64,000 nt of DNA, taken from contig QCLK01000002.1 of the NCBI GenBank assembly GCA_003214615.1, positions 62,001-126,000 on the forward strand, written 5' to 3'. Below the pieces are notes generated by a model, which had not been told where the DNA came from, did no database searches, and saw only the letters and a list, made by a program, of their open reading frames with translations. The DNA is from Pelagibacteraceae bacterium AG-414-E02 (GTDB lineage Bacteria > Pseudomonadota > Alphaproteobacteria > Pelagibacterales > Pelagibacteraceae). Numbering within the stretch: position 1 is the stretch's first letter; the number at the start of each line of letters is the position of its first letter. Made by a program: the position numbers and the translations under genes. Positions 1-64,000 of the stretch are shown here, piece by piece.

Positions 1-137
1 TATTTTAAGTATAAATTTGTTTCACCTTCAAAATAATATCCAAGGCTAAGACCCCAAGCGCAAGGCCAAAATAATAATAAAAAACCTATGGGTTTATTCA
101 GCCTTGTTAATTGGATAAATATTTGGATTTTTTCCAT
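1..137 (-). CDS. ubiA: 4-hydroxybenzoate polyprenyltransferase, N-terminal part (cut by window edge)
   Basis: This is not in the ORF track because it runs off the left edge. Reading the minus strand from the ATG at 137 gives about 45 residues that include RLNKPIGFLLLFWPCAWG, the typical start of UbiA-type prenyltransferases (family pattern R-x-D/N-K-P-x-G, then a first membrane helix). UbiA attaches the polyprenyl tail to 4-hydroxybenzoate in ubiquinone synthesis at the inner membrane. Its ATG overlaps the stop codon of the upstream quinone oxidoreductase (TAATG), so the two are probably co-translated. The catalytic Asp-rich motifs lie outside the window. Confidence 0.8.
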   Translation of the reverse strand, partial: MEKIQIFIQLTRLNKPIGFLLLFWPCAWGLSLGYYFEGETNLYLK

Positions 138-1111
138 TAAGGAACTATAACTGCAGGTCCAATAATTTTTCTCGATTCTAAATCTTTGTGGGCTTGCACA
201 ACTTCTTCTAATTTATATTTTTTAAAAATTTTTATTTTTACTTGTCCAGATGTTATTTTTTCAAACAATTTATCAGAACCTTCGGCAATTTCATTCTTTG
301 TTCCTAAATATTGTCCCATTACAGGTCTTGTAAAATAAAGGCCTTTTGGTTGTATCATTTTTATTACATCAATATTTAAAACTGGGCCAGAAGCATTGCC
401 AAAAGACACCATCATCCCTCTTATTTTTAGGCATTCAATTGATCCATTAAAAGTGTTTTTTCCAACACCATCATAAACAACAGGAACTCCTTTACCTTTT
501 GTAATTTCCAAAACTTTTTTAGCAAAGTCGTCCTTGGAATAATTGATAACAAAATCACAACCATTTTTTTTGGCTATACTAATTTTGTCGTCAGAACCAA
601 CCGTACCTATTATTTTGCATCCTAAACTTTTTGCCCATTGGCAAAAAATTTGTCCAACACCACCCGCGGCAGCATGAAATAAGATAGTTTCATTTGAGGA
701 AACGGGATAAGTTTTATGAAGTAAATAAAATGTGGTTAGACCTTTTGTCATTATAGTTGCCGCAATATCAAAATTAATTTCTTTTGGTAATTTAACCAGA
801 TTTTTTGTTGGATAATTTCTTTCAGAAGAGTAAGACCCAAGAGGAGCTCCTGCGTAACAAACTCTATCCCCAACAGTAAAATCTTTAACTTGTGATCCAA
901 TTTCTTTTATGACACCTGATGCTTCTGCACCTATTCCAGAAGGTAATTGAAGCGGATATAAACCTGAACGGTGATAAGTATCTATATAATTAAGTCCAAT
1001 AGCTTTATGTTCAATTAAAACTTCTTCTGGGCCGAGTTTTTCAAGTTTAATGGTTTTAACTTGTAGAACTTCTGGTTCTCCTGTTTTTTCTAATGTAACG
1101 ACTCGTGTCAT
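137..1111 (-). CDS. Zinc-independent quinone oxidoreductase (NADPH:quinone reductase family)
   Basis: A 324-residue medium-chain dehydrogenase/reductase of the QOR type. The N-terminal GroES-like domain carries the family stretch GLNYIDTYHRSGLYP (about 39-53), and the Rossmann domain has the NADPH loop HAAAGGVGQ (146-154) followed by GCKIIGTVGS. The zinc-ligand cysteines of alcohol dehydrogenases are absent, as expected for QOR. The family reduces quinones or enones with NADPH in the cytoplasm; the physiological substrate cannot be told from sequence. It overlaps the pirin gene by 4 nt upstream and the ubiA start by 1 nt downstream. The ubiA link is positional and need not mean a role in ubiquinone synthesis. 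Confidence 0.88.
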   Translation of the reverse strand: MTRVVTLEKTGEPEVLQVKTIKLEKLGPEEVLIEHKAIGLNYIDTYHRSGLYPLQLPSGIGAEASGVIKEIGSQVKDFTVGDRVCYAGAPLGSYSSERNYPTKNLVKLPKEINFDIAATIMTKGLTTFYLLHKTYPVSSNETILFHAAAGGVGQIFCQWAKSLGCKIIGTVGSDDKISIAKKNGCDFVINYSKDDFAKKVLEITKGKGVPVVYDGVGKNTFNGSIECLKIRGMMVSFGNASGPVLNIDVIKMIQPKGLYFTRPVMGQYLGTKNEIAEGSDKLFEKITSGQVKIKIFKKYKLEEVVQAHKDLESRKIIGPAVIVP

Positions 1112-1947
1112 TTTTGAACAAAATTTCCACTATGATAGTCTTCAACTGCCTTAAGAATTTCTTCTTTTGTGTTCATAACGAAAGGTCCACCTCTAGCTAT
1201 AGGTTCTCCAATTGGCTTTCCTGATATTAATAAAAATTTTGATTTAATTATACCTTTAACTTTAAGTTTACTACCTCTAGTAAGCAAAATTAGAGTAGAG
1301 TTTTTAACTTTTTTATGATTTTTATCCCCAATTTTAATTTCACCTTCGATTAAATAAACAAATGAATTGTGTGTTGGCGGAACTTCAAAATTAAACTCCC
1401 TATCTTTTTTAAGATCAACATCAAAATATATTGGTTCAACGTTGTGACCTTTAATAGGACCTTCGACGTCACCGAATTTTCCAGTAATAATCTTAATTTT
1501 TTTTTCCATATCTTCGTATACCTGCATTTTCTTAGAGTCTATGTAGATGTATTCAGGCTTATTCATTTTTAATTTTGCAGGCATATTTATCCATAATTGA
1601 AATCCGTGTAATTTTCCTTCCGACATAGCGGGCATTTCAGAATGAATGATGCCCCCACCTGTTTTCATCCATTGCACGTCACCCGAAGACATTTTCCCTT
1701 TTGCACCTGTGCTATCTTCATGTTCAAATTCCCCATTGAGCATATAGGTCACAGTTTCAATTCCTCTGTGGGGGTGAGGCGGAAACCCTCCAATATAATC
1801 ATCTTTATTTTCAGATCCAAATTCATCTAACATTAAAAAAGGATCAAAATAATTCGGTTCAACGCCAATACTTCTTTTTAATTTAACGCCAGCACCGTCA
1901 GAAGCGGGTGTTGGATCTATAATCTTACTTACTTCAATATTTTTCAT
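1108..1947 (-). CDS. Pirin family protein (metal-binding bicupin)
   Basis: The N-terminal cupin has the pirin metal motif FPPHPHRGIETVTY and the partner GGGIIHSEMP, giving the usual His, His, His, Glu iron ligands (H61, H63, H105, E107 in ORF-track numbering). A second cupin-like half follows (about 170-260), and GPFVMNT near the end is also typical of pirins. Members act as quercetin dioxygenases or as redox-sensing proteins; function here is open. The ORF-track start at 1956 is a TTG. I prefer the ATG at 1947 (MKNIEVSKII), which sits 1 nt after the stop of the upstream dehalogenase gene and leaves 279 residues. Confidence 0.88.
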   Translation of the reverse strand: MKNIEVSKIIDPTPASDGAGVKLKRSIGVEPNYFDPFLMLDEFGSENKDDYIGGFPPHPHRGIETVTYMLNGEFEHEDSTGAKGKMSSGDVQWMKTGGGIIHSEMPAMSEGKLHGFQLWINMPAKLKMNKPEYIYIDSKKMQVYEDMEKKIKIITGKFGDVEGPIKGHNVEPIYFDVDLKKDREFNFEVPPTHNSFVYLIEGEIKIGDKNHKKVKNSTLILLTRGSKLKVKGIIKSKFLLISGKPIGEPIARGGPFVMNTKEEILKAVEDYHSGNFVQK

Positions 1948-1948
1948 T

Positions 1949-2617
1949 TTAGACAATTGTAAGGAGTTCTTTTAAATCATTAATTATAAATTTTGGTTTA
2001 TAACTTAATTTATCGAAAACTTTATTAAAGCGATTAACCCATACAGCGTTATAACCAAAAAGGCCTCCCCCCGAAACATCCCAAGTATTTGAACTCATAA
2101 AACAAATATTTTCTGGTTTACATCCATAATTTTTAATTGGCATTTCGTAAACTCTTGAATCGGGTTTATATATTCCTACGGTTTCAATAGAAAAAATATT
2201 ATCAAAATAATTTTGAATTTTATTGCTTTCTATTAATTCCCTTAGAAGATCTGGAGTTCCGTTTGATAAAATAGCTATTTTTATCTTTTTATCTTTTAAT
2301 CCTTGCAAACATTCTTCAACCTCGGGGTAAGTGCTAAGTTTTTTGTACAGATCTAATAATTCATTTCTCATTTCTTTTTTTATTTTAAAAGTTTCCATAG
2401 TATGATCTAAAGAATCTTCGGTAATTTCCCAAAAATTTTTATGATTTTTCATAAGGCTTCTTAACCAAGTATACTCAAGTTGGGTAGTTCTCCATGCGTT
2501 CGCAAAACTTTCCCATTTGTTTCCAAGTTTTTCTTTGCATTTTGCAGCAGCAGAGTTTACATCGAATAAAGTTCCATATGCATCAAATACACAAGCTTTT
2601 ATATTTTTTATTTTCAT
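1949..2617 (-). CDS. Haloacid dehalogenase type II (HAD superfamily hydrolase)
   Basis: A 222-residue HAD hydrolase. Motif I is VFDAYGTLFD with the nucleophilic Asp at residue 12. The Asp-x-Tyr-Gly-Thr form, motif II LSNGTPDLL, the Lys of IYKPDSRVYE and motif III SSNTWDVSGGG match L-2-haloacid dehalogenases rather than phosphatases. These enzymes hydrolyse 2-haloalkanoic acids to 2-hydroxy acids with inversion. The length fits the family (about 220-230). The gene overlaps the MBL-fold gene upstream by 4 nt and abuts pirin downstream. Substrate use in this organism is inferred only. Confidence 0.85.
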   Translation of the reverse strand: MKIKNIKACVFDAYGTLFDVNSAAAKCKEKLGNKWESFANAWRTTQLEYTWLRSLMKNHKNFWEITEDSLDHTMETFKIKKEMRNELLDLYKKLSTYPEVEECLQGLKDKKIKIAILSNGTPDLLRELIESNKIQNYFDNIFSIETVGIYKPDSRVYEMPIKNYGCKPENICFMSSNTWDVSGGGLFGYNAVWVNRFNKVFDKLSYKPKFIINDLKELLTIV

Positions 2618-3684
2618 AACAAATTTTTCAATTTTTGAACTTCGCCAATTTTAAATATAATAGCATCATCTTTGTGATAACCATACATGTTGGTTGCGTT
2701 TTTAAATCTTGCTGGGGGCTCAAATGGATCCTCAAGAGAAAGTACTACGGTTCCCCAATGCATTCCCAAAACTTTTTTGCTTTTTAAATCTTGAGCAATA
2801 TTTAAAGCTTCTTCAGGATTTGTATGAAAAATAGACTTATCTTTTTGTGGAGCCATGGGATAAAAATTATAGGCTCCTATATTAATAAAAGTTAAATCAA
2901 TAGGTCCATATTTTTCACCAAGCTCTTTATAAATATTTCCATAACCAGTATCACAGGCAAAAAATATTTTTTTATTTTTATATTCTATTAAAAAACTTCC
3001 CCACAAAGTTTTGTCAGTGTCAGTTAATGTTCTTTTTGACCAGTGGACTGCAGGAACAAATGTAATTTTTAAATCATTAATTATTGTTTCATCATACCAA
3101 TCCATTTCTCTAACTTTTTTAAATTTGTTTTTAGTAAAATACCTACCAAGCTTAAGGGGAGTTAAAACATTTGCATTTTTATAAGGAAATTTTTTTATTG
3201 TTCTATAATCTAAATGATCATAATGATTATGAGTTAACAAAAACAAATTTACTTCTGGTATTTCTTTTAGATCAATAGCTGGATCAACATATCTTTTTGG
3301 TCCGAAAATTAAAGGACCCATATTTTTTGAAAAAACAGGATCAGTAATTATTGTGGTATCACCAAGTTTAATTAAAAAAGTTGCGTGTCCAATCCAGGCA
3401 ACATAATCATCATTTTTATATTTTTTCAGATTTTCTAATACTTCTTTTTTATCTATAACATGATCAGCAGGAATATTTATTTTAATTTTTTTCTTTTCCT
3501 TATTCCATTTTGACATGTCCCATTTAAAATTAGGATCTCTTAATGGGCTTCCTTCAGGATTTCTAAATGTTCCATTAGGCAAATGATGATAAGGTGCATC
3601 TTTCATATTTTCTGCAAAACCATTATAACTAAGATTAAATACTAAAATGATTATTATTAACTTTAATTTATAAAAATTTTTCAT
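2614..3684 (-). CDS. MBL-fold metal-dependent hydrolase (NAPE-PLD/UlaG-like), exported
   Basis: A metallo-beta-lactamase-fold protein with the binuclear metal motif LTHNHYDHLD (H155, H157, D159, H160 in ORF-track numbering), further ligands in FFACDTGYG and MHWGT, and the TDPVFS loop seen in the NAPE-phospholipase D/UlaG branch. A hydrophobic N-terminus (LIIIILVFNLSYNGFA) suggests a signal peptide or anchor and a periplasmic location. The track starts at a TTG at 3693. The ATG at 3684 is preferred, although GGAGGG lies only 1 nt upstream of it. That ATG overlaps the divergent rsmE start. Substrate unknown; phospholipid or lactone hydrolysis are family possibilities. Confidence 0.8.
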   Translation of the reverse strand: MKNFYKLKLIIIILVFNLSYNGFAENMKDAPYHHLPNGTFRNPEGSPLRDPNFKWDMSKWNKEKKKIKINIPADHVIDKKEVLENLKKYKNDDYVAWIGHATFLIKLGDTTIITDPVFSKNMGPLIFGPKRYVDPAIDLKEIPEVNLFLLTHNHYDHLDYRTIKKFPYKNANVLTPLKLGRYFTKNKFKKVREMDWYDETIINDLKITFVPAVHWSKRTLTDTDKTLWGSFLIEYKNKKIFFACDTGYGNIYKELGEKYGPIDLTFINIGAYNFYPMAPQKDKSIFHTNPEEALNIAQDLKSKKVLGMHWGTVVLSLEDPFEPPARFKNATNMYGYHKDDAIIFKIGEVQKLKNLL

Positions 3685-4408
3685 GCCCTCCAAAATAAGA
3701 CTTTATTTTTCTAAAGAATTAAAAGCAAATTTACAATCTAACCTTTCCATTGAACAGTCACACTATATTAAGAATGTAATGAGATTAAAGCCAGGTGACA
3801 CAATTTCGCTATTTAATTCGGTGAATGGTGAATGGAGTGCAAAAATTGTTAGTCACAACAAAGAAAATACAGAGTTCAAGGTTGAAAAGATAATTAAAAC
3901 AAAAAGGATAGAACATGATTTATGGTTAGCTTTTTCGCCAATTAAAAAAAATCCTTTAGATATGATGATACAAAAAACAACTGAATTGGGGATTCAAAAA
4001 TTTATACCTGTATTATCAGAAAGAACAATCGTTAAAGAAATTAATACTGAAAGATTAAAAAAAATTATAGTTGAAGCCAGTGAACAATCAAATAGAATTT
4101 CAGTTCCCAAAATAGAAAGTTTATGCCCTTTAAAAATTTTTTTGGAAAAATTTCCGAATAATGGATCTTTAATATTTTGTGATATTAATTGCGACAAAAC
4201 AGATTTAAAAAAAATTTTAATAAAAAAAAATCAAGGACCTATTTGTATTCTTATAGGACCTGAAGGTGATTTTTCAGAAAAAGAGAGACAATTTATAATT
4301 GAAAAAAAAGAAATTTTTTCTTTATCTTTGGCAAATAATATTTTAAGAGCCGAAACCGCAGCGATTGCGTCTGTTACAATTGTGAATTATCACTTAAATT
4401 TAAATTAA
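3683..4408 (+). CDS. rsmE: 16S rRNA (uracil1498-N3)-methyltransferase RsmE
   Basis: A 241-residue SPOUT methyltransferase. The C-terminal knot has GPEGDFSEKE and the LANNILRAETAAIAS segment that form the SAM pocket, and the N-terminal PUA-like part includes HYIKNVMRLKPGD. It methylates U1498 in the 30S decoding region. The internal QKTTELGIQKFIPVLSERT stretch is also typical. The ATG shares bases with the divergent MBL gene start, so its promoter must lie inside that gene. The gene stands alone, followed by the cytochrome oxidase operon in the same direction after 145 bp. Confidence 0.9.
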   Translation: MPSKIRLYFSKELKANLQSNLSIEQSHYIKNVMRLKPGDTISLFNSVNGEWSAKIVSHNKENTEFKVEKIIKTKRIEHDLWLAFSPIKKNPLDMMIQKTTELGIQKFIPVLSERTIVKEINTERLKKIIVEASEQSNRISVPKIESLCPLKIFLEKFPNNGSLIFCDINCDKTDLKKILIKKNQGPICILIGPEGDFSEKERQFIIEKKEIFSLSLANNILRAETAAIASVTIVNYHLNLN

Positions 4409-4425
4409 TTGAAAACTGCAGCAAG

Positions 4426-4455
4426 TTGACACAGCTATTGGTCAAAATGACTAAT
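4426..4455 (+). promoter_or_regulatory. Candidate sigma-70 promoter of the cytochrome oxidase operon
   Basis: A perfect -35 box TTGACA lies at 4426-4431. With an 18-bp spacer there is ACTAAT at 4450-4455 (4 of 6 matches to TATAAT). It is in the 145-bp gap before coxB and would give a leader of about 90 nt. The -10 is weak, so the call rests mainly on the -35 box and the position. Confidence 0.4.
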
Positions 4456-4553
4456 GTTTTTTGTGGAAAAAAAAACAATATCAATTATAGAAAGTTGTTT
4501 TAAAACAGTAAAAGTTGTAAAAATAAACCATAAATTTGTAGGAAGGTATTTAA

Positions 4554-5384
4554 GTGTTTGTAGCAATTGTATTCGCATTAATCATTGTAGCATCCATAGT
4601 ATTTCATTTTTGGAGTCCATGGTGGTGGACACCGGTTGCGTCTAATTGGGGAAATATTGATGATACAATTATTTTAACATTCTGGGTAACCGGTGCAGTT
4701 TTTGTTGCAGTTTGTTTATTCATGTCCTACTGCGTTTGGGAATATCGGTATAGACCAGAAAGAAAAGCAGAATATAAACCTGAAGACAAAAAATTAGAAT
4801 TTAGATTAACTTGGTTAACAGCTCTTGGGGTGGTGGCATTGCTAGCCCCTGGATTGGTAGTTTGGAACAAATATATTACAGTACCAGAAAATGCATTTAA
4901 AATAGAGGTCCTTGCATACCAGTGGGGTTGGAATTATAGATTACCTGGAGATGATGGTGTTCTAGGAAAAACAAGTGTCGGATTTATTAATGATGATAAT
5001 CCTTACGGTTTAGATTTAAGCGACCCAAATAGTAAAGATGATATTTTAGTTATGGATGCCGATCTTCATTTAAAAATAAATCAACCAGTAAAAATAGAAC
5101 TTCGTTCTTTAGACGTACTTCACAATTTTTATATTCCGCAGTTTAGAGCAAAGATGGATACTCTTCCTGGTATAATAACTTATTATTGGTTTACACCTGA
5201 AAAAAAAGGAGAATATGAAATTCTTTGTGCGGAATACTGCGGAACAGGACATTATGCAATGAGAGGGTATGTTAAAGTAGATGAGGAGCAAGATTACTCA
5301 AATTGGTTAGCAAAACAAATTAGTTTTGAAAAAATGTTAACAAAAAAAGAATTAAATAAAAATTTATTAATTGCAGAAAAATAA
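4554..5384 (+). CDS. coxB: Cytochrome c oxidase subunit II
   Basis: A 276-residue subunit II of an aa3-type oxidase. The periplasmic cupredoxin domain has the full CuA site: H190 in VLHNFYIPQF, then C225, E227, C229, H233 and M236 in CAEYCGTGHYAM. The electron-entry motif YQWGWNYR is present at about 122-129. The N-terminus has three hydrophobic segments (about 3-20, 38-60 and 87-104) instead of the usual two helices. There is no fused cytochrome c domain, so soluble or membrane cytochrome c is the likely donor. The start is a GTG with GGAAGG 7 nt upstream. First gene of the oxidase operon. Confidence 0.93.
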   Translation: MFVAIVFALIIVASIVFHFWSPWWWTPVASNWGNIDDTIILTFWVTGAVFVAVCLFMSYCVWEYRYRPERKAEYKPEDKKLEFRLTWLTALGVVALLAPGLVVWNKYITVPENAFKIEVLAYQWGWNYRLPGDDGVLGKTSVGFINDDNPYGLDLSDPNSKDDILVMDADLHLKINQPVKIELRSLDVLHNFYIPQFRAKMDTLPGIITYYWFTPEKKGEYEILCAEYCGTGHYAMRGYVKVDEEQDYSNWLAKQISFEKMLTKKELNKNLLIAEK

Positions 5385-5393
5385 GGAAAAAAA

Positions 5394-7220
5394 ATGACAG
5401 ATGAATATACAGATAATAAAATAGAGACCAAAGCAGCAGATTCTTCTTCAGGAAGTTATGTTCCTCCAGCTGAAACTATTCCAGCGCAAGAAGCTCCGGA
5501 TCAAGAATTATACCATGCTAAAAGTTTCTGGACTAAATGGGTTTTTTGCCAAGACGCCAAAGTTATTGGTATTCAGTATGCTTTAACAGCGACTGCAATT
5601 GGTTTTATAGGATTAATTTTGTCTTGGGGAATGAGACTACAATTAGGTTTTCCAGAAACATTTTCTTTTCTTGGTCCAGCAACATATTATCAGTCAGTAA
5701 CTATGCATGGTATGATTATGGTTATTTATCTTCTTACAGCATTATTTTTAGGAGGTTTCGGTAACTATCTTATTCCGCTGATGGTGGGAGCTCGAGATAT
5801 GGTTTTTCCATATGTAAATATGGTTAGCTATTGGATGTTTCTTGTTGCGGTTTTAGTTTTAATAGCTAGTTTTTTTGTACCCGGGGGACCTACGGGAGCA
5901 GGTTGGACTTTATATCCTCCGCAAGCAATATTGCCTGGAACACCAGGATCTGAAATGGGAATAGTACTCATGCTAGTCTCTTTATCATTGTTCGTTATTG
6001 GTTTTACGATGGGTGGATTAAATTATGTAATTACGATACTTCAATCTAGAACTCGTGGCATGACCTTAATGCGAATGCCATTAACTATTTGGGGTATATT
6101 CACAGCTACAGTTCTTGCACTTTTAGCTTTCCCCGCACTTTTTGTGGCTTGCATAATGATGACGCTTGATAATTTATTAGGAACAAGTTTTTTCATGCCA
6201 GAAATTTTTACAATGGGAGAAAAACTGGAATATGGAGGCGGTAGCCCTATTTTGTTTCAACATCTATTCTGGTTTTTTGGCCATCCAGAAGTTTACATAG
6301 TAGCTTTACCTGCGTTTGGAATTGTATCTGATTTAATTTCAGTGCATGCAAGAAAAAATGTTTTTGGTTATAGAATGATGGTTTGGGCTATAGTAATAAT
6401 TGGAGCTCTTAGCTTTATTGTTTGGGCGCATCACATGTATGTCAGTGGAATGAATCCTTGGTTTGGTTTCTTTTTTGCGACAACCACATTAATTATTGCG
6501 GTTCCTACGGCAATTAAAGTTTATAATTGGGTGTTAACTCTTTGGAGAGGAAATATTCATCTTACAATTCCAATGTTGTTTTCCCTAGGTTTCATAGTTA
6601 CTTTTGTAAATGGTGGAATTACAGGATTGTTTTTAGGAAATGTTATTATTGACGTTCCTCTTTCAGATACTTATTTTGTTGTTGCTCACTTTCACATGGT
6701 AATGGGAATAGCGCCTCTAATGGTAGTATTTGGAGCAATTTATCATTGGTATCCCTTAATTACTGGAAGACATTTAAATCAAACTTTAGGAAAGATTCAT
6801 TTTTGGATAACTTTTGTTGGTGCTTACGCAATATATTTTCCTATGCATTATTTAGGTTTTATTGGTGTACCGCGTAGATATTTTGAAATGTACGATAGTC
6901 CTTATATGACTTCAGGAGTAGGGTTAAATCAATTTATTACAGTAGCGGCTTTAATTGTAGGTTTTACTCAAATTTTATTTTTATACAATATTTTCACAAG
7001 TTGGTACAAAGGAGAAAAATCTGAGAGGAATCCATGGAAAGCGAATTCTTTAGAATGGCATACACCAGACTATCCACCGACACATGGAAATTTTGGTAAA
7101 GAACTTCCAGTAGTGTATCGTTGGCCATACGATTTTAGCGTGCCTGGGTCTGATAAAGAATATATTCCTCAAGATGTGCCACCAAGTCAAGTTCCAACGG
7201 CAAAGGCTGAACAAACGTGA
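5394..7220 (+). CDS. coxA: Cytochrome c oxidase subunit I
   Basis: The 608-residue catalytic subunit. Heme and copper ligands are visible: H105 (TMHGMIMV), H297 with Y301 and proton-channel Glu E299 in GHPEVY, H346 and H347 (AHHMY), H432 and H434 (VVAHFHMVMG). The PEVY glutamate and D135 in GARDMVFP indicate a type A1 heme-copper oxidase with a D-channel. It reduces O2 to water while pumping protons. The N-terminus has a roughly 40-residue soluble extension rich in Pro, Glu and Ser. The final four bases overlap the next gene as GTGA, which suggests translational coupling. Confidence 0.95.
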   Translation: MTDEYTDNKIETKAADSSSGSYVPPAETIPAQEAPDQELYHAKSFWTKWVFCQDAKVIGIQYALTATAIGFIGLILSWGMRLQLGFPETFSFLGPATYYQSVTMHGMIMVIYLLTALFLGGFGNYLIPLMVGARDMVFPYVNMVSYWMFLVAVLVLIASFFVPGGPTGAGWTLYPPQAILPGTPGSEMGIVLMLVSLSLFVIGFTMGGLNYVITILQSRTRGMTLMRMPLTIWGIFTATVLALLAFPALFVACIMMTLDNLLGTSFFMPEIFTMGEKLEYGGGSPILFQHLFWFFGHPEVYIVALPAFGIVSDLISVHARKNVFGYRMMVWAIVIIGALSFIVWAHHMYVSGMNPWFGFFFATTTLIIAVPTAIKVYNWVLTLWRGNIHLTIPMLFSLGFIVTFVNGGITGLFLGNVIIDVPLSDTYFVVAHFHMVMGIAPLMVVFGAIYHWYPLITGRHLNQTLGKIHFWITFVGAYAIYFPMHYLGFIGVPRRYFEMYDSPYMTSGVGLNQFITVAALIVGFTQILFLYNIFTSWYKGEKSERNPWKANSLEWHTPDYPPTHGNFGKELPVVYRWPYDFSVPGSDKEYIPQDVPPSQVPTAKAEQT

Positions 7221-7852
7221 GCAAAAAAGAATTAAATATTTTTAAACTGTTATCAGAAAAACCTTGGGAAGATTCTCAAAAAGTAATTGATGACCAGCAT
7301 GATGGAAAGACGTTAGCTTTAAGTAAGGCAAAATTAGGCGTCAGAACTATTATGGTTGTTAGTACAGTAATTTTTTCTTTATTTGTTGTTTCTTACTCTG
7401 ACAGAATGTTAGTGCATGATTGGAGAAGTTTATCTGAACCGTGGCTACTTTGGGTCAATACTATAATTCTAATATTTACTAGTTTTGTTTTTCACAAGAC
7501 GAAAGTTCTATCTGACAAAAATGAATTTGAAAAAGCTAAAAACTATTTACTTATAGTTGGTTTCTTAACTTTTGCTTTTATCACAGGCCAATTATTAGTT
7601 TGGCAGTATTATGTAAATCTTGGACAATATGCATCTACAAATCCAGCAAACGCATTTTTTTATTTATTTACGGCTTTACACGGCGTTCATGTATTGGGAG
7701 GTTTATTTTTTTGGGGAAGAGCGACTACGAAATTATTTACAAAAAATTTTAGTGTTTTAAAAATTAAGCAAGCAATTGAACTTTGTGCTATTTACTGGCA
7801 TTTTTTACTTATAGTTTGGTTTATCTTGTTTGGTTTAATGATAGCAACATAA
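7217..7852 (+). CDS. Cytochrome c oxidase subunit III-type protein (first of two)
   Basis: A 211-residue membrane protein of the heme-copper oxidase subunit III family. It retains the TALHGVHVLGG and IYWHFLLIVWF segments, which match the conserved H-G-x-H-V and Y-W-H-F motifs of subunit III. It is shorter than typical seven-helix subunit III, with about five predicted helices after a soluble N-terminal stretch of about 45 residues. A GTG start overlaps the coxA stop. Operons with two subunit III-like genes are known from Bradyrhizobium coxMNOP, where coxO and coxP hold these positions. I infer the same layout here. Confidence 0.82.
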   Translation: MSKKELNIFKLLSEKPWEDSQKVIDDQHDGKTLALSKAKLGVRTIMVVSTVIFSLFVVSYSDRMLVHDWRSLSEPWLLWVNTIILIFTSFVFHKTKVLSDKNEFEKAKNYLLIVGFLTFAFITGQLLVWQYYVNLGQYASTNPANAFFYLFTALHGVHVLGGLFFWGRATTKLFTKNFSVLKIKQAIELCAIYWHFLLIVWFILFGLMIAT

Positions 7853-7868
7853 ACAAAAAATTAATTAT

Positions 7869-8576
7869 ATGAGTAAATTTGATATATCAAAACTTCCAAA
7901 AGGGCCCAAAGGTTTCATGCATGATTGGGGCTCAGATCAAAGAGCTTTTAAAGGAGTTCCTTGGGGCAAATCAATGATGTGGATTTTTCTTTTAAGCGAT
8001 ACATTTATTTTTAGTTGTTTTTTAATTTCATTAATGACTGCCCGTGCTTCAACAGTAGTTCCTTGGCCATATGCCAGTGAAGTTTTTGGATTAACAGTTT
8101 TTGGAACAAGTGTTCCTCTGCTGCTTATAGCAATCATGACATTTGTATTAATTACAAGTAGCGGAACAATGGCCATAGCAGTCAAATATGGATACGAAAA
8201 AAATCGTAAATTATGCGGTTGGTTTTTAGTAGCAACAGCGTTGGGCGGATTAACATTTGTTGGAATGCAAGCATTTGAGTGGTCAAAGTTAATTTTTCAT
8301 GATGGTGTGCGACCATGGGGTAATCCTTTTGGCGCAGAACAATTTGGTGCTTTCTTTTTCATGGTAACAGGGTTTCATGGAACACACGTGTCTATCGGTG
8401 TGATTTTTCTGTTCATTTTTGCAAGAAAAGTTTTCAGAGGTGATTTTGAAACAGGCAGGAGAGGATATTTTACCTCTATGAAATCTGATTATGAGGCTAT
8501 AGAAATTTTGGGATTATATTGGCACTTTGTCGATCTAGTCTGGGTATTTATTTTTGCATTTTTCTATCTTTGGTAA
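7869..8576 (+). CDS. Cytochrome c oxidase subunit III-type protein (second of two)
   Basis: A 235-residue subunit III homolog. It has TGFHGTHVSIGVIFL and LGLYWHFVDLVWVFIFAFFYLW at the C-terminus, the latter close to the canonical subunit III ending. The FEWSKLI segment holds the acidic residue conserved in this family. Subunit III stabilises the oxidase and protects its D-pathway during turnover. It differs strongly from the preceding 211-residue paralog, so the two probably occupy different places in the complex rather than being a recent duplication. Confidence 0.87.
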   Translation: MSKFDISKLPKGPKGFMHDWGSDQRAFKGVPWGKSMMWIFLLSDTFIFSCFLISLMTARASTVVPWPYASEVFGLTVFGTSVPLLLIAIMTFVLITSSGTMAIAVKYGYEKNRKLCGWFLVATALGGLTFVGMQAFEWSKLIFHDGVRPWGNPFGAEQFGAFFFMVTGFHGTHVSIGVIFLFIFARKVFRGDFETGRRGYFTSMKSDYEAIEILGLYWHFVDLVWVFIFAFFYLW

Positions 8577-8584
8577 GGTAAATT

Positions 8585-8917
8585 ATGACAACTGACAAAA
8601 AACAAGAAGTACATACGCACAAAATAGGGATTTATTTGTGGATATGGGGACTGCTGTTTGTATTTAGTTTCTTTTCATACATGGTTGATTATATAAATTA
8701 TCAAGGACTATTAAGATGGTCTCTAATTATATTTTTTATGTTAGTCAAAGCAGGATTAATAATGGCAATCTTTATGCATTTATATTGGGAGCGCTGGGCC
8801 ATTGTTAATGTTCTTTTGTGGCCCATGACTGCTATAGGGGTGTTCATAGCAATTATGGCTGCAGAATCTTACTACACATTTTTCTCAAGAATGTTTTACT
8901 TTGTAGTTGGGAGTTAA
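8585..8917 (+). CDS. Cytochrome c oxidase subunit IV (prokaryotic type)
   Basis: A 110-residue protein with three predicted membrane helices (about 14-33, 43-65, 76-95). The VKAGLIMAIFMHLYWE stretch is characteristic of prokaryotic subunit IV/CyoD-like families (K-x5-FMHL). It lies 8 nt after the second subunit III gene and completes the structural set. The family helps assemble and stabilise the CuB site. A PSI-BLAST or HMM match to the COX4_pro family would confirm it. Confidence 0.8.
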   Translation: MTTDKKQEVHTHKIGIYLWIWGLLFVFSFFSYMVDYINYQGLLRWSLIIFFMLVKAGLIMAIFMHLYWERWAIVNVLLWPMTAIGVFIAIMAAESYYTFFSRMFYFVVGS

Positions 8918-8937
8918 ACTCATTAAATTTTTAAAAA

Positions 8938-9843
8938 ATGGCAATTACTAAATCGAAAACGCTAAAGATAGATTACTTTAGTTACGCTAAGGCCTTCTTC
9001 AATCTAATGAAGCCTAGAGTGATGTCATTGGTAATTTTTACGTGTGCTGTAGGTTTATTAATTGCACCAGAAAAAATTAATTTTTTTGATGCTATTTTTT
9101 CATTAATGGCTGTTGCTCTGGGCTCGGGGGCAGCAGGGGCATTGAACATGTGGTATGAGTCAGATCTAGACTCACTTATGTCAAGAACGTGCCTTAGACC
9201 TATCCCGACAGGGAAGCTAAGCAAAAATCAGGCACTTATTTTTGGTATAATATCGTCGATTGTTTCTGTAGTTGCTCTTTATATTTTTTCTAATTTAATC
9301 GCGGCAACTACATTGGTAATAACAATTCTTTTCTATGTTTTTGTTTATACAATTTGGCTTAAAAGAAAAACTCCACAAAATATTGTTATAGGAGGGGCCT
9401 CAGGAGCTTTGCCCCCTGTAATTGGTTGGTCAATAGCTACAAATAACATAACACTTGAGCCAATTATTTTATTTTTAATTATATTTGTTTGGACCCCATC
9501 TCATTTTTGGGCATTAAGTCTCTATAAGTTAGAAGATTATAGAAAAGCAAGAATTCCAATGCTACCTATCACTTCAGGTGTAAGAGCAACAAAATTTAAC
9601 ATATTTGTATATTCATTAATTTTATTTCCAATTGCTTTATCACCATATTTTTTAAATTTTTCCGGATTAATATATTTAATATTTGCAACATTATTAAGTG
9701 GTTATTATGTATTTATATCTTATTGCCTATTGAAAGAAAAAAATTCTACAGTAGAAAAGAAATTAGCTATAAAATTATTTACCTATTCTATATTATATCT
9801 GTTTATGATTTTTTCCTTTGTTTTAATTGATAAAGCTATATAA
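8938..9843 (+). CDS. ctaB: Protoheme IX farnesyltransferase (heme O synthase)
   Basis: A 301-residue UbiA-superfamily prenyltransferase. It has the N-terminal FNLMKPRVMSLV, the first Asp motif NMWYESDLDSLMSRT followed by RPIPTGKLS, and the second motif YKLEDYRKARIPMLP after WTPSHFWALSLYK, all diagnostic of CtaB/CyoE. It adds the farnesyl group to heme B, the first step toward heme A for the oxidase encoded just upstream. Many transmembrane helices. Heme A synthase (ctaA) is not in this window. Confidence 0.93.
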   Translation: MAITKSKTLKIDYFSYAKAFFNLMKPRVMSLVIFTCAVGLLIAPEKINFFDAIFSLMAVALGSGAAGALNMWYESDLDSLMSRTCLRPIPTGKLSKNQALIFGIISSIVSVVALYIFSNLIAATTLVITILFYVFVYTIWLKRKTPQNIVIGGASGALPPVIGWSIATNNITLEPIILFLIIFVWTPSHFWALSLYKLEDYRKARIPMLPITSGVRATKFNIFVYSLILFPIALSPYFLNFSGLIYLIFATLLSGYYVFISYCLLKEKNSTVEKKLAIKLFTYSILYLFMIFSFVLIDKAI

Positions 9844-9860
9844 AGTTTTAAATATTTTAT

Positions 9861-10358
9861 ATGAGTTTTTATAAAAAAAAAATTTCGAAACATTATTTAA
9901 TTTTAATTTTTTTTATTTTACTAGCTCTAATTTTTTATTTTACTATAAATAGAATTCAAAAAGGAAATGAACTAGCGTTAAAGCCTATATCAATAAATTT
10001 ATTAACTAGCGTACATCCAAAATTATCTTGGAACTTTCAACCAGTAAAATCTAAAATTATTGTTCAACCCGGTGAAGTTAAAACTGTTGAGTATATTGTC
10101 GAAAATTTAAGCACAGAAGCCACTACAGGTATAGCCACGTTTGCTTATTTTCCTAATCAATTCGGAAATTATATAAGCAAAATAAACTGCTTTTGCTATG
10201 ATGCGCAAACTTTAAAGCCGAATCAAAAAAATAAGTTTGTGCTGGTAATAATGATTGATCCAGAGGTGACAAAAGATAGCAAGACAAAAGATATAAAGGA
10301 AGCTACTATTCAATTTACTTTTTTTGACTATAAAGAGTATAAAAAGAAAAAAAGCTAA
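9861..10358 (+). CDS. ctaG: Cytochrome c oxidase assembly protein, Cox11/CtaG family
   Basis: A 165-residue protein with one N-terminal helix (about 12-29) and a periplasmic beta domain. The copper-binding motif reads CFCY (family CFCF) in the stretch KINCFCYDAQTLKPNQ, followed by FVLVIMIDPE. It delivers copper to the CuB site of subunit I. The position after ctaB in the oxidase operon supports the call. It is somewhat shorter than typical Cox11 proteins (about 180-200), mainly at the N-terminus. The next ORF begins 2 nt after its stop. Confidence 0.88.
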   Translation: MSFYKKKISKHYLILIFFILLALIFYFTINRIQKGNELALKPISINLLTSVHPKLSWNFQPVKSKIIVQPGEVKTVEYIVENLSTEATTGIATFAYFPNQFGNYISKINCFCYDAQTLKPNQKNKFVLVIMIDPEVTKDSKTKDIKEATIQFTFFDYKEYKKKKS

Positions 10359-10360
10359 TT

Positions 10361-10549
10361 ATGACTTTAGAAATTTTAACATTAAAAACTAAAACAATAC
10401 TTCCTCTCTGTACAGTTTGTGTTACAGACAACAGTGGTGGAAAAATCGCCTTAACTATTATTATTTCAGCTTTAGTTCTTTTAGGGCTTGGAAATTGGGC
10501 TTGGAAGAAATATTTTTCAAATAAGAAGGAAATTTCCCAAGAAAAATAA
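10361..10549 (+). CDS. Small single-helix membrane protein at the end of the cox operon (unknown)
   Basis: A 62-residue ORF whose ATG is 2 nt after the ctaG stop (TAATTATG), a layout that favours translational coupling. It has an N-terminal stretch with a CTVC pair (LPLCTVCVTDNSGG), one clear hydrophobic helix (about 28-45, IALTIIISALVLLGLGNWAW) and a short basic tail. I do not recognise a family. An antisense ORF of 81 aa overlaps it but has no sensible context. A small accessory or assembly factor for the oxidase is an inference from position only. Confidence 0.5.
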   Translation: MTLEILTLKTKTILPLCTVCVTDNSGGKIALTIIISALVLLGLGNWAWKKYFSNKKEISQEK

Positions 10550-10573
10550 TTCAGGCCCAAAATATTAGTGGTT

Positions 10574-10602
10574 TTGCCTAGATAATATCAAAATTCTATA
10601 CT
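10574..10602 (+). promoter_or_regulatory. Candidate thrC promoter
   Basis: TTGCCT (10574-10579), a 17-bp spacer and TATACT (10597-10602). The predicted start of transcription (about 10609) is only about 5 nt before the thrC ATG at 10614, and GGGAGG at 10607-10612 is 1 nt from the ATG. If real, the mRNA is nearly leaderless. Confidence 0.45.
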
Positions 10603-10613
10603 AATAGGGAGGT

Positions 10614-11993
10614 ATGGAATATATAAGTACCAGAAATATTAAAAAAACTTTTATGTTTAAGGATGTTTTTTTAAAAGGCCTAGCACCTGATGGAGGTCTT
10701 TTTGTTCCAAAAAATTTTCCTAAATACAATTCAGCAGAACTAGAAAATTTAAGAAGGTTTTCTTACAAAGATTTAGCGACAAAGATAATTTATAAATTTT
10801 GCAATGATGAATTTAGCGAACAAGAAGTTAATAATTTAGTTCAAACTTCTTACAAAAATTTCAGAATTAAAGAAGTAGTTAAAATAAAAAAATTGGGAAA
10901 ATTAAATTTATTAGAGCTGTTTCATGGTCCCACTTTAGCATTTAAAGATATAGCCATGCAGATTATCGGAAACATGTATGAAAAAATTCTTAGAAAAAAT
11001 AATTTAAAAATTAATATCATTGTAGCTACTTCGGGAGATACTGGTGCAGCAGCAATAAGTGCAATAAAGAATAGGAAAAATATGAAAATTTTTGTTCTAC
11101 ATCCTGATAAAAAAATATCAGAAGTTCAACGAAAATTTATGACCACAGTCAACTCGAAAAATGTGTTCAATATTGCTTTAGACGGAAATTTTGATGACTG
11201 TCAGAAGTTAGTGAAACTTATGTTTAATGATAAAGCTTTTAGAAATTCAGCAAATATGTCCGGAGTAAATTCAATAAATTGGTCAAGAATTGTTTTTCAA
11301 ATTGTTTATTATTTTTTTGCGTATTTCCAGATTGCTAAAAAAGGGGAAAAAATCAACTTTTCAGTACCAACAGGAAATTTTGGAGATATTTACGCAGGTT
11401 ATGTTGCAAAGAAAATGGGTCTACCTATTAATAAATTGGTAATAGCTACAAATAAAAATGATATTCTAAAAAGAGTTATTAAAACAGGCCTATATAAACC
11501 TACGAAGGCTTATCACACGGTTTCTCCCAGTATGGATATCCAGGTAGCCAGCAATTTTGAAAGGCTTATTTTTGATGTTTGTTCACGTAATTCTAGCCGC
11601 ACTTCTAAACTTATGGGTGATCTTAATAAAAAAGGTAAATTTGAGATAGAAAAGAAAGAGCTATCAAAAATTAAAGATCATTTTATTTCAGAAAGTTTAT
11701 CAGAAGAAGAAACTAAATTAGTTATAAATAGGATTTATAAGAGTAAAAAAATATTAATTGATCCACATACGGCAGTTGGTTTGGGTGTATTAAAAAAAAT
11801 ACCCCTGAAAGGAAACACAATAACTTTAGCAACTGCTCATCCATCAAAATTTTCTGAAGTTGTTGCAAAGTCAACTAGCTTAAAGCCTGAATTACCTGAA
11901 AAATTAAAAAATATATTAATTAAAAAAGAAAGTTACGCAAAACTACCAAACGACTTAAAAACTATTCAAAAATATATTTTAAAAAAAATATAA
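10614..11993 (+). CDS. thrC: Threonine synthase
   Basis: A 459-residue PLP enzyme that converts O-phosphohomoserine to threonine. The start YISTRN and DGGLFVP match the long ThrC class. The PLP lysine is K111 in LAFKDIAMQ, the phosphate loop is ATSGDTGAAAI, and TVNSKNVFNIALDGNFDDCQ is a strong family signature. Length is normal. Homoserine kinase (thrB) lies nearby on the opposite strand, so the two steps are close but not in one operon. The stop is 1 bp from the rnhA stop on the other strand. Confidence 0.95.
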   Translation: MEYISTRNIKKTFMFKDVFLKGLAPDGGLFVPKNFPKYNSAELENLRRFSYKDLATKIIYKFCNDEFSEQEVNNLVQTSYKNFRIKEVVKIKKLGKLNLLELFHGPTLAFKDIAMQIIGNMYEKILRKNNLKINIIVATSGDTGAAAISAIKNRKNMKIFVLHPDKKISEVQRKFMTTVNSKNVFNIALDGNFDDCQKLVKLMFNDKAFRNSANMSGVNSINWSRIVFQIVYYFFAYFQIAKKGEKINFSVPTGNFGDIYAGYVAKKMGLPINKLVIATNKNDILKRVIKTGLYKPTKAYHTVSPSMDIQVASNFERLIFDVCSRNSSRTSKLMGDLNKKGKFEIEKKELSKIKDHFISESLSEEETKLVINRIYKSKKILIDPHTAVGLGVLKKIPLKGNTITLATAHPSKFSEVVAKSTSLKPELPEKLKNILIKKESYAKLPNDLKTIQKYILKKI

Positions 11994-11994
11994 T

Positions 11995-12441
11995 TTAAAT
12001 TGGAGTAGCTTTTTTTGCCAAACTGTCGGCTAACTCATTCATTGGATTTTCCGAGTGCCCTTTTACCCAGTGCCATTCAACTTTGTTATATTCATTTAAT
12101 TCTTTTAATTTTTTCCAAAGATCAACATTTTTTACATTTTTTTTGTCAGTTGTTTTCCAATTGTTTTTTTCCCAATTATTGATCCAGATAGTAATTCCAT
12201 CTTTTACATAGTTAGAATCGGTATAAATTTTTATTTGCTTCAAAGATAATTGTTTTTTTTCTTGTTGTGCACAATATTCCAAAGCTTTAATTGCAGCAGT
12301 CAATTCCATTCGATTATTAGTAGTCAATTTTTCACCACCAAATAATTCTTTCTTACCATTTTCTGATAAAATTATGGCAGCCCATCCTCCGGGACCAGGG
12401 TTTCCTGTACAAGCTCCATCTGTATAAATTTTAACTTCCAT
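11995..12441 (-). CDS. rnhA: Ribonuclease HI
   Basis: A 148-residue RNase HI. The catalytic D-E-D-D set is visible: the Asp of [16 protein letters not shown], the Glu of [12 protein letters not shown], the Asp of [12 protein letters not shown] and the late Asp of [20 protein letters not shown] supplies the flexible-loop His. It cleaves the RNA strand of RNA:DNA hybrids. Its ATG is 2 bp from the thrB stop, and the thrB-rnhA pairing is common in Alphaproteobacteria. Full length. Confidence 0.95.
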
Positions 12442-12443
12442 AA

Positions 12444-13412
12444 TTAAAAAAAATAATCTTGATAATTTTTTACACTGTTATGAAACTCTAATCTTTTTAG
12501 ATATTCTACGGGGTCTTTAATTTTTACAATTGCACCCTCTATTAAATTTAAATAATCAAAAACTCTTGTGAGTAGAAATCTTATAGCAGCACCTTGACAT
12601 AATATTTTTAAAGATTTTTTTTCTTCTTCGGTTAATTTTCTTATATTAGAATATCCATCAATAAATTTTTTTGCCTTAGTTACATTAAAACTTAAATTTT
12701 CCTTTATTCCTTCAAAACATAATGCATTCAAACATATAGCTATCTCAAATGCATAAAAATCATTGCAAGAAAAATAATAATCAATAATTCCAGACAACTT
12801 ACTATTTTTAAAGAAAATATTATCAGGAAATAAATCTGCATGAATAATTCCAGAAGGAATATCTTTAGGCCATTTTTCCTCAATCTCATCTAAATTTTTT
12901 TCAATAATTTTTGGTAAATCTCGATCAATTTTTGAACAGTCATCTTTAACTTTATTGTAAATTTTTCTCCAAGAATTAACCGAAAGTCTATTTTCTCTTT
13001 TGCCTGCTAAATCTTTTGTGATTGAATGTAATTTTGCAGTATTAACACCAACCTCAAAGCAATCATTTGGATTTAAAGTCTTTTTTGACGTACCATTTAA
13101 AAAAGATACAACCGCTGCCTTTTTTCCTAGTATTTCAGATATATAATTACCATTTTTATTTATTATAGGTTCTGGAGCAGGAAAATTTTTGTTAAAAAGA
13201 TTTTTCATCAGGCTTATAAAAAAAGGCAAATCTTTTTCATCAACTCTTTTTTCATATAAAGTGAGAATAAACTTACCTTTTTCAGTTTGGATAAAATAAT
13301 TAGTGTTTTCTATACCTTCTTTTATTTCTTTATAATTTAATAATTTGCCCAAGTGGTACTTGGAAAAGAATTGTTCTAATTCACCAAGAGATAATTTTGT
13401 GTATACAGCCAT
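12444..13412 (-). CDS. thrB: Homoserine kinase (choline-kinase fold, alphaproteobacterial ThrB)
   Basis: 322 residues of the APH/choline kinase fold. [22 protein letters not shown] forms the N-lobe nucleotide loop, [11 protein letters not shown] is the catalytic Brenner-type loop (HxDLxxxN), and [12 protein letters not shown] carries the metal-binding Asp. This fold, with the start MAVYTKLS, is the non-GHMP homoserine kinase found in Alphaproteobacteria. It phosphorylates homoserine for threonine synthase, encoded nearby (thrC). Upstream is the short divergent spacer shared with the CDGSH gene. Confidence 0.9.
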
Positions 13413-13466
13413 TTTTCAAAATATTTATATCCTTTTTTTAATATTAATATAGGATATTGTTGTTTT

Positions 13467-13706
13467 ATGACAAATCCCACATCATCTCAAAATGCTCCTT
13501 ATAAGGTTAAAGTTGAAAAAGACAAAACTTATTCTTGGTGTTCTTGTGGGTTGTCCAATAAACAGCCTTTTTGTGATGGTTCTCATAAAGGAGGACTATT
13601 TAAATCAGTTAAGTATTTAGCCAAATCAGATAAAGAAGTTTGGTTTTGTGGTTGCAAACGTACTAGACACCAACCATTTTGTGATGGATCACATTCTAAG
13701 CCTTAG
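13467..13706 (+). CDS. Double CDGSH iron-sulfur domain protein
   Basis: A 79-residue protein with two complete CDGSH units. The first is C25, C27, C36, H40 (CSCGLSNKQPFCDGSH); the second is C61, C63, C72, H76 (CGCKRTRHQPFCDGSH). Each binds one [2Fe-2S] cluster with three Cys and one His, as in mitoNEET relatives with tandem motifs. No signal or membrane segment is seen, so it is cytoplasmic. Such proteins act in redox sensing or Fe-S handling; the role here is unknown. The 3' end overlaps the atpF end by 11 bp on the other strand. Confidence 0.92.
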   Translation: MTNPTSSQNAPYKVKVEKDKTYSWCSCGLSNKQPFCDGSHKGGLFKSVKYLAKSDKEVWFCGCKRTRHQPFCDGSHSKP

Positions 13707-14196
13707 AAGAACTTTTCAAAGTGGATTTGGCTTGTTCAAAACTTTTTGTATAAAATTTTTCTAATTTGTCTTTTTCAACTGAATTTTTAATTAATTCCTC
13801 AACAGTTTCTATGCTAATTTTAATTGAAATATTTTTAATATCTTTTAAAGCATTTTCCTTCATCTGAGTAATTTTTTGTTCAGTATTTCTTTTTTTATTT
13901 TCCATAAAAAAATCAAATTTTTTAGTTTTATCTATTATGTTTTTTTCCACTTCTTTTTTTGCTAGAGTAATAATTTGTTGTGTTTCTTTTTTTGATTTAT
14001 CGATCTTGTTTTCATAACTGCTTAATAAATTTTTGGCTTCAACTTTAAGTTTTTCAGCTTCGTTTAATTCCTTTTTTATCTCGTCTATTTGATGTGATAA
14101 TGAATTATTTACTTTTTGAGGAATTTTTAAATAAATTAATACGCCTACAAATATAAAAAAAGATATTGCCACCCAAAAAGTTGCATCAATAATCAT
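13696..14196 (-). CDS. atpF: ATP synthase F0 subunit b
   Basis: A 166-residue protein with one N-terminal helix (ATFWVAISFFIFVGVLIYL) followed by a long charged amphipathic coil rich in Lys and Glu. This is the peripheral stalk layout of subunit b. It is the second of two b-type genes, and in Alphaproteobacteria the order a, c, b', b makes this b. It overlaps the b' gene by 4 nt. The stalk holds F1 against the a subunit. The F1 genes are not in the window. Confidence 0.9.
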   Translation of the reverse strand: MIIDATFWVAISFFIFVGVLIYLKIPQKVNNSLSHQIDEIKKELNEAEKLKVEAKNLLSSYENKIDKSKKETQQIITLAKKEVEKNIIDKTKKFDFFMENKKRNTEQKITQMKENALKDIKNISIKISIETVEELIKNSVEKDKLEKFYTKSFEQAKSTLKSSSKA

Positions 14197-14771
14197 ATAT
14201 ATTTTTCTATCTTTCTCTTAACGACATCATTTACAGTAGCAGCAACGTTGCTTTGATTAACCTGGGCATCAATTATTTGTTTAACTATATCAGTTGATGT
14301 TTCGGTAGCTATTTTGTTTATATTTAAAATAGATGTTTTTTTTAAATTTTTAACTTCACGTTCTATTACAGCTAATTCCTTATCAATCTCATCATTAAAT
14401 TTTTGTTTTTTGTTCTCAATATTTTCGTCAAGTTTTTTTCTTTCGTCTTCAATAATTTTTTTTGCTTCCTTTTTTGTATCCTCGATTATTTTATTGTATT
14501 CTACTAGCTTTTTTTCAGCATCTTCTTTTAATTTTTGTGCCTGGTGCAAATCGTTAACTACTTTGGATTTTCTTGTTTCAATATTATAAGTAATTTTGGG
14601 CAAAAATATTTTCCAAATAATTAAATATAAACTTGTAAAAGTTAATAATAACCAAAATATTTGTGCTGCCCAAAATTCAGGGTTTAATTGAGGCATTCCC
14701 GCCTCTGATCCAAAAGCGCGATTTACCAAAACAAACATCGCAATGCATAAAGCAAAGCAAAAATTTTTCAT
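14193..14771 (-). CDS. ATP synthase F0 subunit b'
   Basis: 192 residues. A signal-like hydrophobic N-terminus (FCFALCIAMFVLVNRAFG) is followed by MPQLNPEFWAAQIFWLLLTF, the conserved b' motif and membrane anchor, then a long coiled coil of about 120 residues. Photosynthetic bacteria and Alphaproteobacteria use a b/b' heterodimer in place of the b2 homodimer. The gene lies between atpE and atpF with minimal spacing. Confidence 0.9.
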   Translation of the reverse strand: MKNFCFALCIAMFVLVNRAFGSEAGMPQLNPEFWAAQIFWLLLTFTSLYLIIWKIFLPKITYNIETRKSKVVNDLHQAQKLKEDAEKKLVEYNKIIEDTKKEAKKIIEDERKKLDENIENKKQKFNDEIDKELAVIEREVKNLKKTSILNINKIATETSTDIVKQIIDAQVNQSNVAATVNDVVKRKIEKYI

Positions 14772-14786
14772 AACTAAACTTTATTT

Positions 14787-15014
14787 TTAAAATGCAAATA
14801 AAATTATCAAGGCAACAACTAATCCAAACAACCCGGTAGCTTCTGCCAAAGCAAATCCCAACAATAAGTTTGGAAATTGTTTTTGTGCTGCCGAAGGATT
14901 TCTCATTGCGCCAGATAAATAGTTCCCAAAAATAAGGCCTATACCAACCCCAGCTCCCGCAAGCGCTATTGCTGCAAGACCTGCCCCTATCATCTTAGCT
15001 GCTTCTAACTCCAT
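14787..15014 (-). CDS. atpE: ATP synthase F0 subunit c
   Basis: A 75-residue hairpin protein of two helices. The helix-helix glycine pattern GAGVGIG, the polar loop MRNPSAAQKQFP (normal form R-N-P) and the ion-binding Glu in LGFALAEATGLFGL are all present. The residues next to the Glu do not show the Na+ signature (Gln in helix 1, Glu-Ser in helix 2), so H+ coupling is likely. Its GGAGG ribosome site is the clearest in the operon. Confidence 0.95.
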   Translation of the reverse strand: MELEAAKMIGAGLAAIALAGAGVGIGLIFGNYLSGAMRNPSAAQKQFPNLLLGFALAEATGLFGLVVALIILFAF

Positions 15015-15024
15015 TATTTCCTCC
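15015..15024 (-). promoter_or_regulatory. Strong Shine-Dalgarno site of atpE
   Basis: On the minus strand AAAGGAGG precedes the atpE ATG with a 5-nt spacer, a near-perfect site. Most genes here lack any clear SD. A strong site fits the many c-subunit copies per F0 ring. Confidence 0.6.
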
Positions 15025-15029
15025 TTTGT

Positions 15030-15764
15030 TTAATGGTGTAAATTTAATGCATCATTTAAATATATGCATGTTAAAATTGCAAAAACATAAGCTTGAAGGA
15101 AAGCAACAAGTATTTCAAGCCCTGTTAATGCAACAGAAAAACCAAGTGGTAACCATCCACCTAGCAATCCTAGACTTACAACAAACCCCCCAAACACTTT
15201 TAACATAGTGTGGCCAGCCATCATGTTAGCGAACAGTCGCACTGATAGACTTACAGGTCTGCTTAAATAAGATATAATTTCTATAACAACAATCAAAGGT
15301 AAAAGAACAATCGGAACTCCTTTAGGCACAAAGAGCTCTAAATATCTAATACCATGTTTAACAAATCCTAGAATCGTAACTCCGATAAAAATTATTGCTG
15401 CCAGAATAAAAGTTATAATAATATGGCTAGTTACAGTAAAGGAATATGGCAACATTCCTATCATATTACAAAAGAGCACAAACATAAATAAAGTAAAAAT
15501 AAATGGAAAAAAAGGTTTAGCTTTTGATCCCGCTGTATCGTTAATCATTTTCGCAACAAATGTATAACTCATTTCTGAGATCAGTTGCATTTTTGTAGGT
15601 ATCAATAATTTTTTTTTAGTTGAAATAAATAGTAAAAATAAAATAGTTGCCGCACTTAAAACCATAAAAAGACTAGCATTTGTGAAAGAAAAATTTACTG
15701 AACCCAAAACTATTTCTGGACCTATTCTGTAAACTTCAAATTGATGCATTGGATTTGTTGCCAT
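15030..15764 (-). CDS. atpB: ATP synthase F0 subunit a
   Basis: A 244-residue polytopic protein. The essential Arg lies in YLSRPVSLSVRLFANMMAGH, next to the conserved Asn and the His of the GH pair. LLGGWLPLGFSVALTGLEILVAFLQAYVF forms the last helices, with the Glu and Gln that line the proton path. Subunit a forms the half-channels against the c ring. It sits 9 nt after atpI and 15 nt before atpE, all one transcription unit. Confidence 0.95.
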   Translation of the reverse strand: MATNPMHQFEVYRIGPEIVLGSVNFSFTNASLFMVLSAATILFLLFISTKKKLLIPTKMQLISEMSYTFVAKMINDTAGSKAKPFFPFIFTLFMFVLFCNMIGMLPYSFTVTSHIIITFILAAIIFIGVTILGFVKHGIRYLELFVPKGVPIVLLPLIVVIEIISYLSRPVSLSVRLFANMMAGHTMLKVFGGFVVSLGLLGGWLPLGFSVALTGLEILVAFLQAYVFAILTCIYLNDALNLHH

Positions 15765-15773
15765 TTTTTTCTT

Positions 15774-16064
15774 CTATTTTTTTAGGTTTTTTTGTATTTT
15801 TTTTGCTGATTTAATAACATTTAGAAATCCAGAAACTACACCTATAATAAAAAAACAAATTGTTAGTATTGGTTTAGTATCAAACCAACTGTCCAAAATA
15901 AACCCTATTGTTGAGCCAACAACTACAGCGGCAACCAATTCTGTGCTAATTTTTAAGGCAGTTCCTATAGATGTGACATTTGAACCATTATTTTTTATTT
16001 GATTTTTTTTGATTTTTTTTTTTGCAATCTCTAAGCGAGTTGATATGTCTTTAATATTTTTCAT
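15774..16064 (-). CDS. atpI: AtpI-like F0F1 ATP synthase accessory protein
   Basis: 96 residues: a basic N-terminus rich in Lys, then two helices (about 45-62 and 70-88) with the family features STELVAAVVVGSTIGFILDSWFDTKPILTI. This AtpI/AtpQ-type protein helps assemble the c ring or handle Mg2+. It starts the F0 set and follows smc by only 20 bp, so it may be read from a promoter inside or upstream of smc. Confidence 0.8.
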   Translation of the reverse strand: MKNIKDISTRLEIAKKKIKKNQIKNNGSNVTSIGTALKISTELVAAVVVGSTIGFILDSWFDTKPILTICFFIIGVVSGFLNVIKSAKKIQKNLKK

Positions 16065-16084
16065 AATTTTTGATTTACCAAAAG

Positions 16085-18481
16085 CTAAGCTACTAACTCC
16101 TCAGCTTTTTCTAAGTCTACAGAAACTAACTGACTAATACCCTTTTCTGGCATGGTAATACCATATAATCTGTTCATTCTAGACATTGTAAGGGCGTGAT
16201 GTGTTATTATTATAAATTTAGTTTTAGTAATTTTTGTTAATTCATCTAATAATTTACAGAATCGTGTAACGTTAGCGTCGTCTAGAGGTGCATCAACTTC
16301 ATCAAGGACACAAATGGGAGCTGGGCTAGTTAAGAAAACCGCAAATATTAAAGACAAGGCTGTTAAGGCTTGCTCTCCACCAGATAAGAGTGTGATTGAT
16401 TGTAGTCTTTTACCAGGTGGGCTAACAAATAGTTCCAAACCAGCCTCCAAAGGATCTTCAGAATCAATCAGTTCTAATTTTGCAGTACCTCCACTGAACA
16501 GTTTTGTATAAACCTCGCTAAATTTTTTGTTTACTTTTTCAAAAGCATCTAAAAGTCTTTCTCTACCTTTTTGATTAAGTTCATTTATGCTGCCCCTTAG
16601 CTTAGAAATTGCAGAAATCAAATCCTCTCTATCTTTTTCGATTTTTTTTATTTCTATTTTATAATTTTCAGTTTCTTCATCTGCTCTTAAATTTACTGCA
16701 CCCAATCTATTTCTTTCATTTTTTTTAGCATCAAGCTTATCTTCTTGCTCAACTACATTTGGAAAATCTTGAGTAGTTTTTAAATCTGAATTATTTAACA
16801 AACTATTTTCTTCAATATTTAAGTCATTTTTTAATGCATTAATTAAATCCTTTTTTCTATTTTCAAGACCTTCCAAAGTTGCCCCAGATCTTGCTTTATT
16901 TTCTCTTGCAACCATCATTTTTTGTTCAACTTCTTTTAATTCTTTATTCATATTTTCATATATTTTTTCTGACTCATTTAGTTCATTTGACATTTCTAGT
17001 TTTTTGTTTTCAGTGTCGGATTTATTTTGTATGAGTCTGCCCTTTTTTTCAGCCAGCTGTTCCGGCAGTTTAACAATATTTTCCATATCAGTTTTAACAG
17101 TGTTAATTCTTTTATTTAATTCATTTGACATTTTTTCAGAGTTAAATTTCAAATTTTTCCAACTTTCTATTTCTGTATCGATCGCACTAATTCTTTCTTT
17201 TCTTTTTATAGACTCATTTTTTATATTTTGATTTTTACTGTAACTGTCTGCATATACTTCTATGATTGTTTTAAAGTTATCGAGAGCAGCTATTGCTTCA
17301 TCATTTTTCTGAGCATTTACCAACTCTTTAACTTTATCTATCTCAGCCGTTAATCTGTTTTTTGTAACATTCAAGTCTTCGCTAGATTTTTTTTCTGTAT
17401 CGTAGTATTTCAAGTCTATCTCAATTAATTCATTTTTTTCTTCTTTAAGTCTCTTTTCATTTGACGTTGCTTCTAAAATAATATTTTTCTCTCTCTCAAT
17501 ATCTTCTGTAAGTGTATTTTGAGATTTCTGTAATCTATCTTTATCTGTTTTAATTCTTTTTTCTTCACCTTCTAAATTTTGGAGTTCTAAATTAAGTCTT
17601 TGTAATTTAGATAGTATTTCCATATTTTTATCTCTTAAAGGTTTCAATTCTAAATTAGCTTTTTCTAAAAGATTATTTTTTCCATCAATAATTGTTTTTA
17701 AATCATTAATTTCATTATCTGAACCACTCGTAACATTTTTGGTTGAATCTATTTCTTTTTTAATTTCACTTAATTTTATGTAATAGAGTCCTGCTTCAAT
17801 TTTTTTTATATCTTCAGAAATTGATTTATATTTAGATGCTTCTGCTGCCTGTTTTTTTAAATTTTCTAATTGTTTTTCTTGTTGTCTTCTTAATTCATCT
17901 GCCCTTTTCAAGTTATTTTCTGCAGAATTAAGTCTTAATTCAGATTCATGTCTACGAACGTGTATTCCTGATATTCCTGCTGCTTCCTCAAGTATCGCTC
18001 TACGATCAGATGGCTTTGCTGTTATTAAGTTACCAATCCTTCCTTGGCTTATCATCGAGGGTGAATGAGCTCCGGTTGACAGATCTGCAAAAAGCGTTTG
18101 GACGTCTCTAGCCCGAGTTTCTTTGTCGTTAATGTAGTATCTAGAGCCCTTATCTTTTATTATTTTTCTTTTAACATGGATAATATCCATTTCTTTAAAT
18201 TGTAAAGGTCCATCTCTTTCGGAATTATCCAACGTTATAGAAACTTCAGCAATATTTTTTGACGCTTTGTTTGCTGTACCAGCAAATATAACATCTTCCA
18301 TGCCAGATCCACGCATACTCTTTGCGGAGGTTTCGCCCATGCACCATCTTATAGCTTCTACGATATTTGATTTTCCACAACCGTTAGGTCCAACTATACC
18401 GGTTAATCCTTTTTCAATGAAAAAGGAAATTTTCTCTACAAAAGATTTAAATCCAACTAGTTCAAGTTTTTTAAATTGCAT
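16085..18481 (-). CDS. smc: SMC chromosome-condensation ATPase, unusually short, hinge not visible
   Basis: 798 residues, against about 1150 for normal bacterial SMC. The N-terminal head has Walker A GPNGCGKSNI (31-40) and the Q-loop SQGRIG (145-150). The C-terminal head has the ABC signature LLSGGEQ (698-704) and Walker B ICVLDEVDAPLDD (723-735), so both ATPase halves are intact. Between them are two coiled-coil arms of about 215-225 residues. From residue 306 to 480 there is not one glycine, and the Gly-rich hinge dimerisation domain cannot be recognised. Context (dciA, dsbA, smc, mutY) is the standard alphaproteobacterial one, so this is the chromosomal SMC, not a Rad50/SbcC protein. Reading frame is open throughout. 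Confidence 0.88.
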   Translation of the reverse strand: MQFKKLELVGFKSFVEKISFFIEKGLTGIVGPNGCGKSNIVEAIRWCMGETSAKSMRGSGMEDVIFAGTANKASKNIAEVSITLDNSERDGPLQFKEMDIIHVKRKIIKDKGSRYYINDKETRARDVQTLFADLSTGAHSPSMISQGRIGNLITAKPSDRRAILEEAAGISGIHVRRHESELRLNSAENNLKRADELRRQQEKQLENLKKQAAEASKYKSISEDIKKIEAGLYYIKLSEIKKEIDSTKNVTSGSDNEINDLKTIIDGKNNLLEKANLELKPLRDKNMEILSKLQRLNLELQNLEGEEKRIKTDKDRLQKSQNTLTEDIEREKNIILEATSNEKRLKEEKNELIEIDLKYYDTEKKSSEDLNVTKNRLTAEIDKVKELVNAQKNDEAIAALDNFKTIIEVYADSYSKNQNIKNESIKRKERISAIDTEIESWKNLKFNSEKMSNELNKRINTVKTDMENIVKLPEQLAEKKGRLIQNKSDTENKKLEMSNELNESEKIYENMNKELKEVEQKMMVARENKARSGATLEGLENRKKDLINALKNDLNIEENSLLNNSDLKTTQDFPNVVEQEDKLDAKKNERNRLGAVNLRADEETENYKIEIKKIEKDREDLISAISKLRGSINELNQKGRERLLDAFEKVNKKFSEVYTKLFSGGTAKLELIDSEDPLEAGLELFVSPPGKRLQSITLLSGGEQALTALSLIFAVFLTSPAPICVLDEVDAPLDDANVTRFCKLLDELTKITKTKFIIITHHALTMSRMNRLYGITMPEKGISQLVSVDLEKAEELVA

Positions 18482-18484
18482 ACT

Positions 18485-19108
18485 TTAAATTAGTTTATCT
18501 ATTTTTTTTTTCATATTTTTGAAGTCAGTAGAACCTTCAAATTTTTTTTCGTTTATTATAATTGTTGGTGTTGAATTAATCGAATATTTTCTTTGTCCCT
18601 CAATTCTTATATTTAAAATATTATTCTCAACCGTTTCATTATTTAAGCATTTTTCGAACTCAGTTGGACTTATCCCCAAATCCTTAACCATTTCTTTTAA
18701 ATTGTTGTTAATTTCACTTAGATCTGATCCAGAAGTCCATTTAGCTTGATTTTCATAAATAGTGCCTAAAAATTTTATTTGTTTTTTTTTATCTAAGCAG
18801 TGTAACAATTTAGAAGCATTTAGAGATGCGAGATCTAGTGGAAAATCTAGAAAAATTAATTGCACTTTACCAAATTTGACGTAATTTTTTTCAATTTCTG
18901 GAATAACTTCCATATGGAAATTTGCACAATGCGGGCACGTTAAAGATGAAAATATTTTGATTTTTACAGGTGCGTCGTCGTTACCAAGTACAATTAAATT
19001 ATTCTTGATTGCTGAATCATCCGAGTATGATTTTATTGATACTAAAAAATAAATAAAAAAAACTTTTAAAAATAGTAATAATTTATAATTTAATTTATCT
19101 CTAGTCAT
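18485..19108 (-). CDS. DsbA-family thiol:disulfide oxidoreductase
   Basis: 207 residues. A hydrophobic signal sequence (LLLFLKVFFIYFLVSIKS) is followed by a thioredoxin fold with the active site TCPHCANFH, that is CPHC as in DsbA. The cis-Pro loop is NSTPTIIINEKKFEG. It would introduce or shuffle disulfides in the periplasm. The gene lies 3 bp before smc and overlaps dciA by 8 bp, the standard alphaproteobacterial order. A dedicated link to SMC is unlikely. Confidence 0.87.
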   Translation of the reverse strand: MTRDKLNYKLLLFLKVFFIYFLVSIKSYSDDSAIKNNLIVLGNDDAPVKIKIFSSLTCPHCANFHMEVIPEIEKNYVKFGKVQLIFLDFPLDLASLNASKLLHCLDKKKQIKFLGTIYENQAKWTSGSDLSEINNNLKEMVKDLGISPTEFEKCLNNETVENNILNIRIEGQRKYSINSTPTIIINEKKFEGSTDFKNMKKKIDKLI

Positions 19109-19583
19109 TTTTAATTATATGTAAAAATTCTGATAAAGATTTTTTTATATTTTTATTTTTTATTTCATTTATTTGCTTTTCGAATTTTGTTGAAAATTTG
19201 CTTAAAGAATTTTTATTTCTTATTTTTTTATTTACCGTATTAAATGCGACTAGTTTTATTTCGTTTATTAATCGATAACCAAAGTAACTATTAATTTTGT
19301 TAATAATTTGCTCCTTTGAATATTCGACTGTTAACTCATCTCCTCTATTTACAGCAACGATTAACGTTCCATTGGCATCTCCCTTTTTCATTTTTATAGA
19401 CTTGGGATATGAGCAGTTTGAGATTTCCTTACCTACGAGCATGTTCCATTTACTTATTATTTCATTATAGTTATAGCCATTTTTTTTTAAAATACTCTTT
19501 ACCCCGCGCGGCAAAGTGTTAGCAAATGACCTTAAGCCTTGAACGTAAGTTTTGCTTTCTTTATTCTTTTGTTTGAAATGCAT
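19101..19583 (-). CDS. DUF721 protein (DciA-like helicase-loading family)
   Basis: 160 residues with the DUF721 core: LPRGVKSILKKNGYNYNEIISKWNMLVG, then ISNCSYPKSIKM and LIVAVNRGDELTVEYSKEQIINKINSYFGY. The family includes DciA, which loads the replicative helicase DnaB in bacteria without DnaC. The C-terminal about 50 residues are Lys-rich and probably disordered. Its ATG is 10 bp from the divergent mutY start. Confidence 0.75.
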   Translation of the reverse strand: MHFKQKNKESKTYVQGLRSFANTLPRGVKSILKKNGYNYNEIISKWNMLVGKEISNCSYPKSIKMKKGDANGTLIVAVNRGDELTVEYSKEQIINKINSYFGYRLINEIKLVAFNTVNKKIRNKNSLSKFSTKFEKQINEIKNKNIKKSLSEFLHIIKND

Positions 19584-19592
19584 ATAAATAAT

Positions 19593-20558
19593 ATGAATTT
19601 ATCAAAAAAAATTCTGTCTTGGTATGATAATAACAAACGCACATTACCTTGGAGAATAAGTCAAAATTTCAGGAAAAAGCAGTATTATAGATTATTAAGC
19701 GAGTTTATGCTCCAACAAACACAAGTTAAAACTGTAATTCCTTATTTTAATAATTTTGTAAAAAAAATCCCAAGCTTGAAAGCTTTATCAAAGAGCAAGG
19801 AAAAAAAAGTACTAAAACTTTGGGAAGGGTTAGGTTATTACTCCAGAGCAAAAAATTTACACAAAACCTCAAGAATACTAATTAACAAACACAAAGGTAT
19901 AATTCCTGAAAATTTTGCAGAATTAAAAGCATTGCCTGGAATAGGAGATTATACAGCAAATGTACTTTTGGCTTTAATTTATAATCAGCCTCGTGTTGCA
20001 ATAGATGGTAACGTTAAAAGAGTTTTAACCAGGATAGTCAATCCAAATTCTCAAGATCAAGATCCAATAAATTTATTTAAAACCAAAAGGAATGGAGATT
20101 TAGCTGAGGCCCTTATGGAATTTGGTTCTATGATATGTAAACCAAAAGAACCAAAATGTAATGAATGCAAAATTAAAGAGGCTTGCGAATATTATAATTC
20201 AGAACCAAAAATTAAACTTAAAAGAAAAATAAAAATTCAATCAAAAAGCTACGATATTTTTTGTTACTTAAAAAGAAATAAAAAACAAATAGCATTAACT
20301 AAAAATAACGATTTAAGTTTTTTAAAAAAATTTAACTTACCTAAAATTAAAGAAGCTTCTAAAAAGAATAAAAATTGGAAATTTTTATGCAATTATAAGA
20401 ATTCTATATCTAATAAGAAATTAAATATTAATTTATATTATAAATTTTCTACAAGAATACCCGTTCAATATAATTGGTATTCTTTGAAAAAAAATAATGA
20501 GTTTATTCCATCTTTTACCAAAAAAATTTTTAAAAAAGTTTCATATTTATATTTATGA
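19593..20558 (+). CDS. mutY: A/G-specific adenine DNA glycosylase
   Basis: 321 residues from the ATG at 19593 (MNLSKKILSWYD); the track start at 19539 lies inside dciA and is not likely. Catalytic E37 is in EFMLQQTQV and D138 in VAIDGNVKR after the helix-hairpin-helix LPGIGDYTA. The [4Fe-4S] ligands C182, C189, C192 and C198 are all present. It removes A opposite 8-oxoG. The C-terminal Nudix-like domain is about 115 residues and strongly Lys/Asn-rich. ATGA overlap with the next gene. Confidence 0.93.
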   Translation: MNLSKKILSWYDNNKRTLPWRISQNFRKKQYYRLLSEFMLQQTQVKTVIPYFNNFVKKIPSLKALSKSKEKKVLKLWEGLGYYSRAKNLHKTSRILINKHKGIIPENFAELKALPGIGDYTANVLLALIYNQPRVAIDGNVKRVLTRIVNPNSQDQDPINLFKTKRNGDLAEALMEFGSMICKPKEPKCNECKIKEACEYYNSEPKIKLKRKIKIQSKSYDIFCYLKRNKKQIALTKNNDLSFLKKFNLPKIKEASKKNKNWKFLCNYKNSISNKKLNINLYYKFSTRIPVQYNWYSLKKNNEFIPSFTKKIFKKVSYLYL

Positions 20559-21688
20559 AAAAAAAAATAGCTATTATTGGATCAGGAATAGGGGGTCTTA
20601 CTCTTGCAAATCTTTTAAAAAATAATTCTAACTTTGAGTTTGTGATATATGAAAAAGAAGAGGCATTTAACCTTGAAGAGGGTTTTGGTATTCAGCTATC
20701 AGTCAACAGTATTATTATTTTAAATAAAATTGGTTTTAATCAACTTAATAAAAACCAAAAATATAACCCTGCAAAATTAGATTTTTTTTCGGATAATTTT
20801 AACAAAATTTGTGATTTGGACTTAACCATATTTAATTCTGGAGATTGCAAATATACAACTCTTAAAAGATCAATTTTAATTAATTTTTTAAAAGAAAAGT
20901 TGCTATCAAATTCTATAATATTTGGTAAAAAAATTAATGATATTCAACAACAAAATGGAAAAATTAATATTCATTTCATTGATGGATCGAGTGATAAAGT
21001 TGATTATTTAATTGTTGCTGATGGTATTTTTTCTAACACAAAATCAGTTATAGAAAAAAAAATTTTTAAACCAAATTACTATGGAGCTATAGCTATTAGG
21101 ACACAGATTAAAAACCAAGATGTTGTCAATCTGAATAGCAACAATATATCTTTAATTATGTTGTCTAATGCACATATGGTTTTATACCCAATAAATCAGC
21201 AAAAGGAACTTAATCTAGTTTGTATAATTAGAAAAAAATTAGGAGATAAAAATTCTACAAATACAATTTTAGAAAATACAATTTTAAAGGAGGATAAAAA
21301 TTTAATTAATTTTTTTAATGGAGATTTAAAATCATGGCCCATATACACATCTAATAACCCAATTAAATCTAATCAAAAAAATGTTTTGTATATTGGAGAT
21401 GCTTTTCATGCCTTTCCACCAACTTTAGCCCAAGGAGCATCGCAGGCCATTGTATCCGCCAATGAAATATTTGAATTAATCAATAGTAATCATAAAGATA
21501 TATCAAATGTATATTTTAAAAATAGAATAAAAAAAACAAATCAAATTTATAAAAGATCAAAAATTAATTATTTTGGATTTCATATTACCAGTCCTTTATT
21601 AAAAATTTTAAGAAACTTTTTTTTAAAACGACTTGTAAAAAATAAAAATTTTATTCAGAGTTATTTAGGAAAAATATATAAAATTTAG
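20555..21688 (+). CDS. FAD-dependent monooxygenase (UbiH/salicylate-hydroxylase-like)
   Basis: A 377-residue class A flavoprotein hydroxylase. The N-terminal FAD loop is IIGSGIGGLTLANLL (GxGxxG), the second is the GD motif YIGDAFHAFPPTLAQGASQAI. The family includes ubiquinone ring hydroxylases and aromatic hydroxylases. The ATG is inside the mutY stop (ATGA), so it is probably co-transcribed with mutY, which says little about function. A ubiquinone hydroxylase role is possible but not shown. It ends in a 4-bp overlap with ccrM on the other strand. Confidence 0.75.
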   Translation: MKKKIAIIGSGIGGLTLANLLKNNSNFEFVIYEKEEAFNLEEGFGIQLSVNSIIILNKIGFNQLNKNQKYNPAKLDFFSDNFNKICDLDLTIFNSGDCKYTTLKRSILINFLKEKLLSNSIIFGKKINDIQQQNGKINIHFIDGSSDKVDYLIVADGIFSNTKSVIEKKIFKPNYYGAIAIRTQIKNQDVVNLNSNNISLIMLSNAHMVLYPINQQKELNLVCIIRKKLGDKNSTNTILENTILKEDKNLINFFNGDLKSWPIYTSNNPIKSNQKNVLYIGDAFHAFPPTLAQGASQAIVSANEIFELINSNHKDISNVYFKNRIKKTNQIYKRSKINYFGFHITSPLLKILRNFFLKRLVKNKNFIQSYLGKIYKI

Positions 21689-22755
21689 ATGTTTTTACTT
21701 AAAAATCTTTGTCTAAGATTATCTATTGGAACTATTGAACCATCTACATTACAATACCAGTAAGTCCATCCATTGTAACTTTCAGTTCCCATTATTTTTG
21801 CTGCAACTTTATGTATAGAACCCGCAGAATCTTTATGTTTAATACTTCCATCCACCATGATTTTTGCGTTAATTTTTTTCTTTTGATCAAAAATACTAGT
21901 TCCTGGCTTAATTATTCCTAATTCAACTAATGATCCAAAAGGTACTCTTGGTTTAGATTTGTTATTTTCTAATACATCTAAATGGCTTTCTTCGATAGCT
22001 TCAACTTTACTAATTCTTTCATTTGCTACTTTAAAATATTTTTTATCTTTCTCTATTCCAAAGTATTTTCTACCTAGTTTCTTTGCTACTGAAGCAGTAG
22101 TTCCAGTGCCCAAAAATGGATCCAAGATAAAATCATCTTTATTTGTTGTTGCTAAAATAATCCTATGTAAAAGTGCTTCTGGCTTTTGAGTAGAGTGAAC
22201 TTTTTTTCCATTCTTTTTTAGCCTTTCTTTTCCACCGCATATAGGAAAAGTCCAATCAGAACGCATTTGCAAATCATCGTTTAAGCATTTTAGGGATTGA
22301 TAATTAAAAGTATATTTTGATTTTTTGTTTTTAGAAGCCCATATTAAGGTTTCATGAGCATTAGTAAATCTTGTTCCTCTAAAATTTGGCATTGGATTAT
22401 TCTTCATCCAAATTATATCGTTAAGCAACCAATAGTCTAAATTTTGCAAGTGGTAACCTAGCCTAAAAATATTGTGGTATGATCCTATAACCCAGATGCT
22501 TCCATTATCCTTTAAAATTCTTTTACATTCCTTTAGCCAATCTTTACAGAAATCATCATAATGTTTGAAACTTTTAAACTGGTCCCATTTATCATGGACA
22601 CCGCTAACTTTACTATCATCGGGCCTTTTTAACTTTTCCCCAATTTGTAAATTGTAAGGAGGGTCTGCAAAAATTAAATTAAAAGTTTTGTCAGGAATTT
22701 TTTTTAAAATTTCTAATGAATTTCCGTTTACAATTTTATTTTCAAATTTTGACAT
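21685..22755 (-). CDS. ccrM: CcrM-type adenine-N6 DNA methyltransferase (GANTC)
   Basis: A beta-class methyltransferase: the catalytic motif FADPPYNLQ comes first (about residue 31), the target-recognition part in the middle, and the SAM motif LDPFLGTGTTASVAKKLGRKYFGIE after it. The C-terminal about 80 residues (VPFGSLVELGIIKPGTSIF and SIHKVAAKIM) form the extra domain of CcrM. Solitary CcrM methylates GANTC hemimethylated after replication and couples methylation to the cell cycle in Alphaproteobacteria. The track start at 22767 is a TTG; the ATG at 22755 (MSKFENKI) leaves 356 residues. No restriction gene is adjacent. Confidence 0.88.
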   Translation of the reverse strand: MSKFENKIVNGNSLEILKKIPDKTFNLIFADPPYNLQIGEKLKRPDDSKVSGVHDKWDQFKSFKHYDDFCKDWLKECKRILKDNGSIWVIGSYHNIFRLGYHLQNLDYWLLNDIIWMKNNPMPNFRGTRFTNAHETLIWASKNKKSKYTFNYQSLKCLNDDLQMRSDWTFPICGGKERLKKNGKKVHSTQKPEALLHRIILATTNKDDFILDPFLGTGTTASVAKKLGRKYFGIEKDKKYFKVANERISKVEAIEESHLDVLENNKSKPRVPFGSLVELGIIKPGTSIFDQKKKINAKIMVDGSIKHKDSAGSIHKVAAKIMGTESYNGWTYWYCNVDGSIVPIDNLRQRFLSKNI

Positions 22756-22760
22756 ATCTA

Positions 22761-22787
22761 GATTCAACTTTACGTTGAATTAGACTC
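22761..22787 (-). promoter_or_regulatory. Dyad and two GANTC sites upstream of ccrM
   Basis: A perfect 7-bp inverted repeat, ATTCAAC-TTTAC-GTTGAAT (22762-22780), sits 6 nt before the ccrM ATG at 22755. GATTC (22761-22765) and GACTC (22783-22787) are both GANTC methylation sites. There is no U-tract after the hairpin, so it is unlikely to be a terminator of rnhB. Methylation-dependent control, as known for Caulobacter ccrM, is an inference. Confidence 0.4.
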
Positions 22788-22831
22788 TAAATACTTATCT
22801 CAGTCAAACGGTAATGAAAAAAAAAGGAATC

Positions 22832-23428
22832 TTATTGTGTTTCACGTGTGGCACACATCAAGATATTGTGTACCGGTCCAAATTTCTTTCTATGATATTT
22901 TGTAACTCCATACTTTTCTAGACTTTTTAAATGATCTCTAGTTCCGTATCCAAAATTTTTATGCCAGCTATATTTTGGGTATTTTTTCGCAAGCTTCATC
23001 ATGAACAAATCTCGAGCAACTTTTGCTATAATAGAAGCTGCGGCAATACAAGATATTCTCTCATCACCCCTAATAAAATTTTTGCATTTAATTTTTAAAT
23101 TTTTAGGAATAGAAATTCCGTCAATGTAAGCTAAAGAGGGTTTATGTTTTAAATTGTTCAAGGCTCTTTTCATAGATAATAGGGAAGCATTCAAAATATT
23201 TAAATTATTTATTTCTTCTACATTTGCCTTTCCTAAGGCGTAAATAGAATTTTTTTTTATGTATTCAGCTAGTATTATCCTTTCCTTAAAAGAAGTTTTT
23301 TTTGAATCTTTAATATTTTTTTTATCAATTTTTTTGTTTAGTATTACTGCAGCCGAAAAAACAGGTCCCGCCAAACACCCTCGGCCCACTTCGTCCACGC
23401 CTGCTATTTGAATTATTTTTTTTGGCAA
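22832..23428 (-). CDS. rnhB: Ribonuclease HII
   Basis: 198 residues. GVDEVGRGCLAGPV has the first catalytic Asp and Glu, YIDGI the third Asp, and ISCIAAASIIAKVARD the fourth. It removes single ribonucleotides and RNA primers from DNA. The gene is 2 bp after the uracil-DNA glycosylase gene and probably forms an operon with it. Together with rnhA this gives both RNase H types in the window. Full length. Confidence 0.93.
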   Translation of the reverse strand: MPKKIIQIAGVDEVGRGCLAGPVFSAAVILNKKIDKKNIKDSKKTSFKERIILAEYIKKNSIYALGKANVEEINNLNILNASLLSMKRALNNLKHKPSLAYIDGISIPKNLKIKCKNFIRGDERISCIAAASIIAKVARDLFMMKLAKKYPKYSWHKNFGYGTRDHLKSLEKYGVTKYHRKKFGPVHNILMCATRETQ

Positions 23429-23430
23429 AA

Positions 23431-24147
23431 TTATATATTTAAAATTTTGGCTTTATCTCTTATCATTTTTAAATCTATCCAAGCCAATTTTTTTTGTTCA
23501 GGTTGACGCATTAAGAAGGCAGGGTGAAAAGAAGCTATTATCCATGGTTTAATTTTTCCAATTTCCATCTGATTCCATTTCCCCCTAGCTCTTGAAATAA
23601 CTTCTTCGTTTCCAATTATTGCATTTAACGCTGTACTTCCTAACAACAGCAATATTTTCGGGTTAATGATTTCAATATGACTTTTTAAGTATGGTAAGTA
23701 TCTTTCTATTTCTTTGTCCGTTGGGCGTCTATTTGAAGGAGGTCTATAATTAACAACATTTGAAATATAAACTTTATCTCTATTTAATTTTATAGCCCCT
23801 AACATTTTGTTTAGCAACTTACCAGCTCGACCAACAAAGGGAGTACCAGCAATATCCTCTTGAGCACCCGGGCCTTCACCTATAATCATTATTTTTGAAT
23901 TAATATTACCATCAGCAAAAACTAGATTTTTTGCATTTTTTTTTAATTCACAATTTTTTATAAGCGATATTTTTTTTTTTAGTTTTTCTAATTTTTGAAT
24001 CTTGGTACCACTAAAAATAGGGGTCGAATTTTCAACATTTCGTTTAAGAGGTGTATCACTTAATAACAGGTTGTTATTAATTAAACTGTAATATTCGATG
24101 AGACCAATTAGATTTTGATTTAAATTTTTTTTCATTTTATAAAGCAT
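23431..24147 (-). CDS. Uracil-DNA glycosylase, family 4-like, without the Fe-S cysteines
   Basis: 238 residues. Motif 1 is GEGPGAQEDIAGTPFVGRAGKLL, followed by YISNVVNYRPPSNRRPT, the LLGSTA strand and motif 2 FHPAFLMRQPEQKK, as in family 4 (UdgA) enzymes. It removes uracil from DNA. Typical family 4 enzymes bind [4Fe-4S] by four Cys. Here only one of these positions is a Cys (NCELKK); the others are N, Y and Y, so a cluster looks lost. Two possible ATGs (24147, 24135) give 238 or 234 residues. Divergent from the TPR gene by 5 bp. Confidence 0.82.
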   Translation of the reverse strand: MLYKMKKNLNQNLIGLIEYYSLINNNLLLSDTPLKRNVENSTPIFSGTKIQKLEKLKKKISLIKNCELKKNAKNLVFADGNINSKIMIIGEGPGAQEDIAGTPFVGRAGKLLNKMLGAIKLNRDKVYISNVVNYRPPSNRRPTDKEIERYLPYLKSHIEIINPKILLLLGSTALNAIIGNEEVISRARGKWNQMEIGKIKPWIIASFHPAFLMRQPEQKKLAWIDLKMIRDKAKILNI

Positions 24148-24152
24148 ATTAT

Positions 24153-25871
24153 ATGAAATATTTTATTAAAACGATTTATTTAGTTTTATTAATTGCAACA
24201 ATTTTATCAACGAATTTTAAATCTTTTGCAAAAGATATAAGCTTTAAATATTCACAAGATGATATTTCTAATTACTTCTCGGGAATCGTGTCATTAAGCC
24301 AAAATGATCCTACTGGCAGTTTTAACTACTTGAGCAAGATACAATCATTAAAAAAAAAACACTCAAATTATAGCACCCAATTTATTCGATCTCTTGTTTT
24401 GCTTGAAAAATTTGATGAAGCTTTTGCTTTTTCAAAAGAGATATGGAGTGAAGATGAATTTTTTTTTGAAGCAGATCTTTTATTAGGACTGCAATCATAT
24501 CTTAAGCAAGATTATAAAAATGCAAAAAAATACTTTAAAAGGTTAAATCAAATTTCTAGAAATAATGTCCTTTTCGGAGATTTTTTTGGGAACATTTTAT
24601 TATCTTGGACAGCAGCTACAGAAAACAATCAAGAAGCTAGCTTTGAATTCCTTGATGAGGTTCCTAAACGTTTTAAAAATTTAAAGTTAATACAAAATAG
24701 TTTCTTGCATTGCTATTTTGATATTCCAAAAACTGAAATTACTTTCGAAAAAATAATTAAAAAAAGAGATTATAGTTTTATAAGATATAATTTTTTTTTA
24801 GCAAATTATTTAATATCTAAAAAAGAAAATTTAGCAGCCGAAATTTTAATCAGGGATGTTAAAAATTCAAACGATTCAAATTTACTTATAAAACAAACAT
24901 TAGATTTTATTGAAAGAGGAAAAAATAAAAAAATAACAAATTTTTTTGATTGTAAAAAACCCGAAGATTCTATTGCTGAAATTTTTTATGTTTTAGCCAA
25001 TATGTATTCGACTCAACAAGATTTTCTAATGTCAAATTTTTATTTAAAAATTTCTTTGCTTCTTAATAGCAATTTCATTCCTAACAAGATTCTATTAGCT
25101 GAAAACTATTTTTACCAAAAAAAATTTGAAAATTCAAAAAAAGTATACAAATCTATTAAAAGGATTGGACCCGTGTATTCATGGTTTGCTTCAAGAAGTA
25201 TAGCTATAATTTTAGCAGCATCGGGAAATAAGAAAGATTCTATTTCGTATTTAGAAAAACAATTTAGCAAGTTATCGAATTTAAATTTTGAACACTATTA
25301 TGAACTAGCAAATTTTTATAAGGATAACGAATATTATGAGGAATCAATAAAATATTATTCTTTAGCTTTAGAAAATATAAAACAAGGACATCGTCTTATT
25401 CCAAAAATATTAGATAGAAGAGGCACTAGCTATGAAAGAAATGGAAATTGGGAAAAAGCTGAAAACGATCTTCTCAAATCTTTGAAACTATTACCAGACC
25501 AACCATATGTATTGAATTATTTGGCTTATAGTTGGATAGAAAAAAAAATAAACATAGATGAAGCATTAGAAATGTTAAAAGAAGCTGCCAGATTAAAGGA
25601 AAATGATGGATATATTATCGATTCATTAGGCTGGGCATATTACGCAAGAAAAAATTATATTGAAGCAGAAAAATTTTTGCAAAAAGCTGTTGAGTTAAAA
25701 CCACTTGATCCAATCATTAATGATCACTATGCTGATAGCCTATGGATGTTGAAAAAAAATATTCAGGCCACGTATGTTTGGAGACGTGTATTAACTTTAG
25801 ATAACACCGAACAAGAAACAAAAGAAAAAATAAAAAAAAAATTAATTTTTGGTATCACTAATAATTTATAG
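24153..25871 (+). CDS. Exported TPR-repeat protein
   Basis: 572 residues. A signal peptide (MKYFIKTIYLVLLIATILST, cleavage near FAKD) indicates export. The rest is helical with several TPR units. The clearest are at the C-terminus: LNYLAYSWIEKKINIDEALEML and IIDSLGWAYYARKNYIEAEKFL, with the W-x2-LG-x2-Y / A-x8-A-F/L pattern. TPR proteins scaffold complexes; in this position in Alphaproteobacteria a large periplasmic TPR protein next to ispE is common. The partner is unknown. Confidence 0.8.
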   Translation: MKYFIKTIYLVLLIATILSTNFKSFAKDISFKYSQDDISNYFSGIVSLSQNDPTGSFNYLSKIQSLKKKHSNYSTQFIRSLVLLEKFDEAFAFSKEIWSEDEFFFEADLLLGLQSYLKQDYKNAKKYFKRLNQISRNNVLFGDFFGNILLSWTAATENNQEASFEFLDEVPKRFKNLKLIQNSFLHCYFDIPKTEITFEKIIKKRDYSFIRYNFFLANYLISKKENLAAEILIRDVKNSNDSNLLIKQTLDFIERGKNKKITNFFDCKKPEDSIAEIFYVLANMYSTQQDFLMSNFYLKISLLLNSNFIPNKILLAENYFYQKKFENSKKVYKSIKRIGPVYSWFASRSIAIILAASGNKKDSISYLEKQFSKLSNLNFEHYYELANFYKDNEYYEESIKYYSLALENIKQGHRLIPKILDRRGTSYERNGNWEKAENDLLKSLKLLPDQPYVLNYLAYSWIEKKINIDEALEMLKEAARLKENDGYIIDSLGWAYYARKNYIEAEKFLQKAVELKPLDPIINDHYADSLWMLKKNIQATYVWRRVLTLDNTEQETKEKIKKKLIFGITNNL

Positions 25872-25880
25872 TTTATTCAA

Positions 25881-26744
25881 GTGAAAAAATTTAAGTTAAA
25901 ATCTTTTTGCAAGATCAATTTAACATTGAGAGTTATAAAAAAAATGCAAAATGGTTATCATAATATTCAATCTTTAGTAACATTTTGCAATTTATACGAT
26001 AGTATTACGATTTCAAATACAAACCATTTACACGACAAAATATTTTTTTCTGGAAAATTTAAGAATGGTATTAGTAAAAAATCTAACACGATAACTAAAC
26101 TTCTATATTTATTGAGAAAAAAAAATTTTTTAAAAAAACAGGCATTTAAAATAAATATAAAAAAAAATATACCACATGGATCGGGTTTGGGAGGCGGATC
26201 GTCTAATGCCGCAACATTATTAAATTTTTTTAACTCAAAAATGCATCTAAGGCTTAACAAAAATCAAATATATAAAATATCCAATCAAATTGGTTTTGAC
26301 ACACCAATCAACCTATATAAGAAAAATACACTGGTAACCGGAAAAAAGGGAAAACTTTTAAGATTTAATAATAAATTAGGCTTAGATATATTGATAATAT
26401 ATCCAAACATAGTTAGCTCAACCAAAAAAATATATGAAAAAAATAAAAAATTTAGTCCCAGAGAAAGTCAAATTAATTTTAATACTAAAAATAAGAAGAA
26501 ATTAATTACTTATCTAATAAATGAAAACAATGATCTTGAGTCAACTGTAATTAAATATTATCCAAAAATTAAAAAAGTTATCAATTTTATAAAATCTCAA
26601 AATGGCTGTATCTTTTCAAGAATTACAGGCTCTGGATCTGCTTGTATTGGAATATTTTCTAGTAAGAAAAATGCAATTTATGCTAAAAAATTGATAAAGT
26701 TAAAATATCCAAAATACTGGAGCGTTATATCAAAAACTATATAA
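25881..26744 (+). CDS. ispE: 4-diphosphocytidyl-2-C-methyl-D-erythritol kinase
   Basis: A 287-residue GHMP kinase with a GTG start. KSFCKINLTLRV is the substrate motif, NIPHGSGLGGGSSNAATLL the ATP loop and ITGSGSACIGIF the third motif. It phosphorylates CDP-methylerythritol in the non-mevalonate isoprenoid pathway, which feeds the ubiquinone side chain and heme O farnesyl groups used by other genes here. Starts 9 bp after the TPR gene; probably same transcript. Very Lys/Asn-rich as its neighbours. Confidence 0.93.
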   Translation: MKKFKLKSFCKINLTLRVIKKMQNGYHNIQSLVTFCNLYDSITISNTNHLHDKIFFSGKFKNGISKKSNTITKLLYLLRKKNFLKKQAFKINIKKNIPHGSGLGGGSSNAATLLNFFNSKMHLRLNKNQIYKISNQIGFDTPINLYKKNTLVTGKKGKLLRFNNKLGLDILIIYPNIVSSTKKIYEKNKKFSPRESQINFNTKNKKKLITYLINENNDLESTVIKYYPKIKKVINFIKSQNGCIFSRITGSGSACIGIFSSKKNAIYAKKLIKLKYPKYWSVISKTI

Positions 26745-26778
26745 AGCAAATCATTTGTGATATATCTCAACATAAATT

Positions 26779-26852
26779 TGGGGCGTAGCCAAGCGGTAAG
26801 GCAGTGGTTTTTGGTACCACCATCCTAGGTTCGAATCCTAGCGCCCCAACCA
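26779..26852 (+). tRNA. tRNA-Gln (anticodon UUG)
   Basis: A full cloverleaf can be folded by eye. Acceptor stem TGGGGCG/CGCCCCA, D arm with AGCCAAGCGGTAAGGC, anticodon stem GTGGT/ACCAC around TTTTGGT (anticodon TTG), T arm CCTAGGTTCGAATCCTAG, discriminator A, and an encoded CCA. Length 74 nt including CCA. The next gene, the CCA-adding enzyme, begins 4 nt after the CCA. Confidence 0.96.
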
Positions 26853-26856
26853 GAAA

Positions 26857-28155
26857 ATGTTTGATAAAATAAAAAATATTGTTTTAAAAATTGATCGTCA
26901 GCTTTATAAAAAATTTGGTTCGGATAAAAGTACTAAATTTCTTGAAAATTTAAATGAAGCACAAATAATTTTTTCATATCTCAATGAAATAGGAAAAGAA
27001 AGCAAAGTTAAATTTGTTGGAGGGTGTGTAAGAAAAGCAATTTGTGGCGAAAATATTGATGATATTGATTTGGCTACAGTTTTTACACCAGAAGAAGTTA
27101 AAAAAAAACTTAATCAAAAAGATATTAAAGTAATTGATACCGGGTTATCTCATGGAACTGTTACTATAATTTTAAATAAAAAGAAATTTGAAATTACAAC
27201 CCTAAGAAAAGATATTTCTACTGATGGTAGACATGCAAATGTGGAGTTTACTTCAAATTGGAAAGAAGATTCTTTGCGCCGAGATTTTACAATAAATGCA
27301 ATTTACGCAGACATGGAAGGAAGAATTTTTGATCCTTTAGAAGGAATAGCTGATCTAAAAAATGGAGAAATAAAATTTATTGGTTCAGCAGAAGAAAGAA
27401 TACAAGAAGATTACTTACGTATTTTACGTTATTTCAGATTTTTTATTCAATATAGTAAATTGGATTATGATCAGGAAATTATTCGTTCAATAAAGTTGCA
27501 TATTGATGGATTAAATAAAATTTCTAATGAAAGGATATTTGATGAGTTGACAAAAATTTTGTCCCTCAAAAATGTATATAACTTATTTTCTAATAACACA
27601 TCACGTGAAATTATTCAAAATATATTTCCACAATTTAAATATTATGAAAGATTAAAAATAATTAACAATTTAAATCAAAAATTAAAGAATAACTTTGATA
27701 ATTATTTAATTTTGGCTGCACTTATTTTAGACGATACAAACAATTATGAATATTTTTGTCACAAATATAAAACATCTAACAATATTAAAAATAGATTTGA
27801 AAATATTTCAAAAAATTTTGAAAGTCTTAAAAACAAAAAATTTTATACAGAAGAAAATATTAAAAAAATGATTTATTTATCAAATAAAAAATACGTTAAA
27901 GATTTGCTACTTCTTTCAATATGCATAAATAAAAAAATAAATATTTTAGAAATAGAAAAATTAATTGAATATGTTGCTAAATGCGAAGTGCCTAAATTTC
28001 CTATTTCTGGAGACTATCTCAAAAAATATGGATATGAAACTGGAGAAATGTTGGGCAAAAAACTCAAATCATTAGAAGAAAAATGGATTGAAAATGATTT
28101 TATTATAGAAAAAAAAATAATAGAAAAATCTTTAAATAAAGCTAGAAAAAATTAA
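26857..28155 (+). CDS. cca: CCA tRNA nucleotidyltransferase
   Basis: A 432-residue class II nucleotidyltransferase. VKFVGGCVRKAICGENIDDIDLAT has the GG and metal-binding DxD motifs, SLRRDFTINAIYAD the RRD motif, and EDYLRILRYFRFFIQY the following nucleotide-selecting helix. It adds or repairs the tRNA 3' CCA end. Poly(A) polymerase is a possible alternative but less likely by motif. The ATG is 4 nt after a tRNA; no in-frame ATG, GTG or TTG occurs before the GG motif, so this start stands although it has no SD. Confidence 0.87.
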   Translation: MFDKIKNIVLKIDRQLYKKFGSDKSTKFLENLNEAQIIFSYLNEIGKESKVKFVGGCVRKAICGENIDDIDLATVFTPEEVKKKLNQKDIKVIDTGLSHGTVTIILNKKKFEITTLRKDISTDGRHANVEFTSNWKEDSLRRDFTINAIYADMEGRIFDPLEGIADLKNGEIKFIGSAEERIQEDYLRILRYFRFFIQYSKLDYDQEIIRSIKLHIDGLNKISNERIFDELTKILSLKNVYNLFSNNTSREIIQNIFPQFKYYERLKIINNLNQKLKNNFDNYLILAALILDDTNNYEYFCHKYKTSNNIKNRFENISKNFESLKNKKFYTEENIKKMIYLSNKKYVKDLLLLSICINKKINILEIEKLIEYVAKCEVPKFPISGDYLKKYGYETGEMLGKKLKSLEEKWIENDFIIEKKIIEKSLNKARKN

Positions 28156-28628
28156 ATGTATTTTATATCTGTAATTTCAAAATTTTTTTCACCCGATGGT
28201 GTGCTAACCGATACTAGATCTTTTTTCTTTTTTCCTATTAAAGCCTTTCCAATTGGCGATCTGAAGTAAATAAAATTTTTTGCTATATCTGCCTCATCTT
28301 TACCGACTATTTTGTAGATATTTTTTTCATTATTTTCTAAATTTGTTACATGTACAGTTGAACCAAATATAACATTATCTTTTTTTTCTAATGTAGTTAC
28401 GTCAACGACATTCGCTCTCGCAATTAAGTCATTTATTTCAATAACTCTACCTTCCATTTTTGCCTGCTCTTCTTTCGCAGCATGATATTCTGCATTTTCT
28501 TTTAAGTCACCATGCGCTCTAGCTTCAGCAATCGCTTGAACTATTTTTGGTCTTTTAATTTTTTTTAATTCTTCTAATTCTTTTTTTAATTTTGCTAGTC
28601 CTTGGGATGTAATTGGTTCTTTATCCAT
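28152..28628 (-). CDS. greA: Transcription elongation factor GreA
   Basis: 158 residues. The N-terminal antiparallel coiled coil runs from LAKLKKELEELKKIKRPKI through DLKENAEYHAAKEEQAKMEGRV, with the acidic tip (D, E) that enters the RNA polymerase channel. The C-terminal FKBP-like domain holds YFRSPIGKALIGKKKKD. It rescues backtracked RNA polymerase by stimulating transcript cleavage. Full length. Shares a TTAA stop overlap with cca. Confidence 0.95.
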   Translation of the reverse strand: MDKEPITSQGLAKLKKELEELKKIKRPKIVQAIAEARAHGDLKENAEYHAAKEEQAKMEGRVIEINDLIARANVVDVTTLEKKDNVIFGSTVHVTNLENNEKNIYKIVGKDEADIAKNFIYFRSPIGKALIGKKKKDLVSVSTPSGEKNFEITDIKYI

Positions 28629-28631
28629 ATA

Positions 28632-29441
28632 TTATTTCCATTTTGCCAATGGCGGCATAGACATTAAAATTGCTTCTGGATTGCCACCGCTATTCAATCC
28701 AAATTTAGTTCCACGATCATATAATAAATTAAATTCTACGTACCTTCCTCGTTTTAGTAATTGGAATTCTTTTTCCTTTTTTGTCCATTTTTTATGCATT
28801 TTATTCTTTACTATTATGTATACTAAATGAGCAAATGTACTTCCCACGTCTTTGGTGAATGAAAAATCTTTTTCCCAGTCGTCCATTTTATAATCAAAAA
28901 ATATACCTCCAATACCACGAGGTTCACCTCTGTGTGGCAAATAAAAATATTCGTCACACCATTTTTTATATTTTTTATAATACTTTTTATTATGTAAATT
29001 GCACATTTTTTTTAATTTGTTATGAAAATATTTTTTCTCTTTATTATCTATAATGTTCGGGGTCATATCTATACCACCGCCAAACCAATTTTTTTTCGTA
29101 CAAATAAATCTAGTATTAAAGTGCATTGCTGGAATTTTTGGATTTTTTGGATGAAGTACAACCGAAATCCCAGAAGACCAAAAATGAGTACTGGCACTTG
29201 TTCCTGGAATTTTTCTTGCAAATTTTTTAGAAAATTGACCCATAACATTGGAAAAAGCAACTCCACCCTTTTCAATTACGTTACCATTTATAATTCTAAA
29301 TTCTCCATGCTTCCATTTATTTTTTTTAAATTTAACACTAGATCCGTATTCCTTTTCTAGTTGTTCAACATTATTACAAATTATATTTTGAAGGTTTAAA
29401 AACCATTCTTTTGCTAATTTTTGTTTTTTTTTTATTTTCAT
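28632..29441 (-). CDS. hemF: Oxygen-dependent coproporphyrinogen III oxidase
   Basis: 269 residues. The core has GVAFSNVMGQFSKKFA, STHFWSSGISVVLHPKNPKIPAMHFNTRF, WFGGGIDMTPNI and the C-terminal GRYVEFNLLYDRGTKFGLNSGGNPEAILMSMPP, all conserved in HemF. It converts coproporphyrinogen III to protoporphyrinogen IX using O2, in line with an obligately aerobic life. It supplies heme for the oxidase and bc1 complexes. Follows trmL by 4 bp on the same strand. Confidence 0.94.
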   Translation of the reverse strand: MKIKKKQKLAKEWFLNLQNIICNNVEQLEKEYGSSVKFKKNKWKHGEFRIINGNVIEKGGVAFSNVMGQFSKKFARKIPGTSASTHFWSSGISVVLHPKNPKIPAMHFNTRFICTKKNWFGGGIDMTPNIIDNKEKKYFHNKLKKMCNLHNKKYYKKYKKWCDEYFYLPHRGEPRGIGGIFFDYKMDDWEKDFSFTKDVGSTFAHLVYIIVKNKMHKKWTKKEKEFQLLKRGRYVEFNLLYDRGTKFGLNSGGNPEAILMSMPPLAKWK

Positions 29442-29445
29442 ATTT

Positions 29446-29895
29446 TTATAAGCAAGAATTTTGCCTTAAAGCTTCTGACAGGGTAATAGCTGCAGCCATG
29501 CCTATATTTAGGGATCTTGCGTTTTTTTTTAAGGGAATTTTTAAACTTTGATAACATTTATTATGCACAATCTTTGGAACACCTTCACTCTCCCTACCAA
29601 AAAGCAATGTATCTTTTGGTTTAAACTTAAAACTATTATAATTTTTTTTAGCCTTTGTAGTCATAAGTATAACTCTTGTATTTTTTTTCTTAATTAAAAA
29701 TTTTTCGTATGATTTGTAGGTTATTATTTTGCTTTTATCTAAATAATCCATAGCAACTTTTTTTAATCTTTTGTCATCGAGATAGAAGCCGCAAGGTTCT
29801 ATTATTTCTAGAGTTGCATCAAAACAAGAGCATAAACGAATTATAGCAGCAGTGTTTTGAGGTATATCAGGTTGATATAAAGCAATATTAAACAT
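29446..29895 (-). CDS. trmL: tRNA (cytidine/uridine-34-2'-O)-methyltransferase TrmL
   Basis: 149 residues of SPOUT fold. The start LYQPDIPQNTAAIIRLCSCFDATLEIIEP, the middle LLFGRESEGVP and the end LKIPLKKNARSLNIGMAAAI form the deep knot that binds SAM. It methylates the wobble ribose of tRNA-Leu isoacceptors in characterised bacteria. Single-domain size is normal. Divergent from petA across about 100 bp. Confidence 0.9.
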   Translation of the reverse strand: MFNIALYQPDIPQNTAAIIRLCSCFDATLEIIEPCGFYLDDKRLKKVAMDYLDKSKIITYKSYEKFLIKKKNTRVILMTTKAKKNYNSFKFKPKDTLLFGRESEGVPKIVHNKCYQSLKIPLKKNARSLNIGMAAAITLSEALRQNSCL

Positions 29896-29946
29896 ATTCT
29901 AATTGTGCATTAATTTGTGTGTCATTCTGACCCTAGCAAATTTATA

Positions 29947-29975
29947 TTAATTGTAATTAATTCATAATATATACT
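29947..29975 (+). promoter_or_regulatory. Candidate petABC promoter
   Basis: TATACT at 29970-29975 with TTAATT 17 bp upstream (29947-29952). The -10 is good, the -35 poor. Predicted transcript start about 13 nt before the petA ATG. The position in the trmL/petA divergent spacer makes a promoter necessary; the exact boxes are uncertain. Confidence 0.35.
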
Positions 29976-29994
29976 ACATAAAGGCTTCAAATAT

Positions 29995-30507
29995 ATGAGC
30001 AATAAAATAAAGCCAAAAAGAAGAGATTTTCTATTTACAGCAACCTATACAATAGGAGCGGTCGGTTTGGGCGCGGCCATTTGGCCATTGGTAGACCAAA
30101 TGAATCCAGATTCTTCTGTAAAAGCATTATCAACAACTGAAGTTGACATTAGTACAGTAGAACCAGGGAAAACTATAACTGTATTATGGAGAGGCAAACC
30201 AATTTTTATTAGAAGAAGAACTAAAAAAGAAATAGAGGAAGCAGCCAAAGTAGATCTAAAAGATTTAAAAGATCCTGAAAAAGATTCGGATAGAGCAAAA
30301 AATCCTGAATGGTTGGTTATGGTTGGTGTTTGCACGCATTTAGGGTGTGTCCCATTAGGCGATAAAGGAGATTATAATGCTTGGTTCTGTCCATGTCATG
30401 GTTCACATTATGATACTTCGGGTCGAATTAGAAAGGGACCTGCTCCAACAAATTTAGAAATACCTAAATATGAATTCGTTAATAATAATATAATTAAAAT
30501 AGGCTAG
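29995..30507 (+). CDS. petA: Ubiquinol-cytochrome c reductase Rieske iron-sulfur subunit
   Basis: 170 residues. The N-terminal [18 protein letters not shown] is a Tat-type signal anchor. The [2Fe-2S] site is complete: CTHLGCVP and CPCHGSHYD, two Cys and two His plus the disulfide Cys pair. It transfers electrons from ubiquinol to cytochrome c1 at the outer face of the membrane. First gene of petABC. The AAGG before the ATG may be the SD. Confidence 0.96.
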
Positions 30508-30514
30508 TTTTAAG

Positions 30515-31801
30515 ATGAGTGAAAATAAATATATTCCAAAAACAAAATTAGCCAAATGGTTTGACAGTCGTTTACCTTTATTGTCCCTTTCTCATCATTT
30601 AAAGGAATATCCTACACCAAAAAATTTAAATTATTGGTGGACATTCGGTGGAATATTAACCTTTTGTTTGATCACTCAGATTATCACTGGAGTAATATTA
30701 GGTATGCACTATGTGGCCCATACGGATCATGCATTTGAAAGTATCGAGCACATCATGCGAGATGTTAATTATGGTTGGTTGCTTAGATATGTACATGCAA
30801 ATGGTGCTTCAATGTTTTTTTTAGCAGTTTACATTCATATTTTTAGAGGTTTGTTCTATGGTTCATATAAAGCTCCAAGAGAGGTTATTTGGATAATCGG
30901 AGTAATTATTTATTTACTAATGATGGCTACAGCTTTTATGGGTTATGTTTTGCCTTGGGGGCAAATGAGTTTTTGGGGAGCAACTGTAATAACAAATCTA
31001 TTTAGCGCAATACCTTTAGTTGGAGAAAGTATTACAACATGGCTTTGGGGAGGGTATGCTGTCGACAATCCAACTTTGACCAGGTTTTATGCTTTACATT
31101 ATTTACTTCCATTTTTAATTTTTGGTTTAATTATACTTCATATTTGGGCTCTACACGTTCCAGGAAATAACAACCCAACAGGAATTGATGTTAAGAAAAA
31201 TAGTAACGAAACTATGCCATTTCATCCATATATGGTCATGAAAGATATAACTGCTTTATTAGTTTTTATAATTATATTTTTTTGGTTTGTATTTTTTGCA
31301 CCAAATGCTTTAGGGCATCCAGATAATTACATTGAAGCTAATCCATTAGTAACTCCAACACACATTGTTCCCGAGTGGTACCTATTACCTTTTTATGCAA
31401 TTTTAAGAGCTATACCTAGCAAACTTGGAGGAGTTATCTTTATGTTTGCTGCAATTTTTGTATTAGTTTTGTTACCATGGCTTGATACATCAAAAGTTAG
31501 ATCTTCAACATTTAGACCACTATATAGAAAGTTTTTCTGGGTTTTGGTGGTTACAGTTATTTTATTAGGATACCTAGGAGCAAAACCTCCTGAGGGGATT
31601 TATTTAGTTTTGTCGAGAATAGCAACAGCGTATTACTTTATTCATTTTTTAATATTACTACCCGTGCTTGGGCGTTATGAAAAAACAGATCCATTACCAA
31701 TGAGCATTTCCGATCCAGTTTTAGATAAACCTGGTTTAATTGATAAGTTTAAAAAAGCAGCAGGACAATATGAAGGTGATAATGTTGGGTCTTTTAAATA
31801 G
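30515..31801 (+). CDS. petB: Cytochrome b of the bc1 complex
   Basis: 428 residues, eight helices. Heme ligands are the H-x13-H pairs in the second and fourth helices ([22 protein letters not shown] and [24 protein letters not shown]). The Qo site motif is [15 protein letters not shown]. It oxidises ubiquinol and reduces quinone in the Q cycle. It starts 7 nt after petA. Its 3' end overlaps the start of cytochrome c1 by 20 bp. Confidence 0.96.
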
Positions 31802-32657
31802 AATAATTTTAACAATTTTAATTTCAATAATTACTACTTTGTCCTTTGCTGATGATCAACATTCGCACGGAGCAAATACAAATTATTTAAATACAGATTG
31901 GAGTTTTAAAGGAATTTTTGGAACATTTGACCGCGCTTCACTTCAAAGAGGTTATCAAGTCTACCAAGAAGTTTGTGCCGGTTGCCACTCTGTACAACAT
32001 TTAAGTTACAGAAATTTATCTGAAAAGGGTGGCCCTGAGTTTTCCGTTGAAGAAGCCAAGGCTATTGCATCTCAATTTGAAGTAGAAGATGGACCTAATA
32101 GTGATGGGGAAATGTTTATGAGACCAGCGAGATTATCAGATAAATTTGTAAAACCTTTTCCCAACGTTGAAGCTGCAACAGCAGCAAATGGTGGGGCATA
32201 TCCTCCAGATATGTCTGTTTTAACAAAAGCAAGGGCAGGTGGAGCAGATTATATTTACTCTCTTCTTTTGGGATACGAAGATCCCCCAACAGGTTTTGAG
32301 CTTGATGATGGCGTTTATTACAATAAATATATGGCAGGAAACAAAATTAAAATGTCAGCACCACTTATGGATGGTATTGTAGAATATGCTGATGGCACTG
32401 AAGCAACAACAGCACAAATGTCAAAAGATGTAACCACATTTTTAGTTTGGGCTGCTGAACCACATCTAGAAGCCCAGCACCGCATGGGTTTTACAGCTAT
32501 TATATATTTAATTATACTTTTAACTTTAGTTTATATGAGTAAACAAAAAGTATGGTCACGATTTGGTTCAAAGAAAGAATTAGAAGAAGAAACTTTTGAT
32601 AAAGTTGAAAAAGCTGTAACAGAATACGAAGGGGAAGATCCCAAAACTTTTAAATAA
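31782..32657 (+). CDS. petC: Cytochrome c1
   Basis: 291 residues from the ATG at 31782, chosen because GAAGG lies just upstream and because it gives a normal signal peptide ([20 protein letters not shown]). The track start at 31740 is within petB. Heme c site CAGCH with [16 protein letters not shown] before it; the axial Met is in [10 protein letters not shown]. The C-terminal anchor is [20 protein letters not shown]. It takes electrons from the Rieske protein. Ends the classical pet operon; two tiny ORFs follow. Confidence 0.95.
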
Positions 32658-32755
32658 TTTAAATTCATAAGGGTGCGACAAAAAATTTCAATTTCAATTT
32701 TTTTTTAAGATTTTTTTCATATTTTAAACACAATCTAATACTAAATAAACGTTAA

Positions 32756-32830
32756 ATGCGTCTCAAAATATTTTACACTTTTATTTTATTATATTGGACT
32801 GTTTTAGTTTTTGGTCCATTTATTCAGTAA
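32756..32830 (+). CDS. Tiny hydrophobic ORF 1 after petC (24 residues, hypothetical)
   Basis: ATG to TAA, 24 codons. The peptide starts MRLKIFYTF and ends VFGPFIQ: a basic N-terminus followed by one helix-length hydrophobic stretch with Trp, typical of tiny membrane subunits. No SD is visible. The second tiny ORF begins 3 bp after its stop. I recognise no family. The T-rich sequence favours Phe/Leu by chance, so this remains a hypothesis. Confidence 0.35.
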   Translation: MRLKIFYTFILLYWTVLVFGPFIQ

Positions 32831-32833
32831 TTT

Positions 32834-32911
32834 ATGACTAAAATACTATTTTTGTCTTCCTGGTCTCTTGTTATAGCGTTTTTTGCTGCAGCAACAATTT
32901 TGTCTTTTTAA
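32834..32911 (+). CDS. Tiny hydrophobic ORF 2 after petC (25 residues, hypothetical)
   Basis: ATG to TAA, 25 codons. It starts MTKILFLSSWSLVIAFF and then has AAATILSF: one membrane helix with a short polar N-terminus. The Ala-rich stretch uses GCT, GCA, GCA and ACA codons, not a simple T run. Its stop lies 4 bp from the ychF stop on the other strand, the same tight convergent spacing as other real gene pairs here. Function unknown; a small bc1 subunit is an inference from position. Confidence 0.4.
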   Translation: MTKILFLSSWSLVIAFFAAATILSF

Positions 32912-32915
32912 AAAC

Positions 32916-33989
32916 TTAACTTCCAACTCTGAAGTACATTACATCTCCGTCATTAACCAAGTAATCTTTTCCTTCAAGCCGTAACTTTCCGGCATTTTTA
33001 CATTCATTAAAACCTTTGTACTTTATAAAGTCTTCGTGTGTTACTGTTTCAGCTCTAATAAATTTTTTTTTAAAATCAGTGTGAATCACGCCAGCAGCAT
33101 CAACCGCTTTTGAGTTTTTTTCAATAGTCCAAGCTCTACTTTCTTCAGGACCAGAGGTGAAAAAAGTGCTAAGACCCAGAGTTTCATAACCAGTTTTAAT
33201 TAAATTATCTAAACCAGTACTTTTTATTCCTGATTCAAGCATAAAATCTTTACGATCTTTTGTTTGAAGGTTCATAATTTGGTCTTCAATATCAGCGCAT
33301 ACAATAATTATATTTTCCTCAGAAAACTTTTTTTTACAAGCATCCGAATATTTATTTCCATTGGGCAAGCTTTTTTCGTCAACATTACAAACAATTATTT
33401 TTGGTTTAAGAGATAAAAGACCTGATTTTTTTATTATATCTTTACTATAATTTTTCTTTAATTCGTCTGGTCTTTTTCCGCTGTTAATTAATTTTTGGCA
33501 TTCTTCTAAAAATTTTAATTCGTCTTTTTCTAATTTTTTTTTATTACTTTTTTCCAGTCTTTTTTGAAGAGATTCTAAATCAGATAACAGGATTTCAGTT
33601 TCAATAATTTCAAGATCCCTTATTGGATCTACATCTTTATTTACATTTTGTATTTTTTCAGAGTCAAAACAGCGTGTAAGATGAATAATAGTATCTACTT
33701 GTCTAACATGAGAAAGAAATTTGTTTCCCAATCCCTCTCCCTTAGAAGCCCCCTTAACTAGGCCAGCAATATCTACAAAAGTAATGGCTGCATTAATTGT
33801 TTTAGTAGATTTAGATATCACAGATATTTTATCTAATCTTTCATCAGGTACAGAAACTATCCCGACATTTGGATCAATGGTACAAAAAGGAAAATTTTCT
33901 GCTTGAGCTTTTTTGGATGTGCTCAGGGCATTAAATAAAGTTGACTTACCAACGTTGGGCAATCCAACTATTCCGCACTTAAAACCCAT
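32916..33989 (-). CDS. ychF: YchF/OLA1-type ATPase
   Basis: 357 residues of the Obg-related family. P-loop [11 protein letters not shown], switch [21 protein letters not shown], and the altered G4 motif NVDE in place of NKxD, which gives ATP rather than GTP preference. The C-terminal TGS domain ends [21 protein letters not shown]. It associates with ribosomes and stress responses. It follows pth by 2 bp, the common pth-ychF pair. Confidence 0.95.
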
Positions 33990-33991
33990 TG

Positions 33992-34552
33992 TTATTTTTG
34001 GTTAACTTTGCTTGAAAAAAGATCCAAGTCTTTTTTTATTAAAGTTGATATGCAGTCAACTATATTATCTGCAACTTTGGAGATATTTTGTTTTTCTTCA
34101 ATAGAGAAATTATCTAATACATGGTCAGCACCTGTTGAATTTTTTTTAGGGCGACCAATACCTATTCTTATACGGGTATAATTTTTTCCTATATTTTTAT
34201 CTAAAGATTCAATTCCATTGTGGCCAGCATTACCTCCTCCAAATTTAACTTTAATTTTCCCAATATCGATATCCATATCGTCATGAAATACAAAAACATT
34301 TTTTGCATCTATTTTAAAATAATCTATGAGTTCTTTTATGCATATCCCAGAATTATTCATAAATGTCAGAGGTTTTATTGCGTAAACTTTTTGTTCTTCG
34401 ATTTGTCCTGTTGTTAATAAACCTTTAAATTTCGGTTTTTGCTTTGAGAGCTTAAATTTACTATTTATAGAGTCAATCAAAAGAAATCCAACGTTGTGTC
34501 GATTATTAGAATTATTTGGATTTGGATTTCCTAAGCCTACAAGTAGAAGCAT
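33992..34552 (-). CDS. pth: Peptidyl-tRNA hydrolase
   Basis: 186 residues. GLGNPNPNNSNNRHNVGFLLID has the catalytic His, FMNNSG the Asn loop, FVFHDDMDIDIGKIKVKFGGGNAGHNGIESL the second conserved block with the catalytic Asp. It frees tRNA from stalled peptidyl-tRNA. It lies between rplY and ychF in the common order. The C-terminus is slightly longer and Lys-rich. Confidence 0.95.
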   Translation of the reverse strand: MLLLVGLGNPNPNNSNNRHNVGFLLIDSINSKFKLSKQKPKFKGLLTTGQIEEQKVYAIKPLTFMNNSGICIKELIDYFKIDAKNVFVFHDDMDIDIGKIKVKFGGGNAGHNGIESLDKNIGKNYTRIRIGIGRPKKNSTGADHVLDNFSIEEKQNISKVADNIVDCISTLIKKDLDLFSSKVNQK

Positions 34553-34572
34553 ATTAAATAATTTGTCCTATT

Positions 34573-35337
34573 TTATTTCTTTTTGGTTTCTTTTTCTTTA
34601 CCAGAAGATTGACCTTTATCAGCTGCTGCTTTGGGCTTATCGTCAGCAGGTTTACCTGTTTTTTCTTTAACATCGTCTGCTTTTTTCTCTTCTCCCTCAG
34701 TAGTTCCTTCTGTTTCGGTACCTTCAGCAGGCGTTTCTCCCTCTGCAGCTGCCTCTTCAGTTTTTTCTGGTTCTACCAAGATAGTTGGAGAAGCCACAGT
34801 AGCAATTACAAAATCTCTATCAGTAATTGTTGGCAAAACATTTTCTGGGAGTTTTACAGATGATATTTTAAGACTGCTATTAATTTCTGTATTATCTAAA
34901 TCTACAATTATTTCATCAGGGATATTTTCTGCCGGACATTTTAACTCTACTTTTCTTCTTACAATATTTAAAACTCCTCCTTTTTTTAATCCTGGAGATT
35001 TTTCTGAGTTAATGAATTTTACAGGGATTTCCAAATTTAATTTTGATCCTTTAACAATTCTGATAAAATCAATATGTATTGGCTCATCTGATATTGGATC
35101 GTAAGAAATATCTCTAGGAAGTACTTTTTGTTGACTTCCGTCAATATCTAAATCAAAAACTTTTGATAAAAAAGTTTTTGTTTTTATAATGTCTTTAAGA
35201 TGAGATTTATTAAGACTTATATTAATATTATTTTCTTTTCCACCGTATAATACCGCAGGTATAAAGCCGTCAGATCTTAGCTTATTTATCTGTCCAGTGG
35301 ACGTGGTAGTTCTCTTTATGGCTTTTAAAATATTCAT
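34573..35337 (-). CDS. rplY: 50S ribosomal protein L25 (Ctc form) with long low-complexity tail
   Basis: 254 residues from the ATG at 35337 (MNILKAIKRT). The track start at 35424 overlaps prs and is rejected. The 5S rRNA-binding domain has STGQINKLRSDGFIPAVLYGG and the TL5/Ctc domain has EIPVKFINSEKSPGLKKGGVLNIV. From about residue 190 the sequence becomes a low-complexity tail of Glu, Ala, Thr and Lys (TEEAAAEGETPAEG, then a Lys-rich end). It is placed in the usual prs-rplY-pth order. Confidence 0.92.
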   Translation of the reverse strand: MNILKAIKRTTTSTGQINKLRSDGFIPAVLYGGKENNINISLNKSHLKDIIKTKTFLSKVFDLDIDGSQQKVLPRDISYDPISDEPIHIDFIRIVKGSKLNLEIPVKFINSEKSPGLKKGGVLNIVRRKVELKCPAENIPDEIIVDLDNTEINSSLKISSVKLPENVLPTITDRDFVIATVASPTILVEPEKTEEAAAEGETPAEGTETEGTTEGEEKKADDVKEKTGKPADDKPKAAADKGQSSGKEKETKKK

Positions 35338-35386
35338 GAATTGGAAATGTGGTTTTATATTATGTTTGAAAAAAAAACAAGTAAAA

Positions 35387-36319
35387 TTATTTAAAAAGGC
35401 TTGAAACTGACGTAGAGTTTGCAATTCTTTTCATAGCTTCCGAAATCATTGGTGCAATAGAAATTATTTCTATCTTTCTGCTTCTTGCAATTTTTTTGGA
35501 ATTATCAATTGTATCTGTAGTTACTAATTTTTTAATTTGAGACTTTTCTATCTTACTTACTGCCTCTCCACTTAGCACTGCGTGAGTAATATAAACATAA
35601 ACATCTTTTGCCCCTTTATCTTTTAGAGCTTTTACTGCGTTAACAATTGTTCCTCCTGTGTCTATTATATCATCCACAATTACACAATTTTTACCTTTTA
35701 CATTTCCAACAATATTCATTACTTCTGATTTTCCTGGAGCTGGTCTTCTTTTGTCAATTATAGCGATGCTAGAGTTTATTCTTCTACTAAGGGCTCTTGT
35801 TCTTTCCACACCACCAACATCTGGGGCAACACAAATTAAATTATTTAATTTCATTTTATTTTTTATATGTCTTGCAAAAATAGGTGTTGCAAATAAATTA
35901 TCTACAGGAATGTCAAAAAAACCTTGAATTTGACCTGCGTGCAAATCGACACTTAAAATTCTATTTGCTCCAGCATTTGTAATAAGATTTGAAACCAATT
36001 TTGCCGATATTGCTGTTCTTGGAACTACTTTTCTGTCTTGTCTTGCATATCCAAAGTAAGGAATTACTGCAGTGATATTTTTAGCAGAAGATCTTCTTAG
36101 TGCATCAATACAAATTAAAAGCTCCATTAAATTATCGTTTGCTGGTGTAGAAGTTGATTGAACTACGAATATACTGTTTCCACGAATATTTTCATTAATT
36201 TCTATGTAAACCTCTCCATCCGCAAATCTTTTGATATTTGAATTAACCAATTTTAGCTTGAGTTGTCTTGCTATGTCTTTACATAATTTTGAATTACTTG
36301 TGCCAGCAAGAACTTTCAT
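35387..36319 (-). CDS. prs: Ribose-phosphate pyrophosphokinase
   Basis: 310 residues. ATP-binding GNSIFVVQSTSTPANDNLMELL, the flexible loop PYFGYARQDRK and the PRPP loop CVIVDDIIDTGGTIVNA are complete. It makes PRPP for purine, pyrimidine, His and Trp synthesis. Length is normal. The start has a candidate promoter directly upstream and a dyad covering its -10 box. Confidence 0.96.
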   Translation of the reverse strand: MKVLAGTSNSKLCKDIARQLKLKLVNSNIKRFADGEVYIEINENIRGNSIFVVQSTSTPANDNLMELLICIDALRRSSAKNITAVIPYFGYARQDRKVVPRTAISAKLVSNLITNAGANRILSVDLHAGQIQGFFDIPVDNLFATPIFARHIKNKMKLNNLICVAPDVGGVERTRALSRRINSSIAIIDKRRPAPGKSEVMNIVGNVKGKNCVIVDDIIDTGGTIVNAVKALKDKGAKDVYVYITHAVLSGEAVSKIEKSQIKKLVTTDTIDNSKKIARSRKIEIISIAPMISEAMKRIANSTSVSSLFK

Positions 36320-36324
36320 ATGAT

Positions 36325-36358
36325 AAGTTGTTTATACAACTTTATTTTTACTTTTCAA
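36325..36358 (-). promoter_or_regulatory. Candidate prs promoter with a dyad over the -10 box
   Basis: On the minus strand TTGAAA (36358-36353), a 16-bp spacer and TATAAA (36336-36331) precede the prs ATG at 36319. A perfect 7-bp inverted repeat AAGTTGT-TTAT-ACAACTT (36325-36342) covers the -10 box. The predicted start is about 5 nt from the ATG. Could be an operator; no U-tract suggests termination. Confidence 0.35.
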
Positions 36359-36375
36359 TTTAATTAAACATTTAA

Positions 36376-37137
36376 TTAAGTCATTAATATGACGGAAATA
36401 CACCTTCCATAATCTTTCTCTTTTTCAACACATGATCTTCTATAACTGTAAAAAAAATCCCTTTTAGAAAAGGTGTCTATTTCAATATTTTCTACATTTT
36501 TGATTCCCAGATTGGATATTTCATCATTTATAAAAGCTCTTAGATCAAAAAAAAATTTATTATCATTAGTTTTTTCAAAAAAATATTTGTTCCTAGGATT
36601 TTGATTAGTAAATCTATTGTAAAAATCAATTTTTACTTCATAGCTTTCTTTTTTTATACATGGCCCAATTACGGCAATTAATTCATTTAAATCAGAATTT
36701 AGTTCTTTAAATTTCTTAACAGTATTTTTTACTACACCATTAAAAGCACCCTTCCATCCAGAGTGTATACATCCAATTATTTTTTTTTTAGGTTCGTACA
36801 ATAAAATAGGCGCACAATCAGCAGCAAGTATACCGATTGCAACATTTTTAATTTTTGTAACTATTGCATCTCCTGATAATTTATTTTTTATGCTCTTTTC
36901 ATTTTCAAAAAATATAACATGGTTGCTATGTTTTTGATTTAAAGTTATTAACGATTCTTTTTTACAACCAACTTCACGACTCACCAATTCAAGGTTTTTT
37001 ATAACATTTTTTTTTTCATCATTTGAGCCTATTCCACAATTCAAACTTTCATAAATTCCTTTTGAAAAACCATTTTTTCTTGAAAAAAAACAATGTTTTA
37101 TATTTTTAAATTTTTGCAATTTTTCTGAATAAAACAT
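36376..37137 (-). CDS. pgeF: PgeF/YfiH family (laccase-domain) protein
   Basis: 253 residues of the multicopper-like domain. NQKHSNHV, IGILAADCAPILLYEP and IGCIHSGWKGAFNGVVKNT carry the zinc-binding His and Cys of the family. Members act as purine nucleoside phosphorylase and remove unwanted L-Ser-containing peptidoglycan precursors. It follows midA by 2 bp in the common lgt-midA-pgeF order. Confidence 0.88.
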   Translation of the reverse strand: MFYSEKLQKFKNIKHCFFSRKNGFSKGIYESLNCGIGSNDEKKNVIKNLELVSREVGCKKESLITLNQKHSNHVIFFENEKSIKNKLSGDAIVTKIKNVAIGILAADCAPILLYEPKKKIIGCIHSGWKGAFNGVVKNTVKKFKELNSDLNELIAVIGPCIKKESYEVKIDFYNRFTNQNPRNKYFFEKTNDNKFFFDLRAFINDEISNLGIKNVENIEIDTFSKRDFFYSYRRSCVEKEKDYGRCISVILMT

Positions 37138-37139
37138 TA

Positions 37140-38204
37140 TTAAAACCCCAAAGAAAACTTTCCGTCTTTTTTTTGCGCAAAAAGAACTTTAAATAAATCG
37201 CCCATTTCTCTAGAGTCTAATAATCTTTTTATTCTATAGTACATATTTGCTTTTGATTTAAATGTCATTTTTTGGGATAAAATATTTGCTCTTTCTAAAA
37301 TACCCATTTTTTGCAAAAATTCCCTTTGCGTTACAATTTTTTTTACGTTTAAATTATTTTTTCTTAAAATTTTATTGAACAGGGCAAAATTTACAAGTGA
37401 TGTAATATCTGAGTTACCAACTTGGGAAAAAATATTTTTATATCTGTGTTTCATGACAGATTGCAAAGTATTTTGGTTTTTATCTAAAATATATCCGTAA
37501 TCAAAAGCCAAAAGGCACCCATTAAATTTATGTATTTTTTTTGATATGATTTTTAAATATTCAATTGCTTCTATTGGATATTCAATCATATTTTTTGAAG
37601 AAGACAAATTAATTATGTCATTGTATTGAATTAATTTTTTACTTATCTTTTTATATAAAAACTTTAAATTTTCCTTGTTATTTGATAGAGCAACGTGCTT
37701 TTCAAATAACAAATTTCCTTTTTTATATATTTGTTTGATGGGCAAAGAATCAAAAAATTCATTTCCGAAAAAAATTATTGGTCCATAATTAATATTATTT
37801 ATACTGTTGATCCATTTTACCTTACTATTTTTAATTTTATTATTTTGAATTTTTTTTAACTTGCCGCTTATTTCTAGTAGATTTATTTCTAAACAATTAT
37901 AGAAAGCTTTAAATTTTTTAAATGTTTTCAATAAATTATTGCATAATGATCCTTCGCCAGGTCCGAGTTCGACAATTATAATTTTTTTGGGTTTTCCTAA
38001 ATACTCCCAGTAAGCAACACACCATACAGCTATCATTTCTCCAAATAAATTTGATATTAATGGAGAAGTAATAAAATCCCCTTCTGTACCGAAAGGATTT
38101 TTTTTCATATAATAGCCAAACTTCTTATCATACAGAACCATGTTGATAAATTTATCCAAAGGGATAGATTCTTGCTTTTTAAAAATATCAATTATTTTGT
38201 TCAT
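37140..38204 (-). CDS. SAM-dependent methyltransferase, MidA/NDUFAF7 family
   Basis: 354 residues. The SAM loop is VELGPGEGSLCNNLL, with DFITSPLISNLFGEMIAVW before it and IIFFGNEFFDSLPIKQI after it, which form the DUF185 signature. The mitochondrial member dimethylates Arg85 of a complex I subunit and is needed for complex I assembly. That role here is inferred from the family. Overlaps lgt by 17 bp. Confidence 0.85.
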   Translation of the reverse strand: MNKIIDIFKKQESIPLDKFINMVLYDKKFGYYMKKNPFGTEGDFITSPLISNLFGEMIAVWCVAYWEYLGKPKKIIIVELGPGEGSLCNNLLKTFKKFKAFYNCLEINLLEISGKLKKIQNNKIKNSKVKWINSINNINYGPIIFFGNEFFDSLPIKQIYKKGNLLFEKHVALSNNKENLKFLYKKISKKLIQYNDIINLSSSKNMIEYPIEAIEYLKIISKKIHKFNGCLLAFDYGYILDKNQNTLQSVMKHRYKNIFSQVGNSDITSLVNFALFNKILRKNNLNVKKIVTQREFLQKMGILERANILSQKMTFKSKANMYYRIKRLLDSREMGDLFKVLFAQKKDGKFSLGF

Positions 38205-38988
38205 TTTTTTTTATAAAGAAAATTATAAAAATTCCAGTTAGAAAAGTTACTACACTTAAAAACATTCCCATTGAAATATAACTATAAATATAACCAATAT
38301 GTTGATCTGGTTCTCGAAAAATTTCTGAAAATGTTCTTAAAATTGAATATAAAATTAAAAATATCGCAGATACATATCCAGTTTTTAGTAATAATTTTTT
38401 TTTTAAAGCAAAAAAGTTTATTAAAATAAAAAGCACAACTCCTTCTAATAAGGCTTCATAAATTTGTGATGGATGTCTTCCAAAGTTTCCAGTTTCAGGA
38501 AAAATTATTGCCCATGGCATGGAAGATGCTTTCCCATAAAGTTCTCCATTTATAAAATTAGCTATTCTTCCTAAAAAAAGACCTATCGGTGTTACGCAGG
38601 CAACGATATCAGTAAATTTTAAAAAGTTAACTTTTTTGATTTTTGAGAAAAAATATGTTGCAACTATTACACCGATCAAACCGCCATGGAAAGACATCCC
38701 GCCGTGCCAAACTTTGAAAATTTCTAGAATATTTTGACTGTAATAACCAAAATTATAAAGGACTATATATCCCAGTCTTCCCCCCAAGATTATTCCAATT
38801 ATCAAATATATTATTAGATCATCAAATTCAGAGGGTTTAATCGTTTTATCAGTACATTTATCATTTTTAATTATTTTAATTGCATATAACCAACCCAGTA
38901 TTATCCCGAGAATATAGGCTATGGAATACCATTTAATTTGAAAAAAACCCAAATCTATAAATACTGGATTAAAATTATGAACCATCAT
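38188..38988 (-). CDS. lgt: Prolipoprotein diacylglyceryl transferase
   Basis: About 266 residues, seven helices. The essential segments are HGGMSFHGGLIGV and GRIANFINGELYGK, with RHPSQIYEALLEGV near the active site. It adds the diacylglyceryl group to lipoprotein Cys. The track start at 38994 is a TTG; ATGs at 38988 and 38985 are better. It is divergent from ubiK across about 60 bp. Confidence 0.93.
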   Translation of the reverse strand: MMVHNFNPVFIDLGFFQIKWYSIAYILGIILGWLYAIKIIKNDKCTDKTIKPSEFDDLIIYLIIGIILGGRLGYIVLYNFGYYSQNILEIFKVWHGGMSFHGGLIGVIVATYFFSKIKKVNFLKFTDIVACVTPIGLFLGRIANFINGELYGKASSMPWAIIFPETGNFGRHPSQIYEALLEGVVLFILINFFALKKKLLLKTGYVSAIFLILYSILRTFSEIFREPDQHIGYIYSYISMGMFLSVVTFLTGIFIIFFIKKNEQNN

Positions 38989-39048
38989 TTGCAAAAAAAG
39001 ATTTATTTAACAATTGAATTAAAATAACTTAAAGATATTTAAAAATAT

Positions 39049-39291
39049 ATGGAAAAATATAATAAGTTAATAAGAAATATAACAGAATTGATAGAAAAAG
39101 GTTTATTCACTTCTAAAGATTTGAAAAAAGAAGTGGAAGATTCGCTAAAATTTAAAATTGAAAGTATTACTAATAAATTGAACCTTGTTTCCAGGGAGGA
39201 GTTTGAAGTACAAAAAAAAATCATTGAAAAATTACAAAAGGATTTAATAAGAATAAAAGCAAAAAAAGTTAGAAAAAAATCAAAAAGGTAA
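39049..39291 (+). CDS. ubiK: Ubiquinone biosynthesis accessory factor UbiK (BMFP domain)
   Basis: 80 residues, all helical and charged. ESITNKLNLVSREEFEVQKKIIEKLQ is the BMFP/UbiK pattern (L-x-L-V-x-R-E-E-F-E-V-Q). It forms trimeric coiled coils and helps the aerobic ubiquinone complex with UbiJ. The divergent position from lgt is common in Alphaproteobacteria. The last 12 bp overlap the convergent sensor kinase. Slightly shorter than the usual about 90-100 residues. Confidence 0.82.
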   Translation: MEKYNKLIRNITELIEKGLFTSKDLKKEVEDSLKFKIESITNKLNLVSREEFEVQKKIIEKLQKDLIRIKAKKVRKKSKR

Positions 39292-40597
39292 AAAAATTCT
39301 AACTCTTAGGCCATTAAGGTGACTTTTTTCTAGAGAGATAGATCCTCCATGACTACGAATAATATCATTTGAAATTGAAAGACCCAGACCCACACCAGAT
39401 TTATTTTGACCTCTGCTTTTATCAATTCTATAAAAAGGTTTCATTATATTTTGATATTCATTTTCTGGTACACCCGGCCCATCGTCATCGATTAAAATTA
39501 CGACATTATTTGCAGTTTTTTTTTGTAAGAATTTCTACTTTTTTACCATATGATAGTCCGTTATCTATTAAATTAATTAAACATCTTCTAATTGAATTTG
39601 GGCGGACAGTAATTTCTAAATCGCCTTCAAACAATGTTTTGATTTTTTCACTATCATATTTTTTTGATATATCTTTAATTATTTTGTTTATATCAACTAA
39701 CTTTGTATTCTCATTTTTTTGATATTTAGCAAATTCTAGATATTCATTTAACATACGTTCCATCTCTTCAATATCATCGGACATTTTTTTTGCTAATTCT
39801 TGTTGTTTTATAAATGCTAGTTGCAATTTTAACCTAGTTAAAGGAGTTCTAAGATCATGACTTATCCCTGATAACATTTCTGATCGTTGATTTAAATGTA
39901 TTGTAATTCTTTTACTCATTCTATCAAACTCATAGGCTGCTTGCCTTATTTCCCTTGCACCCGAAGGTCTAAATCCTTTAATTGATTCTCCTTTTCCAAA
40001 TTTTTCTGCAGCTTTAGCCAAATTTACAATTGGTCTTGTTTGGTTTTTTAAAAAAACTATAGCTATGAAAATCAGTAAAAGACCTGGAAAAGTTATCCAA
40101 AGTGCAAATATCCTGGCTGAAGCCGGAGCAATTTTATCTTTTGGAAAAAAAATTTGTAAAAAACCATTTCCATATTTTATTTTTAAATATACCACTTCTT
40201 TGTATGATGTCGTATCAAACCAGTAAGAATTAGGAAAAGCAGACTTTAATTCTCTTCTTAAACTTCTATCCATTGGGCTATACCATCTTTCTGGTATTTT
40301 AGTGGGAAAAATTTCATTTTCTTTTAATCTAACTACAAAATCAAAATTTTTATTATATGTATCTAAAATTTCTTGCTTTGAAGTTTGGTCACTTTGGTAA
40401 ATTTCATATAAAGTTTTAACTTCACTAACTAGCGAGCGAGTCATACCTTTATTAGCTTTTATCCAAAGGCTATCAAAAAAAACTACAGTAATAATAACTT
40501 GCAACAATATTATTGGCGTGGCTACTATTATAAGGGATCTATAAAAGAGTCCTTTTGGTAGTATTTTTTTCACTAAATTATTCAATCCATAAAACAT
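39280..40597 (-). CDS. EnvZ-type sensor histidine kinase, frame broken at an A9 run
   Basis: The ATG at 40597 (MFYGLNNLVKKIL) overlaps the regulator gene; two membrane helices flank a periplasmic domain, then HAMP, the H-box SGISHDLRTPLTRLKL and N-box NLIDNGLSYG. The track ORF stops at 39506, just after the N-box. One base fewer in a run of nine A residues (39516-39524 on the plus strand) restores the frame, and the rest of the ATPase domain then reads DDDGPGVP and SGVGLGLSI and ends RVRIFLPF at 39280, 438 residues in all. Either a sequence or assembly indel, a real frameshift, or transcriptional slippage. Its 3' end overlaps ubiK by 12 bp. Confidence 0.8.
39516..39524 (-). other. A9 homopolymer at the kinase frame break
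   Basis: Nine T on the plus strand, read as A9 in the kinase mRNA. Nine A leads to TAA a few codons later; eight A gives the full ATPase domain. Such A runs are sites for polymerase slippage and for indel errors. Confidence 0.7.
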
Positions 40598-41255
40598 AAC
40601 CTGACCCTCTAATTGTTTGAAGATATTTTGGATTTTTTGGATGTAATTCAATTTTTTGTCTTAATCTTGTGATTATGACATCTATTGTTCTTTCTTTAGA
40701 AATATTTATCAATTTCCCAATGTTATCTCTCGAAAAAACTTTACCTGGGGAACTAAGCATTTTTTCTAAAATTTTTTTCTCTTGTGGATTAATTTTTTTT
40801 ATTTCGTTATTAATTTTGATATTCATTTTTTTTAAATTTATTAGAGTTTTACCAATATATATTTCTTCGGGCAAAGCTATTTCTTTTGTTTTGTTTAGAA
40901 TGTTCTTGATTCTAAGCAAAAGCTCTTTAGGTTCAAATGGTTTTCCAAGATAATCATCCGCGCCTAATTCTAGACCTTTTATTCTATCTCTCGTTTCCCC
41001 TTTTGCAGTTAAAAGGATTATTGGAGTAGAAATATTTTTTTTAGTTTCTTTTGTTAAAGATAACCCGCTTTCTCCAGGCATCATTATATCAAAAATAAGT
41101 AAATCAAATTTTATAATTTTCAATTTTTGTTTTGCATCTATAGCATCTCTAGCGGTTGTTACTAAAAAATTATTTTCTTCAAGATATTGTTTTACAAGCT
41201 CTCTTATTTTGTCATCATCATCAACCATTAATAGGTGAAATAAATTTTTATTCAT
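40578..41255 (-). CDS. OmpR-family response regulator (PetR-like position)
   Basis: 225 residues. The receiver domain has the acidic pair VDDDD, phospho-acceptor D56 in LLIFDIMMP, the T of LLTAKG and K105 in LGKPFEP. The C-terminal winged helix has VFSRDNIGKLIN and the DNA-recognition helix RTIDVIITRLRQKIE. It overlaps the kinase (about 20 bp) and the MarR gene (8 bp), so the three form one operon. A MarR-OmpR pair is known as petP-petR in Rhodobacter capsulatus; that similarity is from gene order and family only. Confidence 0.9.
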   Translation of the reverse strand: MNKNLFHLLMVDDDDKIRELVKQYLEENNFLVTTARDAIDAKQKLKIIKFDLLIFDIMMPGESGLSLTKETKKNISTPIILLTAKGETRDRIKGLELGADDYLGKPFEPKELLLRIKNILNKTKEIALPEEIYIGKTLINLKKMNIKINNEIKKINPQEKKILEKMLSSPGKVFSRDNIGKLINISKERTIDVIITRLRQKIELHPKNPKYLQTIRGSGYVLWIE

Positions 41256-41685
41256 TTATAATTTTATCCAACACGTTTTTAAATTTTACAACTGAATCAG
41301 AGTCTGATTTTTTAAGCGCATTATAAATTCTTTTTTTTTGCTCAAAGAAAATTTCGTCAAAGAGTTTTTTACCTTTTTCATTTAAAAATATTAGTCTTTG
41401 TCTTGAATCAATTTCTCCTTTTTTAATAAGAATTGTTTTATTTTTTATCAAATCTCTCAGGACCCTATTTAAACTTTGTTTTGTAATTTTCAGTTTATTT
41501 AATAAACCAGAAACAGTTATTCCCGAATGTCTCTCTATTAAATGTAAAGCCCTATGGTGAGCAGTGCCGAAAGAATATTTTTTTAAAATTTTCTTAGGAT
41601 CCGAATATGTTTCTCTATATGCGTAAAAAATTTGTTCTATAAAATCTTTAATTTGGTCATCTTTTAAATATAATAAGTCTCTCAT
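41248..41685 (-). CDS. MarR-family transcriptional regulator (PetP-like position)
   Basis: 145 residues. The winged helix-turn-helix is GITVSGLLNKLKITKQSLNRVLRDL followed by the wing ILIKKGEIDSRQRLIFL, with the D-x-R-x5-L pattern of MarR proteins. MarR dimers bind palindromes near their own promoter. A perfect palindrome lies about 30 bp upstream of this gene, in the divergent spacer with ilvE. Confidence 0.9.
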   Translation of the reverse strand: MRDLLYLKDDQIKDFIEQIFYAYRETYSDPKKILKKYSFGTAHHRALHLIERHSGITVSGLLNKLKITKQSLNRVLRDLIKNKTILIKKGEIDSRQRLIFLNEKGKKLFDEIFFEQKKRIYNALKKSDSDSVVKFKNVLDKIINE

Positions 41686-41707
41686 AATCTATTTTGGGTC
41701 AGTTATA

Positions 41708-41736
41708 TTGACATATCTATCTAAGATAGATACTTT
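41708..41736 (+). promoter_or_regulatory. Candidate ilvE promoter with palindrome in the spacer
   Basis: TTGACA (41708-41713), a 17-bp spacer and TACTTT (41731-41736). The spacer is almost filled by the palindrome described separately. Leader of about 35 nt to the ATG at 41777. Confidence 0.5.
41714..41732. promoter_or_regulatory. Perfect 19-bp palindrome, likely MarR operator
   Basis: TATCTATCT-A-AGATAGATA: two 9-bp arms that are exact reverse complements around one base. It lies in the only spacer between the MarR gene and ilvE, and over the ilvE promoter. A dimeric regulator bound here would block RNA polymerase. The likely binder is the MarR protein next door. Confidence 0.6.
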
Positions 41737-41776
41737 TTTGAACTAAATAAATCAATTAAGATTAGTAAGTTTTTTT

Positions 41777-42655
41777 ATGGAAGCCGTACCCTTTGATAAA
41801 AGATCGGGAAAAATTTGGATTAATGGACAAGCAGTCAATTGGCCAGATGTAAAAATACATTTATTAAGCCATGGATTACATTATGCCAGCTGTGTTTTTG
41901 AGGGCGAACGAGTTTATGATGGTCAAATATTTAAACTCGAAGAACATACTGAAAGATTGTTTCATTCAGCTTCTAGAATGGGTTTTAAAATTCCATATAC
42001 ACAAGAACTATTAAATAAAGCCACTAAAGATATTGTAGCGATTCAAAAAATAAAAAATGGATATGTAAGGCCGATCGCGTGGAGAGGTAGTGAAATGATG
42101 GCAATTTCCGCTCAACAAACTAAAATAAATGTAGCAATTGCTGCTTGGGAGTGGGGGCCTTATTACGATATTAACAAGGGCATTAGATTAAATATATCAA
42201 AATGGAAAAGACCGGCGCCGGACACAATTCCATGTGATACCAAAGCTTCAGGTTTATATATGATTTGTACACTTTCAAAGCATGAGGCAGAAAGTAAAGG
42301 TTACACAGATTCAATGATGCTCGATTATCAAGGTAATATAGCCGAAGCTACTGGTGCAAATGTTTTTTTTAAAAATAAATCTGGGGAATTACACACTCCA
42401 GTTCCAGATTGTTTTTTGGACGGTATAACCAGAAGATGCATAATTGATATTGCAAAATCTAAAGGTATTAAAATTGTTGAAAGAAAAATTAAACCAGAAG
42501 AAATGTCTGATTTTGTGGGGTGCTTTTTAACTGGCACTGCAGCAGAAGTAACTCCAGTTTCTCAAATTGATAAATATAAGTTTAGTGTTTGTGATGTAAT
42601 TAAAGATTTATCAAAAAGCTATCAAGCCTTAGTAAGAAAAAAAACAGCGGCTTAA
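41777..42655 (+). CDS. ilvE: Branched-chain amino acid aminotransferase
   Basis: 292 residues of PLP fold type IV. The start GKIWINGQAVNWPD, HGLHYASCVFEGERVY, the PLP lysine in CDTKASGLYMICT and GNIAEATGANVFF are family signatures. It catalyses the last step of Leu, Ile and Val synthesis. It is divergent from the MarR-OmpR-kinase operon and probably controlled through the palindrome. Its end is 7 bp from the pgsA end. Confidence 0.93.
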   Translation: MEAVPFDKRSGKIWINGQAVNWPDVKIHLLSHGLHYASCVFEGERVYDGQIFKLEEHTERLFHSASRMGFKIPYTQELLNKATKDIVAIQKIKNGYVRPIAWRGSEMMAISAQQTKINVAIAAWEWGPYYDINKGIRLNISKWKRPAPDTIPCDTKASGLYMICTLSKHEAESKGYTDSMMLDYQGNIAEATGANVFFKNKSGELHTPVPDCFLDGITRRCIIDIAKSKGIKIVERKIKPEEMSDFVGCFLTGTAAEVTPVSQIDKYKFSVCDVIKDLSKSYQALVRKKTAA

Positions 42656-42662
42656 CATTTTT

Positions 42663-43232
42663 TTAGTCAATGGCATGGTCTATTCCTTTTTTTACATAAT
42701 CATAACCAGTATAAAGTGTAAGAAAAGCAGACAGCCATAAAAAAATTATTCCAATTGTATGAGCGTTGTAATCTTGAAAACTAATTATTGTATTTCCACT
42801 TTCTCCTGTTAGTAGAATTGCTATTGCAAACATCTGAATAAATGTTTTAAATTTAGCTAAGCCTGTTACTGGCATTGAGATTTTAGACCTTGCTAAATAT
42901 TCTCTCAATCCAGATATTAATATTTCTCTAATAAGAATAATTATTGCAGCGATAACTTCGTAATTTCTAATAGTATCATTCATTACAAGGAGAACTAGGG
43001 CGGTTGCTACAATGATTTTATCAGCAATAGGATCTAGAAGCTCTCCAAGCCTCGACTCCTCTTTGTAAAGTCTTGCCAAAACTCCATCTAAAAAATCGGT
43101 AAAACTTGCTAATAAAAATATAAAAAGGGGTATTAAATCACCTAAAAGGCCAGGCAGATAAAATGTAAAAACAAATATTGGGACCAAAATTATTCTACCT
43201 ATAGTTAAAATATTTGGAATTTTTAGTTTCAT
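42663..43232 (-). CDS. pgsA: CDP-diacylglycerol-glycerol-3-phosphate 3-phosphatidyltransferase
   Basis: 189 residues. The CDP-alcohol phosphotransferase motif is DFLDGVLARLYKEESRLGELLDPIADK (D-G-x2-A-R-x8-G-x3-D-x3-D). The rest is membrane helices. It makes phosphatidylglycerol-phosphate. Follows uvrC by 9 bp, as in many Proteobacteria. Confidence 0.94.
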   Translation of the reverse strand: MKLKIPNILTIGRIILVPIFVFTFYLPGLLGDLIPLFIFLLASFTDFLDGVLARLYKEESRLGELLDPIADKIIVATALVLLVMNDTIRNYEVIAAIIILIREILISGLREYLARSKISMPVTGLAKFKTFIQMFAIAILLTGESGNTIISFQDYNAHTIGIIFLWLSAFLTLYTGYDYVKKGIDHAID

Positions 43233-43241
43233 ATATCCTTT

Positions 43242-45083
43242 TTAATTATGAAAAAAATCATGTATTTTTTTTGCCACAGAAGTTTCAATACCTTCTACCT
43301 TTTTTAGATCATCAAAACTAGCTGATTCAACAGCTCTTGCAGAGCCAAAATAATTTAACAAAGCTCTTTTTCTTGTTCTGCCTATGCCATTTATTTGATC
43401 TAATAATGATTTTGTTAAGCTTTTCTTTCTTCTCATTCTATGGCTACTAACTGCAAATCTATGCGCTTCATCTCTTAATCTTTGAAGAAAAAACAACAAA
43501 GGTTCCCTTTTATTTAATTTAATACTATTGTTTTTGTGTATAAAAGTTTCATCACCTTTATTTCTGTTTTTTCCCTTAGCAATAGCTATTATTGGAATAT
43601 CATGAAAACCATATTCATCTAAGATTTTTCTACCAACTGAATATTGTCCTTTTCCCCCATCTATAATCACTAGGTCAGGTATTACAACGCCACTTGAACT
43701 TTTGTTCTTTAACATTTTAGAAAATCTTCTTTCAAATACTTCTTTTAACATCCCATAGTCATCTCCAATATTAAGTTCTTTATTTTTGATATTAAATTTT
43801 CTGTATTGCTTTTTAATAAAACCCTCTGACCCAAATGTAATTAATGATCCGACAGAATTAGATCCATGAATATGACTATTGTCATATACCTCAATTGTTC
43901 TAGGAGAAATGTTCAATTTAAATTTATCGGCCACTTGATTTAGAAGTTTAGTATTAGTTTCAGATTCGAATATTTTTCTAGTAAGAGCTTCTTTCGCATT
44001 TTTTTCAGCCATTTTTGATAGTTTTAAAGCATTTCCTTTTTTAGGAACTTTTATAGATATAAATTTTTCTTCTTTTTTTTCTAGCGCAGCTTTAATTAAG
44101 CTTAAATCTTTAATTTTTTTATTAAGCAGAATTTCAGAAGGTACATTTTTATTCTCATAAAATTGAGTAATAAATGAAGTTAGGACCTCTTCTGCGGTAT
44201 GAGATTTGTCATGAAAAGGAAAATAAGACTGATTACCCCAATTTTGTTTAGATCTATAGAAAAATACCTGAACACAACTTCTTCCCGCTTCTTGTGATAC
44301 AGAAATAACATCAGCATTATTTAGATTTGTAGAACTTATATTTTGTGAAGATTGGATTTGAGTTAAGGCTTTTATCCTATCTCTTAAAATGGCTGCTTTT
44401 TCATAATCCATTTTTTCACTACTTTTTTCCATTTCTACAGATAATTTTTTTTGAATACTTTTTGATTTTCCTGAAAGAAATAATACTGCGTCCGATACAA
44501 GCTTAGAGTACTCAGTTTTACTTAAATAACTTACACAGGGTGCAGAACATCTTTTAATTTGATGAAGAATGCAAGGTCTGTCTCTATTTTTAAAAACAGA
44601 ATCATTGCATACTCTTAGCAAAAATACTTTTTGTAAAATTTTTATTGTCCAGTTGGCAGAGCCAGCAGAGGCGAATGGACCAAAATAATAACCATTTTTA
44701 TTTTTTTTCCCTCTGTGTTTTGATAATTGAGGCCATTCACGGTTTTTTTCTATAAAAATATAAGGAAAGGATTTGTCATCTCTCAAAAGGACATTAAATT
44801 TTGGTCTGAATTTTTTAATAAGATTGGCTTCTAGAAGTAAGGCTTCAGCTTCGCTACTTGTTGTAACTATTTCCAAACTGTTTGTTAAGGCCAACATTCT
44901 CTCAGTTCGTATTGTGTGTTTTTTATCTAGAGCGTAACTTTTTAATCGATTTGGAAGACTTTTAGCTTTACCCACGTAGAGTACTTGATTTTTTTTATCA
45001 AGCATTCTGTAAACCCCAGGACTATTAGAAACTAAAGGTATTTTTTTTTTAATTAATTCTTTTCCGAAATCAAGATCCCTCAT
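43242..45083 (-). CDS. uvrC: UvrABC system protein C
   Basis: 613 residues. GIY-YIG domain [28 protein letters not shown] (3' incision), UVR domain [16 protein letters not shown] that contacts UvrB, the RNase H-like domain with [17 protein letters not shown] and [11 protein letters not shown] (5' incision), and a double HhH at the end ([18 protein letters not shown]). Full length. The gene lies in one run with uvrB, the SDR and folB. Confidence 0.96.
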
Positions 45084-45498
45084 AGTCTTTTCTTGTTTTA
45101 AAAACTTCTACTCCAACTGATTCAGCATTTTTAATTGCTTCAGGCTTTTCAATTTTAACTGTCGCAGAGTTTATTCTTTTATCTTCAAATATCTCTTGAA
45201 AAGAATCTTCGGCCAAACTTTCTAAGAAATTATATTTTTTAATCTTAGTTAATTTTTCTAATTTATTTGTAATTTTTTCATAGTCTACAATACTTTTTAT
45301 GTCTTTTTCATCAGGAAGTGTACTTTGATTAATATCTAAAACTATATTGAATTTTATTTTTTGTTTTTTATTTTTTTCATGTTTATGGATACCTATTATT
45401 TCCTCAATAATAAAATCTTTAATAAATACAGTTCTTTTAATCAAACTTTTATCATTTATAGGTTTTAGCTCTACAATTTTAAAATTATTCTTTTTCAT
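45070..45498 (-). CDS. folB: Dihydroneopterin aldolase family protein
   Basis: 142 residues from the ATG at 45498 ([12 protein letters not shown]); the track start at 45534 lies within the SDR gene. Family traits are [59 protein letters not shown] and VKIEKPEAI. It cleaves dihydroneopterin in folate synthesis. The N-terminus is about 20 residues longer than usual. The neighbour SDR may act on pterins too. Confidence 0.85.
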
Positions 45499-46234
45499 TT
45501 TTTTTATTCCACGATAAATTTTGACCACTATCAACAGCTATAATTTGTCCTGTAACAGAATTATTATTGATCAAAAATTCAACGGTATCACAAATATCTT
45601 CTGATCGAACAGATTTTTTAAGAAGTGTAGAGCTTACTTGATTTTTAAAGTGTTTATCGGTTTGCCTTTTGCTTTTTATCGTTGGGCCAGGCGCGATAGC
45701 GTTAACTTTAATATTTGGTCCTAATCGCATAGCCATAGTTTTTGTTAAAGTTTGCAGACCACTTTTGCTTATCGTGTAAGACATAAAATAAGGAGTAAGG
45801 TTAAATATTCTTTGATCAATAATATTGATTATATTAGATATAGTTTTTTTTGAGGCTTGCTTTGCAAATTGTTTAGTTAAAATAGTTGGAGCAAGAAGAT
45901 TAATATTTAAATGATCATTCCAGCTTTTATTTCTGAAATTTGTAATGTCGTCCTTTTCAAATAAAGCAGCATTGTTTACAAGACAATCAATTGTACCAAG
46001 TTTTTTTCTTGCCAAAGGTATAATTTTTTCTGCTTGTTTTGCATTTTTTAAATCAGCTTTTATTAAAGCCACTTTTACCCAGTTTTGTTCTATGATTTTT
46101 TTTAATTTTTTAGCCTTTGATGACGATCGAAAATAATGAATTGCGATATTCCAGCCTTTTTCAGCAAAATGTAACGCTATGGCCTTACCCACTCTTGTTG
46201 CTGCTCCAGTAATTAATAAATTTTTATTTTTCAT
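45485..46234 (-). CDS. Short-chain dehydrogenase/reductase, pteridine reductase-like
   Basis: 249 residues. The NADPH loop [12 protein letters not shown] (with Arg as in PTR1/FolM), the NNAALF motif, and catalytic [13 protein letters not shown] (Y-x3-K). C-terminal DSGQNLSW matches pteridine-reductase-type SDRs. Overlap with folB suggests dihydropteridine or dihydrofolate reduction; direct proof is absent. Confidence 0.82.
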
Positions 46235-48381
46235 CTTTTTCTTCTTGGCCTTGTTCCCGGCTTACCTTGTGTCGATCTTCCTTCAGGGTAAACTTTGTTT
46301 TGAAGTTTAGACTGTCTTATTTTTGGATTAATTCCAATCTCTAATTCATTTGCTTCCAATTTTCTTATTTCATCTCTAATTTTTGCAGCTTCTTCAAATT
46401 CGAGATTTTCAGCAGCTTCTTTCATTTTTTTCTTAAGAGATTTTAAATGTTTTTTTAAATTGTGACCTATGGATGTATCAACATTAATTTTTGCATAGTC
46501 TCTTTCATATATGCTTTCTAAAATATCTGTTATTTCTTTTTTTATTGAAGTAGCACTAATATTATTTTTTTTGTTGTACGCTAATTGTAACTTTCTTCTT
46601 CTATCAGTTTCTTCAATTGCTTTTTCAATACTTTTAGTTTTTTTGTCTGCATATAAAATAGCTTTTCCCTCAACATTTCTTGCTGCTCTTCCTATTGTTT
46701 GAATTAAAGATCTTTCTGATCGTAAGAAACCTTCCTTGTCCGCATCTAATATTGCTACTAAGGCGCATTCGGGAATGTCTAATCCTTCTCTTAATAAATT
46801 AATACCTACAAGGACATCGAATACACCCATTCTTAAATCTCTCATGATTTCAATTCTTTCTAAAGTATCTATGTCAGAGTGCATATATCTTACCTTTACT
46901 CCATTTTCATGAAGGTATTCAGTTAAATCTTCAGCCATTTTTTTTGTTAAAGTTGTTACTAATGATCTAAAATTTTTTTTCGTTGTTTCTTTACATTCTG
47001 CTAATAGATCATCAACCTGATTTTTTGCTGATCTAATTTGAACTTTTGGATCACACAATCCTGTAGGCCGTATTACTTGATCAACAAATTTTCCGGAAGT
47101 TTGTTCAAGTTCCCAGGGGCCCGGTGTAGCTGAAACGAAAATAGTTTGAGTTCTCATGGCGTCCCACTCTTGGAATTTTAGAGGACGATTATCCATACAT
47201 GAAGGAAGCCTAAAACCATATTCTGACAAAGTTTTTTTTCTTGTATGGTCGCCTTTATACATTCCATTTAACTGCGGAACTGTTACGTGACTTTCATCAA
47301 CAAAAACTAAAGTATTATCTGGAAAATATTCAAAAAGAGTAGGAGGGGGTTCGCCTGGGTTTCTCCCAGTTAAAAATCTAGAATAATTTTCTATACCAGC
47401 ACAAGTTCCTGTTGCTTCAATCATTTCTAAATCAAATCGCGTTCTTTCTTCCAATCTTTGTGCTTCTAAAAGTTTGTTTTCAGATTTATGTTTTTTTAAA
47501 GTAATTTCTAATTCTTTTTTTATTTCTACCATTGCCTGTTCGATAGTAGGTCTTGGAGTTATATAATGACTATTTGCATATAATTTAATTAAATTTAAAT
47601 CATTAGTTTTGCTTCCAGTAAGAGGATCAAATTCAACAATTTTTTCAACTTTATTTCCGAACAAAGATACTCTCCAGGCTCTATCTTCTAAATGAGAAGG
47701 AAAAATTTCTAAATTATCTCCCCTCACTCTAAATGTGCCTCGGTGAAAATTTTGATCATTTCTTTTGTACTGAAGATTAACTAAAGTTTTTATAATTTGT
47801 TCACGATTATGTTCGTGATTTTTTTTGATACCCAAAGTCATTTTACTGTAGGATTCCACTGAGCCCAACCCGTAGATACAGGAAACGCTTGCAACAATAA
47901 TTACATCATCTCTTTCAAGGAGTGATCGGGTTGCTGAATGTCGCATTCTATCTATCTGCTCATTAATTGATGCCTCTTTTTCAATGTAGGTGTCAGATCT
48001 TGGCACATAAGCCTCTGGAGTGTAATAATCATAATAAGACACAAAATATTCTACTGCATTATTAGGAAAGAAAGTTTTCATCTCCCCATATAATTGAGCA
48101 GCTAAAGTTTTATTTGGAGCAAGAATTAAAGCCGGTCTATTTAATGCTTCAATTATTTTTGCCATAGAAAATGTTTTACCAGAGCCAGTTACACCCAACA
48201 GAACTTGATCATTTTTTTTACCTTTTATTCCTGAAATTAACTTTTTTATGGCTTCAGGTTGATCGCCTGCAGGTTTAAAATCAGAGACAGTAGATAACTT
48301 GATTCCACCTTCTAATTTTTTTCCAAATAAAAAGTCTTTATCAATTGGATCCAGTGACTTTTCTTGATATGTATTTTGCAT
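46231..48381 (-). CDS. uvrB: UvrABC system protein B
   Basis: 716 residues. Walker [18 protein letters not shown], the beta-hairpin region [26 protein letters not shown]-type [13 protein letters not shown], helicase motif [11 protein letters not shown], and the C-terminal UVR domain [24 protein letters not shown] that binds UvrC. It verifies damage and loads UvrC. First gene of its run. The tail beyond the UVR domain is basic. Confidence 0.97.
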
Positions 48382-48393
48382 AGTAACTAATAA

Positions 48394-49602
<1,209 letters not shown>

Positions 49603-50553
49603 TTAGGCTTTAGATGATAAATGTTTTTCCGCCTCAAGTGCAGCCATACATCCCATTCCAGCTGCAGTAACCGCTTGTCTAAATATTTTATCTTTAACAT
49701 CGCCTGCCGCAAAAACGCCAGGTATATTAGTGATTGTAGAGTCTGGTTTGGTAACTATGTATCCTTCTTTATCCATATTTAACTGACCTTTAAAAAGAGA
49801 GGTAGCAGGATCATGTCCGATAGCGATAAATAAGCCATCTATTTTTATTTCTTCAATCTTATTTGTTTTTACATTTTTAATTTTTAATCCTTTAACATTT
49901 TTGGGCTCGTTATCTCCAATAACATCTTCAACAACACTATCCCAAATAATTTCAATTTTTTTGTTAGCCATTAACTTCTCTTGAAGCATTTTCTCAGCTC
50001 TTAAAGCATTTCTTCTATGTATTAATTTAACTTTTGAAGCAAATTTAGTTAAAAACATTGCTTCTTCAACAGCTGCATTGCCACCACCAACTACTGCAAC
50101 AGTTTTATCTTTAAAGAAAAATCCGTCACAAGTCGCGCATGCCGAAACTCCAAATCCTCTAAATTTTTGTTCAGATTCTATATTAAGCCATCTGGCTTGA
50201 GCTCCCGTTGAAATAATAATTGAATCTGCGGTATATTTTTGTCCACCATCTCCAATAGCTTCAAACGGTTTAGATTTTAAGTTTACTGATGCAATATGAT
50301 CCTCAATCATTTCTGTTCCAACAGCTTTTGCTTGATCTCTCATTTGATCCATTAACCAAGGTCCCTGGATAACTTTTGAAAATCCTGGATAATTTTCTAC
50401 ATCAGTAGTTGTTGATAATTGTCCGCCAGGCTCCACACCATGTACAAGCATAGGCTTTAACATTGCTCTAGCTGCATAAACTGCAGCAGTATATCCAGCA
50501 GGACCAGATCCTATAATTAAGACTTTAGAATGTTTTTTTGAGTTATTATTCAT
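49603..50553 (-). CDS. trxB: Thioredoxin reductase
   Basis: 316 residues. FAD loop IIGSGPAGYTAAVYAARA, redox pair CATCDGFFF, NADPH loop VVGGGNAAVEEAMFL, and FAAGDVKDKIFRQAVTAAGMGCMAAL at the end. It reduces thioredoxin with NADPH. Its stop abuts the aatA stop with no gap. Confidence 0.96.
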   Translation of the reverse strand: MNNNSKKHSKVLIIGSGPAGYTAAVYAARAMLKPMLVHGVEPGGQLSTTTDVENYPGFSKVIQGPWLMDQMRDQAKAVGTEMIEDHIASVNLKSKPFEAIGDGGQKYTADSIIISTGAQARWLNIESEQKFRGFGVSACATCDGFFFKDKTVAVVGGGNAAVEEAMFLTKFASKVKLIHRRNALRAEKMLQEKLMANKKIEIIWDSVVEDVIGDNEPKNVKGLKIKNVKTNKIEEIKIDGLFIAIGHDPATSLFKGQLNMDKEGYIVTKPDSTITNIPGVFAAGDVKDKIFRQAVTAAGMGCMAALEAEKHLSSKA

Positions 50554-50601
50554 ACTTCAAACTAATATGGGTACTTTTAATAAAATTTAAAGATTTTAAT
50601 T

Positions 50602-51633
50602 TTATTTAAAAGTATCATTAAACTGTTGGTTCACTCTTACAAAGGTTGTGCATTTACTGAGTTGTTTAAGAGAAGGGGCGCCTACATAGGTACAGCTGCT
50701 TCTTAAGCCACCCAGTATATTTTGGACAGTGTCTTTTATTTTACCACGGAATTTTAATTGGACTTTTTTCCCTTCACTACTTCTATAGTCCGAAAGCCCT
50801 CCATAATGTTTTTCAAGCGCTGTATCTGAACTTGAACCATAAAATTCAATAAGCTGAGATCCATTTTTTTTTACTTTTTTTCCTCCACCTTCTTCATGGC
50901 CTGCAAACATTCCTCCAAGCATTACAAAATCACCACCACCACCAAATGCTTTTGCTACATCACCGGGGCATGTACAACCTCCATCAGCAATAATATGAGC
51001 ACCTAAACCATGAGCTGCATCAGCGCATTCTATAACTGCGCTAAGCTGCGGATAACCAACGCCTGTTTGAATTCGAGTTGTACAAACACTTCCGGGACCG
51101 ATACCAACTTTAACTATGTCGGCTCCATTCATAACTAATTCTTGTGTCATATCTGCTGTAACAACGTTACCAGCTATTATAGTTTTAGTAGGATATTTTT
51201 CTCTAACAGAAGCAACAAATTTACTAAAGTGATCAGAGTAGCCATTTGCAATATCGATACATATAAATTCAAAAAAACTACATTCTTTCATTATTTCATT
51301 TAATCGTTTGTAATCCTCAGCACTTGTACCAGTGCTAAGAATTAAGTGCTGGTGAATTCCTTTTACAGATGAATTACGTTTAATTGTTTTTAGATCATGT
51401 TGCTTTGTTAAACATGTCATTATTTCAAATTTAGCCAAATTTTTTGCAACTTCTATTTCTCCAACACCATCCATATTGGCAGCCATAAGTGGGATGCCTG
51501 ACCATTGATGATTACTGTATTTAAATTTATAGGTACGTTTTAGTTCTACGTCTTTTCGACTTGATAGCGTACTGCGCTTTGGCCGAAACAAAACATCGGC
51601 ATAATCCAGTTTAATATCTTCCTCAATACGCAT
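50602..51633 (-). CDS. guaC: GMP reductase
   Basis: 343 residues of the IMPDH/GMPR family without CBS domains. [21 protein letters not shown] has the catalytic Cys, [33 protein letters not shown] the phosphate and flap part. The E. coli GuaC-like length and the lack of CBS domains favour GMP reductase over IMP dehydrogenase. It converts GMP to IMP. Divergent from the ELM1 gene. Confidence 0.93.
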
Positions 51634-51727
51634 ATTTCCATGAAGGATGTATAAAGGTTTATGATTTTAAAGAAAAGCTATTTATTATATGTGGATAAAT
51701 AAAATTTAGGAATATATATAAGTATTT

Positions 51728-52675
51728 ATGGGAAAGTTGAAAGCCTTACTTTTAACAGAGGGCATGCACGGAATGATTAGTCAAGTAGAGGGAATGGCTA
51801 AGGCGTTAAATACTGAGTATAGTCATAAAATTGTAAGATTAAATTTTCCTTGGAATTTTATACCACCTAAATTTACACCCGTTTCACAAGCAATTTTAAA
51901 AGATAAAATTTATATAACCAACAACGAAAAACCGGATTTAATAATTTCCTGTGGAAGAAAAAGTGTAATCCCATCAATTTTTCTCAAGAAGAAGAATCCA
52001 AAAATATTCACGATTCACATCCAGGACCCAAAAGTAAATTTAAAAAATTTTGATGCAATAGTAGCCCCAGAGCATGACAATTTAAAAGGAGAAAATGTCT
52101 ATAATTCCAAGGGTGCAATCCATTACATAACTGAATTAGAAATAAGTAAAGCCAGACAATATTTAGCTGATAAAATTAAAAGTGAAAAAATAGTTTCACT
52201 AATTTTGGGAGGGCCAAATAAATATTATAAATTTGACAAAGCTGAGTTAGTTGAAATATTTAATGAGATAAAAAAAATTTTTGTTTCTGATGGTTATAAG
52301 ATAATTATAATTCCATCAATGCGGACTCCTAAAAAAATTATTGATTTAGCAATAAGAGAAATGAGCTCCTGTGGTCATGTTGTAAATAAAGTAGATAAGC
52401 AAGCTTATTTATCTGCATACGCACTTGCAAATTATGTAATAGTAACATGCGATTCTACATCTATGATTTCAGAGGCCGCAACTTCTGGCAAACCTATATT
52501 TGTTGCTCACATGAAACCCAAAAAAGATAATTATAGATTTATAAGATTTTTTGAACTATTTAAACAAATGGGGATTACTAGAGATTTGGGAAAAAAAGTT
52601 GAAACTTGGACATATATTAAACACAATGAAGCGCAAAGAATAGCATTGGAGATAAAAAATAAAATAAAAAATTAA
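51728..52675 (+). CDS. ELM1/DUF1022 family protein (glycosyltransferase-like)
   Basis: 315 residues. LLLTEGMHGMISQVEGMAKAL, TIHIQDPKVNLKNFDAIVAPEHDNLKGENV, SLILGGPNKYYKF and VIVTCDSTSMISEAATSGKPIFVAHMKP are the family blocks. The plant homolog ELM1 recruits dynamin to mitochondria; the bacterial fold resembles GT-B glycosyltransferases. Bacterial function is not established. A 4-bp gap to the next gene suggests an operon. Confidence 0.85.
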   Translation: MGKLKALLLTEGMHGMISQVEGMAKALNTEYSHKIVRLNFPWNFIPPKFTPVSQAILKDKIYITNNEKPDLIISCGRKSVIPSIFLKKKNPKIFTIHIQDPKVNLKNFDAIVAPEHDNLKGENVYNSKGAIHYITELEISKARQYLADKIKSEKIVSLILGGPNKYYKFDKAELVEIFNEIKKIFVSDGYKIIIIPSMRTPKKIIDLAIREMSSCGHVVNKVDKQAYLSAYALANYVIVTCDSTSMISEAATSGKPIFVAHMKPKKDNYRFIRFFELFKQMGITRDLGKKVETWTYIKHNEAQRIALEIKNKIKN

Positions 52676-52679
52676 TTTA

Positions 52680-53345
52680 ATGGAATTTTTAAATTCTTTA
52701 AAAAAAAGATCTAAACATTACAGCACACCTTTTAGTCATTGGGAGCTAAATGAACCATTAACGCAAGAAACAATAAAAGAAATTTGCAAAGCTGAAATTA
52801 TAGATTTAACCAAAATAAACATAAATTATGACGGAACCAGAGCCATTGATGGAGGTGAAGGAAAATTTAGAAAAGGCTTATCGCATGGGGGAAAGGCAAT
52901 AAAATTTCGATGTTTTATTAACAAAGATAACTCGAATGATTTTCCTAATCTAAATAATTTAATAGAAGAATTAAGATCAAAAGATACACACGGCTATATT
53001 AGTGAACTGATAAAAAAAGATCTTTCCAATACTTATGTAAGAGTTGAAGTTATATGTGACCGTCAAGGTTTTTGGTTAAAGCCTCACTGCGATATTAAAG
53101 AAAAGTTAATTTCTTGTCTTTTGTTTGCAAACCCTTTTAATGAAGACGAAAGTTTAGGAACAGACTTTTATGATGAAAAATTAAATAAAGTCAAGACTGT
53201 TCCATACAAAGACAATTATGGATATTTTTTTACAAGTGGACCAAACACTTGGCATGGTATGGAAAAAAAAGAAATTAAAAAAGAGAGAAGGTGCTTACAA
53301 ATTAATTACGTTTCGTTCGAAACTGATTGGAAAGTCAAAACCTAA
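52680..53345 (+). CDS. Putative 2-oxoglutarate/Fe(II)-dependent oxygenase
   Basis: 221 residues, no strong family recognised. [22 protein letters not shown] has an H-x-D pair (H136, D138), then [31 protein letters not shown] has the distal His (H192) and a following Arg (about 203/204). That HxD...H...R layout is the 2OG-Fe(II) facial triad. No signal peptide. It follows the ELM1 gene by 4 bp and ends in a 4-bp overlap with carB. Substrate unknown. Confidence 0.65.
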
Positions 53346-56300
53346 AGTTCTTGAATAGCTTTTACATTTATTTTTTTTGATTTAAGTGATTTTATTCCTT
53401 CTAAACAAGCATAAGCAGTGGACATATTTGTGCAATAAGGAACTTTATTAATTAAAGTTGCTCTTCTTAAAGAAGTTGAGTCATAAACACGATAAGCACG
53501 TTTTCCTCCTCCAGTATTTATTACCAAAGAGATTTTTTTTGCATTAAGTATATCAACAATATGAGGAGATCCTCCGCTTACTTTATTTACTTTTTTGCAT
53601 TTAATACCATTTTTTCTAATTGCATTTGCAGTACCTTCAGTGCCGCAAAGTGTAAAATTTAAATCAACTAATTTTTTTGCCAAATCTATCCCTTCTTTTT
53701 TATGTTTATCTTTTAAGGAGATAAATGCTAATCCTTTAGTAGGTAATGAGTTTCCGGAAGAAATTTGACTTTTTGCGTAAGCAAGGCCAAAATCTTTGTC
53801 CATTCCCATTACTTCTCCCGTGGATTTCATTTCAGGCCCTAACAACACATCAACATTTGGAAATTTGTTAAATGGAAATACAGCTTCTTTCACAGCAAAC
53901 ATATTCTTGTTTTTATTGGTCAAATTAAATTTGGATAATTTTTTACCGGTCATTACTCTCGAAGCAATTTTTGCTAAAGGGATACCCTTAGCTTTTGAGA
54001 CAAATGGAACAGTTCTACTTGCTCTTGGATTTACTTCAATTATGTAAATTTCATCATTTTTGATTGCATATTGTACATTCATAAAACCCTTTACTTTTAA
54101 TGATAATGCTAATTTTTCTGTTTGGTTTTTAATTTCAGCTATTAATTTTTTTTTTATAGCAACTGGGGGCAGACAACATGCCGAGTCGCCTGAGTGGATA
54201 CCTGCTTCTTCAATGTGTTGCATTATTCCAGCAACAAATACTTCTTTTCCATCTGAAATAGCATCAACATCAACTTCCATTGCATTATTAATAAATTTAT
54301 CTATTAATATTGGATTATTTTCTGCGGCTTTGAAAGCCTCCTCAACAAAATTTTTTAACTGATTCCTTTCGTGAACTATTTCCATTGCTCTGCCACCCAG
54401 AACATAAGACGGTCTAACAACCAAGGGTAAACCAATTCTGTTAGCAATTTTAATTGCTTCACCATAGGATTTTGCAATTCCACTGTCTGCTTGTTTTAAT
54501 TTTAATTTAATTAAAAGTTTTCTAAATCTGTCTCTGTCTTCTGCAAGATCAATCGAAGAATACTGGGTTCCTAAAATAGGTAATGAATTTTCATATAAAA
54601 ATTTTGCTAACCTAATAGGAGTTTGTCCGCCAAATTGAGCTATTATACCTATTAAATTACCCTTAGATTTTTCTTTTAAAATTATGTTGTGGACATACTC
54701 TTCAATCAATGGCTCAAAATATAATCTATCGCTAGTATCATAATCGGTAGAAACAGTTTCGGGATTGCAATTTATCATTATCGTTTCATACCCTTCTTCC
54801 TTTAGAGAAAAACTTGCCTGGCAACAGCAGTAATCAAATTCAATGCCTTGACCGATTCTATTAGGTCCGCCGCCTAAAATAATTACTTTTTTACTTGATG
54901 ATGGATTGGCTTCACATTCTGTCTTAAGCATAAAATTTCTTTGATATGTTGAATACATATAAGGTGTAAAAGATTTGAATTCAGCCGCACAAGTATCTAC
55001 TTTTTTATACAACGGAAAAATATTTAAAGCCAATCTTCTTCTTCTAACAATTTTTTCTTTTAAACCAGATAATTGAGATAATTTTTTATCTGAGAATCCT
55101 ATTGATTTTATTCTATTAAATTCGTTAAAATTTTTAGGCAGACCCCTTTTCATGATACTATTTTCTGTATCTACAATTTCTTTTATTTGTTCTAAAAACC
55201 AGGGATCTACTCTTGATAATCTGTAAATTTTACTAATTTTAATTTTTTTACGTATTGCTTCAGCAATTAGTAAAATTTTATTTGGTATATTTATCTTTAA
55301 TTTTTTTTCAATTTCCTTTTTGCTTAAATTAAATATTCTATCTAATCCTGAAAAACCAACTTCTAAAGAAACCAAGGCTTTTTGGAGAGATTCTTTAAAG
55401 TTCCTTCCTATTGCCATTGCTTCCCCAACTGATTTCATCGAAGTGCCTAGTATTGCAGGGGTTGTAGAAAACTTTTCAAAAGTAAATCTTGGAACTTTAG
55501 TAACCACATAATCTATTGTTGGTTCGAAGGAAGCGGGAGTTACTTTTGTAATTTCATTTTTTAACTCATCGAGCGTGTAACCTATAGCCAGTTTTGTTGC
55601 AACTTTAGCTATTGGAAAACCAGTTGCCTTGGAGGCGAGCGCTGATGATCTAGACACTCTAGGGTTCATTTCTATTACGACCATTCTTCCATTTTTTGGA
55701 TTTATAGCAAACTGAACATTCGACCCGCCAGTTTCGACTCCAATTTTTCTAAGACACGCTATAGAGGCATTTCTCATAATTTGATATTCTTTATCTGTTA
55801 AAGTTAAGGCAGGCGCTATTGTAATAGAATCTCCAGTATGAACTCCCATGGGATCTAAATTTTCAATTGAGCATACAATTATGCAGTTATCATTTTTATC
55901 TCTCACAACTTCCATTTCAAATTCTTTCCAACCTTCTAGGCACTCCTCGACTAAAACTTGATTTACAGGAGACGCTTCCAAGCCTTCTTTTATAATTTTG
56001 AAAAATTCATTTTTGCTTTTAGCAATACCACTTCCAAGGCCTCCAAGTGTAAAAGCTGGTCTAATAATTGCAGGCAATCCTATTTTTTTTAAACATTTTT
56101 GTGTTTGCTTTAAGTTATTAACTATATTTGATTTTGGAAGATCTAGGCCAATGTCAGACATATTTTTTCTAAATTTTTTTCTATCTTCTGCATTTGAAAT
56201 CGCTTTAGAATTTGCCCCAATTAATTCAATTTTATATTTTTTTAATAGTCCATTTTTTTCAGCTTCCATTGCTAAATTTAATGCAGTTTGACCTCCCATG

Positions 56301-56566
56301 GTTGGTAAAATTGCATCAGGTTTTTCTTTTATTAAAATTTTTTCTAAAATTTCTATCGTAATTGGTTCAATGTATGTTTTGTCAGCAACTCCAGGATCCG
56401 TCATAATAGTTGCGGGATTTGAATTTATTAAAATTACTTTGTATTCTTCATCTTTTAGTGCTTTACACGCTTGTGTTCCTGAGTAATCAAATTCACATGC
56501 TTGCCCAATGATTATTGGTCCAGCACCGATTACTAAAATTTTTTTAATATCTTTTCTTTTTGGCAT
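53342..56566 (-). CDS. carB: Carbamoyl-phosphate synthase large subunit
   Basis: 1074 residues from the ATG at 56566 ([14 protein letters not shown]); the track start at 56608 is inside carA. Two ATP-grasp halves: [19 protein letters not shown] at the start and [20 protein letters not shown] for the second half, with [16 protein letters not shown]- and [14 protein letters not shown]-type metal sites. The C-terminal MGS-like domain ends the protein. It makes carbamoyl phosphate for Arg and pyrimidines. It overlaps carA. Confidence 0.97.
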
Positions 56567-57755
56567 TTTTTTTAATATTGTTAATGAATTCTTGAAATAA
56601 GTATACACTATCTTGTGGACCAGGATTAGATTCCGGGTGATATTGAACAGAGAAAACAGGTTTATTTTTTAATCTAATTCCTTCGATGCAGTTATCAAAT
56701 AATGATTTATGAGTTATCTCTACATTTTTAGGTAAACTTTTTTTAACAATTTCAAAACCATGATTTTGAGATGTAATTTCTACATTACTGTTAGTTAAAT
56801 TTTTGACAGGATGATTTGCTCCTCTATGTCCGAGTTTCATTTTTTTTGTTTTTGCACCAAGTGCCAATGCAAGTATTTGATGACCAAGACAAATACCAAA
56901 AATAGGCATTTCTTTTTTAATTAAAGTTTTAATAATTCCAATAGCATATTTTCCTGTAGCGGCTGGATCGCCAGGTCCATTAGACAAAAATACGCCATCT
57001 GGTTTCATTTTCAATATTTTTTCTGCACTTGTTTTGCAAGAAACTATACTGACTTCGCATTTGAAATCAGAAAAATATCTAAGAATATTTTTTTTTATTC
57101 CATAATCTATTGCTATAATTTTAAATGATTTGGTTTTATTTTTTAAAAATCTACTTTCTTTTTTCCAAGTTTTAAATCCTACCCACTTATAATTTTTTTT
57201 AGTTGTAACTTTTTCAGCTAAATCTAAGTTTTTTAAACCATTCCATTTATTTGACAAATTTTTTAGTTTATTAATATTAAATTTCCCCTTTTTGGAATAT
57301 GAAATAGTACCCTTGGGCGCGCCCTTATCTCTTATAAAGTTTGTTAAACTTCTTGTATCAAGGCCAGTAATACCAACAATTTTATTTTTTTTTAACCAAT
57401 TATCTAAATGTTTTAAAGCTCTATAGTTTGACGGGTTTGAAATTTCAGAATTAAAAATTACTCCTCTAGTCCAAATTTTATCAGATTCATGGTCATCGTT
57501 ATTTGTTCCAACATTTCCGATGTGTGGAAATGTAAAATTAATTATTTGCCCAGCATAAGAGGGATCCGATATTATTTCCTGATAACCTGTTATAGAAGTG
57601 TTAAAACAAACTTCCCCAGTCGTTGTACTTTCAAATCCAAATCCATGTCCTTTAAAAAAACTGCCATCTTCTAAAACTAAAACGCCTGTAGGATTAATCT
57701 TTTTAAGATTATCTTGTGATGTATGGGTTAAATTTGTTTTTACCACCAAATACAA
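56544..57755 (-). CDS. carA: Carbamoyl-phosphate synthase small subunit
   Basis: About 400 residues. N-terminal [20 protein letters not shown], and a class I glutamine amidotransferase with nucleophile in [14 protein letters not shown] and catalytic [11 protein letters not shown]. It supplies ammonia to CarB. No in-frame ATG precedes the core; the start is a TTG at 57755 or the GTG at 57746, so the first residues are uncertain. Confidence 0.95.
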
Positions 57756-57888
57756 CTCATGAGTTAAAGGCTTTTACAATAAAACAAGATTTTGCGCAAG
57801 ATGTGAAAAAGGTTTTATAACGTCAAGATAGAATTTTTTTCTTTTGAAGAAATTTGATCAGTAAAGTAAATTGATATTTTTATAATTC

Positions 57889-58350
57889 ATGTCATTACGA
57901 GAGAAAATAAACGAACAGTTTAATACTGCGCTAAAAAGCAAAAACAAGACTTTGATTTCTACTCTACGTTTAGTTTTAGCAGCTATTAAAGAAAGAGATA
58001 TCGCTAATAGATCAGCAGAGAAAAAAGAGGATATAAAAGATCCTGAAATATTAAAAGTTTTGCAAAAAATGAAAAAGCAAAGACAAGAATCAGCAGATTT
58101 ATATAAAAAAGGGGAGAGAATGGAGTTATTTAAGATAGAAGAAAATGAGATCAAAATAATCGATTCGTTTTTGCCTAAGCAGCTTAACGAAGAAGAAACA
58201 AAAAAAATTTGTGAAGAAACAATAAAGTCATTGGGAGCATCAAGTATGAAAGATATGGGAAAAATTATGGGAACCCTAAAAAAAAAATATTCTACCTCAA
58301 TAGATTTTTCTAAAGTTAATTCAATTGTTAAAGGGCTGCTAGAAAAATGA
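57889..58350 (+). CDS. GatB/YqeY domain protein
   Basis: 153 residues. LREKINEQFNTALKSKNKTLISTLRLVLAAIKERDI, IKKIIDSFLPKQL-like region and ASSMKDMGKIMGTLKKKYS are the YqeY pattern, related to the tail of the GatB amidotransferase subunit. It may take part in tRNA-dependent amidation or be an RNA-binding factor. Standard neighbour of dnaG; the gene overlaps dnaG by 4 bp. Confidence 0.87.
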   Translation: MSLREKINEQFNTALKSKNKTLISTLRLVLAAIKERDIANRSAEKKEDIKDPEILKVLQKMKKQRQESADLYKKGERMELFKIEENEIKIIDSFLPKQLNEEETKKICEETIKSLGASSMKDMGKIMGTLKKKYSTSIDFSKVNSIVKGLLEK

Positions 58351-60134
58351 AATATCCCAAAGAATATCTTGAAGAAATTAAACTAAGATTAAAAGTGTCA
58401 CAAGTTGTTGGTAAGCATGTAAAATTAAAAAAACGTGGAAAAGAATTTGTTGGTTTATCTCCTTTTTCAAATGAAAAGACTCCCTCTTTCACCGTTAATG
58501 ATGAAAAAGGATTTTATCATTGCTTTAGTTCTGCCGAGCACGGAAATATTTTTGATTTCTTAATGAAAATAAAAAATTATAAGTTTGGAGAAGCTGTAAG
58601 AACACTCGCGTCTGATGCTGGAATGGAACCTTATAGATTTACTAAACAAGATGAGGAAAAAGAAAATAGGTGGAAAATTTATAAAAATATTTTAGAAAAA
58701 TATGTAAATTTTTGTCATCAGGAATTAATTTTAGAAAAATATCCAGAAGCAACGAAATACTTAAGCGAAAGAAAAATTACGAAAAAAGAAATTGACTTCT
58801 TTAAAATCGGTTATGCTTCAAAAGAAAATAACTTTTATGAAATTTTAAAAAAAGAATTTGATGATAAACAAATTAGTTCTTCTGGCATTTATTATTTTGA
58901 TGAAAATAAAAAAAAATATGTGGATAGATTTAGAAACAGAATTATATTTCCAGTTAAAAGTTTAAACGGTTCTTTTATTGCTTTAGGAGGAAGAGTTATT
59001 TCAAAAACAACTTTTGCAAAATATATAAATTCCCCTGAGACTGAATTTTATAAAAAAGGAAACAACTTATATAATATAAGTGCTGCCAGGGAATTAAGAG
59101 ATAAAAATGAAGAAATTTTTATAGTGGAAGGTTATATGGATGTTGTTAATTTGCACAAATTTGGCATTCAAAACGTTGTAGCAAATTTAGGAACAGCCAT
59201 GACAGAACGACAAATAGATCTAGTTTGGAAATTTTTTAAAAAACCAACTATTTGTTTAGATGGCGATGTAAGCGGTCAAAAAGCAGCTTTACGTGCGGCT
59301 GAAAGACTTTTTCCATTAATGAAGCCAGATTTTAATATTTATTTTTTGACCTTGCCTGAAAATTTAGATCCAGATTCTTATATAAATCAAAAAGGTAAAG
59401 AATCTTTTTTAAGATTATCTGACAGCAAAATTGAAATTGAGAATTTCATTTGGGATTCTTATTATAAAGAAATCGATAAAAATAATCCACGCTCTCTTAC
59501 TTTGTTTGAAAAAAAAATAAAAACACTTTGTAGTGAAGTAAAAGATAAAACATTAGCTAAGTATTTTCTTGAGAACTTTGCACAAAGAATGAGTGAGTTT
59601 ACGCCAAATTTAAATTTTAATAAAAATAAATTTTCAAAATTTATTAAGCCACATTCGCCACTAAAACAAACGCGAGAAATATATCAACGAAGAAATAAAT
59701 TTACTGAAAAAGAATTAAAAGAATTTTCTATTTTATTTTTAGTCATAAATAATTTAGATATTTTTAGAAAAAATATAGAGTCGCTTTCCGAAGTTAATTT
59801 TTCTTCTGATTTGATGAAAAGTTTTAAGGAAAAACTTATGAATTACTTATTATCTGAAAAATTTTTTGATAAAAAAAAATTAGATATAAATGATGTTGAT
59901 AGAAAATTTGCAGAAATTTTAGATCTTATAAATCTTAATGCCCCTGTCAAAATGATTTCCACGAACAAGACAGAAGAAGAAATTATTACAATATTTAATG
60001 AAATAATTAAGGAAATTAGAAAAATTGATCTCCGTAAAAAAATAGAATCTTTGGAAGACAAGGTTTCCTTAAATCTTGATGAAAAGCTATATTCAGAGCT
60101 CTTATCACTGAGAAACCAATTAAAAGGAGGGTAA
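58347..60134 (+). CDS. dnaG: DNA primase, zinc ligands not conserved
   Basis: 595 residues. The N-terminal domain reads GLSPFSNEKTPSFTV and YHCFSSAEHGN; three of the four zinc ligand positions of standard DnaG are Ser (S38, S41, S62) and only C59 remains. TOPRIM motifs are complete: EIFIVEGYMDVVNL and CLDGDVSGQKAALRAA. It makes primers for replication. From memory, the Ser-for-Cys pattern occurs in other Alphaproteobacteria too. The C-terminal DnaB-binding part is less conserved. Confidence 0.95.
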   Translation: MKYPKEYLEEIKLRLKVSQVVGKHVKLKKRGKEFVGLSPFSNEKTPSFTVNDEKGFYHCFSSAEHGNIFDFLMKIKNYKFGEAVRTLASDAGMEPYRFTKQDEEKENRWKIYKNILEKYVNFCHQELILEKYPEATKYLSERKITKKEIDFFKIGYASKENNFYEILKKEFDDKQISSSGIYYFDENKKKYVDRFRNRIIFPVKSLNGSFIALGGRVISKTTFAKYINSPETEFYKKGNNLYNISAARELRDKNEEIFIVEGYMDVVNLHKFGIQNVVANLGTAMTERQIDLVWKFFKKPTICLDGDVSGQKAALRAAERLFPLMKPDFNIYFLTLPENLDPDSYINQKGKESFLRLSDSKIEIENFIWDSYYKEIDKNNPRSLTLFEKKIKTLCSEVKDKTLAKYFLENFAQRMSEFTPNLNFNKNKFSKFIKPHSPLKQTREIYQRRNKFTEKELKEFSILFLVINNLDIFRKNIESLSEVNFSSDLMKSFKEKLMNYLLSEKFFDKKKLDINDVDRKFAEILDLINLNAPVKMISTNKTEEEIITIFNEIIKEIRKIDLRKKIESLEDKVSLNLDEKLYSELLSLRNQLKGG

Positions 60135-60196
60135 ATAAGCTATAGATTTTTTTTTTTTAATTATTATATATATCTTTCCGCTTACAGTTAAAAGAA

Positions 60197-62122
60197 ATGA
60201 AAAATACAATGGAAAAATTAATCACCAAATCCTTCAATAGATTGCTTGATAAAGGTATTCATAGAGGATTTATTACTTATGATGAACTAGGCAAATCTCT
60301 TGGTAAAAGACATTTTAGTCAAGAAAATATAGAAAAGGCTTTTTTTTATATTTTTGATAACAAGGTTTGTTTAGTTAAAGAAAAAAAAGAATATCGTTCA
60401 TTTAAAAAGAAAGAATCTTCATCATCTGAAACAGATAAGAATTTAGAAACTGATAAAAGTGATGATCCTATAAGAATGTACTTGAGAGAAATGGGTGGCG
60501 TAGACCTACTTTCTCGTGAGGGCGAAATTGCTATAGCAAAAAGAATTGAAGAAGGAAAAAATGTTATGATAGGTGCTCTTTCGAAGAGTCCTCTAACAGC
60601 AAAAAAAATCTTTGAATGGAGAGCAAAGTTAGAAAGCAATGAAATGTTAGTGAGAGAGATTATAGATATAGACTCGAGCTATGTAGATATTGAATCAGAT
60701 GAAACCAGTGCTGTTACAAAAGGAAAATTAAAAAATAAAAAAGAAGATGAAGATAAATCAGAAAAATTAACAAAAGATAAAAAAGAAAAAAGTGATGAAA
60801 AAGAGAACGAGGACAAAGATAAGGAAAAAGAAAATGAATATTCCGATGAAGATGAATTTAACCCTTCACTGGCTGTAATGGAAGAAGAAATAAAACCTCA
60901 AGTTATTTCTACGATGAATTTTCTTTTTAAAAATTATAGCAAATTAATTAAATATCAAAAAGAAAAATTAAATTGTGCTTTAAATGCTAAAGAGTTTACA
61001 AGAGCTAAAGAAAAAGGGTACCAAAAAATTCAAAGTGAAATAGTTAAAAAAATAAAAACACTTCAACTAAGCCAATCCGTACTAGAAGATTTAGTCCAAT
61101 CCCACTATGACCAGAATAAAAAAATTATTTCTTTAGAAGGTCTTTTAATGAGAACTGCATTAGAAAACAAAATTTCAAGAGAAGAGTTTCTAAAATATTA
61201 CTTGGGAAACGAAATTAATCCAAATTTTGAATCATTTCTTAGTGAAAATGATCAATGGAAAAGTTTTTTTAAAAAGAAAAAGAAAGAGTTTAATGAAATT
61301 AGAGAAAGACTGGTCGAATTTAGTAATTCAATTGAATTACCGGTAAGCGAATTTAAACAAATAGTTAGTAGAATACAAAAGGGCGATAAAGAATCAAGGG
61401 TAGCAAAAAAGGAAATGGTAGAGGCAAATTTAAGATTAGTAATATCAATTGCAAAAAAATACACAAATAGAGGTTTGCAGTTTTTGGATTTAATTCAAGA
61501 GGGGAACATAGGTTTAATGAAAGCGGTTGATAAATTTGAATATCAAAGAGGTTATAAATTTTCCACTTATGCTACTTGGTGGATTAGGCAAGCAATAACG
61601 AGATCAATAGCTGACCAAGCAAGAACAATTAGAATACCAGTTCATATGATTGAAACAATTAATAAACTTGTTAGGACATCAAGACAAATTTTGAGTGAGA
61701 GAGGAAGAGAGCCAACACCAGAAGAGTTAGCAAAAAAATTGGCTATGCCTTTAGAAAGAGTTAGAAAAGTTTTAAAAATATCCAAAGAGCCAATTTCCCT
61801 TGAAACCCCAGTTGGTGATGAAGAAGATAGTAATTTAGGAGATTTTATAGAAGATCAAAATGCTCTACAGCCTCTTGACGCTTCGATCAGATCAAACTTG
61901 GGAGAATCTACAACTAAAATTTTAGCAACACTTACGCCAAGAGAAGAAAGAGTTTTAAGAATGCGTTTTGGTATTGGAATGAATACTGATCACACATTAG
62001 AAGAAGTTGGATTACAATTTTCTGTCACAAGAGAAAGAATTAGACAAATTGAAGCAAAGGCTTTGAGGAAACTTAAACATCCAAGCAGATCAAAACATTT
62101 AAAAAGTTTCTTAGAAAAATAA
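60197..62122 (+). CDS. rpoD: RNA polymerase sigma-70 factor RpoD
   Basis: 641 residues. Region 1.1 at the start, region 1.2 [29 protein letters not shown], region 2 [61 protein letters not shown], region 3, and region 4 with [27 protein letters not shown]. It is the housekeeping sigma. The non-conserved part carries a highly charged Lys/Glu/Asp tract (about 175-220). It follows dnaG by 62 bp. Confidence 0.97.
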
Positions 62123-62136
62123 AATTTTAATCTTTA

Positions 62137-63015
62137 ATGATTAAATTATTTTGGAATACTCAAAATCAAAAAAACGATCCAAACAATAAAGAAGATAGAG
62201 CTTTAATTTGGGGTAAATATCACAGTGATTATTCGAAAGAATGGATCTATGAGATTCTTAATAAAATTCAATATGAAAAAATCGCAAATGAAAAAGATAT
62301 AGAAAGTGGAGATATTTTAATAATAGTGGATTCTTCAGTTGAACAGAAAAGTCAACTTTATGAAAAATTACAATTAGTATGCTCAAAAATGTTTTTAATT
62401 CATCTCGGTGATGAGCATGGCACATATAATTTAGAGTCTGTTTATAACAATTTTAGTTACGTATGGAGAACATTTTGTTCAAGTAAATATTTTAATAATG
62501 ATAAAATTAGGTGTTTTGGAATTGGATATAAATCTGGAATAATCCCAGTTAAAGAAATCAGTAAAAGGAAATATAAGTGGGCTTTTATGGGCACGCCTCA
62601 CAAGTCGAGTAGGCACGATTTATTATTTCAACTTTCTAGCATAAAACCTTCATTTTCACACAAGACAAAAAAATTTAACGAGGGAATTTTAAATTCAAAA
62701 GAAATGAACGAAATATTAGCATCAACAGAATTTGTTCCTTGCCCCAACGGTTTTGTACACCCTGAAACTTATAGACTTTACGAAGCATTAGAATCTGGCT
62801 GTATTCCAATTGTTGAAAATGCATATAAATATTACGATCGACTATATCCACACAATCCTTTTTTAAAAATTGATAAGTGGGAAGAGGCTAAATCAATAAT
62901 ATTAAAATGGGATAGTAAAAAAATTGAAAAAAAACAAGAAGAATGCAAATTATGGTGGAATCAATATAAAAATGAACTTCAAGAATTTATAAAAAAGAAA
63001 CTAAGCGATGAATGA
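62137..63015 (+). CDS. Exostosin-like glycosyltransferase (putative)
   Basis: 292 residues. The C-terminal ASTEFVPCPNGFVHPETYRLYEALESGCIPIVENAYKYYDRLYP resembles the exostosin/GT47 nucleotide-sugar motif (C-x-x-G, then R-x-x-E-A-L-x-x-G-C-I-P-V). The N-terminal half is not recognised. No membrane segment is seen, so it would work in the cytoplasm or at the membrane face. It starts 14 bp after rpoD and overlaps the next gene. A role in surface glycans is inferred. Confidence 0.6.
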   Translation: MIKLFWNTQNQKNDPNNKEDRALIWGKYHSDYSKEWIYEILNKIQYEKIANEKDIESGDILIIVDSSVEQKSQLYEKLQLVCSKMFLIHLGDEHGTYNLESVYNNFSYVWRTFCSSKYFNNDKIRCFGIGYKSGIIPVKEISKRKYKWAFMGTPHKSSRHDLLFQLSSIKPSFSHKTKKFNEGILNSKEMNEILASTEFVPCPNGFVHPETYRLYEALESGCIPIVENAYKYYDRLYPHNPFLKIDKWEEAKSIILKWDSKKIEKKQEECKLWWNQYKNELQEFIKKKLSDE

Positions 63016-63367
63016 CAGTAAATTACAAAAAATAAATATATTAATTAAAGAAAAGAAAGTAGACGAAGCACAATCTGAGATAGCAAGATTAGGACCAGAA
63101 TATTACAAAAATGCAGAGTATCTTTATTTAAGAAGCAAAATTTTTCATTCCAACAAGTTGTACTATTTAGCAATTGATACATTGCTTATATCTTTAGAAT
63201 TTGAACAAAACGATAAAGTTTATAATTCGCTTGCTGAAATTTATGATTTTTTAGGCAATAAAGAATTAAGTAAAAAACTTTTAGATTTAAATTTAAGAAT
63301 AACAACGGTAAATTCACTAAAAGATGAGTTATCAGGTATTTATCGAAAAGAATCTAAAGTAAATTAA
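63008..63367 (+). CDS. Small TPR-like helical protein (unknown)
   Basis: 119 residues, all helical. Repeated A-x-A/Y patterns such as ILIKEKKVDEAQSEIARLGPEYY and FHSNKLYYLAIDTLLISLEF fit two or three degenerate TPR units. No signal peptide. The overlap of 8 bp with the glycosyltransferase and a 1-bp gap to the next gene suggest one operon. Function unknown. Confidence 0.55.
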   Translation: MNDSKLQKINILIKEKKVDEAQSEIARLGPEYYKNAEYLYLRSKIFHSNKLYYLAIDTLLISLEFEQNDKVYNSLAEIYDFLGNKELSKKLLDLNLRITTVNSLKDELSGIYRKESKVN

Positions 63368-63368
63368 T

Positions 63369-64000
63369 ATGAGCTTAAACAAATTTTACATTAAAAAAAA
63401 AGAAGGTATTAATTTTGCAAAAATTAGTGGAGATAATAACAGTATTCATATAGATGAGATTTATGGTTACAACTCGATCTATGGGGAAAATATCGCACAC
63501 GGAGTTCTTGTAATTTTAAAATTTCTAAAAAAAATAAAAATTAAAAAAAATTTTTCTTACATTAAAGTTTTTTTTAATGAAGGTGCAAAATATAATCATA
63601 AAATTTCTTTAAAAAAAATTAAAAAAGGTAAAAAAAAATTATCGTATGAATTGGTTCAATTAAATAATACAATTGTTAGAATTGAATTGGGTTTTTTTCC
63701 AAATGATTTTAAAATTAGAAACCTTGAAAAAATATCTTTAGAAAGAAAGTTTCATACACCGAACATAAAAAAAAAAAATTTTTTTTCAAACTATATTCCA
63801 TCTGAACTAAATATAGCTCTTTATAAACTGACAGAATATGTTGGGACTATTTTTCCAGGAGAAAATTCTTTGATATCTGAAATTAATATATCAAATTTAA
63901 ATTTTAATCTAAGTGACAAAGTTATAATAAATTCTGACTCTACTTTATTAAAAAAAGGATTTCCAATAATCGAAAATAGACTCAAATATAAAAATTATAA
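63369..64000 (+). CDS. MaoC-like hot-dog dehydratase family protein (cut by window edge)
   Basis: Open to the window end, 210 complete codons, absent from the ORF track for that reason. The first hot-dog has FAKISGDNNSIHIDEIYG, matching the MaoC/R-hydratase D-x4-H active site, then GENIAHGVLV. A second domain begins near residue 150 (YVGTIFPGENSLISEINI). Such proteins act on acyl-CoA or on acylated sugars in polysaccharide clusters; here it is linked to a glycosyltransferase. Substrate unknown. Confidence 0.65.
   Translation, partial: MSLNKFYIKKKEGINFAKISGDNNSIHIDEIYGYNSIYGENIAHGVLVILKFLKKIKIKKNFSYIKVFFNEGAKYNHKISLKKIKKGKKKLSYELVQLNNTIVRIELGFFPNDFKIRNLEKISLERKFHTPNIKKKNFFSNYIPSELNIALYKLTEYVGTIFPGENSLISEINISNLNFNLSDKVIINSDSTLLKKGFPIIENRLKYKNY

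Follow-up and report, generated by a model that had tools for sequence, protein, structure and literature searches.

In nearly all Pelagibacteraceae, the gene for tRNA-Gln(UUG) and cca, the gene of the CCA-adding enzyme, are neighbours on the same strand, separated by a spacer of 3 to 8 nucleotides. The best explanation, and one that we hold to be somewhat probable, is that of a conserved tRNA-mRNA bicistron produced by gene loss in the course of genome streamlining, with no dedicated feedback. The junction was studied in a SAR11 genome of 1.14 Mb in 11 contigs, in a stretch of 64,000 nucleotides (G000:C2:62001-126000) that we call the window, and was then compared among genomes of the family, the sister family and the class.

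The junction in the window and in the family

The features of the locus are collected in Table 1. A sequence-only reading of the window had placed the ATG of cca four nucleotides past the CCA encoded at the end of tRNA-Gln, and both the sequence and the ARAGORN call, a tRNA-Gln(ttg) at 26779-26852, bear this out: the CCA ends at position 26852, and the ATG is at position 26857. The Rfam model RF00005 matches positions 26779-26849 with 64.4 bits. The open reading frame of cca contains domains PF01743 (E 4.9e-31) and PF12627, both exceeding the cut-off.

Table 1. Features of the tRNA-Gln-cca locus, in coordinates of the window
Feature	Position	Strand	Evidence
ispE (GHMP kinase), 5' neighbour of tRNA-Gln	25881..26744	+	ORF list; PF00288, PF08544
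Extended -10-like element TGATATATC, putative tRNA-Gln-cca promoter, 21 nt 5' of the tRNA	26758..26766	+	conserved TGnTATA
tRNA-Gln(UUG), CCA encoded at 26850-26852	26779..26852	+	ARAGORN; Rfam RF00005
TAG within tRNA-Gln, in the cca frame, closing the frame upstream	26839..26841	+	start analysis
Spacer GAAA, from CCA to ATG; presumed endonucleolytic 3' processing site (putative cleavage)	26853..26856	+	sequence
cca, CCA-adding enzyme, 432 aa	26857..28155	+	ORF list; PF01743, PF12627; start analysis
Convergent neighbour, GreA-like (sequence inspection), 4-nt overlap with the cca stop	28152..28628	-	ORF list

The same reading had allowed for a single usable start, and rightly so: the ATG at 26857 is the only ATG, GTG or TTG in frame upstream of the GGCVR motif (residue 55), and the second in-frame start, a TTG at position 27070 (codon 72), lies 3' of this motif. 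The choice of start is credible because an ATG is kept at this position in all 15 loci of the same genus, while from codon 16 on the differences between them fall mostly on third positions.

The pattern used to search for the junction consists of the 3' half of tRNA-Gln, the CCA, 2 to 12 nucleotides and an ATG. It was matched in 238 of 297 Pelagibacteraceae genomes, and the reversed pattern, used as a control, in none; the poor conservation that had been named in advance as a refutation is thus not what the genomes present. Many of the genomes with no match belong to genus g5, or are assemblies where no cca was found. The junction is present in all sampled genera of the family but g5, with genus g14 yielding no cca match, and wherever a locus of the window's own genus extends over the 5' end of cca, tRNA-Gln lies 4-5 nt 5' of the ATG.

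The gap between tRNA-Gln and the ATG has a median of 4.5 nt and a range of 3-17 nt, with 3-8 nt in 56 of the 60 measured loci, which are not all independent, a few being the same genome reached through two collections. Conservation of the 4-nt spacing holds only in part: adjacency and shortness are kept, but an exact gap of 4 nt is not, and was rejected. The gap instead takes values typical of each genus: mostly 3 nt in g3, 4-5 in g1, 5-7 in g4, 6-7 in g9, and 6-17 in g12. A conserved spacer motif was also rejected, as the bases vary freely; they are A-rich in g1, and AAT, TTT or TAT in g3.

The enzyme itself differs in genus g12, where Cca is only about 250 amino acids long, versus 432 in the window, and misses its C-terminal part; no large same-strand open reading frame that could complete it was found downstream (L067-L072).

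Origin of the junction

In genus g5, the order of genes is ispE, tRNA-Gln, a GNAT acetyltransferase gene, and cca (L050, L053, L056, L057, L160). In the sister family f2, cca is preceded by a GNAT and a NUDIX gene, and no tRNA is nearby. By inspection, the GNAT proteins of g5 and f2 have a common GPGRYAR segment and a common layout. The g5 layout, with GNAT between tRNA-Gln and cca, appears to be the ancestral one. Since g5 keeps the intervening gene, and f2 has the order GNAT-NUDIX-cca without a tRNA, the simplest reading is that the junction probably arose when the genes that separated tRNA-Gln from cca were lost. One loss and two losses are not separated by the cca tree: a constraint that unites all members outside g5 costs 4.8 log units, with an AU p of 0.286.

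A deep conservation of the neighbourhood was considered and rejected, given its absence from 12 loci of the sister family and 40 loci across the class. None of these 40 loci, which come from other families of the class, has a tRNA-Gln beside the start of cca, and within this sample the succession of tRNA-Gln and cca is found only in Pelagibacteraceae. One of the 40, from an unrelated alphaproteobacterial family, has a distinct and independent tRNA-cca neighbourhood, in which a tRNA-Arg(ACG) ends 20 nt before cca (L185, about 1050-1147).

Transcription, processing and translation of cca

Where a tRNA gene adjoins a protein gene on the same strand, with no terminator between them, the two look like a tRNA-mRNA bicistron; this is the arrangement of tRNA-Gln and cca, with a 4-nt gap in the window and a junction match in 238 of 297 genomes. 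The gap has no room for a terminator, nor for a separate cca leader; cca would thus be read through tRNA-Gln, unless a promoter sits within the tRNA.

An extended -10-like element, TGnTATA, is found 18-24 nt 5' of tRNA-Gln in 46 of 46 loci from nine genera, and is absent upstream of tRNA-Gln in g5, g7, g9 and g12. In g7, g9 and g12, tRNA-Gln is close behind ispE, and its transcription must differ, either by read-through from ispE or by another promoter. The idea of a common -10 motif for all tRNAs of a genome was rejected: TGnTAWW precedes 6 of 28 and 6 of 31 tRNAs, versus about 0.1 occurrences in every 45 nt of control sequence.

From such a transcript, RNase P would cleave the 5' side of tRNA-Gln, and an endonuclease would cut the short A/U-rich spacer, freeing the tRNA and leaving cca an mRNA whose AUG is preceded by about 0-4 nt. 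This mRNA would be translated without a Shine-Dalgarno (SD) motif, as is usual in this genome, and the coupling of tRNA-Gln and Cca supply, if any, would be a side effect of shared transcription. That tRNA 3' processing frees a near-leaderless cca mRNA is plausible. RNase E/G, the putative cutter, scores 457-475 bits and exceeds its cut-off of 326 in all 6 genomes tested, and a canonical RNase Z, with at most 41 bits, reaches its cut-off of 293 in none of the 6. In Propionibacterium acnes, tRNAs that encode their CCA are cut endonucleolytically a few nucleotides 3' of the tRNA (PMC3848588); in E. coli, every tRNA encodes CCA, and the normal pathway proceeds without cutting by RNase Z (PMC2777011). 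A cut by RNase E could also land 3' of the AUG, and destroy the cca message.

The remark that the 4-nt gap leaves no room for an SD motif outside the tRNA is correct, and no SD-like motif was found in the 40 nt upstream of the ATG. This is no peculiarity of cca, an idea that was rejected because the scarcity is genome-wide: SD-like motifs precede 6.5-11% of starts in these genomes, versus 1.6-4.9% in controls, and their rarity implies that SD-less initiation is ordinary here. The 4-nt gap alone is equally unremarkable and corresponds to the genome norm: within the window, the median gap between same-strand genes is 3 nt, and 32 of 46 such gaps are of at most 10 nt. The published median for intergenic regions of Cand. 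P. ubique is likewise 3 nt (PMC2704228). An unusually stable fold at the start codon was looked for and not found, with z values of -1.6 and -1.4.

These observations also bear on an alternative that we regard as unlikely, although it fares best among the rivals: the unprocessed transcript, tRNA-cca or ispE-tRNA-cca, could be the main template for Cca, each molecule meeting either excision of the tRNA or translation of cca. In the predicted fold, the AUG region beside an intact tRNA is mostly unpaired, SD-less initiation is normal in these genomes, and the position of tRNA-Gln close behind ispE in g7, g9 and g12, with no promoter-like element, is consistent with a long transcript. However, a tRNA folded 3-8 nt 5' of the AUG would fall within the stretch that a ribosome usually covers at initiation, and unprocessed tRNA precursors are usually short-lived. 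The tRNA would crowd this ribosome footprint, which would favour processing before translation.

Other tRNA-gene junctions and the question of feedback

The junction with cca is one of several. Within the window's genome, the ends of tRNA-His and of three tRNA-Leu species likewise lie 3-7 nt 5' of a gene. Each of the 26 genomes with sufficient sequence retains the pair tRNA-Leu(UAG)-tig, with a gap of 4-16 nt in 24 of them (L206-L232); one apparent gap of 164 nt was found, by inspection, to contain another tRNA-Leu-like copy, whose end lies 7 nt from the ATG. All genera with sequence also have the pair tRNA-His-hisS, at 4-6 nt wherever ARAGORN finds the tRNA (L233-L260; G000:C2:41173-41584), and its spacers are 86% A. 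This junction is tighter and more conserved than that of tRNA-Gln and cca, and, with its short A-rich spacer, may be more deserving of attention.

In the two genomes scored with ARAGORN, every scored tRNA gene, 28 of 28 and 31 of 31, encodes its CCA; a divergent tRNA-His that ARAGORN missed in the second genome is, by inspection, also CCA-ended. With the CCA encoded, Cca acts in repair, and is dispensable for the maturation of tRNA-Gln. The feedback between tRNA maturation and Cca synthesis envisaged by the sequence-only reading is thus not supported: the loop is without an evident sensor, no canonical RNase Z was found, SD motifs are scarce throughout the genome, a gap of 4 nt is the norm there, the length and bases of the spacer drift, and comparably short conserved junctions stand 5' of hisS and of tig, whose product is unlinked to tRNA ends. 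The hisS and tig junctions argue against a circuit specific to Cca, and for a general tolerance, or use, in SAR11 of near-leaderless genes placed after tRNAs.

Two regulatory readings can still be formulated. We would give a low probability to the first, by which tRNA excision yields near-leaderless mRNAs of cca, hisS and tig and, for Cca and HisRS, the upstream tRNA acts as an operator that ties synthesis to processing or to free enzyme; a loop of the operator type, with the enzyme bound to the tRNA of its own message, would suit hisS better than cca. The second, rated lower again, is a dedicated circuit in which tRNA maturation or free Cca controls the translation of cca by way of the tRNA carried on the cca message, by feedback or in the manner of thrS. 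The substrate class of Cca does lie directly 5' of its start codon, and tRNA-His is likewise found 5' of hisS in all genera sampled, but Cca is unneeded for maturing a tRNA-Gln with an encoded CCA, the spacer drifts, the gap is the genome norm and tig has the same arrangement. Least probable is a promoter of cca within the tRNA gene, so that the transcript, normal or leaderless, would owe nothing to tRNA processing: little is known of promoters in SAR11, but a -10 element for a start near the AUG would hit the GC-rich acceptor strand CGCCCCA, and the conserved promoter-like element sits 5' of the tRNA instead.

The bicistron without dedicated feedback can be compared with known systems. In bacterial tRNA-mRNA operons, tRNA genes are followed, for example, by tufB, secE or tig, and these SAR11 genomes have both tRNA-Trp-secE and tRNA-Leu-tig. 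The likeness is that of a tRNA and a protein gene on one strand, in one apparent transcription unit; the differences are the partner, cca, its gap of 3-8 nt, and the lack of a leader or SD motif outside the tRNA. Mitochondrial tRNA punctuation is similar in that the start codon follows the tRNA almost without a leader, here at a distance of 3-8 nt in 56 of 60 loci, and excision would give a leaderless or near-leaderless mRNA. However, punctuation involves a 3' cut by RNase Z and a CCA added later; in SAR11, the CCA is encoded, RNase Z is below the cut-off in 6 genomes and RNase E/G is the likely cutter, only some genes are so placed, and the release of mRNA is putative. As in the leaderless mRNAs of mycobacteria (PMC4633059), the start codon of cca is expected at most a few nucleotides from the 5' end, with no SD motif, but there the 5' end comes from the transcription start, while cca would acquire it by tRNA processing. 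With thrS-type autoregulation, the junction has in common a tRNA structure directly 5' of the start codon of a tRNA-binding enzyme; the thrS operator is tRNA-like, while cca has a genuine tRNA gene and no SD motif to mask. A partial search of the literature found no direct precedent in bacteria for tRNA processing that sets free a leaderless mRNA, and one may exist.

The junction appears to be a persistent by-product of an extremely compacted genome; compaction together with SD-less translation is the simplest account. Genome shrinkage can thus yield lasting couplings between tRNA and enzyme genes without selection for regulation. SAR11 are among the most abundant bacteria, and several of their core messages could hardly be produced without passing a tRNA on the way. 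Should excision indeed set these messages free, the group would offer a bacterial parallel to tRNA punctuation in mitochondria, and a natural test of translation that dispenses with both leader and SD motif.

Further observations concern the other junctions. In g12, the 11-nt spacer between tRNA-Leu(UAG) and tig contains an SD-like GAGGA. At the hisS junction, the tRNA is a substrate of the enzyme encoded by the adjoining gene, and derived traits of the SAR11 tRNA-His and HisRS have been published (PMC3937112). Genus g3 has two unlike types of HisRS, about 48% and 90% identical to that of the window's genome (L254-L259 versus L233 and L242). Both types have tRNA-His 4-5 nt 5' of hisS, and in some members of g3 this tRNA is too divergent for ARAGORN; this looks like a replacement of the tRNA-His-hisS cassette. 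Finally, tRNA-Leu(CAA) ends 7 nt (g1, L126) or 4 nt (g3, L145) before a gene that, by inspection, is acyl-CoA-synthetase-like.

Follow-up and report, generated by a model that had tools for sequence, protein, structure and literature searches.

Respiratory complexes are known to include small single-helix subunits, such as CydX, the small subunit of cytochrome bd oxidase, and the CcoQ/CcoM-type subunits of cbb3 oxidase. Tiny single-helix accessory peptides also act as transporter regulators (KdpF, MgtS and AcrZ), and the gene for a regulator of this type need not adjoin that of its partner. The high-light-inducible proteins of T4-like cyanophages, for their part, are tiny single-helix proteins common to marine hosts and phages.

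Here we describe a pair of very short genes from SAR11, a group that is among the most abundant of ocean bacteria and whose genomes have little spare DNA. The pair was found in a stretch of 64,000 nucleotides, referred to below as the window. Like CydX, its products are very short, hydrophobic and built around one helix; unlike CydX, there are two of them, they are encoded beside many different genes, and no CydA was found in the genus. They share a single helix with CcoQ and CcoM, and a GCGRC box upstream of the pair recalls half of a RegA site, but there is no cbb3 operon context and FixO/CcoO was not found in the genus either. The likeness to KdpF, MgtS and AcrZ lies in the tiny single-helix accessory format, whereas two peptides occurring together set the pair apart, and no sequence relation to those regulators was found. 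From the high-light-inducible proteins it differs in its host group; no chlorophyll-binding motif was seen by eye, and no sequence relation was apparent.

Two small genes in the gap after petC

The pair occupies the 258-bp gap (positions 32658-32915 of the window) between petC, the cytochrome c1 gene (31740..32657, + strand; Pfam PF02167, E = 2.5e-96; start codon uncertain), and the convergent gene for the YchF GTPase (32916..33989, - strand; Pfam PF06071 and PF01926), both of which are neighbors outside the unit. The initial annotation had pointed out that this gap is outsized for a convergent pair. This is the case, although outside this pair a simple gene caller recognizes six convergent pairs in the window where eight had been counted; their gaps run from -4 to +7 bp. 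Re-reading the sequence also bore out the two tandem ORFs: ORF1 (32756..32830, + strand; 24 codons, MRLKIFYTFILLYWTVLVFGPFIQ) and ORF2 (32834..32911, + strand; 25 codons, MTKILFLSSWSLVIAFFAAATILSF) are separated by 3 bp, and the ORF2 stop lies 4 bp from the ychF stop. Their consensus sequences are MRFKLFYTFIFLYWTILVxGPFIx and MTKILFxSSWSLVxVFFTIATILS, respectively. In ORF1 a basic N-terminus is followed by a hydrophobic stretch, and both ORFs are genuine genes for predicted single-helix membrane peptides with a basic start, as had been proposed. No terminator was found in the petC-ychF gap, and its fold is unremarkable (z = -1.05).

A profile search detected ORF1 at E < 1e-6 in 18 genomes, of which 15 belong to genus g1 and three to genus g6, and the ORF2 profile detected the same 18 at E < 1e-7. 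Both frames are open in all of them, with zero in-frame stops, no frameshifts and every ATG retained. Parsimony changes at codon positions 1/2/3 number 60/30/78 for ORF1 and 66/28/89 for ORF2 in these genomes, such that changes pile up at third positions. The ORF1 alignment requires 85 amino-acid changes against a mean of 113 in column shuffles, and that of ORF2 requires 86 against 119, a deficit of about 25-30% that none of 500 shuffles reached. The shuffled alignments also contain about 24 stops each on average, while the real ones contain none. Pairwise placement tests concur overall; in the closest pair (the window and G012), ORF1 alone is without constraint. The bias toward synonymous change and the intact frames that had been named as checks are therefore both present, and they indicate purifying selection. 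ORF1 and ORF2 are real, previously unannotated protein-coding genes.

Neither they nor the g3 protein described below have a match in Pfam, NCBIfam, PHROGs or PADLOC, and no significant match for ORF1 or ORF2 was found in the PDB. Literature searches, which covered small membrane proteins of SAR11, leaderless mRNAs and small proteins lacking annotation, likewise turned up nothing on the unit.

Positions and promoter of the unit

A DNA search in the genus showed that the cassette is present in many relatives. It lies between petC and ychF in seven of 21 genus genomes (G000, G012, G015, G004, G010, G005 and G003), where the gap measures 257-358 bp, and is missing from this site in the other 14, where the gap is 1-8 bp. 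The petC-site carriers are scattered on a petC and ychF tree, some branches of which are weakly supported. About eight other sites, mutually unrelated, were found. The unit has an EamA transporter gene on one side and a cupredoxin gene on the other in G007, follows an EamA gene in G001, is flanked in G013 and G014 by a glycine riboswitch and another EamA-like gene, lies by folD in G019 and G020, and is near tRNA genes in G017, G022 and the g6 genomes; ORF2 of G016 is near tmRNA. The order of the two ORFs is reversed in G001, G019 and G020, they are divergent in G017, and they are on separate contigs in G016. All 18 carriers hold both ORF1 and ORF2, and because the two co-occur even when unlinked, we attribute a joint function to them. 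Divergent ORF1-like units were detected in G021 and G022 via the promoter or a weak profile match, and six genomes, all incomplete (G002, G006, G008, G009, G011 and G018), gave no convincing ORF1 or ORF2 profile match. The distribution shows that the gap contains an independent micro-operon of two genes that landed between petC and ychF by chance.

In four genomes a further small peptide, which we call ORF0 (for example MNTYNTFFGFYALSNTPMWLDYEKNNLINKH and MFPYTNEENDWINKK), is encoded 5' of ORF2 (L042 2473-2568, - strand; L150 1402-1497; L120 3226-3273; L123 3443-3490, - strand). The ORF0 pattern EN-x-W-INK has four matches in the genus, one of them within another gene.

The core promoter element of the window, TTTAAACACAATC (32723..32735, + strand), has its RAACA motif starting 30 bp 5' of the ORF1 ATG. 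It is followed by the -10-like hexamer CTAAAT (32741..32746, + strand) in a CAATC-N5-CTANNT spacing common to units of different genomes, and CTANNT occurs at the same spacing in many units. Across 22 aligned upstream regions, RAACA almost always starts 28-31 bp 5' of the first ATG, whether ORF0, ORF1 or ORF2 comes first, the exceptions being ORF1 of G016, whose start is ambiguous, and ORF0 of G017, which has a looser copy. Given the spacing of RAACA and the -10-like hexamer, the transcript start is predicted at or beside the ATG, giving a leaderless mRNA; the missing Shine-Dalgarno (SD) sequence that had already been noticed agrees with this prediction. The window element is the second half of an 11-bp direct repeat, RACANNNTTTNAACA, which the upstream half of the core forms in many units; the repeat is degenerate in the petC-site group, and in the window it is the first half that has degenerated. 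Of 55 distinct RACANNNTTTNAACA matches in the sequence examined, 43 precede an ORF1-like frame and one is the G016 unit; one more is in G090 (L116), and the remaining ten, all in g3 loci, have an identical sequence and apparently represent a single coding site. The conserved spacing supports the view that an own, nearly unit-specific promoter would transcribe the unit as a leaderless mRNA. On these observations, very small genes can travel through streamlined genomes in self-contained packages that include a promoter.

Farther upstream is a box of the GCGRCA type, TGCGACAAAAA (32674..32684, + strand), the only non-coding copy of three genome-wide. Such a box is present in 19 of the 22 aligned regions, 51-83 bp 5' of the first ATG and at 71-83 bp in all but one. 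Its distances to the core (22, 31, 42-43 and 50-52 bp) are compatible with helical phasing, which is suggestive, the distinct classes numbering only about four. A wider regulon was considered for both elements, with whole-genome motif counts obtained as pattern searches, and was rejected: other genome matches to the core are mostly inside genes, and copies of TGCGRCAAAAA elsewhere are coding. In two g3 genomes (L206 and L207) a similar box where another gene begins is not accompanied by a unit and was disregarded. A sigma-32 promoter was also rejected from a comparison in 18 genus genomes, the unit having TTTRAA-N12-CTANNT without an SD sequence and groES having TTGAAA-N15-YTATAT with the SD sequence TTAGGAG. 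The groES 5' region (L210-L227) carries this promoter-like sequence and SD in most genomes and could serve as a SAR11 sigma-32 reference.

Relatives in genus g3 and in T4-like phages

Most g3 genomes match a 39-47-aa protein (MKTISIFILLIYWSIMIFAPVMSKD...) in the profile search, although many of these matches depend on one g3 sequence in the profile and fall to chance level without it. At the loci inspected, an SDR or other dehydrogenase gene converges on the gene, which also adjoins a DUF3047-type gene. Changes per codon position in its first 23 codons are 24/5/91. The g3 protein aligns with ORF1 at an hhalign probability of 93.8% over 16 columns, and its gene lies behind the same RACANNNTTTNAACA repeat, placed about one helical turn farther from the ATG than in g1. 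Homology of g1 ORF1 and the g3 protein is probable on these grounds, but not proven, and g3 probably holds a version of the unit with a single gene. A basic start, a mid-helix YW, GP or AP, and the RACANNNTTTNAACA repeat, which together define the ORF1 family, are found in g1, g6 and most g3 units. That a family without any family model is kept by most g3 genomes is notable in the streamlined SAR11, and provided that the cultured Pelagibacter strains belong to g3, as we assume, its function is directly testable.

A viral contig with genes for a gp59-type helicase loader and a gp32-type single-stranded DNA-binding protein encodes MRVISIFILLIYWSLMISLPYTAK..., a relative of the g3 protein (53% identity over 30 residues to the g3 query, E = 3e-7). 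The gene for this relative is just upstream of gp59 on T4-like contigs, and on a second viral contig an 89% identical copy directly follows a tiny YW peptide, MKILQSHLKNNSLKTGVFLTLAIYWFFILIGTFISFN. In most other relatives of the phage this place is taken by different genes, many of which encode other tiny membrane proteins, some starting MFPYNPCENKW. The host promoter repeat was not found beside the phage pair, ORF1 has no confirmed relative in the viral contigs searched, and among annotated phages there was no match for ORF1 or the g3 protein and no convincing one for the phage peptide. A shared phage member suggests that the peptides touch something important to host and phage alike. It is conceivable, if somewhat doubtful, that single-helix membrane proteins of 24-47 aa form a superfamily, as yet undescribed, in much of the Pelagibacteraceae and in T4-like phages, whose bacterial genes move together with a nearly specific promoter repeat and whose products serve a shared membrane target that host and phage must control. 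T4-like viral contigs (L234-L313) also encode many different tiny single-helix proteins (MIPYNICENKW..., MIVKDKLINHYNKNETLYLGYFY...) in the region upstream of gp59.

Possible roles of the pair and further small ORFs

The reading we favor, with confidence a little below even, is that the unit is independent and that its two single-helix peptides jointly serve as accessories to a membrane complex or transporter resident in the cell, with probable relatives in g3 and relatives in phages. Judging from sequence, each product would be a single-pass inner-membrane peptide with a cytoplasmic N-terminus and mid-helix W/Y and S/T residues. After leaderless translation, the ORF1 and ORF2 peptides may form a hetero-oligomer. 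Docked on a membrane complex or transporter that is present throughout these SAR11 lineages, the pair would then act as small subunits with an accessory or regulatory role. Because such peptides would need no particular neighbor, the unit could work wherever it lands. They are not essential to a universal complex, since several genus genomes, all incomplete, gave no convincing match.

Carriage by phages and frequent relocation fit a role in host-phage conflict about as well as an accessory role. The main rival, which we consider unlikely but well short of negligible, is accordingly that these are conflict genes traded between SAR11 and T4-like phages, with peptides altering adsorption, injection or lysis in the manner of superinfection exclusion. 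The gp59-linked relative of the g3 protein with its adjacent tiny YW ORF speaks for this, as do the changing sites of the unit and its patchiness inside one genus. In G056 (g6) a phage-type exonuclease gene (L119 817-1500, - strand; phrog_298, E = 3.5e-52), whose product is 36% identical to the exonuclease beside the phage pair, also lies near tRNA genes and about 2 kb from the unit, and host ORF0 starts (MFPYNNEENDW in G020, MFPYTNEENDW in G019) resemble by eye the MFPYNPCENKW of proteins encoded at the same phage site. However, most g3 genomes keep their gene, at one fixed place in all those inspected and under strong purifying selection, a constancy that conflict genes do not usually show; no PADLOC match was obtained, and a confirmed relative of ORF1 is missing from the viral contigs and annotated phages.

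That the peptides are unrecognized subunits of bc1, or of another respiratory complex, encoded after petABC is improbable. The initial annotation had proposed this from their position in the window, citing the existence of small single-helix respiratory subunits, but the position is not conserved: the unit is missing there in 14 of 21 genomes and is beside unrelated genes elsewhere. Nor is it kept with petABC or wherever bc1 is, as several petC-carrying genomes, which are incomplete, have no convincing match. Having a promoter of its own, the unit does not form the tail end of the petABC operon. The analogy to CydX likewise fails as a statement of membership, for searches of the genus turned up no gene for a bd or cbb3 oxidase: CydA (PF01654) was detected in 0 of 23 genus genomes and in 10 of 14 controls, and FixO/CcoO (PF02433) in 0 of 23 and in two of 14. 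In RegA/PrrA sites such as GCGACCGTTCGTCGC, which is listed with ccoN (PMC5359404), the left half does resemble the GCGRC motif, and SAR11 is reported to have two sigma factors and four two-component systems, including RegB/RegA (PMC13198564). However, of the RegA/PrrA repeat GCGNC-N5-GNCGC only one GCGRC half is kept in the units, the second being absent. ORF1 and ORF2, although new genes, probably do not encode parts of the bc1 complex.

We give very little weight to the idea that they are type I toxin-like hydrophobic peptides that depolarize the membrane under the control of an unseen RNA. Their small size, hydrophobicity and patchy distribution would suit it, but two different peptides are conserved as a pair, together even when unlinked, the g3 relative is widely present, and a structured RNA was rejected, RNAalifold predicting no pair in 10 aligned units and no Rfam match coming near the gathering score. 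Finally, chance ORFs in T-rich non-coding DNA, a caveat raised at the outset and in keeping with the composition, the missing SD and the lack of a known family, or else a structured RNA, can practically be dismissed given the zero stops, invariant ATGs and codon-position signal in 18 genomes and the lack of conserved base pairs.

Some units adjoin further small ORFs besides ORF0. A third tiny membrane ORF (MIFQKNRQYRFDYFYLLIFALLVVLSVLS and variants) lies 3' of ORF2 in G010, G005 and G003 (L036, L037 and L038), and a 51-aa ORF in the G021 unit (L182 1688-1843) is loosely like it by eye. In G016 a 40-aa probable membrane protein, MSDEHKMTAQDKLVLTITLAAIFFGVFGLGLVGLIFNLSS, with no family above cut-off, is encoded 3' of ORF2 (L150 1610-1732), and similar G+C-rich stretches flank the pair.
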